Source: Allomyces arbusculus
Lineage: Eukaryota; Blastocladiomycota; Blastocladiomycetes; Blastocladiales; Blastocladiaceae
Assembly: GCA_027604705.1 (NCBI GenBank)
Contig: JADHYV010000063.1
Span: forward strand, 1 to 64,000
Reading direction: 5' to 3'
DNA length: 64,000 bases
This document shows, one piece after another, positions 1-64,000 of the stretch. The notes below the pieces were generated by a model. That model ran no database searches, was not told the DNA's origin, and saw nothing but the letters and a program-made list of their open reading frames with translations. Position 1 is the stretch's first letter, and each line of letters begins with the position of its first letter. Both the position numbers and the translations under genes were made by a program.

Positions 1-135
1 GTGCCACCTAATTTGTGTGTTACAGTGACGTCCTGTTGGGTTTGCTCTGTGTGGGGCCCTTTTTTCCTTGGTCCACCGGACCCGCCCACTCCGCGGGTTT
101 CAAAAACCCACTTTGGCCCCCCCCCCCCCCCCCCC
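1..135. other. Left-edge non-coding sequence ending in a C-run
   Basis: No gene is visible. The stretch ends in a C homopolymer at about 118-135 that abuts the left end of the hAT element. Runs like this are prone to length error in assembly. Confidence 0.5.
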
Positions 136-3100
136 GACTCAGTTACGAGTGAGTTACTCGCTCGGGCTCAGTAGCCGACTGGCTCAACTGGAACTAGATG
201 ATTAGCCAGATTCGAGTTTAGTCGAGTCCAAGCTCAATCGGTCAGCTCAGTCAGTGGGTCGGTGGACTGAGTCAGATAGGCGTGACATGCAGATCAGCGT
301 GTCAGCACGCGTTGCAAATCATGATTTTTCATGCCCTTCCATGGCCCCATTGATCCCCATTGATCGGCCTTGCAGCAAACGACCTTGCGAGTCGAGACTG
401 CCAGCACTGGTCGCCCGCGCGCCAACTTATACCAAATCGGAACCGATCGACCAGCATCTCACGACGCCCAACCACTCAATACCATGGCAGGCCAGCGCGC
501 GCTGTTTTTCCTACTCGACGGCAACGGCAGCAGCAGCAACGGCCCCTTCCGTCTCGGCGCGCCAGTGCAAACGCACAACAACGTTGCACTCTCGTCCAAC
601 CAGACAAGCAGTAACGCGCTGTTCCCAATGCCGCCCAGCAATCCGCAGGCCATGACCGTGCTCCAAGAACAGTCGCAGTCGTCCACGATCATACCCAACG
701 ACAGCGTCTCAAACGTCAGCACCAGCAATACCACAGCTGCTCCTGGTACCACCGAGTTGACCCCGCCCACCGACGACGACCAGGGCGAGCTCGAAAAGAT
801 ATGAGCAACGTATTATGACGCAGTCTACACGCTCAACAGGACGACGGGGGTGAACAAGATCACGGGGTTCGCGATCTTCCTGCCACCAAGTGCACCAGGT
901 CCAGCGACTCATGCTTCCTTTGCTGCATTCGCGTGTAGATACCGGTACAAGGCCTGCAAGAACACGTATTGCCGCAATAAAAAGACGCGAGACGAAGGTT
1001 ACAGCACGGGCACAAGTGTGCCAGTTCTCAAGGTGCACCTGACCCCCTGCATCGGGCTCAATATCGACATCAAGAACACGCGCAAGAGCAAGCAGCTTCA
1101 ACTCGCGTTCATGGTGGCCGGTGTCAAGCTCTCGTCCAACTCGACGGTCTCGACCGAGTTTATTCGCACCATCCTCGTCTTCCTCGTCCTCACGCTCAAC
1201 ATTGGGTTTCGCGCGTTGAGTAACCCGTTCCTCGTCCTGCTCGCGTCGCTCGTCGTCGGCGACGTGGATCAGGTGGTCGGGTACAAGACGGTCGAGAACT
1301 ACTTCAAGCGCATCCTCGTGCTGGGCTGGAAGTCGCGCATGACCGTGTGGATGTCGAGGGAGGCGCTGTTTGCTCATTTGACGACCGATATCTGGTCGCA
1401 CGGTATGCTCACTTCTCATTTCATTGAACAATTCGCATGATTGGGTTCTAACGCTCCTTGACCGATTTCAGGCACGAACAGCTACATGGGGTTGACCGTA
1501 CTTTTCGTCGACTCCCAGTTCAACTTGCACAATCTCGTCCTCGCGTTCCGGCATGTGCCCAACCACACGGCCGACACGATCAAGTCCGTCTACTTCACAG
1601 TCGTAAACGAGTTCGACCTGGTCAAGAAGGTATGCTGCATGAGCTCTCAAATCCTTTTTTGCCATCTTCACGAGCTGACCACGTTTTTTGGGTTAAATGC
1701 TAGATCTCCTCCACGACAGCTCATAACACCTCGGCCAACACGGCGTTTTTGCGCAGGGCATCCAAGGAGATCGTGCAGCGCACGCACCGCCCTGTCGTTC
1801 CGTCTTTCTCGACGATTGTGTGGCCATTTGGGCTCAGTTGCACCGCCCACATCATTAACCTCGTGGTCAAGGAGGCGCTCGCCGATTTGGAGGCAAGTAT
1901 CGCCAAGGTATGCTGTCTTCTGCTGCTGATGCAACAAGCCTGAAATGCTTATATCTGCTAAACGCAGTTCGTGCACATTGAGTAGATCAAGAAGCTCCTG
2001 TCGCACATCACGGCCTCGCCCATCCGCGTCCACAACAACCATGGCTTCACAAACGCCTATCGTTTGGTGCTCGTGTGGAACGAGGTCAAACGCCGCAGAG
2101 GCATGGACCCGGCTGCCGTCGACACGCTCGAGTTTGAGCCGTTTGGGCTCGAGTACCCGCATGTCCTCATGGTCGATTTGGTCGAGACGGTGGAGGAGGA
2201 GGAGTGGGTCAAGGTCAAGGACAAGAACCCGCCCGCGCTCATGATGGACATTGAAACGCGCTGGAACTCGACGCACGCCATGCTCAAGCGTGCATACGAC
2301 CTGTGGCACACAATCAAGCAGTGGGTGCATTGGAACAGACTCCCTGAATCGATTTGGATCCCGGAACCTGACGACTGGGCGGCCGTCAAGTACATGATGA
2401 GTTTCTCGAGTTTTTGTTGACGGTACGATTTGTCACTTCATGGCTCGCTTCTCTCCATCCGTCCGCTGACATAAATGTATCGACCATAGTGACGAACGTG
2501 CTCTCGACGCAGCGCAGCTCGACCATCACCAAGATGGCGATTGTGATTGACCAGGTTCATGAGCATGTTCAGTATTACAAGAACCTTGCTTCCTCATCAG
2601 TTGCCGACCTCGTCCACATGCCTACGCTTCGGGAAACGACGACCACTATGCTGAAGAAGATTGATCAGTACTGGGCCACGGACAACATGCTGCATTTCAT
2701 GGTCGCGTCAATGCTCGACCCCACCGTCCATCTCTACCATTGGAAGATGACGTGGCAGAATGCGGGGCTCGACCAGACGATCATCGACGAGCGTTGCAGT
2801 TATTCTGCCGAGGCATACGCGTCCGTTTCCAACATGGCGCATCACTTTTCTACAGTTTCTTTGACTTATCTTCTCGCATGTAGACTGATTCGGGTGGTCG
2901 AATTTTTTGCTGCACCTGCAGGCATCGACATTTGGGCCAGCGTCAGCACACTGCGTGTCAAGCCACCTGCAGAAAAACGTCGCCGGGTTGGCGAGCCCAT
3001 CCGCAACGCGCCAGCGGCCATGCCAGCAGGGGGCCAAGGCCCGCGCGCCGAGGTTCTGGCTTATTTGGCCGCAAACGAGGACCACAAGGACCCAGTGGAG

Positions 3101-3692
3101 TATTGGCGCGACAACAAGACGTATCCGTGCATGTGCATCACGGCGCGTGGGCTCTTTGGGATGCAGCCGACTTCCGTGCCGTGCGAGTCGCTCTTTTCGC
3201 GGGCCAAGCTTGCTGCCATGGACATGCGCAACCAGCAAACGCCAGAGACGCTGGAGGGGCGGCTGCTTGGTTCTAACTGGAGCCGGCATGCACTGCCCAT
3301 GATTACTGACGACGTGCTGCAGCAGAGGGTGGAATTGGGCACGGCACAGAAGTTTGCTCTTGCTTTCGATTCTCAAGGTGATGCTGATGTGTTTGTTGCC
3401 GAGTAAGAAGTTAGTTGCAGTGATGTTGAATCAGTGGTTTTTGATTTCTGTAGTTTTCATTCTCCTCTTCAGCTCTTTTGTCTTGCTGTCGCTGTCGTTG
3501 TTTGTGCTCAATTTTGACAATCTATCATCCTTTTGCTGTGCTTTTGCTGCTGTCGCAGGTTCAGTTCGACTGAGTTACTCAGTCGCAGCTCAGTCTGCAC
3601 CCCAACTCGACTGAACTGAAACTCAGAAATTCTTGGAGCCCCAGTCAAGCTGGACGTCAGCTCAGTCAGAACTCCTACGTTGACTGAGTCGA
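136..3692 (+). mobile_element. Decayed hAT-family DNA transposon
   Basis: The element is bounded by matching outer motifs, GACTCAGT at 136 and its inverse ACTGAGTC ending at 3691. The outermost 120-150 bp on each side are crowded with CTCAGT/ACTGAG hexamers in both orientations. hAT elements typically carry such subterminal repeats for transposase binding. Between the ends lies a disrupted hAT transposase reading frame. No convincing 8-bp target-site duplication was found; the left flank is a C homopolymer that would hide one. Exact ends are therefore inferred. GC content and codon use do not obviously differ from the host. Confidence 0.75.
484..3405 (+). pseudogene. hAT transposase, interrupted
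   Basis: From ATG 484 the frame gives a low-complexity N terminus, then a Cys/His-containing segment near 900-1000 that may be a BED-type zinc finger. The RNase H-like core follows: TTDIWSHG joined to TNSYMGLTV across an intron at 1403-1471, then LSCTAHIINLVVKEAL (about 1830) and DIETRWNSTHAMLKRAY (about 2250). The C-terminal hAT dimerisation region (about 3090-3290) contains DPVEYWRDN, PCESLFSRAKL and the RNQQTPETLEGRLLGSNW tract. Other likely introns are 1630-1703, about 1911-1986 and about 2423-2489. The frame is broken by an in-frame TGA at 802-804 and an apparent shift near 2400, so it probably encodes no active transposase. Family assignment is firm; intron positions are read from splice signals. 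Confidence 0.85.
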
Positions 3693-3779
3693 AACTCGAG
3701 TATTTCTCACCCTGGTCATGGAACATGCTCGTGTTTGTGCAAGATCGCAAATCTTGTATCGCGATTGATAACTGTACGT

Positions 3780-4312
3780 ATGCTGTACATTCTCTGAAAT
3801 GCCGCCAATGTCAACTCTGACCATCGGGCATACTTCATCCATACTCTCCTGGCCGACCCGAACGGCGCCCACATCGTTAAGCAACCCTGCGATTTCAACA
3901 GCGCCAAGCACATGTTCTGCATGGGTCCGTTCGACAGCTACGGCATGCCGCTCATGTCCAACGGCCTACCCGAGCTGAACCACCTTGCCTGCGGCGCGAC
4001 GGGTACTGCATGTTCGAGTGTCCAATGCTCACCACGAACGAGCCACAGAGCAAATACTGGCTCGACGGCACACGCTTGGCGCGCAGTCTTAACGACCAGA
4101 ACCGCTTGTCGTGCGCTACAATGGTGCCATTGCTTGGACCTACCACGGTGGATGGCGATTGCGGGTGCATGTGCGATTGGCACGACCCAGGCCACAAGGG
4201 ATTGATGCCACAGACGTCGAAGCAGCGGTTTCCGGTTCCGCAGCTGCACACGTCGCCGGACATGCCCGTGGCGCTGCGCAAGGCACTGGCCAATGAGACG
4301 ATGAGCGAGTAG
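3780..4312 (+). pseudogene. Short coding relic of unknown family
   Basis: Two overlapping frames read like protein. One (about 3810-4010) includes YFIHTLLADPNGAHIVKQPC and HMFCMGPFDSYGMPL. The next, shifted frame (4010-4312) begins FECPMLTTNEPQSKYWLDG, contains GDCGCMCDWHDPGHKG and ends at TAG 4310-4312. The switch near 4000 could be a short unrecognised intron or a frameshift. No start is evident because the hAT element ends about 90 bp upstream. I do not recognise the family. The Cys-rich character and clean stop suggest the 3' part of a host gene that lost its 5' end. Confidence 0.35.
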
Positions 4313-4361
4313 ATCGGGTCGGTGGGCGAGTAGATCGAATTGGTGGGTGAGTAGAGCAAAT
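4305..4361. repeat. 21-bp tandem repeat, about 2.7 copies
   Basis: The unit GCGAGTAGATCGRRTYGGTGG occurs at 4305-4325 and 4326-4346, with a partial third copy from 4347. The first copy overlaps the stop codon of the upstream relic. The remaining sequence to 4641 holds no convincing gene. Confidence 0.7.
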
Positions 4362-4641
4362 AGACGCGGATTGCTCTTTGATTTTCTGTTCATCCCAGTC
4401 TTCGTTCGGGACATGTCCGTGTTCAGGTTGAGCAAGGATGCGTCGGGAGGTGTCATTATTGATCGTGGAGATGCACAACGGCTCAGAAGTTCCTGAATTT
4501 GTCGGCAAGGCTGCAAGCAACGAGGTTTTGATCAGCATCAGCTTGGTCAAGTCCGCATCGCAAGTGAAGACATGTTGGTGCTCAACGGCTGGCTCCCTGC
4601 TCTATTCGCCAGCCGAGACATTTGCCCAATACCAGATGACA

Positions 4642-6969
4642 TTATTGTACCAACGACCCAGTCTCTCCCCCTGTTCGCGGCCGACCGATCGCTTCCCTTC
4701 CCGTAAGACCGACATCGACACCATGCCAAAATTCTTCCCCAACAGGAATATCCCCGGCATCAGCAGCTGCAGGCGCTGCTCGCACGCGTGGTTCAGTGGA
4801 GAGTCGCCAGTGGGGCAGAGGCAAGCGCGACGCAATCGTTGGTTTCAGGGCCAAGACCGACGTGGCATTGGGCGACTTGGCCATAGTCGGCGCTGGCCTT
4901 CCCGCTCCGGCTGCACGAACAGCAAATCGGTCTTGCCGCACAACTCGTGCGCGTTGAAGATCGTGTCCGTCGTCGTCTTCTTCTTGATAGTCGAGGCCGT
5001 CGCCCATAGCAGCAGCACCCGCGACCGCGCCTGGTAGGACCCCGAGCGCCGACCCAAACGCCGCCGACACTTGCTGCCACTTGCGTTCCAGCTCGGCGTA
5101 CTGCGCGCGCACCTTGCGCACGGCCACATCGCGATCGTGGACCACGGCCTCGTACTGCGCCTGGATGTCGTGCACCGCGCCGCGCAACTCGGCGGCCTCG
5201 GCGAGAGCAGCGTCGCGTGCGTGCTCGGCCTCGGTTAGGGCATGGCGCGAAGCTTCGACGACTCGCTTGAGCTCGTCAACGACCAAATCCCGCGCGGCCA
5301 CGGCCGACCGCGCATCGGCCTCGGTCTTGGCAATCTGCGCCTGGATCTTGGCGGCCTCGGCCTCAATCTGCTGGATCGCCGTGTTGCGGTCATCGAGCCG
5401 TTGCTGCAGGTCGGCGGCGAGCTCGCGGGCATCGTTGCGTTCGGTGCGGTACGCATCAGCGAGGTCCTCCAGACGGTCGATATCGGCGTCGCGGAGTTGC
5501 AGCTACAATCGACGCACAGTGTGAGTCGCGACATCGCGGACGGCCGAAAGAGAGACGTGCTGGCGGGCAGACGTGCCTCGTACTCGAGCTCCTTGAGCCC
5601 GTCGAGCTTGCGCTGCACGTCCTGGAACTCGGCCACTTTTGCGGCCAAGTGCGCCTTGACCTGCTTGATCGACTCGGCCTGGTCGGCCAGCATCTTGTCT
5701 TTGACGGCGGCCGCCGGCTTGAGCGCATCCACCTCTTTCCGCGCGCGCTCGAGCTGCGTCTCGGCCTTGTTCGCGCGCTCCTCGGCCGTCTTGACCGCCG
5801 CTTGAAGCTCGGCCACCTTTTCCTGCGCCGCAGCCAGTTCCGTGCTCTTTACCTCGGCCTCTTTGGTCAGCCGGTCCACCTCGGCCTTGAGCGCCGGCAC
5901 GACACTCGCGACTTTCGCGCGGTACTTGGTCACTTTGGCCTCGTAGAGGTGCTCGAGGTCGCGCACCTGCACGGCGAGCGCGCGCAGCTGGGTGCGCTGC
6001 GTCGCAACGACCCGCAATGCCTCGTCACGTTCGTATGTCCGGTTTTCCAATTCGGCACGCGACTGCTGCAGTTGCATCTCAACGGTGCGCGTCGCCGATT
6101 CCGCGGCCTCAGCGCGGGCTGCGGCACGAGCAACGTCGGCCTCGAGGGTCTGCGTGCGTGCTGTAGCGTGCGCGAGTGCCTGCGCAGCTTGAGACTCTGC
6201 AGCTACTTGCGCTTGCCGCGCGGACGCGAGCTGGGTCTGCAGGTTATGTAGATCCGCGGCGTGCGACTGGGCGAGATGCGACTCGGTCTGGTGCGCCTGC
6301 TCGGTGCGCTTTCTGAGAACAAAACGTGTGAGCACGCGACGTCGACGTCGAGACAGGATGGATGACACGACGTACTGGATCGCGTCGGAAATTTTGCTCT
6401 GAAAAGCGGCCTCCTGGGCGTGCACTTGGTCACGCATGCCGGTCAAGTCGCGCGCCAGGTCCTGAACGGCGCCGCGCAGCTCCATGATCTGGTCCTTGGC
6501 CTACTCGCTCGATGTCAATTCAAACATTCACGATCCAAACATCACAATCAAACAGTAACGCACCTCCATCAACTTGGTTCGGTACAAATCGCGCTCCTTG
6601 CCCCACCTTTTCGCGACCTTGACGCCCTTGGCCTCCAGCGCGGCCGCACGGCGCTGCCACGCGTTCACCTGCCGCTGCGCCGCCTCGGTCCGTCCCTCGG
6701 CTTCCTTGGCGCGAACCTCGAGAGCCTCGTGCGTCTTGCGAGCGGCATGCACCTGCTCCTCGAGCGCCGACTTGGTCTTGTCCAATTTCGCGCTCCGTGC
6801 GCGCTCCGCGTTCAGCTCGGCCATGAGCGCCCGAATCTGCCGCGCGTGCTCGGCCTCGGCCGTCTGCAATCGGCGCACCTCGAGCTCAAACTGCACCAGG
6901 TCCTGGAGCGCGGGCGTGACCGTTGAGGTCGGTCGCGACGACGGTTCGACGGGCAGATCCTGTTGTTGT

Positions 6970-7010
<41 letters not shown>

Positions 7011-8076
7011 TTGTTGTTGCTGCCTTTTCACGAGTTTGGCGTGCTTGTGCTCCATCTTGGCCACGTGTGCCTTGAGCGCGCGCAGCTCGTCATGCACGGC
7101 CGAATTGTCGGTGGGGTGCCCGACTGCCTGGACCAGATGCGCAACGGTCGCTTGCAGCTTCTCAATGGCCGGGTCCGGCACCGGCGGGTGCGACGCGGGT
7201 GCGAGTGGCGGAGCGGGTGCGGCAGACGGTTGCAATGTCGAAGCTTGAGGTCGAGGCAGTGGCGGCACGGGCAGGGCAGCAGGTGGAGACGACTGATGCG
7301 GTTGAGCGGGCCACGGTCCAAGTGCAGGTGCAGGAACAGCAGGAGCCGGTGTCAAATGCAATTCAGCAGGTGGCGGCGCAACGAGAAACGACCAGTCCGT
7401 GTGCGCGGCCCGCACAGGCTGGCCTTGACGGTCGACGCCGTCGAGCGCCGTGAGAGAACGCGAGAGCGACCACAGCGTCGAGCGAGCGTTGGAGGTGGTC
7501 ATGACGGAATTGTCGGCAATAGCAAGCGATTGCAGGTTCTCTACCACTCGTGAGCCAGTGGACAAGTACAGAAGCAGCTCGAGCAACCACTAACAATCAT
7601 ACCACGAGGCCCGACAAGTAGTAGAGCTCGGGCACATCGGCAATCCGGTTCCCGCGCACATCGAGCGTCTTGAGTGCACATCCGGCGCCATGTATGTGCA
7701 CAAGACCGACGAGCGACGAAATGGCATTGTGCGCGAGGACGAGCTTTTCGAGATGCACGAGCGCATCGAGCCCCTGGATCGTCGTCAACCGGTTGTTGGC
7801 GAGGTTGAGCACGCGCAGCATGGGCAGCGAGGCAACAGCGGCCATGTCGACGAGGTCATTGCTCGACACGTCGAGCGCTGTCAAGCAGGCCAACTGCGCG
7901 AGAAGAGAAGCTGGTTCGAGTCGAACAAGGCGATTGCCGTGCAGGTTGAGCGAGCGGAGCGGTGACGGTGCCGCGTCGTTGCGGTTGCTGGGAACCAACA
8001 GGTGCGCAATCTGGGACAAGTGCGCAATCCCCGCGTCGACACGCGAGAGCTCGGTGGGTGCACGGGCCAGGATCAT
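4642..8076 (-). CDS. LRR and coiled-coil protein, LRRCC1-like (centrosomal) candidate
   Basis: Multi-exon gene. Exons read as 8076-7603, 7538-6564, 6500-6376, 6312 to about 5590, and 5502-4642; the fourth exon's donor is unresolved. The start is taken at ATG 8076 (MILARAP...), but an upstream coding exon is possible. The first exon holds leucine-rich repeats (LRSLNLHGNRL, LRVLNLANNRL, LKTLDVRGNRI), and the last repeat crosses intron 1. Then come a Pro/Ala-rich linker, a poly-Gln run (plus-strand CTG repeats at 6970-7020) and about 650 residues of nearly continuous coiled coil rich in Ala, Glu and Gln. The tail is basic and unstructured. Total length near 1,050 residues and the LRR-then-coiled-coil order match LRRCC1/CLERC, a centrosome and basal-body protein known from ciliated organisms. 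Assignment rests on architecture only; other LRR/coiled-coil proteins such as CEP97 types cannot be excluded. Confidence 0.7.
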
Positions 8077-8315
8077 GGCTGTCCAGCTGGTCGTTTCGAA
8101 TCGGTTGCGGCCGTGACGTTGATCCTGGTGGGCGCCAAGTCGCGACAGGCTCCGCGAGTCTCGACAAAATCGCTGTATTGCACACCGTGCTGCTGCTGTA
8201 ATGCGCTTACCAGTTGTTTGCGTTGGGTCATGAACAGCACGAGCTGTGAAATGACGTGACGTTCGGTGACTCTTGGCCGAAGATGTGTAGTGATGCTTGC
8301 TGAACATCTAAAACG

Positions 8316-9719
8316 TTGGTCGCGGTCACGTTCTCACACAATCCTCGACGACCTGGATGTCGGCCAAGTCAGCGATTAGCAGCGATCCAACGCGGTCAGC
8401 ACGTCGTCGGAGCGCGCCAACATCGTCAACCTCATCAACCCTGTCGAGCTGATCACCGAAAGCATTGGATTCACGACAACGACACTACTCGCAATGACAA
8501 TGCCGCCCGAAGAACTGACGCTTGACTTGGGGAATTGACGCTCAGCTCGGACACGGGCTTCAACCTGGCAACATGTGCTTGTCCAAGCACAGAAATATGA
8601 TGGCACGCGCTGCCTCGCGACTCTTCGCTTTCCTGGCAGCCCGGAACTTCTCGGACCGCTCTTCGTCACCGCTGAAGTCAAATCAGACTCGCCAACGATG
8701 TGTGTGCCAGGAACATCCAGAGGTTAGCCGTGTATCATAGCCATGGTTTTTCCTGCTCTCGTGCTGGAAAAGTCGGTCCTGTCGTCTTCCTCTCTGGGAT
8801 TCTCTCGGACCTGCCAGACATTGACCAACTTGTCTTGTTTGACCCTCGCCCAATGCGTGCTTTCAGGGCCCACGGGCCACATTTGCTGCACGCGAGGTTG
8901 GTCGCCGTGTATCTTAGTTCGTCGCGCCACAAGGAAACGCGGGATGTCACGTTCCCAAGTGGAAAGACGCTCCACCTCGTGTTTGATCACCGATGCAAGA
9001 ACGTCAAGCTCAAGGAATTCCCAAACCTTCCCACGTGCAAGAACGTCGTGATTACCGGGATCTGGGTCATGAAAATGGTCTCCACGACGTTTCGACGCGT
9101 GTTTGCTTGTGTTTCGCGCGCTCGAATTATCCGTTTCCCAGTTCTTGTCAAGGATCTTGCTGCATCTGCAAAGAGTGTGCCAGCTCACAGCGAATCTGAC
9201 TCGGCCTTTATGGCATCGACGCCACCGCAACTCCCTCGCTTCTATAGTTGACTGCCACGCACAAATGACTACGTGGTGCACTTTTGACGAAGCACGCAAC
9301 TACATGCTCCCCATCACGAAGTTGATTATTTCTAGCCGGATCTCCGACCCAGTATCACAGCTCCAAATCGAATTTTCGCGAATGTGCAACCTTTTGTTCT
9401 TGAGCGTGTTGGATGCTTTGCTGCCAGTAGGGGCTACAGCACTCGCCCACTTCAACAGCTCAACGCTGACTCACGAACAGCTCCATCTCTTGTGGCGCTC
9501 CCGCACTTAGGTCATCTTAGAGCGCCTATGAACTCACTTCAAATTTTCGCAGACCCAGTCATATTTCCGTCCCTCAAGACGTTGTCCACCTCTCCTCCAA
9601 TTTTTGCGGCGGTTCGCAATTGCACCCTCCCCATGCTTGAAGAGGCTCTCGTCTTTGTGCCATCGCCACAGAGTGCCCCTGTCGATCTGCACATTCCATG
9701 GAGCTTCCCATGGCACTGA
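8316..9719 (+). pseudogene. Relic reading frames, possibly F-box/LRR type
   Basis: Protein-like stretches lie in shifting plus-strand frames: 8700-9251 (with GPVVFLSGILSDLPDIDQL and KLKEFPNLPTCKNVVITG), 9265-9510 (with RNYMLPITKLIISSR), and 9384-9719 (with FPSLKTL and LPMLEEALVFV). Spaced leucines and short beta-like segments resemble divergent LRRs. No single open frame joins them and I see no clear splice sites that would. Base composition is less GC-rich than in neighbouring genes, consistent with relaxed coding constraint. Most likely a decayed host gene. Confidence 0.35.
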
Positions 9720-10541
9720 AATCTGACATTGACTTCGGCAGTCCTCCAGGATTCGCCTTCCGAACCTGAGCTCATGCAGGTTAGTCCTGCAGTGCAGGCA
9801 CGCACAGCATGTCCAGGGGACGCGTTTGTGCAAAAGAGGTTGGGCCAGTGACTTTTCTCGTGTGACAGCCTTCCGAAAGAACATGAAAGGAAACTCGTGA
9901 AATCAAGCGACTACATGCATGGTCCACGGTCGTTTCCAGCATAGTTGGGGGGGGGGGGGCGTCAAGTTGTCGATTTTCACAGGGAACAATTCTTTCGAAG
10001 TCGTTGTGTTGTTCTTTCTTTCGAATCTCAGGATTCGATTTCTGGTACAGTCACAACTATGCTGCCTTGCATTGATCGCAGACACACGACCACACATATC
10101 TAACAGCTGGCCACGCTCCTGCAGTTATGTCCGTGTCCTTCCCGTGTGCAAAGCAGCAATTGCTGCCCTGCTTGACACTCAGACCGCGTTCCTGTCGCTC
10201 ATTCGCATCGACCATGCGAACAACAACTACATGTGACGTGAATGCTAAACCGCGTCACTTCGCTGAACTGGCAGGAAATCATCGCATGTGTCGCTACCGA
10301 TACTTCGCTCCCTGTTTGCAACCCTCCCACCAGAACATCAACAAGCTGTTTTCTTTGGTGTTCGTCCAGTCTTCCACGTCATACTCCTCAGCCGCCTCGT
10401 TCTTTCCAAGGTTTTCTGAGCGATTAGACTACCCAACATGATCAGCTCGATGCTTGTATACAGTGTCGTCGTGATTATTGTTGTCCTTAAGTTAGTGCAG
10501 TCTACTCGGCTCCCAACACGATCACCTCTTCCTGCAAGTCC
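9720..10541. other. Gap with no gene recognised
   Basis: Contains a G homopolymer at about 9948-9959. No frame with family motifs was found on either strand. Confidence 0.4.
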
Positions 10542-11162
10542 ATGACACGTCGTCCAGGCAGAAACCAGTCCCTTGTGGAGCTGCCTGACCTCGTCATCAG
10601 CAGAATCATTGGGATCTTGGCCAATCAATTCAAACAGAGCCAGCATCTGACTGCGCGCACCCTTGTGCACCTTGCCAAGATGCGTCGTACACTGCATGAG
10701 CCAGCTGCACGAGCACTTGTCGAATTGGTCGCGACTGTGCATGTTCAATCTGGTGGAGCGACTGGCTTACTCTGCCTGGCACTCCCCTGCTGCGACGAAA
10801 ACCCAATGAATTTGGGCCCACTCGATATTGTGACTGGGCATTTTAGACGAGATCCCATGGCATCAAAATAGGCCACTGCAATGATCGTGCCTGCGCCATG
10901 GATCCACCAACTTCTTGAATACTTTCAAGTCAACTTTCTCCATTGGTGCTAAATCTCATTTGCGCAGAGCCACCCATGATTGGCCCTTTCATTACGCATG
11001 CGCCACAAGTTGTCTGCCAGCTTACATCAGTCACAGTCCATGTCGAGTGTCTCAGACTGGTGACCCAGGCTCAAATGCTGCATGATCTGGTGCTGCCCAA
11101 GGTGGTGGTTCTGATGCGCAAGGACGATCCCGTGTTCACAACGATTTGCTTCTCCTTGCTTT
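10542..11162 (+). pseudogene. F-box-like protein fragment
   Basis: ATG 10542 opens a frame whose first 60 residues look like an F-box: SLVELPDLVISRIIGILAN, then TLVHLAKMRRTLHEPAARAL. The LP...V...I.L spacing followed by a helix with hydrophobic and basic residues fits the Skp1-binding fold. The frame stops at 10871. A second, offset frame (10943-11162) carries leucine-patterned sequence (QLTSVTVHVECLRLV, LHDLVLPKVVVLMR) that could be the next repeat region after an intron or frame break. F-box proteins recruit substrates to SCF ubiquitin ligases, but this copy looks truncated. It could be a short functional gene with an unrecognised intron. Confidence 0.4.
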
Positions 11163-11950
11163 GAGCTGCGCTGCTTGGCCGATATCGGGTGTCAGTGATG
11201 TTCAAATGCAAGGTGGTCAACGTGGGATGAGCAAACAAAATCGACAGGCGGCCATACAGGCTGATCATTCCTTGGCTGAGAATGGAGAACACATCGTTTT
11301 AGTGAGCCCCCCGGTTTCTATGACTGCTGCTAACAAATGCACGTACTGGCTAGCAAAGGCAGCAGGCTGCAATCAGTCGCCATGCCGGATGCAGTTTGAT
11401 TCTCGTCTCAGAGAAGGCCTGTCAATGAAGATGAGCAAACCGTAAAGGCTCGATTTCTTTGGTGGTGCTGATGGATACTGAATGAAACAGCGCCGATTTA
11501 ACGTCACACATGTGGCATCGTTGATGCACTCGCTTGAGCTATTGCATTTGTTGCACGTGACTCATGGCCTGTGCTAAACGCGCTTCTGCCATATACACTG
11601 ACTTGTTCCAGTGAACAGGCAGGTATCGAGATGAGAGTCAGAATGGGGAAGATGATGAAGATTGGCCGAACCAGGTTCGAATCCTGTGCTAGTTGCTCTT
11701 AAATATTGTATGTCGGTCACGATCGTGATGCTGCTTGCCGCGTGTGCGAGCCTATGCTCCGCTTCCTGCAAATGTCGGTACATAATTTTGCCCGGGTCTT
11801 TTGTCCAGGCCTCTTGCGCCGCTGCTGGCTGCGTTTGACATAATTCCATGGTTCTGTCGTCGGCCTGGACATGCGTTGAGCGTCCTTGAGAAGCTGAAGA
11901 TCGCTGAAGATACATTCCAAGCAACTACCAACCAAACCTCCTGCCCATCA
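11163..11950. other. Intergenic, nothing convincing
   Basis: About 790 bp without a supported gene. A Pol III B-box-like sequence at 11674-11684 is discussed under rejected items. Confidence 0.4.
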
Positions 11951-13298
11951 TCACTTCCCCGTGGCCGCTGCCGCCGCCGCACCGTTCGGCACTGCATAAA
12001 TCGGCGCATCCCCCGCGACATCCATGACCTTCCCGCCGACCGTCCCGGTCCGTCCACCCGTCGCCCCAAACGTGGTCCAGGTCGCGACATCCGGGACCGC
12101 GTCGGTCGCCTCAAGCGCGGGCCAACTGATCCCTTGCTTCTTCTTCAGAATCAGCTCAATCTTGGTCGAGAGCACCTCGCACGTCGACTTTTCCGGATCA
12201 ATAGGCAAGTACGTCGCGATTTGCACGACCGCACCCAACCGGTTCCCGTCTTTCCCGACCGCCTCGACACGGAACCCCTGGTCAGCAAACTGCGTGCTCG
12301 ACTTGGCCAGATCCGCGCCCTTGGCATACACCGAGACGACGACCGTGTCGCGCGTCTGGTACCAGTCGCGCCGCAGCGCCGACTCCTGCACCGCTGCCTT
12401 TTGGTCCTCAACGGCCGGCTTGGTGAACACGTGCGCATCGTTGGTTGTGCACCCCTTGATCCTCAAAAACTCGTCGAACTCGAGCACGCGCCGCGAGCAG
12501 CACGACCACCCCTTGGACCCTTCGTGGAAAATGGGCGCGCCGGGGTGGTGCACGCACTGCGCGCCGGTGCGCGAGGTCGCGGCGTCGACGTACCGGTGGC
12601 CGCACCCGCGACGCTGGCAGACGGTACCGGGCGCGATCACGGCGTCGGGCGCGTCGGCGTGCGCGACGGACGCGACGGCGACTTGGCCGCGCGCGGGCGC
12701 GGGGGTGCCGTTCGCCGCGGCGGGTGGGGTCACGGACAGCGACGAGAAGGATTCGGTGACGGCGGATGTCGCGACAGGCGCCGCAGCGGGTGCCGGGGCG
12801 GGGGGAGCGGCGGCGGCGGCGGCGGCGGCAGGGGTAGGGGCCGGTGCCGACGCGGTCTTCTCGGCGACGGACTTGGCGGCAGCGGGCTTGGCTGCGGCAG
12901 GTGCCGATGCGGCGGGCTCCGGCTCGGGCTGGACGTCGACCTCCGAGTGCGCGCCGGTCGCGCATCCGGGAATCTTGAGGAAATCCGAAAAATCGGTGAC
13001 GCGCTTGGAGCAGCACGACCAGCCCTTCAGCTGTTCAAACAGAGCAAGCTTGCGGTCAGAAATTGCGCTCGTAGCATCGGCAAACCAGACAACACGACGC
13101 TGAGAAGAACGTACGCCCTCGTGGAAAATGGGCCCGGCCGGGTGGAAGCGGCAGGCGTCGTTGGCGTTGTTGGCGGCATCAAAGTCCTTGCCACAGCCTG
13201 GAAATGTGCGGGCAGCGCATTATGGTCAACGCATGGTCGGTGCGGGTCCATTTCCGTCTGTGCAGGCGTCAGGCACCTTTGCGGACGCAGCGCGGCAT
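11951..13298 (-). CDS. CHORDC1: CHORD- and CS-domain co-chaperone (CHP-1/RAR1 family)
   Basis: Three exons: 13298-13277, 13197-13115 and 13030-11951, giving 394 residues. The 22-nt first exon encodes MPRCVRK plus one base; splicing to GCTGTGGCAAG makes the start of CHORD1 (CVRKGCGKDF). CHORD1 continues through HPAGPIFHEG, then crosses an 84-bp intron (donor GTACGT) into LKGWSCCSKRV. CHORD2 lies in exon 3 with CGHRYVD, HHPGAPIFHEGSKGWSCC and FLRIKGC. The last third is a CS (p23-like) domain beginning DWYQTRDTVVVSVYAKG. Each CHORD binds two zinc ions through conserved Cys/His, and those residues are present. Family members bind HSP90 with SGT1. An Ala/Pro-rich linker separates the two CHORDs. 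Intron 2 is divisible by three and open, so splicing is inferred from loss of the motif if it is retained. Confidence 0.93.
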
Positions 13299-14072
13299 GG
13301 TGGTGGGTGGTTGGTGGGAGTGGATGCGTTGACGTCCTCGTCGTCAAGTGTCGAGCCGTCGGGCCGAGAGCGTCGCCGCGTCGCCGTCGGAGTGATGTGG
13401 TGGAAGCGCGGCGGCTTCTGTCGTGTTCGGCCAGCGTGGCGCAGCCGCGTGCAAGTCACGCCAAACTCGTGCATGCGTCAGGACACGGAGGCGTGCAGTG
13501 CGAGGCCCCGCCGGGTGCGTCATGGCCGCGTCATGGCGGGCCGCTGCTCGGGGCCGCGGCAGGCGGGAGACGCTTCATGCCGTGGGTCATCGTTGCGCGG
13601 AACGCCAACACGTCCAGCCCGCGCGCACCAGCCTGCACGCCCGGCGCGCCTTGGCACCCGCAACGCTCCGCACCCCGCGCGCACCGGCGCGTCCAACCTC
13701 CCCGCAACCTGCGTGCTCGGGAACACGGTCGAACCTGATCGAAGGCCATCGAGCCGCATCGAACCCGGCCGACGCTGGCTCGGGTCGGAGCCATCTTGGC
13801 GCGCTGTGAACCTTGCTGTCGACGGCGGCGCTGCGCCAGACTGCGCCAGACTCGCGCAACAACACATAGCGAGAGCATCACCCCCACCAACCCCCAAGCG
13901 ACAGTGCAACGTGGGCCCGCCGCGCCCGAACGCGCGACGCGTCGGGTCGGCCTGACTGGCTGCGGTGGACCGGCGCGCGCGGGTACAAAAGGCAGCCGCA
14001 CCCCCCTCCCTCGACGCGTCGGCCAGCTGCTTCGAGCAACAAACCTTCTCCACCCACCAAAGCAAACCAACC
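13299..14072. promoter_or_regulatory. Divergent intergenic region between the CHORD gene and the Met/Gly-rich gene
   Basis: The 774 bp separate two divergent start codons and must contain both promoters. A TATA-like TACAAAA lies at 13984-13990, 83 bp upstream of the plus-strand ATG. No TATA element is evident on the CHORD side. Confidence 0.5.
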
Positions 14073-14726
14073 ATGACCCAGTTCGACGACTACGCGCTCG
14101 ACGTCTCGGTCAAGCACGACCGCGCCGTCGTGACCACGACCGCCAACGGCGACACGACGCGCATCTACGACGGCCCCGTCGCGAACCTCGACGCGAACCA
14201 GCATCGCGCGCTCGTCGACCTTTTCACGCTCGGCCACCAGGACGCGCCGCCGCAACTCGACCTGCCGCGCACCGCCTCCTTCTCGGCCAAGTTCTCGGCG
14301 CCCGCCGGCATCCCGCCAGACGTCCACGCCTACGTCCGTGCCGTGCTCGAACGCAAGCCCGAAACGCCGCGCGTGCCGCCGATGCCGCAGCCGCCGCAAA
14401 TGCCGCACATGCACATGCCATTTGGGATGCCGGGCATGCCAGGCATGCCGGGTATGCCGGGTATGCCGGGCTTTGGCGGCGCGCACCAGCAGTTCCAGGG
14501 CCAGTTCCACGGTCAAGGCCAAGGCGGGTTCCAGCAGGGCGCGTTCCAAGGCCGCGGGTTCGGCGCCATGCCGGGAATGGTGCCGCCGCAGCCGCCCATG
14601 CCGCCGATGCCGCCGTCGGGCCCGTTCAACCCGGACGCGCGGTCGCTCTCGACGGGGTCCTGGCAGTGGCAGTCGTCGTCGTCGCAGGGCGGGCTCGCCG
14701 TCAGCATGGACATTCGCGAGCTCTAA
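14073..14726 (+). CDS. Hypothetical Met/Gly/Pro/Gln-rich protein
   Basis: Single-exon frame of 217 residues; ATG 14073 follows CAACC and lies about 80 bp after a TATA-like element. The N-terminal 100 residues are soluble and ordered in character (TQFDDYALDVSVKHDRAVV, then ANQHRALVDLFTLGHQ). The middle has MPGMPGMPGM repeats and a Gly/Gln-rich stretch (FQGQFHGQGQGGFQQG), then MPPMPPSGPF. The C terminus is Ser-rich and ends SMDIREL. I do not recognise the family. The low-complexity half resembles condensate-forming or adhesive regions, but that is only composition. Confidence 0.7.
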   Translation: MTQFDDYALDVSVKHDRAVVTTTANGDTTRIYDGPVANLDANQHRALVDLFTLGHQDAPPQLDLPRTASFSAKFSAPAGIPPDVHAYVRAVLERKPETPRVPPMPQPPQMPHMHMPFGMPGMPGMPGMPGMPGFGGAHQQFQGQFHGQGQGGFQQGAFQGRGFGAMPGMVPPQPPMPPMPPSGPFNPDARSLSTGSWQWQSSSSQGGLAVSMDIREL

Positions 14727-15873
14727 GTCAAGCAGCCATGGGGCCATGTCGCGGCACCTTTCTGGCGCGCAGGGATTCATGGCGCGCATCGCCGTCGGCG
14801 CGTCGCGCACGGGATGCGCGGTAGTTTGTCGTGCGTCGTGACCCGGTCGTGACCTCTCAGCAGCTCGAGTGTACTATTTGCCTTCTTTTTTGGTCGTTTG
14901 TTCCTTTTGCCGCACTTTGATGACCCGTTCGTCATTTGTGAGTGCGCCTGGTCGTGCGCCCACTTCTTTCTTACCCCCGCCCTGTACCATTTGCTCGCTC
15001 TTTTTCTTTCTCTCTCGGGGAATACACGTAAACGCGTTATTTTGAGTTCATTCTGGACAATCGTCTCATGTTGCGACCGGCCGGACAGGAGCAATCGTTG
15101 GTGTCCCCCCCTCAACATGCTCAGCTGCGACAGATTCCGACCTCTGACCAAAATCGCCCGTGACATAGGGTGGAGAAGGTGCTCGCGGCTCGTGCCGTTC
15201 ATTTCGCTCTGGACTCGTGCCGGAGAGCGATGGAGAAGATGCAATCGGTTATGTCGGCGCCGTTGAACGTCGAGAACCGTCTCTTACTGTCATTGCGCAC
15301 CAATCGAGCCCATGTTTTTTCAACGGAGAGATAATGACAGGCCGCTGGTCCTCCCACGCAAAGCCGGCACGATGTCGGATTCGCGCCAACGCGCTCTATC
15401 GTGGACCCCATTCATCCAGTTCCCTGAAGCGCACCAACCGCAGGAACGCCATCTTGACAGCTGGACCGCTGCCAGAGTCACCTCCCTATCACGTCCCAAG
15501 CGGCCAGTCCACACATGGCCGACGGTGGACAAGGTGCTTCTCATGATAGCAGACCAGACCTGGTTTGTTCGTCCTGCCCGACGACGCGGCCACGCGCTCA
15601 AGACGCGACCGGTGCTGCGCATCGTGTTCAGAACGCAACCGGTGACACGCACCGTCCTGCCTTCGACCATTGCACACCCAGCCGGCGCGACGCGCCCAAT
15701 TCGGCCTTGAACCGCCAATCTATCAGGACTCGGAGCTCGCACGCTCAAAGCGAGTGGATCCTCCCTTCAAGCCATTTCTTCTTCTGTTATCGGGTCGATT
15801 TCTCATTTCACAGCTGGGTTGAAGTACGCTTCTGTGTTTCCCCCCATCGCGCTTGCCACCCGACCCTGCACCA
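14727..15873. other. Intergenic, no supported gene
   Basis: Short T- and C-rich tracts follow the stop codon at 14726. Several short frames exist but none shows family motifs or sustained codon structure. Confidence 0.4.
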
Positions 15874-16422
15874 ATGGATTCGTGGCCTGAAGAGCCCAAC
15901 TGCCCCCCGCGGCATCCGGTGGACACGTTGCGCAAACTCTTCCTCGCTGCCTTGGCCGCCGCGTGGACGGCGTCGTTGGACGCCGCGCGATCGGTGGCCG
16001 GGATCCTCAAGGAAGCACTCGGTCATGTCTTATTCGCTCCACCTAATCCTTACCGCGGAGCTAGCACGGCCATCACAATTCGCGAAGAAACTCTGTCGCC
16101 GACGCGACGGGTCTGCTGGCAGTACTATGTGGCCCCGTGCGAAATCGGTTCGCGCGTGCGTCAGCTTCATGTTGCCTTCAAGCTCCTACCCCCCTCCCCC
16201 TCTTTCACACGTTCAATTTCACGTTTGACATCTTTATTGACGACGACGGCATGGCTGGTCCTAGTGGACCGGCCGTCAGTGTGGTTCTCGTTCCCACTTC
16301 CAGCTGGTGGGGCCAACGCCTGCCCAAGACATGAATGGTGCTTTGCGCCCTCTTTCATCAACAACGATTACGGCGTTGTGCGGTTGTTTCATCACACACA
16401 GGCCGTCTTGGTTCCGGAATGA
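15874..16422 (+). CDS. Hypothetical small protein, frame uncertain
   Basis: ATG 15874 opens MDSWPEEPNCPPRHPVDTL, followed by an Ala-rich helix (FLAALAAAWTASLDAAR) and AITIREETLSPTRRVCWQYY. After about 16190 a C-rich homopolymer stretch is reached. Beyond it a different frame reads better (FNFTFDIFIDDDGMAGPSG, then VSVVLVPTSSWWGQRL, ending at 16334). This may be a shift in the C-tract, a sequencing error or a missed intron. If joined it would be about 150 residues of mixed alpha/beta sequence. Family not recognised. Confidence 0.35.
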   Translation: MDSWPEEPNCPPRHPVDTLRKLFLAALAAAWTASLDAARSVAGILKEALGHVLFAPPNPYRGASTAITIREETLSPTRRVCWQYYVAPCEIGSRVRQLHVAFKLLPPSPSFTRSISRLTSLLTTTAWLVLVDRPSVWFSFPLPAGGANACPRHEWCFAPSFINNDYGVVRLFHHTQAVLVPE

Positions 16423-17498
16423 TCAGCGGTGTGACCGCCGCGACAAGCAATCCGACGCGAGAGCAAGCGTCAGAGCGCGCCTTCCGGTTCGTGTTCACTC
16501 GCTCCAACCCTTTTCTGGCTCCGTCGACATGCGATGCGACCACAGCAGCCGGCCGCCATCCACAGTAACTCCCCACCCATGCGCGGGCGAACAAAGACGC
16601 TCGTCACGATCCAGCCTCCCTCGGACGACTGTGGATAAGTCTCCTTGGCCGTGGCCAGACAAGGTACGCGGCCTGATCCGACTCCCACGGCGACGCGTGC
16701 ATCGCACTGATCTCTCGCTGGCGCTCTTGCGCGGCGCCTTCCCGCGTTACTGGTGACCTGTCGTGGCCGCTGCGAGAATCAAATCCAGCACCGGATCAGA
16801 AGCGATCAAACGCTCGGCCGAGACGCGAACGTTTGCTCCCGCACCGAAGGATTCACAGCGACCACGCTGATTGGTGCCCGGCGCCGAGCCCGTTTCGCGT
16901 CGCACGCGGCCCAGGTGCGTGCACCCATTGCACGAGCGACAACCGAACCGAACCGGTTGGTAACCGACCCTGCTTCGCCCGCGAACCAAATCCGACGTTT
17001 CGCGCACACGCTGGCATGGCGCGACACGAAGCTTGTTGCGCCCGCCCAGCGCGCGCGCGTGTCGTCCGCCAAGGTCGTTTCTCTTCCAGAACCGCCCACG
17101 CACACGCGCGCTCGCCGACCTGCGCTCCTCCTCGCACCCGACCGACCGACGTCCGACTCCCCCGCACGGCCGCCGCCGCTGCGATCCCGCGCGATTCATG
17201 GGCATGGTACGTCCACCCGCCCCGCCTGCCGCGCTCGACGCGGCCCACGGCCCGCGAGCGCGCTCGCACGGCCTGCGCCCAGCCCTCCCCCCCGTGGACG
17301 CCGGCCGTCGCGTCGCCGCCGCCTGGCACCCTGCACGTCGGTCCTCTCCCTCCCTGGCCCCACACGGCGCGCGCGCGCATGCTCGGCGTTGCCGTGCGCG
17401 ACCGGACCGCTTGGCGCTCGCCATCGGATCGGCCGCGCAGCTCCGTGCGTGCAGGCCTCGCTCCTTTCCCAACGCGACACGACGCGACGCGACGCGAC

Positions 17499-17529
<31 letters not shown>

Positions 17530-17596
17530 CCCAGTGAGTGAGCCGTGGCTTGCGAGCGCACCGCAGACGCGGTGCGAAGGATGGGAGGACACGCAC
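16423..17596. other. Very GC-rich gap without a C2 exon
   Basis: Lies downstream (minus-strand sense) of the orphan C2-type first exon. Minus-strand frames here are Arg/Ala/Gly shadows of high GC content. No C2-domain motif such as EGRNL or DPYC is encoded. A G homopolymer of about 32 nt at 17491-17523 interrupts the region. Confidence 0.5.
17491..17523. repeat. Long G homopolymer
   Basis: About 32 consecutive G preceded by a GACGC pentamer repeat. Likely a quadruplex-forming, assembly-fragile site. It lies between the orphan first exon and where its second exon would be expected. Confidence 0.8.
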
Positions 17597-17963
17597 GAAT
17601 GTCGACCATGACAGTGCGCGCCGCATGCGTGCCGGTCGCCATGCCGCCCGGCTGCTGCAGGTGCCCAGACAATGGCTGTTGCTGGTGTGCACCGATCGGG
17701 TGGTGGAGGTGCCCAGACAACGGCTGCTGGTGGTGCGCACCAATCGGCTGCTGCTGGTACCCGCCCGTCTGCAACTGGTGCCCGCCGATCGGCGGCTGCT
17801 GGTACCCGCCCGTCTGCAACTGGTGCCCACTTGTTGGCTGTTGCTGGTACCCGCCCGGCGCGATGTAGCCCTGCTGCTGCGACGTGTAGCCGGGGCCGCT
17901 GGTCGTCGTCGTGGAGAGATGCTCGCCGCCGAGGTGGTGGTGGTGGTGATGGTGGGGGTTCAT
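17597..17963 (-). pseudogene. Orphan first exon of a C2-domain paralogue
   Basis: ATG 17963 opens 122 residues: a His run after MNP, a Gly/Gln/Pro-rich prion-like stretch with repeats such as TGGYQQQPIGAH, then AARTVMVDI. It ends at 17597 in the same phase-1 donor (C followed by GTGCGT) as the two intact paralogues downstream. In those, the next exon begins TCGAGGG and encodes the C2 domain. No such exon exists in the following 2 kb of minus strand. A TATA box (TATAAAA) lies at 18049-18055, 86 bp upstream, so the promoter looks intact. It may be a truncated duplicate, or the C2 exon was lost at the adjacent G homopolymer during assembly. Confidence 0.65.
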
Positions 17964-18048
17964 GGTTGCGCGAAGATGTGATGTCGGTACAGGTCGTGGC
18001 GCGGGAATTGGAATGAGGAGGGAAGGAGTATCCGGCGGGGTCCGCGCG

Positions 18049-18055
18049 TTTTATA
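18049..18055 (-). promoter_or_regulatory. TATA box of the orphan C2-type gene
   Basis: TATAAAA on the minus strand, 86 bp before the start codon at 17963. The intact paralogue starting at 21203 has a similar element at a similar distance. Confidence 0.6.
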
Positions 18056-18659
18056 CTCGGGCTGCTCGGCAGTGTGCTGCGTGCTGCGTCGCGCGCGGTC
18101 GTGGAGTGGTGCGAGCGCGATGGCGAGCTCCACAGGCTTCAGCGGACCGTGCGCTAAGCTGGTCGCAGCGACCCGGGCGCGGCGCGCTCAACGGCCGAGC
18201 AGGGCGCTCTGTCATGTCTCAAGGGTGGCCCCTGGGTCTCAAACCAGCGTCGAGGAGCGAGCCGTGCGAGTCGTGCCGAGAATCGTGGCGACGGGGCACG
18301 TTCGCAGCAAAGAAGCGGCTGTGTGCGCTTGCAACCGACAGGGAGCCGCAAAGCGTGCAAGCGAATTCTGCCAGCAGCCGCGGACAGGGTACGCCGCGCC
18401 GGCACCACGTCAACACGTAGCATCCGCAGATGGCGGACGACAAGCAAGAAAGAAGGGCAAAACAGGTTTTGTTTTTCATCAAACACTATTTACAGCTTCG
18501 CAAACGCGGCCATGGCGCCGCTCTCGCGGGGCGTGGGCCGAGTCGGGCCGTCGAGGTCGTGGTCGCTCACTTCACGCGGACGTGAAAGGATCGGGCAATC
18601 AGCTTACTGATCACAGCACACGAGCGGCACACCACTGTCACTCCATCGTCCCACTCCAC
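18056..18659. other. Intergenic between C2 paralogues
   Basis: About 600 bp with no supported gene on either strand. Confidence 0.4.
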
Positions 18660-19454
18660 TCATCCCACTGCACGTACATAACGCAGTGCAATCTTGACGT
18701 GCACCTCACCCGCCGTGCGGCCGCGATCGTCGTGCAGCTCCACCCACGTGTCCTTGACGCGGCCGGTCATCTTGGCGTCGGCCACCGAGACGCGGCCGCG
18801 GCCCATGAGCTTATCGCCGCGCACGTGGTTGTAATCCCAAACTTCGAGCAAGAGATCATCGACCCCCGACGCGACGTAGAGCTCGGCCGTGTCGTTGAAC
18901 CTCAGGTTCGTGCCAGCATCCTTGTGCACGCGCGTTTTGATCTTGTCGCTGCCGGCCAGCAAAACGCAGTACGGATCGACCTTGCCGATCAGTTCCACGT
19001 TGGGCAGGTTGCGACCCTCGACTACAGGTTTCCCGACGCGTGCACGCGCGTGAGCGACTCGGAGTCGGGCGTGGGGCAGCGGTGCGAACGCGACGGAGAA
19101 GAGTGCGAACACATACGGATATCGACCATGACCGTGCGGGCGGGGGGTACCGGTCGGTCGCTTGACACCATTCCACCGCCGATGCCAGTCGTCGCGGCCG
19201 GGTACGTCGTGCGCATCGGCTGGAACTCGGCTGATGGCTGCGGCGCGGACATGCCAGGCTGGTGCGCGTTCGTCGGCTGCTGGTGCGCGTACGCCGGCTG
19301 CTGATACGCGTTCGCCGGCTGCTGATACCCGTAAGCCGGCTGCTGGTACGCGTAAGCCGGCTGCTGGTACGCGTAAGCCGGCTGCTGGTACGCGTAAGCC
19401 GGCTGCTGGTGCGCGCTCGCCGGCTGCTGGTACGCGCCGGGTCCGAACGTACCG

Positions 19455-19507
<53 letters not shown>

Positions 19508-19816
19508 GAACGCGCCGGGATGCTGCTGCGTCGGGTACCCGCCCATCGACTGGGACCCAGCCGACTGAGGAACGTCGCGACCGATTCCGCTCGCGCCGCC
19601 GTACCCGAACGAGAGCGGCACGTCCGTGCGGCCGCTCGTGCCGCCGTAAATGCCGCCCGTGCCGTACCCCGCGGACGCCTGCTGCGAGTTGCGGCCGAGG
19701 GTAGAGCTCGAAATCGACGACACCGAGCCGCGCGTGGGGCCGCCACCGGCGTGCGTCGCGTACGGGTCCGTGTCTTCGTCGTCGTCGCGGCGGTGGTAAG
19801 GGTAGTAGCCGCTCAT
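18660..19816 (-). CDS. C2-domain protein with Tyr/Gln-rich N terminus
   Basis: Two exons, 19816-19117 and 19021-18660, giving 353 residues. The N terminus (MSGYYPYHRRDDDEDTD) leads into a poly-Gln run of about 15 and tandem AYAYQQP heptads encoded by 21-bp DNA repeats. ARTVMVDI then splices to LEGRNLPNVELIGKVDPYC, which opens a single C2 domain (about residues 232-353). Motifs are KTRVHKDAGTNLRFND, LLLEVWDYNHVRGDKLMG and WVELHDDRGRTAGEVHVK. Aspartates of the calcium loops (VDPYC and VWDYN) are present, so Ca2+/phospholipid binding is plausible. There is no signal peptide or transmembrane segment; probably a peripheral membrane protein. The 95-bp intron has GTATGT and CTGTAG ends. Middle member of a three-gene tandem array. 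Confidence 0.88.
19258..19505. repeat. 21-bp coding minisatellite and CTG run
   Basis: Units of GGCTGCTGGTACGCGTAAGCC repeat at 19275-19430 and encode the AYAYQQP heptads. A CTG/CAG run follows at 19456-19505 and encodes poly-Gln. Both sit in the first exon of the C2 gene and are likely length-variable between isolates. Confidence 0.8.
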
Positions 19817-20399
19817 GGTGCACGCGTAGAGGTTGGTAGGGTGGGATCTGTGCGGAGATAGAGAGCTGCTGGGACGATGTGCGACGGATCAACGAGCAGG
19901 CCTTGCAGCCACGACACGACGCGCGCGCGAGGGCAACGCGACCGTGGGTGCGTGAGAGCGCAGCTGGCGGCGCGCCTTCATGTTTCGGCTGCACACCGGC
20001 CGGCTCTCCAACTGGCCGCGTCGACTCCGCGAGGGGCCAAGGGAGGAACCTCGAGGCGAAAGTGATCATGGCAACGTCGGCGCCGGTTTTGCTGCTGCGT
20101 GGAGTCGTTCTTGTGCTGTGTCGGGTCAAGGCTCCCCGAGCAGCAGGGCGATCAGCAGCCTGCCTCCACGTCAAACAGAATCGCGTGTTGGGCCTGCCCA
20201 TCCTGAACAAGGGCAGCAAATCGAACTTGCAATCCATTATGAAATCTGTACACGACGACAAAACGACCATCTAGCGCGTCGCCCCCACCAACGTCGACGC
20301 CTAGAGGGACGCGATCCAGATGGCCCATCGAGCGGGCAACTGCGCGCGACTTGGCGGCTTACTACAATCCGAAAACAAGCCACAGTGAGCGTCGACACG
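19817..20399. other. Intergenic between C2 paralogues
   Basis: No TATA element is evident upstream of the gene starting at 19816, unlike its two paralogues. No gene is supported here. Confidence 0.4.
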
Positions 20400-21203
20400 T
20401 CAAATCGTCCCACCAACGGGACTCTCCTCGGCAATAACAGAAAGACGTACGGTGCGCGGCGTGAACTTGACGTGCAGCTCGCCAGCCGACTCGCCGTCCT
20501 CGTCGCGCAGCTCGAGCCAGCGGTCCTGGAACTGGCCGGCGCGCAGGTCGCCGAGCGGCATGCGCGTCGTGCCAACGATCGTGTCGCCCGTGATGTTGTA
20601 CTTGTTCGAGTCCCAAATTTCGAGAATGATCTCATCGACGCCGTCGGTCACGGCCACCTCGAGGGTGTCGTTGAAAAACAAGTTGCACCCCTCGTCCTTG
20701 TGCGCGCGCGTGCGCACGATCTGGTCGCCGCACACAACATTGCAATAAGGGTCCATGTCGCCGAGAACCTCGACGTCCTTCAAGTTGCGGCCCTCGACTA
20801 GGTGGAGAGAGTGCGACCGCGTCGTAGGTGAGCGGTGTGTCGTCCAGCGCGTTCCGTGGGCCGGCAGACCACCTCTTCGACTGCCTGCACCCAACCACGA
20901 CGATTGCAACGTACGAATCTCAATGAAGACACCCTGGAGCGGGCCGATCTGGGGCTCGGCGGCGGGCGCGTAGTACGAGTCGTTTTGCGGCGGCGGCGCG
21001 TAGTACTGCTGCTGCGACTCCACCGGGCCGTAACCAGCGTCGTAGCCCGACGGCTGCTGCGGCGGCAAGTAACCGGCGTTCATGGCGGCCTGCTGCTGCT
21101 GAATGCGAATCAGGTCCTGCTCGGCCTGCATCACTTGCTGCAGCTCCTCGTTGTGGCGACGCATGCCGGCCTCGTAGCTGTCCTCTTCGTAGCCGTAGCT
21201 CAT
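20400..21203 (-). CDS. C2-domain protein, shorter paralogue
   Basis: Two exons, 21203-20915 and 20797-20400, giving 228 residues. The N terminus (MSGYGYEEDSYEAG..., actual opening MSYGYEEDSYEAGMRRHNEE) is short, with a Gln-rich helix and Tyr/Pro/Gln sequence. GVFIEI splices in phase 1 to LEGRNLKDVEVLGDMDPYC, starting the C2 domain. Further motifs: RTRAHKDEGCNLFFND, EIILEIWDSNKYNITGD and RWLELRDEDGESAGELHVK. Calcium-loop aspartates are retained. The intron is 117 bp (GTACGT, CCTAG). A TATA element (TATAAAT) at 21281-21287 lies 78 bp upstream. It shares start, intron phase and domain with the two downstream paralogues. Confidence 0.9.
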   Translation of the reverse strand: MSYGYEEDSYEAGMRRHNEELQQVMQAEQDLIRIQQQQAAMNAGYLPPQQPSGYDAGYGPVESQQQYYAPPPQNDSYYAPAAEPQIGPLQGVFIEIRTLQSSWLGAGSRRGGLPAHGTRWTTHRSPTTRSHSLHLVEGRNLKDVEVLGDMDPYCNVVCGDQIVRTRAHKDEGCNLFFNDTLEVAVTDGVDEIILEIWDSNKYNITGDTIVGTTRMPLGDLRAGQFQDRWLELRDEDGESAGELHVKFTPRTVRLSVIAEESPVGGTI

Positions 21204-22052
21204 GGTGGTGGTTGGCGATAGGTGATCTTGGGTCGGGTAGGGGAGAGAGATGCAGCCGGGCTGGTGTGTGGGCCGGCGGTATTTATACGCGGTCCGCGCG
21301 CGGCATGGTGGTGATGGCCGTCATGTCGGGTGGAGATGCGAGCACGCGTGCTGGCGAGACGCGTTCTGGTGCCTGCAGGCTGCAACTGCACGAGAGCTGG
21401 ACCAAGACGCGTGTTGAAGGGGGGCGTGCCAAGAGTTTGGGCTTGGGGCGGCTGGACTGGCTGGGTCGGTGCATCGCGATCCGCGCCGTTCCGACCAAAA
21501 GCAACGTCAGCCGTGCGATTGCATAGTTGCTGTCGGTCGGTCGGTCGCGTCGTTGGGCCGGTGGCGCCGCGAGGCGGCGTGGACGGTTCGGCAAGCGGGG
21601 AGAGAAGAACAGAAGGGGTTGGCCGCCGACAAGGTGCGCAGGCGTGCACAGGCAGACGCACGTGCAAACCAGCGACCAGACTTCCCTGGCATCTTGGCGC
21701 AGCACTGCAGCGGCCCACGTGAGTGGTTTGCGTCCACAAGGGACGCTCAGGCAGCCGACGCTTCATGGCCAGTGCGCTCAAACCTCCCACAGTCTTTGAG
21801 CACGTTGTTGCCGTCGGTTTGGCGGTCATCGCGCTTGGCATCCAACGCTTCGGTTCTCGCCACACACGACCGCAGCCTGCCAGCCGCCTCGGGCTTGCTG
21901 CTTTCATCCACACGCGACGACATACTGCACCAACTTCGACTTCAACGAGCCGGCCACTGGCAGCAACTCGCTGCAAGAGATCAGGTTTCCTGGTGCGCCT
22001 GCCCAACTTGCGGCGCCAGCGCAGTGGGCGGGCTCTGCGCCCGCCGTCCACC
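21204..22052. promoter_or_regulatory. Divergent intergenic region between C2 gene and glycogenin
   Basis: 849 bp between divergent starts. A minus-strand TATA (21281-21287) serves the C2 gene. No clear TATA was seen near the glycogenin start. Confidence 0.45.
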
Positions 22053-25000
22053 ATGCGTTCCAATTCACAATTATCCAACGACGACGATTTGCAAGTTACC
22101 GAGGCCTCACCATGGCCTTCCTCGGCCCATCGTCGCGCCTTTGTTACGGTCTTGACGTCTGACAGTTACGTCGAGGGTGCACTCGTTCTCGCCACGTCCT
22201 TGCGCGCTGTGGGTCCGTGATCAAGTCGGCAGTTTTGGCTTTGACGACAAGCACGACCAGTAAATTGATCAATGGACGCACGCGCTCGTCTTTCCAGACA
22301 CCAAGTTCCCGCTCGTCGTGCTGCACACGAACCACGTTGCCGACGCGTCACACGACCGACTCGTCGCTGCGTTCGACCATGTGCACCACGTCGACCCAAT
22401 TTGCGTCGACGACCCACGCTTGGCGCTCCTGAACGGCCGACCGGAATTGCGCTCGTCTTTTACCAAGCTGCGCGCCTGGACGATGGTCCAATACGACCGC
22501 GTCGTGTTGCTCGACGCCGATACCCTCGTTCTGCGCAATGTCGACGACTTGCTCGACCGCGCACAGCTGTCGGCGGCGCCTGATGCCGGATGGCCAGATA
22601 TGGTTGGTGTCGGTTTGATTTTGGTGAATGAGGGAATGAACTGGACTTGTTGCTTACTGGCTGTGGGATGATCGACATAGTTCAATTCGGGTGTCATGGT
22701 CATTGAGCCCAGCCTGGCCACGTTTCGCGCGCTCCGTGACGAACTGAGCTCACATGGGTCGCTCGACGGCGGCGACCAGGGCCTGCTCAACCAATTTTTC
22801 GGCACGGCATGGCGCGCGAACCCAGCGCAGCACCTGCCCTTCACCGACAATGTCACGCCGAGCCAGAACTACATGTGCATTCCGGCGCTGCGAGCATTTG
22901 GCGAAGCGATCCGCATCGTGCACTTTATCGGCCGCGTGAAGCCGTGGCACTGCCGCGCAGGACCCAATGGGCACATTGTCACGCCCGGACCCGTGTCGGA
23001 GGACCTGCGCTTGCTCGTGCAGCGGTGGTGGACCGTCCGCGCGATTTTGACCGACATGGAGGAACGGCATCAGCAGTGGGCGTGGCGGCAAATGGTTACG
23101 ACGTCGACCACGTCGACCACGACCACCACTTCGTGGTCGTCCAATTCGTCGTGGTCGCGCGGCGACTCGTGGTGGGCGCAGTACCCGCGCCCGTCGAGCG
23201 AGGTCATCCCGTTCTCGTACCTTGACCCGAACGCTTCGCGCCCGCCACGACGGCACCGCAAGCGCAAGGACCCACCGAAACCGAAACCGGTCGTGCGCCC
23301 GCCGCACGCCATGATTTTGCCCATTTCGTCGATGGCCTGGGCGACGGCCGACCCGGCCAGCGGATTGCGCCGACGACGCCGCGGTGCGCTTGAGCCCGTG
23401 ATTGCGCCGGACCTTGTGCCGCGGCCCACGTCGATGGTCGTGGACGACCCGCGCGTGCCGTCGTCCGTCTCGTCTGCCGCGTCCGATTCGACGAGCTCGT
23501 GGTCGAGCGACAGCGAAAGTGACGATGACGGCGACTGGCGCGTCTTGCCGCGGACGCCGCCGCCGTCGCCCGCACTCGATCCGGTCGCCGACGACCACGG
23601 CCAGGACCTGGCGACGCTCGAACAGCGGCTCGTGCGTTACATGCTCATGACGACGATCACGACCACCGTCGAGGCGACGACGACCGAGTCCACCGCGCTC
23701 GTGTCGCGCCAGGACCATTTTTGGCGGCTGCAGTGGGACACGACTTACTTGACGACGACCGAGTGCCGGTGGGGGATCGAGCACTATGGTGTCGACGAGA
23801 CGAGCGGACCTGTGATCCCGGCGCGCGTCGACTCGCTGATCGCGTCGATGCTCGAGCAGCGGCGCAAGCAGGAGCAGCAGCAGGTCGTTGATGCGAGCTC
23901 GCCGACGGCACCCACTTCTCTCAGCTCCGTTGACATGCCGTCGGCACCGCTCAGTTCGTCGACACTCGACGGCTGGGACATTGACCCGTTTTTGCCACAA
24001 ACCCCGCCGCCCACGCCCGCGTCGGTCGCGGCAGACTCGCTGCCACTAGGCAACCAGACGCTCACCCTAGCCGCGGTCGAGCAGAAACTCGTGCACTACG
24101 TGCTCATGACCACGGTCACGACCACGGTCGAGACTACGACCACCATGTCCTCGACCTACATTGCGCAGGACGAGCATTTTTGGCGGCTCAAGTGGGACAC
24201 TGGGTACCTGACGACGCCGACCGCGGTGTGGGGCCTCGAGCATTACGGCGCGGACGAGGCCAGTGGCCCTGTGATTCCCCAACGCGTCGACTCGCTGATC
24301 GCATCCATGCTCGAGCAGCAACGCAAGCAACAGGCGCTGCAGAGACCGACCAGCGAGCACCCATCCCCCGATGAACATTTCGGTCGTGTGAAATGGGACG
24401 GCGCGTACCTGACGACGGACGCGGCCAAGTGGGGGCTCGAGCACTATGGTGTCGACGAGACAAGTGGACCCGTGATCCCGGAACGCGTCGACTCGCTGAT
24501 CGCGTCGCTGCTCGAGCAAAAGCGCAAGCAGCAGGCGCATGCGGCCCCTGCCACGACCGCTCCGCCGTCGACTGCGCCGTCTGGTTTGTCCAGCTCGCAC
24601 GAACCCGCGGAGTTGGACCCGCCCAGTTCGTCGGTTGCCGACTGGGGCGAGAGCGACGATTCGCTCCCACCACCGCCACCACCGTCGCCGGCCTCAACCA
24701 CCGCCGAACCGCCACTCGTAGACCACGCGCTCAACCAGGACGCGCTCGAGGGAAAGCTCGTGCACTACGTTCTTGTGACAAAGGTCACGACCACGGCTGA
24801 GACGACGACCACCACGTCCACCAACGTCATTGCTCAAGACGAGCACTTTTGGCGGCTAAAGTGGGATGCCGGGTACCTGACAACGCCGACCGCCGCTTGG
24901 GGTCTCGAGCATTACGGCATCGACAAGGGCAGCGGCCCCGTCATTCCGGAGCGCGTCGATTCGCTGATCGCGTCCATGCTCGAGCAGCAACGCAAGCAGC

Positions 25001-28000
25001 AGACGCAGCAGAAACCGTCCGATGCGCACCCGTCGCCCGACGAGCATTTTGGGCGCATCAAGTGGGACGACGAGTACCTGACGACGGAAACGGCCAAGTG
25101 GGGGCTTGAGCACTATGGTGTCGACGAGACGAGTGGGCCCGTGATCCCGCAGCGTGTTGAGTCGCTGATTGCCTCGATGCTTGAGCAAAAGCGCAAGCTG
25201 CAGGCGGTTGTCACGTCCGAACCATTATCGCCGCCAACTGCACCGTCCGTTCCGATTGATACGTTGCCATTGCGACCGCCAAACCCGCCGGTTGCTGGAT
25301 CTGATGCGGTTCATGACACACTTGCACCACCGACTGGACCGTCCACACCACTCGGCTCGTCCGACCTCGCGCTGCTGGCGTTGTCGAGCTCGTCGATTTC
25401 GGCATTGGACGATGGCCCCGATTTTCCGCCACCACCGCCGCCGTCACCGGTCTCAATTCTTGACCAGCCGCTGCACATGCTCAACTCGGACGCACTCGAG
25501 GAAAAACTCGCACACTACGTGCTCATGACCAAGGTCACGACCACGGCTGAGACGACGACCACCACGTCCACCAACGTCATTGCTCAAGACGAGCACTTTT
25601 GGCGGCTAAAGTGGGATGCCGGATACCTGACAACGCCGACCGCCGCTTGGGGTCTCGAGCATTACGGCACCGACGCGAACAGTGGTCCCGTCCTTCCTGA
25701 GCGTGTCGACTCGCTGATCGCGTCCATGCTCGAGCAACAGCACAAGAAGGCGTCGCAGAAACCGGCCGAGCAAGTCGCGACAGTCATATCGCCCGAGGAG
25801 CATTTTGGCCGCGTCAAGTGGGACGACCAGTATCTGGCAACGAACGCGGCCAAGTGGGGGATTGAGATGTATGGCGTCGACGAAGCGAGTGGACCGGTGA
25901 TCTCGGAGCGCGTCGAATCGTTGATCGCGTCGATGCTCGAGCAGAGGCGCAAGCAGGAGGAGCTCGACGCCGCCGCGGCCGCATTAGCGCCGACTAATCA
26001 TGGCGTTGCGCCATCGCGACCTGCTGCTGACTCGGAAACCGGTCTGGGCAAACCTCTTCTTGCATCATCGCTCGACAGCGCGCCTGCGGCAGGGTTGACG
26101 CCGGTGGACCACGACGCCATAACACCACTCGTTGCCGACTCGGAAATCGATCTCGGGAAGCCGCTTATTGTGCCGGCGCTCGAAGACACGCTCGCGTCAA
26201 AATTGGGGCCGGCGGACCACAATATCGCGCCACTCCCGCTTGCTGCCGGCTCGGACGCCGATCTGGATAAACCTTTTCCTGCTCCGTCACTCGATGACGC
26301 TCTTGCGAATCACTTGCCGGTACCATCGCCGCCGCTCATCCCTGATCGCGACTCGTCGCTCGTTGCCTCGGCCATGATGGACCGCAAGGATTCGCGGCTG
26401 AGCGAGAGCGATCTGGGCGCCGGTGCTGCGCTTGCACTGCGTCCCGCAGGACCGGAAGACTCATCGTCACCGCGCCCGTCGTCGTGGAACGTGTCGAGCC
26501 ACGCGTCCACCACCTCGACTGATCTCGTCGAGCAAAACCCGTTCCACCTCGCACCCGCATCGCATTACAGCTGGCCGGCGGGCGAGTTCGACGACGCGCT
26601 GTTTGATCGGTTCAGTGCCGCGTCGCAGCTCGTTCCGTCCATCCCAGAAACCAACGAGCCCGACGTTCAGCGCCCACCATTGCTTTTGCGGCCGCGACTT
26701 GACAAACCCGGTGCACCGCCACTTAATCTCGACGCGCCCGCAACCTCAGTCCTCTGGCCAGACGATGAAACCGTGCCGCTGCCCATGAAACCGTCGGCTT
26801 CGTCCAATTTTGCCGAGCTCGACCACGACGAGTCGACCAAGCACGCCGTTCTCGCGTGGCTTTTGAAAACGCACCAAGCCGGCAGCGGCAGTAGCAGTTC
26901 CGCACCAACGGCACGGCTGAAACCCGGCGCAGTGTCGGAACCTGTCCTGTCGACGGGCTCGTCGCCGGCATCGTCCGTGGGAGATGCTGCTGAGTGGGAG
27001 GATGTGGATGACGACGACGCGCCGCTACCGCTCCGCACGTCGTACGGGTCGCTGCCGCGGCCACGGCCTGCGTCTAGGATTCGGTTTGACGGATTACCTG
27101 GGAACCTGGTCGATAAGGAGGACTTGGGGCCGGTCGCGATTTCGATTCCGGAGCCGAGCGAGCCGAACATGGCAAGCGTGCAGCAGGAAAGCGACGATGC
27201 GGTCATTGTGCACGTCGCCGAATCGGTCGCGTCCAATGACTATTCTGAAGTGGCACCATCGCTGCCTGATCTCGTGGTGCCGATAGAACCTGAGACGACC
27301 GGCGTGCCGCTGGCACTCCATGCGCCCGCGTCGCAGCCCACTCGCTACCAGATCGTCACGACCACGACGACCACTGCAGTCACGACCACGTCCACGACTG
27401 CGACCACCTCGGCCCTCACTCAGGCCGAAACAGCGACGCACAAACTCGTCGAAACGACTGAGCCGCGCCCATCGGTCCTTGCTGTGCCGCCGGTCCACGA
27501 CCTGGCCGCGGTTTCGGGGAGCGGCGGAACTCGGCCGAGCATGATCTACGACACTGTCGAGGAGCTCTCTGACGGTATTCCGTCGCCTACTATGTCAAAC
27601 AGCACGGACAACGATGGCTCGGTTTTCTCGGACGTTTTGGACTTGTACGGCACGGTTCCGCGCCCCACATCGCCCGAGGTCAAGGAACCATTGCCCGCGG
27701 TCGATTTGTCGCTTCAGTCGCCGTCCGAACCGGTTGCTCAAGTGAGCCAAGAACCGGCGCATCCGGAGTTGGCCGAATCGCGCGCGAACCGCATCAAGTC
27801 GGTCGCGCTCGCGATTCGGCTTTTGCAGCGAAAACGGGCGGATATGGCTGGGAAAGCAGCCGGGCAAGGTGTGCTGCAGGCTGGCAAAACCGAGGTCGCG
27901 CAAGATACGGTTGCAGCAGTTGATCCGGCGACCACGCTCACACCGTCGACTGTGGCCATGACTGGTCCTGATTCTGCGCCAGTCGTCGAAACTACGTCGC

Positions 28001-29910
28001 CACCAAGCGACGATCTTGAGCCGGCAGTGTCTGCTGGGTCTCTATCACATTTTGGAGGCGTCGTCTACCCAGACCACGGCGCGTCTCCCACGCTCGATGT
28101 CGTCGCATCACCGCACGAGCACGAGCCATCTGCATCGCTGCAGTACGAGCCGCATGCTGCCGCGCCAACGGCGCGGATCAAGTCGGTCATGGCCGCGATG
28201 CGGCTTCTGCAGCGGAAGCGCGCTCAGCTCGACCCGTCAGCGGACTCGGCCGGTGTCAGCACGACGCTGGATCAACCGAGCAAGGAGACGTCTCGCCCAG
28301 CGCTAACGTCGCGCACCGACCCCGAGAATGAACCCGATTCGTTTGCGCCCACGGGCCTCGATGCCGCGCAGCTGCCACCAACCCGTCTCTTTGACACGAT
28401 GGATTCGCTACGCGTCGACGACGCTGGTCACGCTGCAAGCAACGAATATGCCTCGATCTTCCAGCCAGCCTCCCCCACGCCGCTCTCGGACGCGGTCAGT
28501 CTGCCCGTCGCACCACCGAGCAAGGACCAGAGCTTTGCGACGCTCGACTCGAACTCCGATGGCCTGCTGCCACCACCACCTCGACGCGGCCAGAGTCGGC
28601 TCAAGTCCTCGGCACTCGCAGCACTTGCTGCGACTCGTGTTACGTCCCCGTCTGCCGAGTCATTTGCTGACACGGCCAGTTCCTCGGCAGCAGACACGGC
28701 GCCGGCAACAGCGACGACTTCGCTCGTGCGTCTCCCCGATCCACTCGACGGCGTGCAGGCAGATCATGGTGCTGAGCATGACTCGAAAACGGGACGCACC
28801 GACGTTGGTCCGGCGATGTCCGCACCCGCACTGACCATGGACGAAAGTCTTCCGCCGCCACCGCGACGCGGCCAGAGCCGATTCAAGAGCGCTGCATTGG
28901 CTACGGCAATTGGCGCGTCGCACACGCCGCGCCGCCACTCGTCATTGTCGCCATCAATCGACGCGACGAATATTGCAGCCAGTGCCAATGTCGACCCGAT
29001 GGCGCTGGGCCCCGTTCCACCATTGTCGCCGTCGGGCGGCACAACTACGTCGGTGCCTCACCTTTCGGGGCAGCCCACCACCGACGCGGCGCCACCCGCT
29101 CCCACTGCTGATCAGCTCCCACCACCGCCGCCACGCAGACAACGGAGCTCGCTCAAGACTGCTGGTCTGGCTGTCATGGGAGCCAGGATGTCCTCGTCGT
29201 CGGCCTCGAGCAATCAAGAACCGATCGGCGTGGTTCAGCCCGATCCGACTTCCAAACCCGATCACAGTCTTCCTTCCGCTGCTCTGCCACCGCCACCGCG
29301 ACGTCATCCGACTGCAACATTCCAGTCGTCGGGCCCAACAGACGCCCTTGAACTCGTTGAGGTGCGTCCACCACCAGGGCGACCTGCACTACCCGGGGTC
29401 ACGGCGCCGAAACCCGCTCTTGACAGTCCACCGCCAAGGAGGCACACGCGGCCGCCGCGGCCGTCTCGTCCACTCTCGGAGCTCACGACGCCACCTACTT
29501 CGTCGCCGTCGGGCCCCTCCAAGCCTGATCCAACCGCGACCACGGCCACGACGGCGCCCGCCGTCATTGTGCCCAGCCGACCTGTATCGCCGTCGACCTC
29601 GCTGTCGCGCTTATCCGTGACGGAAAAGATGACCGTATCGTCCGGCAAAGTCACGACTCCCGTGCGCCGCCCAACTGCGCCGTCGGCGCCGACCGAAACA
29701 GATGAGCCAGAGGCCGCGGCTGCGACACCCCCGGCACCGCCGCTTGTGACGCGGCTCCCGAGTTCAGGACCGTTTGTGTCGGTGCAGCGGCTTTGGCAGG
29801 ATGGAACCCGGTGGCGTGGTGTCGTTGCCATCGTCCTTATTGCTGGGACGGCCATTGCAGTGCTCGGCCTCTTGGTTGGGCTCCCGTTCTTGCTTGTTTT
29901 TGCTGCGTGA
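22053..29910 (+). CDS. Giant glycogenin with seven C-terminal repeats and membrane tail
   Basis: Three exons: 22053-22212, 22298-22602 and 22681-29910, about 2,564 residues. Glycogenin primes glycogen by self-glucosylation from UDP-glucose. The GT8 domain (about 25-300) shows AFVTVLTSDSYVEGALVLA, the DxD motif LLDADTL, FNSGVMVIEPS, GGDQGLLNQFF and VHFIGRVKPW. NYMCIPALRAFG places Tyr219 at the site of the human acceptor Tyr195. Residues about 500-1250 hold seven copies of a roughly 55-residue repeat. A Pro/Ser-rich region of about 1,300 residues with short basic motifs follows, then a C-terminal hydrophobic segment (VVAIVLIAGTAIAVLGLLVG) ending three to twelve residues before the stop. Ordinary glycogenins have about 300-650 residues and no membrane segment. 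Exon 3 is continuously open for 7.2 kb, so it is not an assembly join of decayed frames. Intron 1's donor (GTCCGT) was chosen to keep frame. Confidence 0.9.
23710..25959 (+). repeat. Seven coding repeats in glycogenin
   Basis: Copies start near 23710, 24169, 24370, 24838, 25036, 25588 and 25795. The core is HFWRLKWD or HFGRVKWD, then YLTT, then WGLEHYG.DE.SGPVIPER and VDSLIASMLEQ. Copies 2+3, 4+5 and 6+7 form pairs of an FWRL type followed by an FGRV type; copy 1 is single. Each FWRL copy is preceded by a segment with HYVLMT and Thr-rich TTT runs. The arrangement implies duplication of a two-copy unit. Confidence 0.92.
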
Positions 29911-31197
29911 TGATTGTTTTCACCTTGTTCCACTCTGGTCGGTTCGTTTGTTGGCCAGTTTTGCTCGCCGTTGTTGCCGCGTCGTTGCCGGCCTATGTAT
30001 TACCCATTCCAAAAGAAATAGAGACTTGGTTTGCGTTCCGAACTAATCTCCTCTGGCACTGGTTTCTGCCGGCCTGCAGACGTGAGAACGATCGAGAGGA
30101 GTGCGCTTTGTGTGATTGAGCGTCCTTGACCCTTTCTAGGCGGTGAACCTTTGCAGTCGCTCGGTGTTGGCGGAAGCGAAGCGTACCCACGCGTCATCAC
30201 CTGCCATTGTTGCCAGACGAGGAGAGGCCAAGACCCACAGTCGCTCCAAATGAATATGATATCGTTGGACCAAACTGCGCCGGCGAGCTGGGATCGCTCA
30301 CAAGCTTTTTCGCGGCAACCGCTGACTTTGTCCACCGGATATGGCTTGCGTATACACGCCCTTTCTCATCACCTGTTTGGCGCTGTTGTCAGCTCCCTAG
30401 TGGCTGCGAACCACGTCGGCGGCCCAGACCAGATACTTTGTACAGGTTGCCACAACGCTTGTGTTCTCGCCCTTTTTTCTTGACCCGACAGCCAATCACA
30501 TCATTGTCGTTCGTTGGCCGACTTGCCCACTAGCGGCTCAACGTTCCCACCATTGCTGTCTGTCGACGCTCGACGCCACAGGGGCCGATGAGTATCTTAA
30601 GGATGGCGAGAAAGTGAAAATACATGGAACATGACAAAATGCAAGGAAAATGAGCACATTGCGTGTGCACTTGGTCGTCGCGCAAGGCGTTGGAGGAGTG
30701 CCAACGACGATCCGGTACCTGGGTCACATCAGCCAATCATCGGGCGTGAGGGCTGCGGCCACATCTCACTGTTCCAGCTCAGCCCGCTCCGGAAACGACC
30801 GGCCACCACGATGAAGTGCCTGGAGACACGCTCATTGGGCAAGACGGGCGGCAGCGTCCAAGGGGGGCGCATGCGCGCGCGGTCGAGGTCTTCCACGCGA
30901 GTGTGCGCCGGATCCTTGGCAGCGTCAGCCGACTGCCACCACCACCTCTCGTCGTGGATGATCAAGGCCCAAGGCGGCCGGCAAGTGCCGCCTTGTGCGC
31001 GCGTCCCTGACGAGTTCATCGCCTATAAACGGGCGGTCCCCGCGCCTCCTCTTTCCCTCTCAAGTAGTCGACACCCAACTATAGATTCCGTCGCTCCGAG
31101 TGAAGACTTGCTTCTTTGCTCTTGCCCCTGATCCGCTCGCGAACTTCCGCACACGAAGACGACGACGAAGATCTGACCTCGCACGACCTCGCCCACA
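29911..31197. other. Intergenic, includes the 5' part of a tandem duplication
   Basis: No gene supported. From about 30175 (GAAGCGTACCCACGCGTC) the sequence shares patches with 33703 onward, and the match becomes clearer toward the promoter (for example GATCCTTGGCARCGTCAGCC). A TATA box at 31024-31029 precedes the first DPBB gene. Confidence 0.55.
31024..31029 (+). promoter_or_regulatory. TATA box of DPBB gene 1
   Basis: TATAAA 169-174 bp upstream of ATG 31198. The following GCGGTCCCCGC is also present after the TATA of DPBB gene 2, so the promoter was duplicated with the gene. Confidence 0.65.
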
Positions 31198-32965
31198 ATG
31201 ACAATGCCCAAGATTTCGGCCCTCGCGCTCGTGGCTCTGGCCACGATGCTGTTTGGCACTGTTGATCCGGTCGCCGCGGCTCCGAAGCCAGTTCGCTCTG
31301 GCACGGGTCGCCTCGCGCAGTTTGATATGTCGCCAGTTTCGTCGCTGGCCAAGCGTGCCGTCGGCGAAGGGACTTACTACGAGTACGATTTGCTTTTTGC
31401 CCCTTCTTGGCCGCAGGAAATGCGATCAAGAGCGTTGTCAACGTTATCCCTGTTGCCAAAGCTGACGGTCTCTGCTTCTCCCCTCTTGCCAACGGCGTCA
31501 CATAGTGTTGGTGCTGGTGCGTCCGTCACTTTCTTGAACCAAATCAGCCAGAACCAGCGACCAGTTCGCGGGAATCCGTCTGCATGTGCACCGGTTCGCG
31601 GGAAGCGTGGCCGCGACCATGCACATTGATGGCGTACACACAACGAAGGAAACCGCTTGCCCGAAACGGTGTTACAGTTCGGCTTGGTCTTGACTGCTTT
31701 CCGTCCTGTAGCGGTTTCTGGAAGACTTCGCGCAACAACACGCGTCCCCACAAACCGTGATGAGCGAACTGATCACTCACCCTTTGCTGCTCGTTCCCCG
31801 ACTTTCATTTCCAGGCTTTGGCGCTTGTGGTGAAATGCACTATGACGGCGAGTATGTGGTCGCGCTCAACGACAAGGACTGGTACGGATCGCCGTGCTTT
31901 TCGTGCGTCGCCATCACGGCCAATGGTCGCGGTCCCATCAAGGCCAAGATCGTCGACAAGTGCCCAGGTTGCAAGAGCGGCGACCTCGACCTGTCACCCG
32001 CAGTCTTCCAGGCTTTCTATCCACTGGGTGTCGGCCGCTTCACGCTGCAGTGGACGTACACGTCGTGCGGCGCTGATCCCGCGCCAGTCCCGGTCCCGGT
32101 CCCCGTTCCGACGTCGATCTACACGCCCCCGCCGGTTCCGACGTCGATCTACACGCCGCTGCCGACTTCGGTCTACACACCCCCGCCGTCGACCACGCCC
32201 ACCAGCTCGCCTGAGCCTGTTCAAACCGCGACGAGCACGCCGATTGCCGCCCCGACTTCGATTTCGACCACCGATGCGCCTGTTTCGACCATCACGTCGT
32301 CCATTGTCGTGCAGCCGACGATCATGCCCTCGCCGACCACCGAGCAGCAGAGCTCCATTGTTATTTCGGCCACTCAGTCCGCGTCGCAGCAAATTTCGTA
32401 CTCGTACTCGTCGGGCGTGTCGTCTTCCACGGTCACGACCACGCAGCAAACGACGGCGACGACGTCACCGGTTCTCACACAAAATGACGTGCCGTCGACG
32501 ACCTCGTCGATTGCGACCGCAACCACGGTTTCAACTTCGGTGGCTGCGCCTGAGGCGACCGCGACAAGCCAGACGATCGTATCGACTTCTACGACAACCC
32601 AATTTACGTCAGCCACTTCGCAGCCAGCTTACTCGGCTCCCGCGGCCACGACCACCACCACCACCACCACCACCACCTCGTCGACTGTGCCCGCTGCGAC
32701 CGAGACTGCTTCGACCGTGACGAGCACTTCGACCGTGACGAGCACTAGCACGGCCACCACGACCACGACGGCGCCTGCTTCGGCTGTGGGCGTTGCGACG
32801 CACGTCGGGTACGACCCCAAGACGGCGACCAACCCCTACCTCGATTTCCTCGCGTCTCCGGCGTACTCGGCCGGCCTGTCGCTCGAGGCTCGCATTCTCG
32901 TCGAGCAAATGGCCGCCGCGTGGGAAATCCAGCGCCAGCGTGACCTTGGGCTGCGCCTCGACTAA
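31198..32965 (+). CDS. Secreted double-psi beta-barrel (RlpA/expansin-like) protein 1
   Basis: Three exons: 31198-31382, 31506-31516 (11 nt) and 31815-32965, giving 448 residues. A signal peptide (ISALALVALATMLFGTV...VAAAP) is followed by a short pro-segment ending LAKR, a Kex2-like dibasic site. Splicing then gives GTYYDVGAGFGACGEMHYDG, the start of a DPBB domain of about 100 residues. It continues WYGSPCFSCVAITANG and VDKCPGCKSGDLDLS and ends near QWTYTSCG. Such domains bind or loosen wall polysaccharide. A Ser/Thr/Pro-rich, probably O-glycosylated linker of about 230 residues follows. The protein ends in a conserved helical tail (YDPKTATNPYLDFLASPAYS, then EQMAAAWEIQRQRDLG). Without the microexon the frame does not join. 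Substrate is unknown. Confidence 0.87.
31506..31516 (+). other. 11-nt microexon of DPBB gene 1
   Basis: TGTTGGTGCTG flanked by ATAG and GTGCGT. It supplies 11 nt (2 modulo 3), which is exactly what is needed to join GTYYD to GFGACG as GTYYDVGAGFGACG. The same microexon occurs in the second gene. Confidence 0.85.
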
Positions 32966-34679
32966 GCAGGGACAAGCAGCTACCGAACAGGGGCAGCAAT
33001 GACGGCAGGCATGAGGCCCCAAGTAAGGTTGTTTGCCTCTGCGCGACCGCGAGGCCCTGGCACGATCGGGTGGACAAGATGTAGCAGAGTCGCGCGGCAC
33101 ACGCGCACCTGTCGCATCACGCCCATGTCTCGCCACTGCGCGTGGAACCCTTGACGATCTGGTCCGGCCGCAGCGTCAAGTGTGGAACGAAGCACTCGGC
33201 GTAGCATTTCATTGCCCGAAACCTCGCGTCCCGTTCGGTCAGAATCCGCAAGTACTCTGACCGAAAGTGAGGCGTTACTGGTGGCCCATCACCGCGTCCG
33301 TATTGTCGTTATTTCCGTGTCGTATGTCTTGGTTTTCTTTTGCCGTTTCCAATCTTTGCTGCCCATCATGTGTTTCCACTCTTTTGCCACTTCATTTTTT
33401 GCACACTCGTGTCACAAAGGGATATATACTCTCGAAGCTATCCTGCTGGCCCTCTCCACCCGTTTTATCGCTGCCCGACAGTCCATTAGATCATTTTGTG
33501 CCTTTGTTGGCCTCGAGAACCACTCGGCGCAGCGAGGAATTATGCGAGGGAAGGTATGAAGTTGGACGCTGAAGCAGGCTTCAGCTGCAGCACACTTAGT
33601 TCCCCTGGCGGCACAAGTCGCCCACGCGCGCGCCGATTGCGTCCCTGTCCAAACTGAACCCTCGCGAGCCCTCTTTGAGAGTAGTGGCTGCCAAGGCGGG
33701 CTGGAAGCGTACCCACGCGTCCACACATTGCGGTCAATCATCGCATCAATCGTCAAACGTCGGAGTGACTCGAAGACACTCGAATCGCTCGTCCGCGGCA
33801 ACACTCAACCCGCTGCTCGGCAGGCACAGGCGCGATCGAGCTGCAGTCATCAAGGCCAACGAGCCGCCATCGGATCAATCAGACCGCCGCGGCCATACTT
33901 CTGTTCGCTGCAGGACCGCCGTCAGCACCAACCACTTGCTGCCAAATCCTTCCAAGGAAAGATTACTGGCGCTTGACGTCCTCCTGGCCCCTTGGCCACC
34001 AACAATCGGCTCGACTTGCTGCTCTTGCTTGACGTTGAGCGCACCAGGCGCTCACGATGATCGGTTATGATGCGAAATTCGAGGGGAGAGTTGAGTTCAA
34101 GCGTGTTCGACAGCAACGTCGCTAGAAGCGGTGCCGCTTCGTGCATCCGTTCGAATGGTCCCATTTGCTCCCGCCAAATCGCGGCGCTGGCTGTAGCTTG
34201 CCCGAGCTTCCAGTCAGCTCACGGTCTTCAAAAGGAAGGCCCAACATTGAAGCACCATTGGGGGCGCGCTGTGGCACTTATTGGGAAGGTGAGGATGCTC
34301 CACGGAAGAGAGGCGCCCGCGCGGTGGAAGTCTTGCCAGTCTTTGCCTTGCCGATCCTTGGCAACGTCAGCCAAGCCGCCACCATTTTGTCGTTGGTGTC
34401 GTCGTCACGGATGATCAGACCGCCCCCTCGCCGCGCTATCGTGTTGCGCTGTTGTGTATTCGTCGCCCCCCGTCGAGCTCGCTGGCCCCTATAAACATGC
34501 GGTCCCCGCACCGCCCTTTCTCTCTTCACTAGCAACCGCTCCCGCCCAATCCTCTCCGCTTTGCAGAAACAAGTTCTCTCGCGCGCACCTCCCTCTTCCT
34601 TGCTCGTGGCTCCGATCCTCTGCCTTCGCTTGCGCACGAACGCGCTGAACCGACGGTGAAGCCCGCTTTCAACACGATC
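32966..34679. other. Intergenic between the duplicated DPBB genes
   Basis: No gene supported. The part from about 33703 is the second copy of the upstream duplicated segment; a TATA box lies at 34490-34495. Confidence 0.5.
34490..34495 (+). promoter_or_regulatory. TATA box of DPBB gene 2
   Basis: CTATAAA context followed by GCGGTCCCCGC, as in gene 1, 185-190 bp before ATG 34680. Confidence 0.65.
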
Positions 34680-37333
34680 ATGTCGCCAAAGTTGCCCGCC
34701 CTCGCCCTCGTGGCCTTTGCGGCGGTCCTTTTCGGAGCGCTCGACCAAGCCGCTGCCGCTCCAAAGCCGGCACGGTCGGGCTCGGCGCGCCTCGCGCAGT
34801 TTGACATGTCGCCGGTCTCGTCGCTGGCCAAGCGCGCCGTTGGCGACGGGACGTACTACTCGTATGTGTTTCTTTTCGATGATGGCGGCGTGGACATCCA
34901 AATTGAGCCCGAGACTGACTGGTCGCCGCCCCCTTTCGCTCGCCGGTGTAAATATGTAGCGTTGGTGCTGGTACGACGGATTTTATATTCTCGTGATTGG
35001 AGTGGAGTGGCCATCCGAACGCCGACCAACCACCAGGGACACCAATCGCTGCTGGCGTGGAAGTGCCACGCAACGAGGGATCCTGTGGTTGCGTGATCGC
35101 ATTCATGCGCGCGGTGATCCAGTGCTGGAGCGTGGGGGAGCACCTTCCTGGAATAGCGCTACAGTTTGGATTGGCGTGGGCTGCAGTGGCTGAACGCGCA
35201 TGCAGGATTCGATTGTTTAACTGATCCCATTTACCCCTGCGTGTCTCTCATCCTTTTCCAGGCCTTGGCGCGTGCGGTGAAATGCACTACGACGGCGAAT
35301 ACGTGGTTGCGCTCAACGACAAGGACTGGTATGGGTCGCCGTGCTTTACTTGCCTCGCCATCACGGCCAATGGGAAGGGCCCCTTGAAAGCCAAGATTGT
35401 CGACAAATGCCCGGGCTGCGCGAGCGGCGATCTCGACTTGTCGCCTGCTGTCTTTCAGTATTTCTACCCGCTGAGCGTTGGCCGGTTCCGCTTGGAATGG
35501 ACGTACACGTCGTGCGAAGCGGATCCGGTGCCCCAGCCGCCGCCTGCTCCAACGTCGGTTTACACGCCGCCGCCAGCCCCGACGCCAACGTATGTGCCGC
35601 CGCCAGTCTCGACGTCGACCTACGTGCCGCCGCCAGTCTCGACGTCGACCTATGTGCCGCCGCCAGTCTCGACGTCGACCTACGTGCCGCCAGCCTCGAC
35701 TTCTACCGATTCGCCACCGGCCGAAACGTCGTCCTACACTCCCCTGCCGTCGACCACGATCATCAGCACGCAATCGACCTATGCGCCGCCGCCGACCTCC
35801 ACTTCTACGGACGCACCACTGCCTACGACCACGACCACGCGCTCGCCCGAGCCGACGCAAGTCACGTCCACCAGTACGCCCGAGCCGACGCAAATCGCGT
35901 CGACCGGCACGCCGGTGCCTGTTTCAACCACCGCGAGCACGACCACGGTCACGCCAATCTCCACCTTGGACCCGCCCGCCTCGACCGCGGAATCGTCGTC
36001 CACTAAGCAGGAGACGCAGATCTCGACCTACACGTCGCTCCCCACCCAGTCGCCGACTGTGAGCTCAGCGTCCACTGCGCAGCAGACTGCTACCTCGTCC
36101 AGTATCGCATCGACCGACTCCACCGTGTCCACCGGGCAACAGGACGCGACGTCGTCGGCTTCCTATTCGTCCACCGTCCTGCAGCAGACCGTGACCTCGT
36201 CCACGGCGGTGCCCGTGCCCGAATCGACAGTTACCACGGTCCCGTCGTCCGTTGAGCAGCAAACAACGATTAGCACGGCCTCGCCGTCCGCCACGGAGCA
36301 GCAGAGCTCGACGAATGCGCCAACATCGTCTACGGAGCAACAGATCACGACCTCTGCTTCGGCCCCCGCGCCGACCTCCACCAGCGAGCAGCAATCCGCA
36401 ACCTCGTGGCCCAACGGGAAGCCGGCAACGACCTCGTCAACCACAGCGCCAGCCCCGTCCTCCTCGACTGATCAGCAGACCGTGACCACGTCGCCTACCG
36501 TATCAACCTCCACCGAACAGCCGCCGTCGACGTTTTCCGAATCGACCTCGTGGTCGACTGCGTGGAGCACGTCCTTCTCCACTGAGCAGCATTTCTCGAC
36601 CTCGTGGTCGACCGCTTGGAGCACGTCGTGGTCCACCCAGCAGCAATTCACCACCTGGTGGCCGAACGGGCCGCGGCGCACGACCTCGTCGGCTGCCCCG
36701 TCGGCAACGTACTCGGCTCCTGAACAGCAGTCGTCTTCGTCTGTGACGGACGCTCTGACGCAAAACGACGCGCCATCGTCCACCTCGTCGGTTCCTGCCG
36801 TGACATCGGTTTCTAGTCCGGTGCCCGTGCCCGACATCACGAGCTCGGCCTCGACGCTGCCCACCGCGTCCGAGCAGCCGTCCGTGACGGTGCCAATCCC
36901 GACAGTCACGTCTTCGCAGCAGACCTCGGGGCCAGCTACACCGACGACCGAGACGACCGTGCAGCCGCCGGTCGTATCTTCCACCGCATCGAGCGCTGCT
37001 CCCGTCGCGGCCCCTTCGACTGACGTACCCGCTTCGACCTCGACGGCACCCGTCGCGACCGGCAGCGCATCGACTGCACCTGTCGTGACCAGCAGCGCGT
37101 CGGCAACCGTAGGGGTGCCTGTTTCGACTGCCAGCCCGGCCGCGACCAACGGGCCGGCCTCGACCAACAGTGACTACTACGACCCCAGGACTGCGACCAA
37201 CCCCTACCTCGAGTTCCTCACGGACCCGGTCTACTCGGCGAACCTGTCGCTCGCGCAGCGTATCATCGCCGAGCAAATGGCAGCCGAGTGGGAAATTCAG
37301 CACCAGCGCGATCTTGGCCGTCGCACAGACTAA
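34680..37333 (+). CDS. Secreted double-psi beta-barrel (RlpA/expansin-like) protein 2
   Basis: Exons 34680-34861, 34960-34970 (11 nt) and 35262-37333, giving 754 residues. An upstream in-frame ATG at 34656 is possible, but 34680 (MSPKLPALALVAFAAVLFG) aligns with gene 1 and gives a compact signal peptide. The same LAKR site follows. The DPBB domain reads GTYYSVGAGLGACGEMHYDG, WYGSPCFTCLAITANG and VDKCPGCASGDLDLS. The Ser/Thr/Pro linker is about 530 residues, over twice that of gene 1, and includes four STSTYVPPP-type repeats. The conserved tail is YDPRTATNPYLEFLTDPVYS, then EQMAAEWEIQHQRDLG. Probably cell-wall associated; no GPI signal or transmembrane segment at the C terminus. Confidence 0.87.
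34960..34970 (+). other. 11-nt microexon of DPBB gene 2
   Basis: CGTTGGTGCTG between TGTAG and GTACGA. It differs from the gene 1 microexon only in the first base (the codon's third position) and restores GTYYSVGAGLGACG. Confidence 0.85.
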
Positions 37334-38372
37334 GCGCGAGCACGGGTGTTTGATTGACAGTGGTGGTGGCAAGTATGCGCGGTCCGAGTATGGTTGGTTG
37401 GCATGACATGCCCAACCACGATTTCTCGTCTCCACCGGCGCAGCGTGCGACGGCGCGTCCGTTGCATGGACGCGCTCCACTCTTGGATCCGGCCGCGTTG
37501 CTTGATTCAATTTGGTCGCGACGCGATGCGCAGATCCTCGCGGCGTCGTGCGTCGGACCGTGCGGATGCCTAGGATGGCGCCGATCACGGTCATTGCATC
37601 GATGCGCTCTGTTGCACCCAAGCTGCTGAGTGAAGAGTGAGCCCGCTCAACTTGCGGACTTACTGCCGGTTTGCCGTTTGCTTTTTGGCTGCATTTCCTT
37701 CTCCACGCTGTGCTGTTGCTGCGCTGTTGTTGTGCTGTGCCGTTGCTACGTTACTCTTCCCTTGCCCACCCTGCTCATTTCTGCCCATCTCCATTTTCCA
37801 TCGCATTTCCAATGAACATGGCGTATTTCAACGCAAGAACCCAGATCGACACTTTGTACCTACATGTTCCCATTGCAGGTGTTTTGCGTTTTGGGCAACC
37901 GGCCACGTTGCGCTGATAGTTTGAGCATCAAACGAGCAACAGTCCATGATCTGCTGATAATTTAGCCTCGAACCGTCCGAAACAGCAAGAAAAGATGATC
38001 AAACTATTATCGAAACAAGGTGGAGAATCTCCATGGAGATGGCGCCACGAGTTCCTCCCCACTGCTTGATGACGCCCGTGAATCCCGACTTGCGCTATGT
38101 GCCTGCGTCTGCTCAAGCCATCTTCCTCGCTCGCAATGCAGAGATGCGCACGCTGCCGTCGATGCGACTGCATTGCGGCTCGACAGAACGCGCTCAGCTA
38201 GAGTTCAATGGGTTCAACGCCGGCTTCATTCTTGCCCAAATGAGCGAAATCACGAAATCGAACAGCACACGCCAACTCCATCCTCCCTCAAATGCCTCCC
38301 GCAAAGCGCAAAGCGCCCGAACCCATGCACGATCAACGAAACTAATCGGCAACACACTAATCTACCCACAAC
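37334..38372. other. Intergenic between convergent DPBB gene 2 and USP gene
   Basis: About 1 kb with no supported gene. T/C-rich tracts near 37640-37800 may belong to the 3' UTR of the plus-strand gene. Confidence 0.45.
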
Positions 38373-41320
38373 TTAGTGCCCTCGCCCGCGCCCACGACCG
38401 CCGCGACCCCCACGGCCACCCCGTCCACCACGGCCCCCGCGTCCGCCGCGCCCACCCCCACGCTTAAACTGCGGCCGATCCGGCCTCGGTTTCGGCGACG
38501 GCGTCGGGATATTCCCCGCCTTGATCATCTGGAACGCGGCATTGAACTTATCGCGGTGCCCGCCGGCCTCGCGCATACTCGCATCCTGCGCCTTGGCATT
38601 CGCGCGCACCTTCTTGGTCTTGCCGCGGTCGTAGTCAGCGTCGTACTTGTCGGGCCGTTTGCGTTTACCCTGCTGGCTCTTGAGCTGCTGGTCAAGATAG
38701 CTGCGCGCGTACCGCGCTTCAACGGCCTCGCGCGCGTCCTCGGGCTTGTCGACGGCAAGGGACCACGCGGACGTGTTGTCGGCCGACTTGGGGTCAAACT
38801 TGACGAGCGTCTTGGCGGGCTTGCCGGGCGACGACGAGGTGGGTTTGGACTTGTTAGATTTGGCGGTCACAGCTGCGAAGGCCGCAGCGAGCGCAGGCGA
38901 GAAGTTGGGTGCAGCGGCGGGCTGCGGCGCGATCGATGCCTTGTCCTCCACTTCCTCGTCGTCGTCGCTGTCTGACTGCGTAGCACGGGCCTTGGAAGCT
39001 TGTGCCGGCTCGTCGTCCGAGTCGTCATCGTCGCTCGAGTCCGACGAGTCCGACGCAGCCGTCGCGGGCTGTGCCCTTGCGGGAGATGCCGACTTGCGCG
39101 GTGCTGGTGCGGGTTCCGCATCCGAGTCCGTCTCGGGGGGAGTCACCGTCGCCGCAACCAGCGCCGCGGCCGTTTTCTTCTTCTGCTTGAGCAACCCGAC
39201 CACTTCCTCTTCCTCGTCCCTTTCGTCTTCGTCGGAACCGGCCTCGCGCAGCTCCTTGGCCGTCGCCTCGGCATCGGACATGCGCTTGGCCAGCTTCCCC
39301 TTGACCCTCTCAACAATCGCGGCCTCGACCTTGGCCTTGAGCGCGGCGCGCGGCGGCGCGTCCATGAGATCGTCGAGCGCGTCGTCGGGCACGACAATGT
39401 TGCGCTTCATCCACCGTAGCGCAAACATCTGCTTGTCCTGCGCCGACAGCGGGCCCTTGGCCTTGGCGTGTAGCTTGAGGGCTTTGAGGAGTCGGACCTT
39501 GTCCTTGGCCGATAGCTCTTTCACGCGCGGCAGCTTGGCCGGGCGCTTGCGTGCCGGCACGGTCACATCCGAGTCACTCCCGCTCTCGTCTTCATCGTTA
39601 TCGCGGTCACGCGGCACGGGGGACCCGGGCTCGGCGACAGCGCGCTCAGGCGACGGCGAGACGGACGGCGGCGGCGTGAGGATCCCGGCGGCCTTGCCGA
39701 CCTTGCCCTTGGCGGCGGTAGCGCCGGACGTCAGGAACCCGCGCTCGGTCATGAGCAGGTCGTCGACCGTGTAAAACAGGAGGTAGGCATTCGCGCTGAG
39801 CACGGTACTCTGCGACACTTGGCTCACGCGCTCGTCGTTCATTTCAAACCAAATGCCGTTGGCCGCCTTGACGTAAGAGTAGTAGTGTCCGCCGTGTGCG
39901 CCGCCGCTGTGCACGATCACGGCCTGCAGCTGGTAAGTGATACGCTTGCCGTTGGTCGTGGCCGAGCCGGGTGCCGGAATACGGCCTTTCTTACCCTTGC
40001 CCTTGCCCGACGCTCCGTGGTCGCCGACCGACGCGGTCATGTAGGGCGTCAGGTTTAGTTCGGCCTCGAACGCGATCGGGCGATTGATCTTAACGCGGCC
40101 GCGCGAGCCGTACGCGAACCGCTTGAGCTGCAGGCACAGGACGGCCGGCGCCTGGTGGAAGGTCATGCGCTTGGATGCGTTCACTTTTTGCTTGCATCTA
40201 CGGCCGCGGAGCAGACCACGTCAGGCATCGATCGCGAACGCCAGAGAACCCACAAAGTGGCAATTCGTACCCGTCACACTTCCACTCATTGCCCGTGCAT
40301 AGCACCTCCGGGCTCGTGTACTTTTGCAGCGCCTCCTCGACCGAGTTGACGCCCGACGGGATCTCGAGCGCCGGGGCCAGCTCCATGCTGAATGTCTTGG
40401 ACGAGTAAGGGCACCGTGGGCACCGCACGTTCGATTGGACCCACCCGCCCATGATCTGGTGCAGCGCCGTCGTGCACTTAGACGCGTAGTCGAGCTGGAG
40501 TCTGAAGAGGGCGATGGCTTCGCGGTCAATGCTCTACTCGCTCGCCGGAGGAATCGGCGAAAGAGACGCACGACTTGAACGGCGCCAAAAGACCCGTCTC
40601 CACCTTCTCCAACAGCTTGCACATGAACTCGTGCGCGTCGGCCTGGCGGTACGGCGTGAACTCGCGGCCTATCTCTACATTGCCACAAGACAATCAGGCA
40701 CCCGTTCACTCTTCATCCACTTCGTGCGCGTGTGGCGGCGACGTACTCTGCAACCGCTGCAAGATCTGCTTCGGGTTCACGACACGCGTGCCGCTATGCA
40801 TCGTCTTGTGCAAGTCCTCGAGAATGCACAGGTAGCACTCGCGCTTGCTCGAGCCTGCCACACACTCCAAAAATTAGCGCCACTTTCGCGCGCGCCTGAC
40901 GGTGTCAGTCGGGCCAAACGACGTACACGTTGCCGAGTGCGCGCGCGTGCGGAATAGATTGGCGAGTGGCGGCAGCGACAGGAGCGCCTGTAGCGTCGAG
41001 TTGCAATAGCACGAGTTGCCGCCATTGCGCAGGCCCGCGGCCGCACGGCTGATCTCAGTGTGCTTGAGGGCCAGCTGCGATTTCGGGAAGAGCACGCGGA
41101 CGGGGACCGGTTGGCCGTCGCCAACGTCGGTCGGTTCGGTACTTGCCGCGACGGGCGAGGTAGCGGCGCCGTTGTTTCCGGACGCGGCGGTGGATTTGGT
41201 GCCAATCGGACGCGATTCCTTGAACAGGATGGGTTCAGCAAACGGGCACACTGTCTTGCGGCGGCCGGAGAGGAGCGACGTGATCCCGCTGCCGCCTGGT
41301 GCGGGCTGCGTGGGGCCCAT
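38373..41320 (-). CDS. Ubiquitin-specific protease, USP36-like, with RGG tail
   Basis: Five exons: 41320-40927, 40854-40747, 40674-40572, 40501-40271 and 40197-38373, giving 886 residues. The C19 peptidase fold runs from about 90 to 420: Cys box GLRNGGNSCYCNSTLQALL (Cys104), QADAHEF box, a zinc-binding CPRC...CDGC pair, LQLKRFAYG, His box VHSGGAHGGHYYSYVK (His383) and FEMNDERVS with Asp401. It hydrolyses ubiquitin-protein bonds. After the catalytic domain come acidic/Ser-rich low-complexity sequence, basic KRPAKLPR-type patches and a C-terminal GGRGGRGG tail. Domain order and basic tail resemble nucleolar USP36/Ubp10 enzymes; the exact orthologue is not certain. Introns are 70-73 bp and every junction restores a USP motif. 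It is divergent from BRX1. Confidence 0.92.
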
Positions 41321-41831
41321 GGTCGTTGGTTGGGTGGCCGGGGAGCGAGATACAGGCTTGGTGATAAGAGGCGAGAAGACCGAGGAAGGAAGAGGTGCCG
41401 GCTCCAGCGGCGGCGACAGCTGGTTCAGAGAGCGATCGGGTGGGTGGGGCGGTTCGAGAGCTTGCCTGTCCACCGTGGAAGTGTTGCGTGCGAAGGTCGG
41501 TGGAGTGTGCGTGGGTCCTCGCGGGCCACGGTGATGTGGTGGTGCTCTTGTTCGCCTTGTCGGTGGCGACACGGCGACGCTGCAAACGTACTTGTTGATT
41601 GAGCCACATGACACGTTGCACTGTCTCTCATGCCAGCGTCTCCCACCCCTTGCTGCCCAGGAAGCAACCACCAACGTGACAGCACCGGACCAGGACGCAC
41701 GGTCTGTGCCGCCTTGGTGATCGCCGCGTTGGGTGTCGACCTGCATTCCACACCGTTCATCACCCACCATCGCGACGCGACGCCCAGCCAGCACCACGAC
41801 AAGCAGCAGCACCACGACAAGCAGCAGCACC
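41321..41831. promoter_or_regulatory. Shared promoter of the USP36-like gene and BRX1
   Basis: 511 bp between divergent ATGs (41320 minus, 41832 plus). No TATA box seen. Near the BRX1 side, GCAGCAGCACCACGACAA is repeated directly upstream of the ATG (about 41800-41830). Confidence 0.55.
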
Positions 41832-43080
41832 ATGAGCGACGTTTCCGACCACGACCGCCCCATGTCCGAGGCCTCCGACTTTTCCGACGAGGAAGAATTC
41901 GACCTTTCCGACGCGATGCCGATGCTTAAGCTGGGCGCCGGCAAGAAGGCGCTGCTGCAGCGCGCGGCTGCCGAAGCCGAAAACGACGAGGATGAGGACG
42001 ACGAGGAGAACGAGGAGGACGGCGACCACGAAATGAGCGGAGACGAGGCCGACGCACAAGTCGACGACGAGGACGACGAAGACGACGGCGAGGAGGGCAA
42101 GGACGGACCCATCAGCTGGAACCGCCGCGTCAAGCAGCGCGTGCTCGTGTGCTCGTCGCGTGGTATCAACCATCGGTAAACTTGCTCATGCGCGCACACA
42201 CATTGCGACACCCACCGACTTGATGTTCCAGTCGCTGACTTGAGCTGCGATGGATCGACTAGGCAACGGCATCTGCTCCAGGACCTCGTGACTCTGCTCC
42301 CGCACTCGAAAAAGGAGAGCAAGCTCGGCCAAAAGAAGAACCTCGGGACCTTGAACGAGATTGCCGAACTCACGAGCTGCAACAAGGTCATCTACCTTGA
42401 GGCGCGTCGCGGCACCGACACCTACATGTGGCTCTCGCACGCACCAAATGGCCCGTCAATCAAGTTCCAGGTGCTCAACAGTACGTGACTCCGCGGCACG
42501 CGACCTGTCCACCCGCTCGATTGCTCATCTCTAACGCGCCGCACCAATCGTAGTCCACACCATGGACGAGCTCAACATGACCGGCAACCACCTGAAGGGC
42601 TCGCGGCCGATCCTCTCCTTTGACGCGGCCTTTGACGCGGCGCCGCACACGCGCGTGATCAAGGAGCTCTTGACGCAAACTTTCAACACGCCCAAGGGCC
42701 ACCGCAAGTCGAAGCCCTTCTTTGACCACGTCATGGCGTTTACCTGGGCCGATAACAAAGTGTGGGTGCGCAACTACCAGCTCACGGAGACCGCTGCCGC
42801 CGGCACTCTCTTCAAGCCCAACACGACGAACTCAGACGTGTCCTTGACCGAAGTCGGTCCGCGATTCGTGCTCGACCCGATCAAGGTCTTCCAGGGGTCG
42901 TTTGGCGGGATCACGTTGTGGGAGTCGGCGACCTACTTGACGCCCGCGGCCGTGCGCCGCGCCGAGCGCGCCGAGGTGCAGAGTAAAGTTGCGGGCAAGG
43001 AGGCCAAGAAGGTCGATTTGCTCACCAAAAAGAAGGACCTGGCCCTGCCCAAGGACCCGTTGGCCGATGTGTTTGCGTAG
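41832..43080 (+). CDS. BRX1: Ribosome biogenesis protein BRX1 (Brix domain)
   Basis: Exons 41832-42175, 42263-42480 and 42554-43080, giving 362 residues. BRX1 is a nucleolar factor needed for 60S subunit assembly. The first 95 residues are highly acidic (runs of Asp/Glu). The Brix domain begins WNRRVKQRVLVCSSRGINHR and runs through LLPHSKKESKLGQKKN, NEIAELTSCNKVIYLEARRG, YMWLSHAPNGPSIKFQVLN and TMDELNMTGNHLKGSRPILS to GPRFVLDPIKVFQGSFGG. The C terminus is Lys-rich. Both introns are short, and their junctions (HRQRHLL and VLNIHTM) match the family without gaps. Confidence 0.96.
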
Positions 43081-44215
43081 ATTTTGGTCCAGTGGACGTG
43101 TGTCGGGCGTGTAAATCCAAAAATTGATCCTCCTTTTTTTTTCTGTCTTTGGCCAGTGGCACAAACGGCCGCCCCGTGCAGTTTGTAGTTCGCTCATCTT
43201 TATGGTCAAGCATCCCCCTCACCGCTCATACTCCTCCAATCGCCGATGATTCTTCGCCAGCGAGGAAGTTTTTTCCTCGTGGATTCCCGTCCGTCTGCAG
43301 AAAACACAAATTCGTGAGCAAGCCGACCCGACCCAGCAAATGATCGGGGAAAGCCGCATCACCTCGAATCCATACATTCTGATGTTTCTAATGCACAGGA
43401 GATGACCATCAAATCCCAAGATACAACGATTTATCAAACCCGATACGATGAATAACGACAACAATCACCACTACGCCAGCAACGACCACATCGACAACGC
43501 GCGCAGTGCGCGCACGACCGGCGTGAACAGCACCAATAACCATGCTGCCCGCCGAAAACGCCGGACAATTGACCAACAAGGCGCCGAAAATGTGGCCGCT
43601 AATCTTGCCGGTCGCAGTCGGTCGGTCGCCAAACTAGTGGTGGGTGGCGATGAATCGTCAGCTCGCCGCGTTCGCGACATGAAACGAAGCAGTGAGACAA
43701 GCCCACGAACCGACAGCGTCGTGGCGCATCGTGATGCCTGGCAACGAGAATGCAGCGAGCCAAACTACACAAAGAGACTGTCAAAAGTGTAAGCCACCAG
43801 CGAAGGAACCGAGAAAATCGAGGAAATGACAGAACGTACAAAATGAAAACACAACCAATTCGCAACCAACCAACATGCAGGACACTCACTCAAATCAAGG
43901 GAAAGCATTACTCACAGCTCACGTCGGCTTGCAACAACTCACAGGCGATCTCTCCGCTTTGCCGACGAATTCCGCGCATTTTGATCAAGGCCCTCTGTGA
44001 ATTCAGTGTCCGCGCTTGCATTCACTCTCAATCAACTTGGAGTTTTCATCCGCATGGCACGAATCAGCTTGGTTCGCGGCTCTTTCAGCATCTCGAAGCG
44101 AACTTGCAGCTGTCAAGCGATCCAGCCTTGCTCTCGAAATCGAATGGCAGGCGCAAACTCGGCGCGCGATCACAGAGTCTTGGCATCCATCAAAAACATT
44201 GACTGTCGCACGCAT

Positions 44216-44590
44216 CGTAAAACATGCACCAGCGTCACGCTGGGGGGTGGGAGAGGTTGGAGCACATCGCGAAGAAAAAACATGCACCAGCAGCATCATG
44301 CTGGGGGGGGGGGGGGCAGCCAGGTCTCAGTGTCGTGTCGGCAGAGCCGTACATCATTGCCATGCTCGATTCAGCATGTGCGTATCCGTTCGGCGCGAGG
44401 AGGGATGGTTCAGCACACACCACGAAGAAGAAGCATTGGCAGACGGCTTCAACAGGAATCGCGTGGAGTCGAAGCATCTGTCAACAGTGTCGCCGTACAT
44501 CGCAGCATCAATATCGCTGGGATGGTGGATGAGTTGACGGTCCGCGCGAATATAAAACATGCACCAGCATCTCCATGCTGGGGGGACAGG
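44216..44590. repeat. Three dispersed hairpin repeats
   Basis: AAAACATGCACCAGC occurs three times, each followed within 12 nt by its inverted partner GCTGG and a G run. The palindromic cores are at 44229-44243, 44287-44304 and 44564-44582. The third is a perfect 7-bp stem (CCAGCAT/ATGCTGG) with a 5-nt loop. Confidence 0.75.
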
Positions 44591-45166
44591 CGACGAGTCG
44601 AGGGCTCCAGCGATCAGCATTCACGGCGTGATGCGGTGTTGTATATCATCTCGAGTATCGCGCCGGTTCGGTGGGGTGGGGGGTAAGGGGGGAGGGGGGG
44701 GAACCCCCGCTTTCGGCTCGCTTTATGTCACTTTGGGATTAATGGCGATTTTTCTAAGACCGTGCGCACGATCCGCGTCGTTAGTCAGTGCCCGAGAAAA
44801 GGTCGCCTTAACGAGCGGGCGAGATTGGTGGGTGCATACATAAAGGCGTTTTGGGCGTGTGGACTCCCCTGTTTCGTGACGTCAAAGAGAAATTGGATGG
44901 GTGATGGTTCGACCGGGAAGAGCGAGAGTCGAGAATGGGGTGATGGTGTTGGTGATGAGCAGTGTGGGGGAGCCGACGCCTTTATGGCCGGCGCTTCGAG
45001 CCGGCGCTCTGATGGTTGGTGGTTGGGAATGCATCAAAACTTCTTAAGAGCGCTTCCAAATCTGGAATCAGCGGTGATGGCGTGGAAGGACTGACGTGGG
45101 CGAAGCGCAGGCTGGCTCTTAGCGGCGTTGCAAATGATGTGGTGGGAGCAAACTGACTTGGTTGGT

Positions 45167-45214
45167 CACAGGGCTTCGCCCACAGGGCCTCGCCCACAAG
45201 GCTTCGCCCACAAA
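45167..45214. repeat. 14-bp tandem repeat, three copies
   Basis: CACAGGGCTTCGCC, CACAGGGCCTCGCC and CACAAGGCTTCGCC lie at 45167-45180, 45181-45194 and 45195-45208, followed by CACAAA. Each unit contains GGC..GCC and could fold back. Confidence 0.8.
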
Positions 45215-45579
45215 CTGGTGTGGTCGGCGCCGTCGACTGTTGCTCCTGCGACCAAGGCACAAATCTATGTCTCTCCCAAGAAGAATATGGAACGGACCGC
45301 TGAAGGCTGCTTAACGGCGCTGCCGTCTGCGCCCGCCAATAGAAGCGCGACGCGTTTGGCTGTCAGTGTCAACGTTGGCACACCTAACGAAGCCCAAGTT
45401 ATATCTTTGCGCGCGACGGGGAATGATCAGCGCGAAGCCCAAGACCAAAAAACACAAATGGTTCTCAAAACAAACGGACCGCCCGCGCTCAAGCGTAAAC
45501 ACAAAAAAAAACAGCGGGACCAATCCAGATCGCTGCGGGCGCGGGTCCGTGCCCTCCTTCCGCACCATAACCACGCTCT

Positions 45580-48063
45580 TCACAACCCCTCGGCACTGCC
45601 CCCACTCTGGAGCCCGGCACTCGCCGCCTGTACGGCGCGCAGCATCTCCGACAACCGCGCCACGTCCATGGCGGCCGTCGGGGGCTCCATACCGCCGTCG
45701 TCATCGAGCAGCGCCGACAAGTCATCGGGCGGTGGGTGCGGCGCATGCGAATGCGCATGCGCGTGCGGGTGCACGGCAGCGTCAGGGAACCCCGCGTCGT
45801 CGTAGTACCCCTGGTAATACTCGTACTGCCCTGGCGGTGCAGCCGGTACCGGCGGTCGCGGTTGCGGCGACGCATAGTACCCAGCAGCACTTGCGTCCGC
45901 GTACCCGGCCGTCGCGTACGGATCCGCGGCGTTCCCGCGGTACGCGTGGTGGTTCGGGTTAATATGCACGACCGACCCTCTGCGCCCACCGCGTGCGTAA
46001 TCCACCAGGTACGCCGCGTCGTCCGGGATATCGTCCGGCCCAAACTGCGGCGTGTGGTCCAGTTCAGGCCCGCCCCCGCGATACGCTTCGCGCGGATGCG
46101 GTGGTGGCGGGCCGGGCGGTGGCCGAGGGAGAGGCGAGAGCGACCTTCGCCGTTTGGGCGGCGGCGAGGTATCAATTGCCGCGCGCCGCCAGGGATGTTC
46201 GCGGTCGCGGTCACGGTCGCGCCGCGGCATCGACAGCTGGTCGCGCAGGTCCTCGGAGTACTGCCGCGGCGGCAGCTGGTCGCGCAAGTCCGTGTCGTGC
46301 AGTCGCCGTGGTGGCGGCGGGAGGTCGCGATGCGGCCGCGCGCGACTGCTGGTTGGCGGGATGTACCGGTCAATCAGGGGTTTCTTGCCGCCATCGCCCG
46401 CGTCGCCGCCGGAGGTGCGGTCCTTGGACCGCGCCTGGTTCTGTTTCCGCTGGCTGTTGGTGATAGTGCGGTTGGAATTGGCGCCGTTCGACGCGCCCCG
46501 ACCGCGACGCGGTTTCTGCCCATCCGCGCGTTGCTGCTGGTGGTTGTTGTTTCGTTTCGGTTTCGCCGGCACGTCATCGCGCGGTGGCGGCGCCGCGCGT
46601 GCCGCAACCAATTCAGGCGGCGCGACCGTGCCGACCGGCGGCGGCGGGGGACCAAAGTCCATGGCCGGCGCGAGCGTCGTCTCGTTCGGGTGCCTCGGCT
46701 CCGTTGGCGACCGCACGTGCGCGTTGAACCCCGCGGTCGGGACGGGCGTGTCAACGAGCATCGGGTCCGGGTCGACGGCGACGAGCGGCGGCCGCAGCGC
46801 CGCAAGCGGTTCAATGATCTGCAAGGGCGGCGATCCCGGTTCCGACGGGGGCGCACGCGATGGCACAGCAGGAATCGGGGCCGGTGTCGCGACCGCGCCC
46901 ATCTGCACCTCCGGCACTGTCTCGACGGGCGCGTCCTCGATCAAACTCCACACTTTGGCCACGGTCTTCTCCACCTCGAGCCGTTCGCGCAAATCGGCGA
47001 GCGCAGCACGTTCCGCCCTCAGCGCCTCCTTGAGCGCAGTGAGTTCGTCGTGCTCGGCCTTGACGGCCTGCAAAGTCCGTGCGAGTTCCGCGCGCTCCTC
47101 GGTGACCTCGTGCTTGAGGACCGCATGGTCGACGCGCTCATTCGCGAGCACTTCCTTGAGCGCCGTCACTTCGTCGCGCAGGAGACGCACGGCCGCGTCG
47201 GTTGCGGCCGACGACGTCGATGTCGGTGGAACGCGCGCCAGATCGGTGCGCACAGAGCGGATCTCGGCGTCGATCGTATCGAGTCGCGCCGACGCGGCGT
47301 GCGAGCTCTGTACGAGCATGCTCTGCATTTCCTGGAGGGGACGCACCGCCTGCGCGACGAGCAGCAGGACTTGCGCCTCGGTGATGGGCGGTGGAGGTGG
47401 TAGTGGGGCCGTGGCTGAGGATCGTGCGGGCGAGGAGGGCGCGTGAGCCGAGAGCGGGAGCGGGGGCATGTAGGAAGAAGAGGGAGTCACCGAGGGAGTG
47501 CCGAGCAGCGGGTGGATCCCGGCGGCCGACGGCGGGCGGTACGGGTCCAGCAGCAGGGATGGGGGATGATGGGACACGTCGCTTGCGAGCGAGCTGGCAG
47601 GTGGTGGTTGGACGGGTCTCGACATGATGGTGGTCGTGCTGGGCACGTTAGCTGGTACGGACGGCATGCACGATGCCAGGTCCAAGAGCGAGGGTGGTGC
47701 GGGTTCCAATAATGACGGAAGCGATCCGTGCGACCCATTCAAAGACCAGGGGGTCGGGAGAGCGTGAGCAGCGGCAGAATTGGCTGCTGGGGGTGCAGGC
47801 GACCCCGAATCGTGCGGTGCGCCGGATGCCGACTTGATGATGGACAGCAGCCACTGCGTGTAGGCGACGGGATTCTCCGTCGAGGAGGGAACTGGTCCTG
47901 GTGCAAGTGGTGTTGGTCCAGGAGTCGCCGACGACGGAGTCGGATCCAATACCATCGGGACCGGCGAATGGGCCAGGCTGGTAACGAGAGGTGTCATGCC
48001 GATGGGTACCGTCGGAGCAGGAACGGCGATGGCAGCGGGTGGAGGTGGTGCAGGAGACTGCAT
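45580..48063 (-). CDS. Large proline-rich protein with central coiled coil, unknown function
   Basis: Open frame of 827 residues from ATG 48063. The frame stays open upstream to about 48162 without another ATG, so a spliced 5' exon is possible (a CCAG acceptor lies just upstream). The N-terminal third is Pro/Ser/Ala-rich. A coiled coil follows (about 270-390) with ARLDTIDAEIRSVRTDLAR, LRDEVTALKEVLANERVDH and ERAALADLRERLEVEKT. Next is a basic, Asn/Gln- and Arg-rich section (KPKRNNNHQQQR, then KKPLIDRYIPP) and SR-like sequence with RDRDRDREHPWRR and KRRRSLSPLPRPPPGPPPP. The tail is Tyr/Ala/His-rich. Composition suggests a nuclear RNA-associated scaffold, but no domain is recognised. Confidence 0.7.
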   Translation of the reverse strand: MQSPAPPPPAAIAVPAPTVPIGMTPLVTSLAHSPVPMVLDPTPSSATPGPTPLAPGPVPSSTENPVAYTQWLLSIIKSASGAPHDSGSPAPPAANSAAAHALPTPWSLNGSHGSLPSLLEPAPPSLLDLASCMPSVPANVPSTTTIMSRPVQPPPASSLASDVSHHPPSLLLDPYRPPSAAGIHPLLGTPSVTPSSSYMPPLPLSAHAPSSPARSSATAPLPPPPPITEAQVLLLVAQAVRPLQEMQSMLVQSSHAASARLDTIDAEIRSVRTDLARVPPTSTSSAATDAAVRLLRDEVTALKEVLANERVDHAVLKHEVTEERAELARTLQAVKAEHDELTALKEALRAERAALADLRERLEVEKTVAKVWSLIEDAPVETVPEVQMGAVATPAPIPAVPSRAPPSEPGSPPLQIIEPLAALRPPLVAVDPDPMLVDTPVPTAGFNAHVRSPTEPRHPNETTLAPAMDFGPPPPPVGTVAPPELVAARAAPPPRDDVPAKPKRNNNHQQQRADGQKPRRGRGASNGANSNRTITNSQRKQNQARSKDRTSGGDAGDGGKKPLIDRYIPPTSSRARPHRDLPPPPRRLHDTDLRDQLPPRQYSEDLRDQLSMPRRDRDRDREHPWRRAAIDTSPPPKRRRSLSPLPRPPPGPPPPHPREAYRGGGPELDHTPQFGPDDIPDDAAYLVDYARGGRRGSVVHINPNHHAYRGNAADPYATAGYADASAAGYYASPQPRPPVPAAPPGQYEYYQGYYDDAGFPDAAVHPHAHAHSHAPHPPPDDLSALLDDDGGMEPPTAAMDVARLSEMLRAVQAASAGLQSGGSAEGL

Positions 48064-48750
48064 CGGTATCGCAGTGCCAGAAGTAGCTGCAGCTGGCGGG
48101 GTAAACCGGCGAGAAAGGGGAAGGGATCGACAAATCGAGGGGAGAAAGGCAAAAGATGGCACAAAAGAACGACGAAGCGGCGTTCAGCCCGCGTTTTCGA
48201 GACACGAGTTCCCGGCTTGAAGGGCGAGCCGGTCAAGGGTGCGGCACCCACCAGCAAATTCGATTTGGAGAGGATCAGGTGTTGTGGGGGAGGGTGCGAC
48301 ACGCTGGTTCGGGGCCAAGATAGGCCAGAGATGCCGTGCGCGTGGTCAGCACCAGGTGGACACCCGGCGCGGTGCAGATGCGGGTACTTAGAGCACGCAC
48401 GTCGACGCCTGCCGTCGTCGTAGTCGCGTCGCAGCAAGCCGGCGCCAGCACGGTGATCGCGGTGATTTACCGGTGGGTGCGGTGGGCGTGAGAGATCAGC
48501 GCGAAATGCGCATGGATCCAAGTCACACCTTGCTGTCACACGGACGCGATTCTGAATCTGTCTCTGATCGCAAACTGTCGCACATGGTCAACAACGCGCA
48601 ATCAAAGCGAGCAGTGGAGCGCCGGAGGCCGACAGCTGGAAAGCGCTCCAGCTGGCGAGATTGAGAACAGAGGACGGGCAGATTCAAAATCAAAATGCGG
48701 CGTTCATTCCTCTTCTCGCGCCCAGAATCACAAAACAAAAAAATAACGCG
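48064..48750. other. Intergenic between two minus-strand genes
   Basis: About 690 bp holding the 5' region of the proline-rich gene and the 3' end of BRO1. A possible short upstream exon of the former may lie near 48100-48250. Nothing else is supported. Confidence 0.4.
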
Positions 48751-51700
48751 TTAATCCATCAAACTCTGCCGCCCTCCAGACGGCGGCGGATACTGGCCGC
48801 CATACTGCTGATGCTGTTGCAGTTGTTGGTGCTGCTGCCGGTACTGCGGCGCCTGGTACTGCGTCTGCTGATACTGCTGCTGCTGCGCTTGTGGGTAGCC
48901 GCCGTACCCGACACTCGGCGCGCCGTATTGACTAACTGGTGGTTGCTGCGGTTGCTGTTGCGGTTGTTGCTGGCCGTACGCGGCCGACGGGTAACTATAA
49001 CCTTGATACTGCGCAGCCGGCTGCTGCTGGTAGTGCCCCGGCTGCTGTTGAGCCGGCGCCGTGGCCGCGTACCCTCCGTACGATGGCGTCGCCGTCGCGG
49101 AAGGGTACTGGGCCTGCTGCGCCGGTTGCGACCCGTAATAATTTGTGTTGAGCGGCGCGGCCGCCGACGGGTACCCGTACTGGCCCGTGGCCTGCGGCTG
49201 CTGGTAGGCCGCGTGCGGCTGCGGTTGCGGCTGTGAGGGTGGCGCCGCATACGACCCTGTCCGTGCGGTATACGACGGCGACGTGTAGGACGGCGGCGTT
49301 TGCGCGGGCGGCTGCGGTTGCTGCTGCATCGGGTAGGCCGTAGAGGGAGGTGGGGTCGAGTAGGACGCGTGCGCCGGCGGCGTGGCTGCGGCCGGCTGGT
49401 AGAGCGACCGCGTCGGCGCATAACTGGCCGGCTGCTGCTGTTGCTGCTGTTGAGACGGTGGCGTGCTCGCGGCCGCGTACGACCCCGCGTAATTCGACGG
49501 CGTGCTCGGCGCAGCGTAGACCCCCGGTGTTGATCCCGAATAGTACCCACCGGGCGACGGCGCCGACGGCGCCGTTGGAGTGGGAGGCTGGTACGTGCTC
49601 CCCGTCGCGATCGGCGCCTGATAGCCCGGGGTCGGCGTCGGGTACGCCGGCTTGCTCGCGGCCGCCGCCGGAAACGGCGAGCTCGGCGCGGACCCGGTGG
49701 ACCCACCGAGACTCATCCTCGCGAGCTGATCCCTGAGCAAATCGCGCTGCCGGCTCGCCGCGTCCCCCACGGCCTTGTTCTGCACCTCGGCGACCTCGCG
49801 CTCGCGCTCGGCAATCGCGCGTTCCACATCCCGCACGTGCCGTGCCACTGCATCCTGCACATCGGCCAACTCGGCGGCCGCATCCTGCAACTTGTTCTGC
49901 CACTGCGAGACCTGCTTATGCGCGCTCGCGACCGTCCGTTCCCACTGCGCGGCCCTCGCATCGCGCGACTGCGCGGCCCGCGCGTCCGGGTGCTGCACGA
50001 TCGCCTGCCACGCAGCCTGTAGGGCCGGTAACGTAGCGCGGGTCACTTTGGCGTTCTCGGCGAGCCGGTCCTGCATCCCCTGGAACTTGGCGAGCTCGGC
50101 GCGGAAAATATGCTCGTCAATGTTCTGCTTGGCGTTGAGCACCAAGACGTCGGCGATATCGTCCTTCTGCAAAGCGGCTTTCAAGTCGGCGAGCCCCTTG
50201 GTCCGGTCGGCCTTGAGTTTGCTCAGGAGCGTGACCAGGTCCCGCGCTTTCGCGACCAAAGCGGGAAGGTCGTTGCCTGTATCAAGCAATGACGCGTCGC
50301 GGCCCGCACCGCCGGCCGCGGCATCGGGAGACGACGGCACGTTGAGCGCCTGGTAATCAGCGAGAACCAGTGCGTCGCGCGCCTGCGCCTGCTGCAGCTT
50401 CGACTGCGCTGCAGCGAGCGCCGCAACCGCCGGCTGCCCGCGCAAGTCCGGAAGCGCCCACTCCGTGCCCGTTGGTAGTGCCGCCCGCGCACGCGCGTCG
50501 TCCGCGTCGCGCTGGTCGAGTTTCGCCATGACCGCCTGAATCTGTGCGAGCGCGTCGGACGCCATAGCGCTGACGGTCGCGTATAAGTCTGGGATCTCGC
50601 TGTTCTGAATCTCGCGCACCTGCACTTCGGCGACAGGCGAGACGGGCGCGGCGGCACCGACAGCGGTCGTGAGCGTTTCAAGCGCCTTAGGCAGCCCGAG
50701 CGCGCCAAGAAGTGATCCGGCTTCGGCATCGAGGACTTCCACGAGCTCGCTCGCGCGGCGCTGCACTTGCGCTTTCTGTTCCGAGTAGACAGACGCTTTT
50801 TCGTGCACGGCGAGCGGGATCAGCGTGGCGAATAAGTCCGTGACGAGTCCCTGCAATTCAGCCGCGCCGCCTGGGAGGATGTGGTCGAACCCGAGCCGCT
50901 GCGGGACGACGACGTGGTCGAGTGGCGGGAGCGCGTCCTTGGCGAGTGTTGCCGCGTGGTAAATGACGTCGTTGTCCTTGGTCGCGCGCGTGAGCGTTTC
51001 GGTGCACGTCGCGACGAGCGACTTGGCGAGGTCCAGCAGGACCGTGCCGGCGTCCGGGGTGGTCACGGTGGTCGCGGCGGAAACGGCGTGCACGAGCGGT
51101 TTCGCGAGAGTGACGGCCTCCTTGGCGTCGGCCACGGCGAGTTCGAGCCGCGGAATGATTTCGGCATAGTTGAAGTCGGCTTCGAGGTGCTTGGCGCGCA
51201 TCGCGTGCGCTTGCGCCGAATACAGTTTGGCCTTGACGGCAATCACCGCGGGCAAAACGCGGTGCGGGACATCAAAGTAGTTGGCCAAGTCGCCGGCATT
51301 CACGGTGGCCGCGAGCTGCGCGTACTGGTGCGCAAGTCCCGCGACCATCTTGGCGGTCGTCTTGGTCGGGTTCGCGCCGGGTTTCAAGTCGGCGAGCGTC
51401 TTTTCGACGAGTAGTTCCTGCGCCTGCGCGACCATCAAGTCGGAGAGAACGCGAATGCAGTCGCGCCCAAGATCGCGCGTGGGCGCGTGCAGGAAATTGT
51501 CGTTGATGAACTGGAAAATGCCGGCAGCGACTTGCAGCGAGTGGTAGGCCTGCTTGGTGTCGCGCTGCTGGCCCGCGGCCGGTGCCGCCGCCCATCGCGA
51601 GAGCGCGGCGGCGAGGTTGAAGATGACCGAGGCCTTTTCGTAGGCGAGCGACGATTGGGAGGTCGGCGCGTTCGTAAACGCGTCATACCACGTGAAGACG

Positions 51701-51972
51701 AGATTGTCGTTGTCGAGCGGGAAGTGCAGCTCGAGCAGCTCGATCTGGCCATAGTATTTGAGCAGCAAGTCGCGCGCCGTCTTGTCGGCAGTCGAGGGCG
51801 CGCCGCGCATGTCCTGCCGCAGCTTGTGCAGAGCTGCGATCGGCTGCGCATAGTTGGCTGGGTCGTCGGCGTAGGCGTCGCGAATGTGGTCGCCGAGCGG
51901 GCCCTCCCACGCGACCTCATCGGTCAGCTTGAGCGGCACCTGCAGCAGCGGCACGGCGGTCGGGGGCGCCAT
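48751..51972 (-). CDS. BRO1: BRO1/ALIX-type ESCRT adaptor
   Basis: Single-exon frame of 1,073 residues from ATG 51972 (MAPPTAVPLLQVPLKLT). Upstream in-frame sequence lacks domain similarity, so this start fits. The Bro1 domain (about 10-390) shows LLKYYGQIELLELHFPLDN, FTWYDAF, SLAYEKASVIFNLAAALS and AYHSLQVAAGIFQFINDNFL. The helical V domain (about 400-720) follows, with QRDADDARARAALPTG and long coiled helices. The C-terminal 330 residues are rich in Pro, Gln, Tyr and Ala (for example YGGYPQAQQQQYQQTQYQ). Family members bind Snf7 through the Bro1 domain and recruit deubiquitinase Doa4, or in the Rim20 branch act in pH signalling. A long PQY-rich tail fits ALIX/Bro1 better than Rim20. Confidence 0.92.
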   Translation of the reverse strand: MAPPTAVPLLQVPLKLTDEVAWEGPLGDHIRDAYADDPANYAQPIAALHKLRQDMRGAPSTADKTARDLLLKYYGQIELLELHFPLDNDNLVFTWYDAFTNAPTSQSSLAYEKASVIFNLAAALSRWAAAPAAGQQRDTKQAYHSLQVAAGIFQFINDNFLHAPTRDLGRDCIRVLSDLMVAQAQELLVEKTLADLKPGANPTKTTAKMVAGLAHQYAQLAATVNAGDLANYFDVPHRVLPAVIAVKAKLYSAQAHAMRAKHLEADFNYAEIIPRLELAVADAKEAVTLAKPLVHAVSAATTVTTPDAGTVLLDLAKSLVATCTETLTRATKDNDVIYHAATLAKDALPPLDHVVVPQRLGFDHILPGGAAELQGLVTDLFATLIPLAVHEKASVYSEQKAQVQRRASELVEVLDAEAGSLLGALGLPKALETLTTAVGAAAPVSPVAEVQVREIQNSEIPDLYATVSAMASDALAQIQAVMAKLDQRDADDARARAALPTGTEWALPDLRGQPAVAALAAAQSKLQQAQARDALVLADYQALNVPSSPDAAAGGAGRDASLLDTGNDLPALVAKARDLVTLLSKLKADRTKGLADLKAALQKDDIADVLVLNAKQNIDEHIFRAELAKFQGMQDRLAENAKVTRATLPALQAAWQAIVQHPDARAAQSRDARAAQWERTVASAHKQVSQWQNKLQDAAAELADVQDAVARHVRDVERAIAEREREVAEVQNKAVGDAASRQRDLLRDQLARMSLGGSTGSAPSSPFPAAAASKPAYPTPTPGYQAPIATGSTYQPPTPTAPSAPSPGGYYSGSTPGVYAAPSTPSNYAGSYAAASTPPSQQQQQQQPASYAPTRSLYQPAAATPPAHASYSTPPPSTAYPMQQQPQPPAQTPPSYTSPSYTARTGSYAAPPSQPQPQPHAAYQQPQATGQYGYPSAAAPLNTNYYGSQPAQQAQYPSATATPSYGGYAATAPAQQQPGHYQQQPAAQYQGYSYPSAAYGQQQPQQQPQQPPVSQYGAPSVGYGGYPQAQQQQYQQTQYQAPQYRQQHQQLQQHQQYGGQYPPPSGGRQSLMD

Positions 51973-52567
51973 CTTGGTGGCAGGTGGGTTGGGACGGCGG
52001 GCTTGCGCTTGATTGGTCGAGCGACAGGTGGAGCGCGTGCGTGCGGTGAGGTTGCGGGCAGTGCCGAGTTGCCGATGCTCACGATGCTGACGGTCGATCT
52101 GCGGCGACGCGTCGTGGCGGTGGTAGCGGTGCAGTTGGCCGTGTCGGCGACGCGGCACCGGTGCCGGTGGAGGTTGGTGCGACGTTTGCGCTTGGCGGCA
52201 GCCGGTCTGTCGAAGCGACGCGTGCCATCCACGGTCGCGTGCTGTCGACAGGCGTGGCACGGTCTGCGGTGGATCGGCGGGTTGTGCGGTGGATCGGCCG
52301 TGAGTCCGGGCAAACGTGACCGCGAAGACGCCATGGCGGTCTCGCTTCCGGCCCACGGTGCCCGGCTGTCTTGGTCCGATGAAAGCCTGATCAGAAAAAT
52401 GGGAGCCACCGACGCCCCGTCAACGGCTCGCAGTTCATCCACGGCTCCTCAGCGGCGACGGTCTCGCCTCGTCCTGGACGGGCCTCATTCTCGCGCTGCT
52501 CCTCCCGTCCCCGTCCTCGGCCCCGCCCCCAGCGCTAGCAGCACCTCTTGCGACCACCCAACCAATC
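51973..52567. promoter_or_regulatory. Divergent intergenic region between BRO1 and HIS7
   Basis: 595 bp between divergent ATGs. No TATA box or obvious operator was recognised. Confidence 0.45.
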
Positions 52568-54226
52568 ATGACCGCGCCCAGCATCTACCTGCTCGACTAC
52601 GGCGCCGGCAACGTGCGCAGCCTCGTCAACGCCGTGCACCACGCGACGGGCCTGTCCATGACGCCCATCACGCACGCCAGCGACTTTGCCAAGGCCGACA
52701 TTGTCGTCTTCCCGGGCGTCGGCGCCTTTGGCCAGGCCATCAACGGCCTGCGGGCCCTCGGCTTTGTCGACGCCCTGCTCGCCTACATCCAGTCCGGCAA
52801 GCCCTTTTTCGGAATTTGTGTCGGCCTGCAATCGCTCTTTTCGGCGTCCGACGAAACGCCTAGCGTAAACGGACTCGGTGTTGTCCCCGCGCGAATCACC
52901 AAATTCGACTCGAGCACCAAGACGGTGCCGCACATGGGCTGGAATGCGGCCATCACGCCCGTGTCGAGCGCCGACGGTGGCCTGATTGACCCGACCGCGC
53001 GCTACTATTTTGTGCACTCGTTTGCGGCCATGTACACGCCGGCGCTCGCCGACTACGCGTACGCGTTGACGCGGTACGGCGACCAAACCTTCGTGGCCGC
53101 CGTGCGGTTCCGCAACGTGTTTGCGACCCAGTTCCACCCGGAAAAGTCGGGCGTTGCCGGCCAGCGCCTGCTGCGCGCCTACCTGCTCACACACGCCCAG
53201 GCCACGGCGCCCTTGCCCACAGCGTTCCCGTCCACCATTCCCGACGCCCTGTCGAAACGCATCATCGCGTGCCTCGATATTCGCGCCAACGACGCTGGCC
53301 AGCTGGTCGTGACTAAGGGGGACCAGTACGACGTGCGCGAGACTTCGGGCAATGGAGACGTGCGCAATCTCGGCGACCCGGTCGACTTGGCCGTCCGGTA
53401 CTACCGCGAGGGCGCCGACGAAGTCGCACTGCTGAACATCACGTCGTTCCGGTCAGTGCCGGTCGCCGACTTGCCGATGCTTGCGGTCCTCCGCAACGCG
53501 TCGGAAAAGATTTTCGTGCCGCTGACGATTGGCGGTGGGATCCGCGACATTGTCGAGCCCTCGGGGAACGTCGTCAAGGCTCTGGACGTCGTCGCCGCGT
53601 ACTTCCGCGCGGGCGCCGACAAGGTCTCGATCGGGTCCGATGCCGTGTATGCCGCCGAGAATATCTGGAAACAGGCCAAGAACGGGGTCTTGCCCGCGGC
53701 CGGTGACGGGACCACGGCGATTGAGCAAATCGCACGCGTCTATGGCGCGCAGGCCGTGGTCGTGTCGGTCGACCCGAAGCGCGCGTACGTCACCGACCCG
53801 TCCAAGACCACGCATACGGTCGTACGCGCGCCCGTCCCGGGCCCGAACGGCGAGCAGTACTGCTGGTACCAGTGTACGGTCAAGGGTGGCCGCGAGGCGC
53901 GCGACCTCGATGTGGTCCAGCTGGTCCAGGCTGTGGAGCGGCTCGGTGCTGGCGAGATTCTGCTCAACTGCATGGACACGGACGGAACCAAAGCCGGGTT
54001 CGATTTGACGCTCGTGTCACTCGTCAAGCAGAGCGTGCGGATTCCCGTGATTGCGTCGAGTGGGGCCGGCCACGCGCAGCACTTTGTGGACGTGTTCCAA
54101 AAGACCAATGTGGATGCGGCGCTCGCTGCGGGGATCTTCCATCGCCGTGAAGTGCCGCTGCCGAGCGTCAAGGAGTTTTTGGTGCAGTCAGGCGTGCCGA
54201 CGCGCGTCGATGAGGCCGACGAGTAG
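52568..54226 (+). CDS. HIS7: Imidazole glycerol phosphate synthase HisHF
   Basis: Intronless, 552 residues, the usual length for fungal HIS7. It converts PRFAR plus glutamine to IGP and AICAR in histidine biosynthesis. The N-terminal glutamine amidotransferase half has YLLDYGAGNVRS, FPGVGAFG, FFGICVGLQ with nucleophile Cys84, and FATQFHPEKSG with His190 and Glu192. The C-terminal (beta/alpha)8 cyclase half has RIIACLDIR (catalytic Asp237), VPLTIGGGIRD, GADKVSIGSDAV, NCMDTDGTKAGFD and IASSGAGHAQHF. All key residues are present and the frame is clean. ATG 52568 places MTAPSIYLLDYGAG at the expected N terminus. Confidence 0.98.
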   Translation: MTAPSIYLLDYGAGNVRSLVNAVHHATGLSMTPITHASDFAKADIVVFPGVGAFGQAINGLRALGFVDALLAYIQSGKPFFGICVGLQSLFSASDETPSVNGLGVVPARITKFDSSTKTVPHMGWNAAITPVSSADGGLIDPTARYYFVHSFAAMYTPALADYAYALTRYGDQTFVAAVRFRNVFATQFHPEKSGVAGQRLLRAYLLTHAQATAPLPTAFPSTIPDALSKRIIACLDIRANDAGQLVVTKGDQYDVRETSGNGDVRNLGDPVDLAVRYYREGADEVALLNITSFRSVPVADLPMLAVLRNASEKIFVPLTIGGGIRDIVEPSGNVVKALDVVAAYFRAGADKVSIGSDAVYAAENIWKQAKNGVLPAAGDGTTAIEQIARVYGAQAVVVSVDPKRAYVTDPSKTTHTVVRAPVPGPNGEQYCWYQCTVKGGREARDLDVVQLVQAVERLGAGEILLNCMDTDGTKAGFDLTLVSLVKQSVRIPVIASSGAGHAQHFVDVFQKTNVDAALAAGIFHRREVPLPSVKEFLVQSGVPTRVDEADE

Positions 54227-54555
54227 GCAGACATGATGAGCGTGCGGAGCGCGGATCTTGAGCTTAGCATGAATTTATGTGATTGGAGGGCCACTTTGCT
54301 GTTGCAACGTCTTGATTTGTTTTGCAGCGCTTGCTCGGCCTTCTGGCAACTTTTTTTTGCAATGCCGCCAACTGCAACTGCACGTGGCATGCGTCGCGTC
54401 TCGCAACCATCTTGATCGCGGCCAGCCGCCCCCGGCTTTGTCGCGGACTGATCCGACACGGTCCAATCCCTTCGACCAGCCAGCGCGACCAGCTGCAACT
54501 CGCTTCAGCCTACGAGAAAGCGAAGACGCCGGCGCTCGCCGACCCTGCCAGCACC
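54227..54555. other. Short intergenic between HIS7 and RAM1
   Basis: 329 bp holding the HIS7 3' region and RAM1 promoter. No TATA element is seen. Confidence 0.45.
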
Positions 54556-56081
54556 ATGTCGACGCTACGCTTCGAGAACACGGCCGACTTGATGGCCACC
54601 GGCCAGTATGACGACAACCTTCCCACGCACTCGTCCGAGGAGCAGGTCCGCGCCGCTGTTTCCGCCCTTGTCCACCCGCGGTGCTTGGGATCTGACGCGC
54701 CTACGCCATAGGCCGACGTCGAATGCGACATTCTCGCCATCTACGAATCGGCGCTGCAATCCGCGCACCTCTCTGACCCACTCCTCCTGCGTCGCCCATC
54801 GCACGCCGCGTACCTGCACCGCGTCGCGACCTCGCTCCCGCGGAGCATGTCGGCGCTCGCGGCCTCGCGCCCATGGCTAGTCTACTACGTGCTGCACTCC
54901 CTGGACCTGCTCGGCCTGGACTTGTCGGAAATGCTGCGCTTGCGTGCGGCATCGACACTTTTGCGCATGCAGGACCCGAATGGCGGGTTTGCCGGTGGTG
55001 TGGGCATGATCGCGCACTTGGCCCCGACCTATGCGGCGGTCCATGCGCTCGCGCTCGTGCGGGACGAGCAGGCGTGGCGCGCGATTGATCGTGCGGCGAT
55101 GCACGCGTGGCTGTTGCGGATGAAGCGGCCAGACGGGTCGTTTGTGATGCACGAAGGCGGGGAGGTGGATCTGCGGTACGTTGGTGCACGGCTTATTCGC
55201 AAGGTGGAGACGTCTGACACGGTTGGCTCGCTATCGTAGCGGCACCTACTGCGCGCTCACCGTCGCGCGCCTGCTCAACATCCTGACCCCGGAGCTCACG
55301 CGCAACTGCGCGTCGTTTATCGGCGCGTGCCAGTCGTACACGGGCGGGCTCGCCGCCGTCCCACACGCGGAAGCGCACGGCGGGTACACATTCTGCGGCG
55401 TCGCTGCCGCCGTCCTGCTTGGCGAAGCCGACAACGTGCTCGATATTCCGCGACTCGCGCGGTGGACGTGCATGCGGCAAATGCCGCTTGAAGGCGGATT
55501 CCAAGGGCGCGAGAATAAGCTCGTCGACGGATGCTATTCCCTCTGGGTGGGCGGGGTGCCGAACGTGCTGGTCGCGACCGAGTGGGGGCGGGCGAACATG
55601 CAGCAGGAGGTGGTGGAGACGGAGGACGAGGTGGTGGTGTCGACCTCGGCGGCACACGGCGGGCCTGCGGATATGTTCGATCGCGAGGCGTTGCAGGAGT
55701 ACATTTTGCTGTGCTGCCAGGCGCAGAGCGGTGGACTGCTCGATAAGCCCGACAAGTTCCCGGACCCGTACCATACCGCGTACGTGCTGAGCGGGTTGTC
55801 GGCCGCGCAGCATTATTTCACGTTTGACGACGGCGAGTTTGTGGTTGCGGATCGCACGTGCGTCATTGGACCCGTCGACAACTTGCTGGCACGTGGTGAT
55901 TCTTGTTCAAGGGCTGATCACTTCGAAACTAACGCGTTCCGTTTGGTAGAACGCGGCGCACCCCATTCACAACATCCGCATGGCCGCCGTCGAGCACATG
56001 TGCGCGTGGTCGCGCGCGAATCCGGTCCCGGGCATTTCGCCCAAACCCAAATCTGCAACCGCATCTTCCTCCACACCTTAG
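54556..56081 (+). CDS. RAM1: Protein farnesyltransferase beta subunit
   Basis: Exons 54556-54645, 54712-55175, 55240 to about 55873, and 55950-56081, about 439 residues (human FNTB 437). It transfers farnesyl to CaaX-box cysteines as a heterodimer with the alpha subunit. The alpha-alpha barrel repeats include LRMQDPNGGFAGG, RPDGSFVMHEGGEVDLRGTY, GGYTFCGVAAAVLLGE and GGFQGRENKLVDGCYSLWVGG. Zinc ligands are Asp281, Cys283 and His363 (DPYHTAYVLSGL), at almost the human positions. The final exon gives HPIHNIRMAAVEHMCAW, matching the conserved NPVYNI-type end. The last donor is unresolved: GTCGAC at 55874 keeps frame but drops a few residues, while the better-looking GTGGTG and GTGATT sites do not keep frame. 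Confidence 0.93.
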
Positions 56082-56131
56082 CACCCCTGGAATAGATACA
56101 ACGGATTCCATATTGCACCCCCTCCCACTTT

Positions 56132-57377
56132 TCAATACCTCCTGCCGGTATCATACCCCACTGCGGCAGATGGTGTCGCCCATCCCGAACTCGGCCCGAC
56201 CGACGAATCGTACCCAGCGCTCGACGGGTACCGCGGCGAGGGCACCGCCGGAGTCGCGGGGGACGTGCCCCACCTCTGCGGCGGTAAGGGCACGGGCTGC
56301 GGTGGCGGTGGTGGCGGATCGGCCTTGGCTGCGAGAACGGGCTCGCACAAATCCCACCAGACTTGCGTGGCACTGGCGAGCTCGGCCACGTCCTCGGGAC
56401 CCCACGGGGTCGTGGAGGCCCAGGCGTCGTCGAATTGGATCGAGAGCGGTTCGTCGGGCGCGCGCAGCCAGGATTCTTCGCGCGCGCGCTTGTTCTAGTG
56501 GAAAGGAAGAGGGGGTGAGCGGACCGACTTCACTTGCGATTCCAAGACCAGGAAGTGATGGGTCGCGTACCCGCTCCCGGTCCTCTTCCATGCGCCGGAA
56601 AATCTCGCTGCGCGAGACGGCGTCGCGCGCGACGGGCGCAGCACCTGGAACAGCGCCAGACGCCGCTGATGGCGCCGTGCTCGGCGTCACGCCCGGTCCC
56701 GCGGTCGGGAGTGACAGCGTCGAGCTGGCCGCCGACGACCCGCCAAGTGGATCCGCCAACGTCGCCGATGTCTCGGTCGTATCCGGCGCGACCGCGGCCT
56801 GCGCGACCAGCGCCGACCGAGCCGCCAGTTGTGCCGCGAGCTGCGCATCAATCGCATGGAACGCTGCGGCGGAAAGAACGTGTTTCCGCCTCCATGCGTG
56901 CAAGATCTTGCGCACGGACGGCACGTTCGCGAGCCCAACGAGCATCTGGCCCTGATCCCCTTCAGCCGCATGGTCGTCCGGGATATGATCGAGCAACGTC
57001 GGGTCGGCGTCGCCCGCCAAGTCGGCAACCACTTTGGCCATGGTCGGTTTCGGCCACCGGCACACGCACCCGACGAGGACGGGCAAGTCGCGTGCGAGTC
57101 GGTGCGGGTACCCCTGGAACTTGTTGGCGCGTAACGAGGCCATCCAGAGGTGGTCACAGAGATGGAAGAGGTTGAGCCGGTGGTTGGGCGAGGCCAGTGG
57201 ATCGGCGAGGGCGTCGGCGAGGACCGCATAGAGAACGTCGTGGTGTGCGCGCCACTTGACGGCGAAGCGCGCTGCGCGAGAGAGGGATTCTTGCGAGGCC
57301 GTTAGGCGGCGCAGTTGGTCGTGGAACTGCAGCCGCAGCTCGAACGCGTCGGGCGCGTCGCCGTCTGAGTCGGACAT
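56132..57377 (-). CDS. CTK3: CTD kinase subunit gamma, Ctk3-like
   Basis: Exons 57377-56571 and 56494-56132, giving 389 residues. The N-terminal 160 residues follow the Ctk3 CID-like helical domain: FELRLQFHDQLRRLTASQES, AARFAVKWRAHHDVLYAVL, NHRLNLFHLCDHLWMASL, HRLARDLPVLVGCV and NVPSVRKILHAWRRKHVL. An Ala/Thr/Pro linker precedes the C-terminal Ctk3 region, where splicing joins RMEEDRER to NKRAREESWLRAPDEPLS. The junction is phase 0 and restores the family motif. Ctk3 works with Ctk1 and Ctk2 to phosphorylate Ser2 of the RNA polymerase II CTD. A Pro-rich tail ends GRRY. The gene is convergent with RAM1, 50 bp apart. Confidence 0.82.
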
Positions 57378-57860
57378 GATTAAAGTAGTATGGGCGCGAG
57401 CTGTGCGGGTACTTGGAGGGCGGGAACGTCGTGCGTGCGGCCGTGGTGCAGGATCGCAACGGGGACGGTTCGTGTGCTGTCGAGACGACGACGTGCGGTG
57501 GATTGTGCACGTGGACCTCTGATCAGGCAGCGCACGCCTCGTTTGACGTGGACAAGCCGTACAGCCGTACCGCAGAACGACTTGGCCGAAATCAAATTTG
57601 TCATTTGTCGTTCTCACCACGACGACCATGTGCTCGGCAACTCATGCACCGCCGCGTGGACCGCCCTCCACCACCAGCAAACGCTGCCAACTTGCCGCAC
57701 AAGATAGCAGCATCCCACCCTCAACCGCTCGACCAAGTGGGCGAACACCAGATCAGTCTTCACGGATCCACCCAAATCGCACTCCAAAAGGGTTGTGCGA
57801 CCGACCCACCAAGGCAAGAACCCGACCGCAAGCTTCAATTGACCAATTCCTGCCACCACC
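57378..57860. promoter_or_regulatory. Divergent intergenic region between CTK3 and the calcium sensor
   Basis: 483 bp between divergent ATGs. No strong promoter motif recognised. Confidence 0.4.
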
Positions 57861-58956
57861 ATGGGCCACGGCCCGTCCAAGCCCAAGCTGACCAAGGAGG
57901 AGCTCGACGAGTTGGTGCGCACGACCCACTGTACGTATGTACAGCACGCGACAAGGAGCAGATAGTGATCATGGAACAAATTCTCCTCGCTAACCACCCT
58001 CCACCCCCCCCCCCCATCCAGTCTCGCGCCGCGAGCTGCACAAGTGGTATGATGCGTTTCTGCGCGGTTGCACCGCCGGCGCGCACCCCTACAATCCAAC
58101 CGGCCGCGACAACACGCCCGCCGCGCCCGCCGCATCCCTGACCCGCGCGCGATCCACAACGGGCCGATCCCGGTCACGGTCAATTACCACTGCGCCCGAC
58201 CCGTCTCCAACGACCTCGGCCACCAATGCCGCACCTGGCGCGCGCGACATCCCGCCGCCGCCGCCGCGCGAGCGGCCCGCGCTTGACAAGGCGGCGATGC
58301 GCGCCATGTACGCGCGCTTTTTCCCGTTTGGCGACGTGCGCGCGTTCGCCGACCGCGTACTTGCCGTACTCGACACGAACGGCGATGGGCTCGTCGAGTT
58401 CCCGGAATTCGCCAAGGCGCTCGCCACGGCGACACGTACAGGCCACGCGGCCAACGACGACCGGCTCGTCTGGGCGTTTCGGCTGTATGACGCGGATGAC
58501 GACGGGTACATTTCGCGCGCGGAAGTCGCCGAGGTCGTGGGCGCGCTCGAGGCGATGCTCGGCGACTTGGCGCGTGGACCCGATCCGGATATGGTCGCGC
58601 CGCCGTCGATCACAGCGCCGCACGAGACGGATCCGGTGCTTGACGATGATCGGCACCATCATTTCTTGTGGCGGAGTTGGGGCCGGAACTCGACGCGCAG
58701 TTTGCCGGCGCACCAGCAGGCGCGCGCCGACCATGGGTCACCAACACCACCACCGGCGCCGGTGCGCAGGGTCACGCCCGCATCGAGTGACCCGCACTTG
58801 TCGCGCGAGCAGATGCTGGCGGCGCGAGTCGATGCCATGTTCTCGAAAATGGATTGTAACCAGGACGGCCACGTGTCGCTTGGCGAGTTCATGACGGCCG
58901 CGCGCCAGGACCCGTCGCTCGTGCAGTCGCTCAATTTGTACGAGGGGCTGGTGTGA
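57861..58956 (+). CDS. NCS1: NCS-1/frequenin-type EF-hand calcium sensor with two insertions
   Basis: Exons 57861-57930 and 58022-58956, giving 334 residues against about 190 in the family. The N terminus MGHGPSKPKLTKEELDELV fits an N-myristoylation signal (Gly2, Ser6). Splicing gives RTTHFSRRELHKWYDAFL, the degenerate EF1 region. EF2 (DTNGDGLVEFPE, 141-152), EF3 (DADDDGYISRAE, 180-191) and EF4 (DCNQDGHVSLGE, 301-312) look calcium-competent. The end, DPSLVQSLNLYEGLV, is the NCS-1 hallmark. Two Pro/Ser/Arg/His-rich inserts lie at about 42-108 and 200-280, in the EF1-EF2 and EF3-EF4 loops. The family regulates phosphatidylinositol 4-kinase (Pik1) in fungi. The intron has a C-run just before its acceptor. 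Confidence 0.88.
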
Positions 58957-58984
58957 AAATCGAAACGGTCGTTTTGACACGATT

Positions 58985-60294
58985 TTATTGAAACAATCCG
59001 GCAACAAACAGTATACTCCGACAACAGTGCGGATCAACGTACAAACTCGTCCGTTCCCACATGTTTCCAGTCTCCTACAAATGTTCTTCAATTCCTGCGG
59101 CGCATCCCCCACGTACCGCTCCAGCACCGCAACAAAATCTTCAAATAGGGTAAAGCTCTTCTTGTCACCGCGCCGCCAAAACATGGGCTCCATGGCCCGC
59201 AGCACAACTATGTTGGATGTACGCGGCACCGCCGAGTCTCCCGTCAGGGCATTGAGCACGCCGCGCTGCAATGGGTCGAGCCTGAGGGCCAGGAGCTCGT
59301 AGACCGTCACTATAAACGACCCGTGTCCATGATCAAAATCGCCGAGGGCACGGTACGTACGCGATTGTGCGAATCGTGTCGGTCGCGATGAACGGGACCG
59401 TTTTGAGCATTTCCCCAAGCATCGACGTAAATGTATCGCACGTCACCTTGGGGAACGCGCCCTTGACGTACGCGTTAAAGTCGGTGGGAAACGTCGTCAC
59501 GCTCGATGATCGTAACAATCGTGCCACTATCTTGGCCTGATCCCTGACCCGCTCGTGGAGGAACTCGACATGTTTGGCCTCGACGGCACGCAGCTGCGCG
59601 CGTACCCACGCAATAAACTGGATCAGGTCGACCGCGCCCGGAAAGTACTGCGCGCGCTCATAATCGTCGGGCAGGCTTATGGGCTCCATCAGCGCTTGGA
59701 ACATGAACATGGACCTGTGACGACCGGCGTCGGCGTGACCTTGCAGTTGCGCGGCATGGACGGCGTGTGCCTCCACGAGATAGATGACGCGAGCTGCTTG
59801 ATGACCTGCTTGGGCTTGGACGCGGCCCGCGTCGCCAGTTTCTTGGCCTTGCAAAAGAACCCATGCTTCTTGCCCTCAGCCTTCGTGTTCGACAGCGCAC
59901 CTGGAGAGATCTGGGTCCGAGCTCGGGTCCTCCTTGTCGCCGGGCGTGCCCGCCATTGTCGCGTCCGAGTTCCGCGATCCAAACCGCATATCCTGCTTGC
60001 CCGTTACCGCAATGGACACTTCCTCTATCTTTGCTGCGACCTTCTCCACCTGCTGCTCAAACTGCTCGGTCTCGACCTGACAGTCTTGAAATGCCCCTGC
60101 TTGAGCTGCACCTGCTCTGCCTCGGCAATTATGGCCCGCACCTCCGCAACCTGCTGCTGCTCGAGTTCCTTGAACTTTTCGACGTTCATGTCGTGCGTGC
60201 CGTCCTCCTCGATTTCCCCAACTCGATTTTGCCCAACCTCTCGCCCATCGGCTCGTGCTTCTTCATCACATGCTGTCGTAGGCCCACAGCCCAA
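58985..60294 (-). pseudogene. Decayed gene of unknown family
   Basis: Protein-like stretches occur in successive minus-strand frames. They are a coiled coil (NVEKFKELEQQQVAEVRAII, about 60190), a basic segment (KKHGFFCKAKKLATRAASK, about 59870), a helical block (MEPISLPDDYERAQYFPG and VEFLHERVRDQAKIVARLL, 59690-59380), and a terminal block (TVYELLALRLDPLQRGVL, then APQELKNICRRLETCGNG, 59310-59060). At least three frame changes separate them and only weak splice sites are seen, so it is more likely decayed than intron-rich. I do not recognise the family. It lies tail to tail with the calcium-sensor gene. Confidence 0.4.
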
Positions 60295-61916
60295 GGCGGC
60301 AGAAATTGGCGTGGCGACGATGGCGGCCCTGACGCGAGCGAATACGGCCGAACGGCATGCGATCAGACCGTGTTCAAGGCGCGGGCCGGGACGCCGCTGC
60401 GCGAGTCTGAGTCAAACGAAGTGGGAGAATTGCAAGGGTGCGCGCGCAGCCGCAAGATCATCCCCGGCGAGCCCACGGCCAGTGAGAGAGTGAGTAGGGA
60501 AGGTCCAAGGGGACACCGCGCACCTTCTCTACCCTGTTCGACCAGCGGGGTCTCGCGGACAGGATGCAGTGGTGATGAGTGGATTGCGTGCTTGCGGTGT
60601 AGAGGCGACTCTCCGGACACGCGCGGACGGCTTGCTGGACGGCGGGCGCGGGCGGAGTTCAGTTCCGGTTGGTGGTGGCAGTATTGGGCATGGGTGCAGT
60701 CGCTTTTGCCACAGATGAACAGACAGTGTTGCCCTTTGTCTCTTTGATTGCTTTGGATTGCTCCCTGCTTCTCTTTTTGTTGCTCCCAGCACTTCGGCGA
60801 AGCGACAGCACTGACGTGGCCAACACAGAAGGGTTGCCTTGAATCAATATTTTGAGCGGCCGCTGCATGGAAGTTCGGACTCTCGCTTTGCTCTTCTGGC
60901 GCTGACGCTCGTCAATCCTTCTTAGAACAGACTCTGAAGGCAGGGTCTTCTGTCAACAAACATTACAACAATAACACTCAACAGGGCTGGTAAACCCGAA
61001 GAGCAATAACAGCACCAGCTGCCAACGAAATGGCGTGGATTCGAGCCCGTCCATACTTTGACATTGATTGCATTTGGGTCGCGCACCAAGCTCGTCTCCT
61101 TACGTTTGGGGGTTATCGAGGTCGTGGCGAGTAAAAATTGATTTCGAGCATCACCGGCTTTATTTTGGCTGACGAAAGAGCAGTTGCGCTTGCTTGACGT
61201 CATGTAACCCGCTTACCAGTACTGTTCCACGCTATTGATGACACCTGTTTTTGGCTGAATTCGCTCGCACTGGAAAGGATGAGCGCGCACTGGAAGATGG
61301 TTACTTGCCTTCCTCCGCCAGAACGCAGTATTTGGCCCATCGGGGTTCTTATCTTCATATTCCTAGATGCTTTTCACAGGCTGCTGGACGGACACCGGCC
61401 ATCGGCAGTTCAAACAGAAGCTGCTCCGTGGAAGCAAGTCAGAAGAAACAGCCTGACGTGAAAAACAGACATGTGAAAATCACGATTTGCACACGATCGC
61501 GTCCGCAAGCCGCGTGCGAGACAACCACGTTGCCGGACAGCCCGTCGTTCGCGAGTGCGGCCGTCTTCCCCCGCGGCCGAATGCAATCGAGCGGCCCCGC
61601 AACTTGAGGCAGAGCAAGGAATTCGACCCGCTGCACTGGCCCCATCCGCTACCGGTCCGCCTCGGCGCTTCTCGACTTGTGCATTCGCTGCTGCCTGCCG
61701 CGAAGGCGCCAGCATGGAACGTCGACGACTTGTCACCCGACCGTCCTGATCTCGAACGATACCCAAATTTCGTTGGTTGCATTAATTGTCGGCAACAAGA
61801 CCCCCCGGTCCTCGCACGCGACGCGGCAACTCGATTGATTGCAACCTGGACGCTCAATCGGCGCTCTTGGACCGACCTGCATCCACGACGATCCCCCTTT
61901 CCCGGCCCTCGATACC
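60295..61916. other. Intergenic, no supported gene
   Basis: About 1.6 kb with short frames only, none with motifs on either strand. Confidence 0.45.
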
Positions 61917-63567
61917 ATGCAACAACCATCACCGTCCAGCGGATCTGCTGTCAATGGGAACGCCGACACCATTCATGCAGCCGGCCTCTCCCGCGTCGTC
62001 GAGGTCCCGGGTATGCTGCGGATTTGTGCAATCCATACAGAACCCTGCCGACCCGCTGCACCTTCTTTACTTCCTTCGCGCCCGAGCAATGCAATTAACC
62101 TGCACAGCGCGACATAGAGCATGTCTCGATTGTCACCTTCAGCGTCGGCGACGATCCGCCAAAATCTGTTGTGAGCGCCACGCCCTCGCCACAAGTCTTG
62201 ACCAAGGAGCTGAAAGCTGGACTCGACCCCATGCCCGCCACTGCCTCCGCAACACCGTCGTCTACACCGCTCCCCCCCGACAAGCCCTCTCCACCGTCCG
62301 ATAAACCCGCCAAGCCGAGTTCCGGCACCAAGTCGCGGCCGCCGTCGAATCCGGGATCCGCAGCGTCGTCGCCCGCTCGCACACGCAAGATTCCGGGTGC
62401 AATGGGTAGCGGCGCGCCGGCAGGGATGATGGTCTCGGCCATGGCGGTCGCAGGCAAGGCCAAGAAGGCGGCCGACGGATCGGCACCGACCGCGCCCAAG
62501 TCGACGACCGCGTCGCCGTCCTCATCGTCTGCCGGGACGACGAATACGAGGACCACCAAACCCGTCGCGTCCAAGTCGGCATCTCCCTCATCCTCCGCAA
62601 CCCCATCGCGCAAACCGTCGGCTACGTCTGGTAGGACCGCAACCCCCACCGAGTCGCGACCGGCAACGGCTCCTGCGCACGCGGCACGGCCCAAAAAGCC
62701 GACCACGTCCTCGACGTCGTCATCATCGACGACCAAGGCCGCTGGTTCTGGGCACCGTGCCATCAAGTCGGCGCCAACCAAGCGCACGACGGCCGCGGCA
62801 ACGGCGGGTTCCTCGTCGCAAGGATCTCCACCACGATCGCCCGGACCGGATCGCACTCGCAGTCCGTCGTCTTCGGGCGGTGGGACCAAGGGTATTCTAA
62901 CCCCAAAACCGCCGTCGCGATCCGACTCGTCGGGACCCGGTGTAACAAACGGGGCTCCAGCGGCTGGGACCAAGTCGGCGATTGAGATGATCAAGCTCTC
63001 GGTACACTTGCGTTATGACTACCGTTTTTTGGTCACGAACTTACACCACCAATTTCCTCGGTATAGCGTCCTCCACCCACCAACTCATGTTGCATCATGC
63101 TACAAAAGCACCTGCTCAACGACGTGAACGCCGAGCTGACCGTGATTCTCGAGGACAAGGCCGCGCTCGCCGCCAAGCTTGCGGCCGCCAACCACGAGAC
63201 GGCGCACCTGCTCGAGACCAAGCTGGAACTGACGCAAAAGAACCACGAGCTCGATCAGAAACTGCGGCTCATGGCGCTGACCAACGCGCAGTTGCAGGCC
63301 GACTTGGTTGCGGCGCGCGGTGCCGTCACTTCGGGCAACGATACGGTCGAAGCCCTGCAAAAGAAATTGGCCGAGGAGCACAAGATCAATGCACAGCTCG
63401 TGTTTTTCAACCGGTCGCTCAAGACGCAGGTGTGCGAGTTGGAAGAGGCGAAGGAGGAGGCGGCCAAGCAGTTGGCGCTTGCGCGCATGGAACTCGATCG
63501 ACATCGGCCAAAGACTCGGCCGGCGAATGGGACTGGGCCGGGTGGGATGGCAGACCACAGGGCGTGA
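61917..63567 (+). CDS. Ser/Pro/Thr-rich protein with C-terminal coiled coil, unknown
   Basis: Exons 61917-62010, 62118-63001 and 63067-63567, giving 492 residues. ATG 61917 (MQQPSPSSGSAVNGN) is joined by splicing at VVEVP to EHVSIVTFSVGDDPPKSVV, and a second intron is removed after MIKLS. The middle 250 residues are basic and Ser/Thr/Pro/Ala-rich (many KP, TPS and SS patches), a composition seen in microtubule- or chromatin-associated proteins. The last 150 residues are a strong coiled coil (NDVNAELTVILEDKAALAA, NHELDQKLRLMALTNAQLQ, LEEAKEEAAKQLALARMEL). No family recognised. Splice phases are consistent; the region between exons 1 and 2 also has an alternative CACAG acceptor in a worse frame. 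Confidence 0.68.
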
Positions 63568-63709
63568 TGGGGAACGGACGGATGGGTTATATAGATCTTG
63601 CCCCACTTTTGAATCGATTTATCGGGACCTGCAAAAGACCTCGCAAGGCATCTTCTCCACCGTCTTCTGCCCACGAAAAGTGATTTAAATGCGCAGAAAA
63701 GTCGTCGAA

Positions 63710-64000
63710 TCAACCGGTCCCGGGCACTGCTGCAGCCTTCCCCTTCCGCTCCGCCAAGTCCGCCCGCGTCCGCCACGCCATCGCCCACTCCAAATTCTTA
63801 CCACACCCACGACCGTCCTGCAGGGCCTGCGCGAGCGCGCGCATGGCCTCGACGTGCCCGAGGCACGCAGCGCGATGAAAGTAGACCACCCCAAGCTCGG
63901 GGCTCGCTGGGATCGGGACCGTCGGGACCGCGAGCGCTGCGACGTTATCAGGCGCGACCGGCCCGCGCACTCCACTCGCCATTCCAACCCCATGCTCCAC
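63710..64000 (-). CDS. Sel1-repeat protein, C-terminal fragment (cut by window edge)
   Basis: The frame enters from the right edge and stops at 63710. It encodes the last 96 or so residues. One Sel1-like repeat is clear: ELGVVYFHRAACLGHVEAMR, then ALAQALQDGRGCGKNLEWAM and AWRTRADLAERKG, with the A....G.A.A...L...Y..G pattern. Sel1 repeats form helical solenoids used as scaffolds (for example Hrd3, Skt5). Which of these it belongs to cannot be told from the fragment. Confidence 0.7.
   Translation of the reverse strand: MEHGVGMASGVRGPVAPDNVAALAVPTVPIPASPELGVVYFHRAACLGHVEAMRALAQALQDGRGCGKNLEWAMAWRTRADLAERKGKAAAVPGTG

Follow-up and report, generated by a model that had tools for sequence, protein, structure and literature searches.

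A probable fungal glycogenin gene enlarged by seven repeats, with candidate synthase-docking modules and a predicted C-terminal membrane anchor

In the window analysed here, the whole stretch of 64,000 nucleotides of Allomyces arbusculus DNA, positions 22053-29910 of the + strand, on which all features named below lie, hold a probable fungal gene for an outsized form, about 2,564 residues long, of the enzyme that initiates glycogen chains. The gene model has three exons (22053-22212, 22298-22602 and 22681-29910) that encode 2,564 amino acids with no internal stops, from an ATG at 22053 in a CCACCATGC context to a stop codon at 29908-29910. Both introns (22213-22297, 85 nt, and 22603-22680, 78 nt) have GT-AG boundaries, and the product spliced across intron 1 aligns ungapped with GYG1 over the junction. 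The first exon encodes an N-terminal extension and the beginning of the GT8 domain, the second the first half of that domain, and the third its second half, the repeat array, a long P/S/T/A-rich tail and a C-terminal hydrophobic segment that runs to the stop. Beyond residue 310, P, S, T and A make up 44% of the protein, and cysteines are found at residues 89, 221, 246 and 517.

The GT8 glycogenin domain covers residues 27-246. Glycogenin-1 chains match this region with a best E of 7.5e-64 (residues 24-255), and the Pfam family PF01501 scores 66.7 bits against a cutoff of 24.3. Identity with the glycogenin-1 PDB rows used for this comparison, which we take to be human GYG1, is 48% over 220 columns. 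The metal/UDP-glucose DxD motif aligns with that of GYG1 as DAD (residues 126-128; 22513-22521), and the second half of the domain (22681-22953), with FNSGV, GGDQG, the acceptor tyrosine and HFIGRVKPW, lies in the same open frame as the repeats. Tyr219 (22870-22872) stands opposite Tyr195 of human GYG1 in a gap-free alignment; passages of PMC9188544 give Tyr195 as the self-glucosylated residue of human GYG1, and the glycogenin-1 chain of 7zbn as human. By these alignments the protein is a glycogenin with its catalytic residues intact, which most likely self-glucosylates on Tyr219. A sequence-only reading of this DNA had proposed a glycogenin of about 2,564 residues with an intact GT8 domain, including the DxD motif and an acceptor at Tyr219, and the uninterrupted three-exon model and the GT8 match bear this out.

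The same reading had considered that transcripts might assign the GT8 exons and the 7.2-kb exon to different genes. The 7.2-kb open frame that encodes the latter half of GT8 continues through all seven repeats, which makes two separate genes unlikely. We also regard as very improbable a broader annotation artefact, in which GT8 and the repeat-bearing tail would come from different proteins or most of the tail would be lost through in-frame introns. The model was read from the sequence alone and GC3 falls along exon 3 from about 0.8 to about 0.6-0.7, but the stretch from FNSGV to GRVKPW shares with the seven repeats an open frame of 2,409 codons, for which the chance is about 3e-27 as calculated from single-base composition. 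Moreover, two pairs of tail motifs, reaching out to 28.9 kb, differ chiefly by synonymous changes. The basic motif RIKSVALAIRLLQRKRA occurs at 27790-27840 and again at 28174-28224, with 6 synonymous and 3 non-synonymous codon differences over 17 codons, and the LPPPPRRGQSRLKS motif (28567-28608) has a second copy, LPPPPRRGQSRFKS (28849-28890), with 9 synonymous and 2 non-synonymous differences over 18 codons; a divergent third copy, LPPPPPRRQRSSLKT, lies at 29116-29160. The frame then closes with a clean hydrophobic segment adjoining the stop, which likewise argues against an artefact.

This single hydrophobic segment (residues 2535-2564; 29818-29907) is a predicted C-terminal membrane anchor. 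The best 19-residue hydropathy is 2.92, at residue 2536, compared with 1.39 for the next separate window; none of 1000 shuffles of the tail equalled the peak, ten residues follow the peak window, and the N-terminus looks hydrophilic on inspection. The position of the segment at the extreme C-terminus suggests that the tail anchors the protein in a membrane, and this glycogenin is probably membrane-anchored. The segment had no place in the sequence-only account.

Seven repeats span 23698-25968. They had been described as units of 55 residues and are confirmed as about 55-62 residues each: 29 of the 62 alignment columns are invariant, and each repeat scores 123-132 bits against the profile built from all of them. 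The array is organized into four larger modules, each a Thr-rich head followed by one or two repeats (1+2+2+2). Module A consists of a head at 23617-23697 and repeat 1 (23698-23883); module B of a head at 24076-24156, repeat 2, which is W-type (HFWR; 24157-24342), and repeat 3, which is G-type (HFGR; 24358-24543). The same order of W-type and G-type follows in module C (head 24745-24825, repeat 4 at 24826-25011, repeat 5 at 25027-25212) and module D (head 25495-25575, repeat 6 at 25576-25761, repeat 7 at 25783-25968). Two further stretches of the tail gave partial matches to the repeat profile (residues 1371-1391, 4.3 bits; residues 1986-2004, -1.3 bits) and were rejected as extra repeats. All 21 pairs of repeats show purifying selection (dN/dS 0.09-0.49). 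The repeats are real protein units kept by purifying selection.

The second half of the repeat had been likened to GN34, the animal motif that binds glycogen synthase at its helices alpha4, alpha9 and alpha10. The sequence-only reading took the motif to be shared by fungi; our comparison set consists of animal sequences. The GN34 set (the 4qlb peptide and the C-termini of GYG1 and GYG2) and the repeats share a landmark order, W..Y.G.D..I...(L/V)D..(L/I). With gap ranges picked after viewing the repeat, a landmark pattern is found in six of the seven repeats and in none of 20,000 shuffles, and a looser one, chosen in the same way, in all seven and in 13 of 20,000; the strict animal spacing occurs in none of the seven. 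A conservation-weighted, gap-tolerant alignment covers nearly all of GN34 and gives P of about 0.01-0.12 with column shuffles (92 and 46 of 4000 as good with cheap gaps, 483 of 4000 with stricter ones) and 0.05-0.07 with block shuffles (107 and 72 of 1500); an earlier run of 200 shuffles gave 0.15 and 0.015. When the Trp column was ignored, 375, 218 and 155 of 2000 shuffles did as well. The reversed repeat scored below the forward one at each of three gap costs. The best gapped alignment pairs the first tryptophan of the repeat (Trp 13), and Trp 25, the one chosen in the sequence-only reading, is used only in the strict-gap alignment.

These suggestive results stand against non-significant ones from HMMER, HHalign and BLOSUM62. 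At E≤10 the repeat profile found no GN34-bearing chain among the PDB sequences searched, although 10 distinct ones were present, and it scored four GN34 rows at only 0.3 to -1.4 bits; a query joining GT8 to repeat 1 matched full-length glycogenin chains within the GT8 part alone. Conversely, a GN34 profile run across the whole protein picked out no repeat and no other site (best -5.6 bits, residues 282-288). The profile-profile comparison that had been proposed as a check came out at shuffle level in HHalign, with 126 of 300 column shuffles equalling it and the alignment shrinking to one column, and BLOSUM62 local alignment gave P of 0.14-0.29. The identification of the repeats with a GN34-like synthase-binding motif is only weakly supported.

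Structure prediction suggests a likeness of another kind. AlphaFold, given the seven repeat rows, places a helix at residues 21-30, which holds the Trp and Tyr, a loop at 31-40 with G.D, and a second helix at 41-61 with RVDSLI. Block-mean pLDDT in this region is 65-81 (the other four of the five models have mean pLDDT of 53-59), so that a helix-loop-helix fold is predicted with moderate confidence. In solved complexes GN34 is a helix-turn-helix, as excerpts of PMC9188544 and PMC9287172 describe it; the predicted loop, at ten residues, exceeds the GN34 turn, and the predicted fold is otherwise of the same kind. Repeats and GN34 differ in this longer loop, in the gaps needed to align them and in the seven copies. 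Foldseek returned only two PDB matches for the single-repeat model (best E 7.1), which are meaningless.

The sequence-only reading had also allowed for an unrelated domain matching the repeat clearly better. None did so in Pfam, NCBIfam, the PDB sequences or the Foldseek search of the PDB, which speaks against that alternative. One NCBIfam hit in the exon-3 frame (17.7 bits, cutoff 218) and a match of the repeat profile to PDB 2z1m (E 0.26, best domain 8.7 bits) were dismissed as chance, and a Pfam YebO match fell below its cutoff (11.1 against 27). It is possible, if rather doubtful, that the repeats dock something other than the synthase, namely the alpha-glucan itself, a branching enzyme or a regulator, and that the growing particle would be kept near the membrane. 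Five aromatic residues (F8, W13, Y17, W25 and Y30) are invariant in all seven repeats and the GN34 statistics are weak, as would suit such a role, but Pfam, NCBIfam and the PDB sequences revealed no carbohydrate-binding or other domain in the repeats. Starch-binding modules are typically beta-sandwiches, whereas the fold predicted here is helical, a further point against this reading. Self-association of the repeats, or a selected spacer, with the tail clustering glycogenin on the membrane without binding synthase, appears unlikely. The long last helix predicted for residues 41-61, the P/S/T/A-rich composition and the head-to-tail pairs of repeats in three of the four modules would fit it; a mere spacer, however, would not be expected to keep so many invariant columns or to show dN/dS near 0.1 in many pairs, and the model of a two-repeat module, too poor to use (mean pLDDT 37), had no confident packing and is uninformative on self-association.

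The best explanation, to which we give a probability of roughly 0.4, is a self-glucosylating glycogenin with seven synthase-docking modules and a membrane anchor. Since the extreme C-terminus, the place of GN34 in animals, is hydrophobic here and the GN34 profile finds no site elsewhere, the repeats are the best-conserved candidates seen in the tail. The enzyme, with its catalytic residues intact, would glucosylate itself on Tyr219, and its long tail would carry seven short, predicted helix-loop-helix modules followed by the anchor. These modules may serve as repeated docking sites with glycogen synthase as the partner, which would bind several synthases at once, or else several protomers of a single tetramer, and so make a multivalent glycogen-starting platform held at the membrane. 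Multivalent docking of synthase is the leading mechanism, plausible but unproven. Tentatively, one polypeptide might combine priming, tail anchoring and seven synthase-docking modules, and could fill one synthase tetramer or several; a tetramer can take four GN34 peptides according to PMC9188544.

Animal glycogenin-1 (human GYG1; PDB 7zbn, 7q0b and 8cvx) resembles this protein in the GT8 domain, with the identity, DxD motif and acceptor tyrosine given above and the NSG, GGDQG and HFxGRVKPW motifs common to both, and in the helical element that comes after a variable linker. It differs in that its chains have 333-352 residues and a single GN34 at the extreme C-terminus, in contrast to the 2,564 residues, seven mid-chain repeats and C-terminal hydrophobic segment found here. 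Mammalian STBD1 is a glycogen-binding membrane tether and not a glycogenin; the would-be connection of glycogen to a membrane is shared, whereas in this protein the predicted anchor forms the C-terminus of the priming enzyme itself. Searches with the repeat alignment yielded 12 pattern stretches in viral contigs and 21 in genome contigs, a collection without fungal genomes, none of them confirmed. Likewise none was confirmed of 16 stretches found in the viral contigs with the GT8 domain, or of the 106 in those contigs and 595 in the same genome collection found with the GT8 plus human alignment. Among the matches listed in the open-licence PMC literature there was no giant, repeat-bearing or tail-anchored glycogenin, and passages of PMC11905612 and PMC5119888 had no bearing on the question; one may nevertheless be in print.

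Passages of PMC9188544 describe the human complex of glycogenin and synthase as 4:4, in which each glycogenin contributes a single short C-terminal peptide, and report that linker length governs the size of glycogen particles in vitro. If the multivalent, membrane-held reading is true, this protein would offer a natural test of how the number, spacing and location of docking sites determine how many glycogen particles form and how large they become, and it would lead one to ask whether glycogen synthesis in the host organism is attached to membranes.

The gene model proposed for the giant glycogenin in a sequence-only reading was recovered identically on the forward strand (22053-22212, 22298-22602 and 22681-29910), with GT-AG introns and a spliced product of 2,564 residues and zero stops. 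Exon 3 is open for 2,409 codons (chance about 3e-27 under single-base composition), and FNSGV, GGDQG, the tyrosine and HFIGRVKPW share one open frame with all seven repeats. As that reading also held, the spliced N-terminus is by its sequence a GT8 glycogenin: it matches Pfam PF01501 at 66.7 bits and glycogenin-1 chains with a best E of 7.5e-64, and its GT8 domain is 48% identical to the human glycogenin-1 row over 220 columns, including K84, D100/D102, N131, D161/Q162, H210 and K216 (aligned-segment numbering). Tyr219 aligns with human Tyr195, described in sections of PMC9188544 as the glucosylated residue.

The seven repeats of exon 3 (23698-25968) proved real. Among the seven copies 29 of 62 alignment columns are invariant, and pairwise nucleotide identity is 67-91%; over 57 codons, dS is 0.23-2.22 and dN/dS 0.09-0.49 in all 21 pairs, indicating protein units kept by selection. 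They fall into two types, HFWR (copies 1, 2, 4 and 6) and HFGR (copies 3, 5 and 7), within larger modules in which a Thr-rich head precedes a single repeat (A) or a W-type/G-type pair (B, C and D). Constraint is weaker on the heads than on the repeats, with synonymous/non-synonymous codon differences over 27 codons of 5/8 (B-C), 1/8 (B-D), 4/3 (C-D) and 4/9 (A-B). In a six-frame search of the window (1,294 fragments of at least 25 aa), the repeat profile matched at E<=1 in the exon-3 frame only. Shortly after the repeats, at 26029-26277, lies a further degenerate three-copy repeat, DSE..LGKPL.

Resemblance of the repeats to GN34, the animal C-terminal motif that binds glycogen synthase (GS), was borne out only in part. 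Our GN34 rows were taken from the PDB: glycogenin-1 chains of human and rabbit, glycogenin-2, and 4qlb, a worm peptide. The repeat profile found no GN34-bearing PDB chain at E<=10 and scored the GN34 rows at 0.3 to -1.4 bits; the GN34 profile found nothing above -5.6 bits over the whole protein; and GT8 plus repeat 1 aligned through GT8 only with 19 glycogenin chains among the matches listed (alignments examined for five). The profile-profile comparison that the earlier reading had called for, run as HHalign, scored at shuffle level (126 of 300 shuffles as good), and BLOSUM62 local alignment gave P 0.14-0.29 across three gap costs. By contrast, when the profiles were aligned with conservation weighting and cheap gaps, the alignment covered almost all of GN34 and was equalled by 92/4000 and 46/4000 column shuffles, the reversed repeat scoring lower than the forward one; stricter gaps gave 483/4000, block shuffles 107/1500 and 72/1500, removal of the Trp column 375, 218 and 155 of 2000, and a smaller 200-shuffle run 0.15, then 0.015 three times. 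The cheap-gap alignment pairs the GN34 Trp with the repeat's first Trp, and only the strict-gap alignment favours the second, as formerly proposed. With gaps fitted after the fact, a landmark pattern occurred in 6/7 repeats against 0/20,000 shuffles (counted at >=4/7) and a looser one in 7/7 against 13/20,000, whereas strict animal spacing occurred in 0/7. A relation to GN34, distant or convergent, is thus possible but not established. AlphaFold, given the seven-row alignment, predicts helices at 4-8, 21-30 and 41-61, with a ten-residue loop between the latter two, at moderate confidence (mean pLDDT 69.5, pTM 0.53; remaining four models 53-59). Animal GN34 is described as a helix-turn-helix in sections of PMC9188544 and PMC9287172. 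Instead of docking synthase, the repeats might bind glucan or another partner, which we consider rather unlikely, or self-associate, which seems less likely still.

About 1,300 residues separate the repeats from the C-terminus, and P, S, T and A make up 44% of all sequence beyond aa 310. This tail carries two copies of a basic motif, RIKSV..A.RLLQRKRA (27790-27840, 28174-28224), and three of LPPPPRRGQSR(L/F)KS (28567-28608, 28849-28890, 29116-29160), with a shorter fourth start, LPPPPRRHP (29284-29310); the latter motif is possibly a candidate proline-rich binding or phosphorylation site. Within the protein, strong hydrophobicity is confined to the final 30 residues (29818-29907), which include no charged residue and are immediately followed by the stop codon (19-residue hydropathy 2.92 vs 1.39 for the next separate window; matched by 0/1,000 tail shuffles). 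This layout, that of a tail-anchored membrane protein, suggests that the segment may serve as a membrane anchor. The sequence-only reading did not mention the segment.

Of 58 ORFs of at least 250 aa listed in the window, 20 besides the glycogenin were scanned against Pfam. Matches include CTK3/CID, GATase + His_biosynth (presumably HIS7-like), ALIX/BRO1, ubiquitin hydrolase, C2, prenyltransferase and hAT transposase, which we infer to fit a fungus; among these 20, Pfam identified no second glycogen gene. Two adjoining C2-domain ORFs (18660-21320, reverse strand) are possibly a tandem duplicate pair, an ORF at 2372-3406 (+) resembles a hAT transposase, and one at 31712-32965 (+) has a weak, below-cutoff double-psi beta-barrel match followed by long Thr/Ser/Pro-rich stretches. 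No comparable glycogenin appeared among the matches listed from the open-licence literature.

That the repeats are GS docking sites, as first proposed, is our tentative reading, with a probability of about 0.4. It is favoured because the protein is a glycogenin and glycogenins recruit synthase, because the hydrophobic segment occupies the usual C-terminal place of GN34, and because no other tail unit seen is as well conserved as the repeats, which resemble short helical docking elements. The GS tetramer, according to sections of PMC9188544, has four GN34-type sites and forms a 4:4 complex; seven docking sites on one glycogenin chain could therefore fill one tetramer or bridge several.
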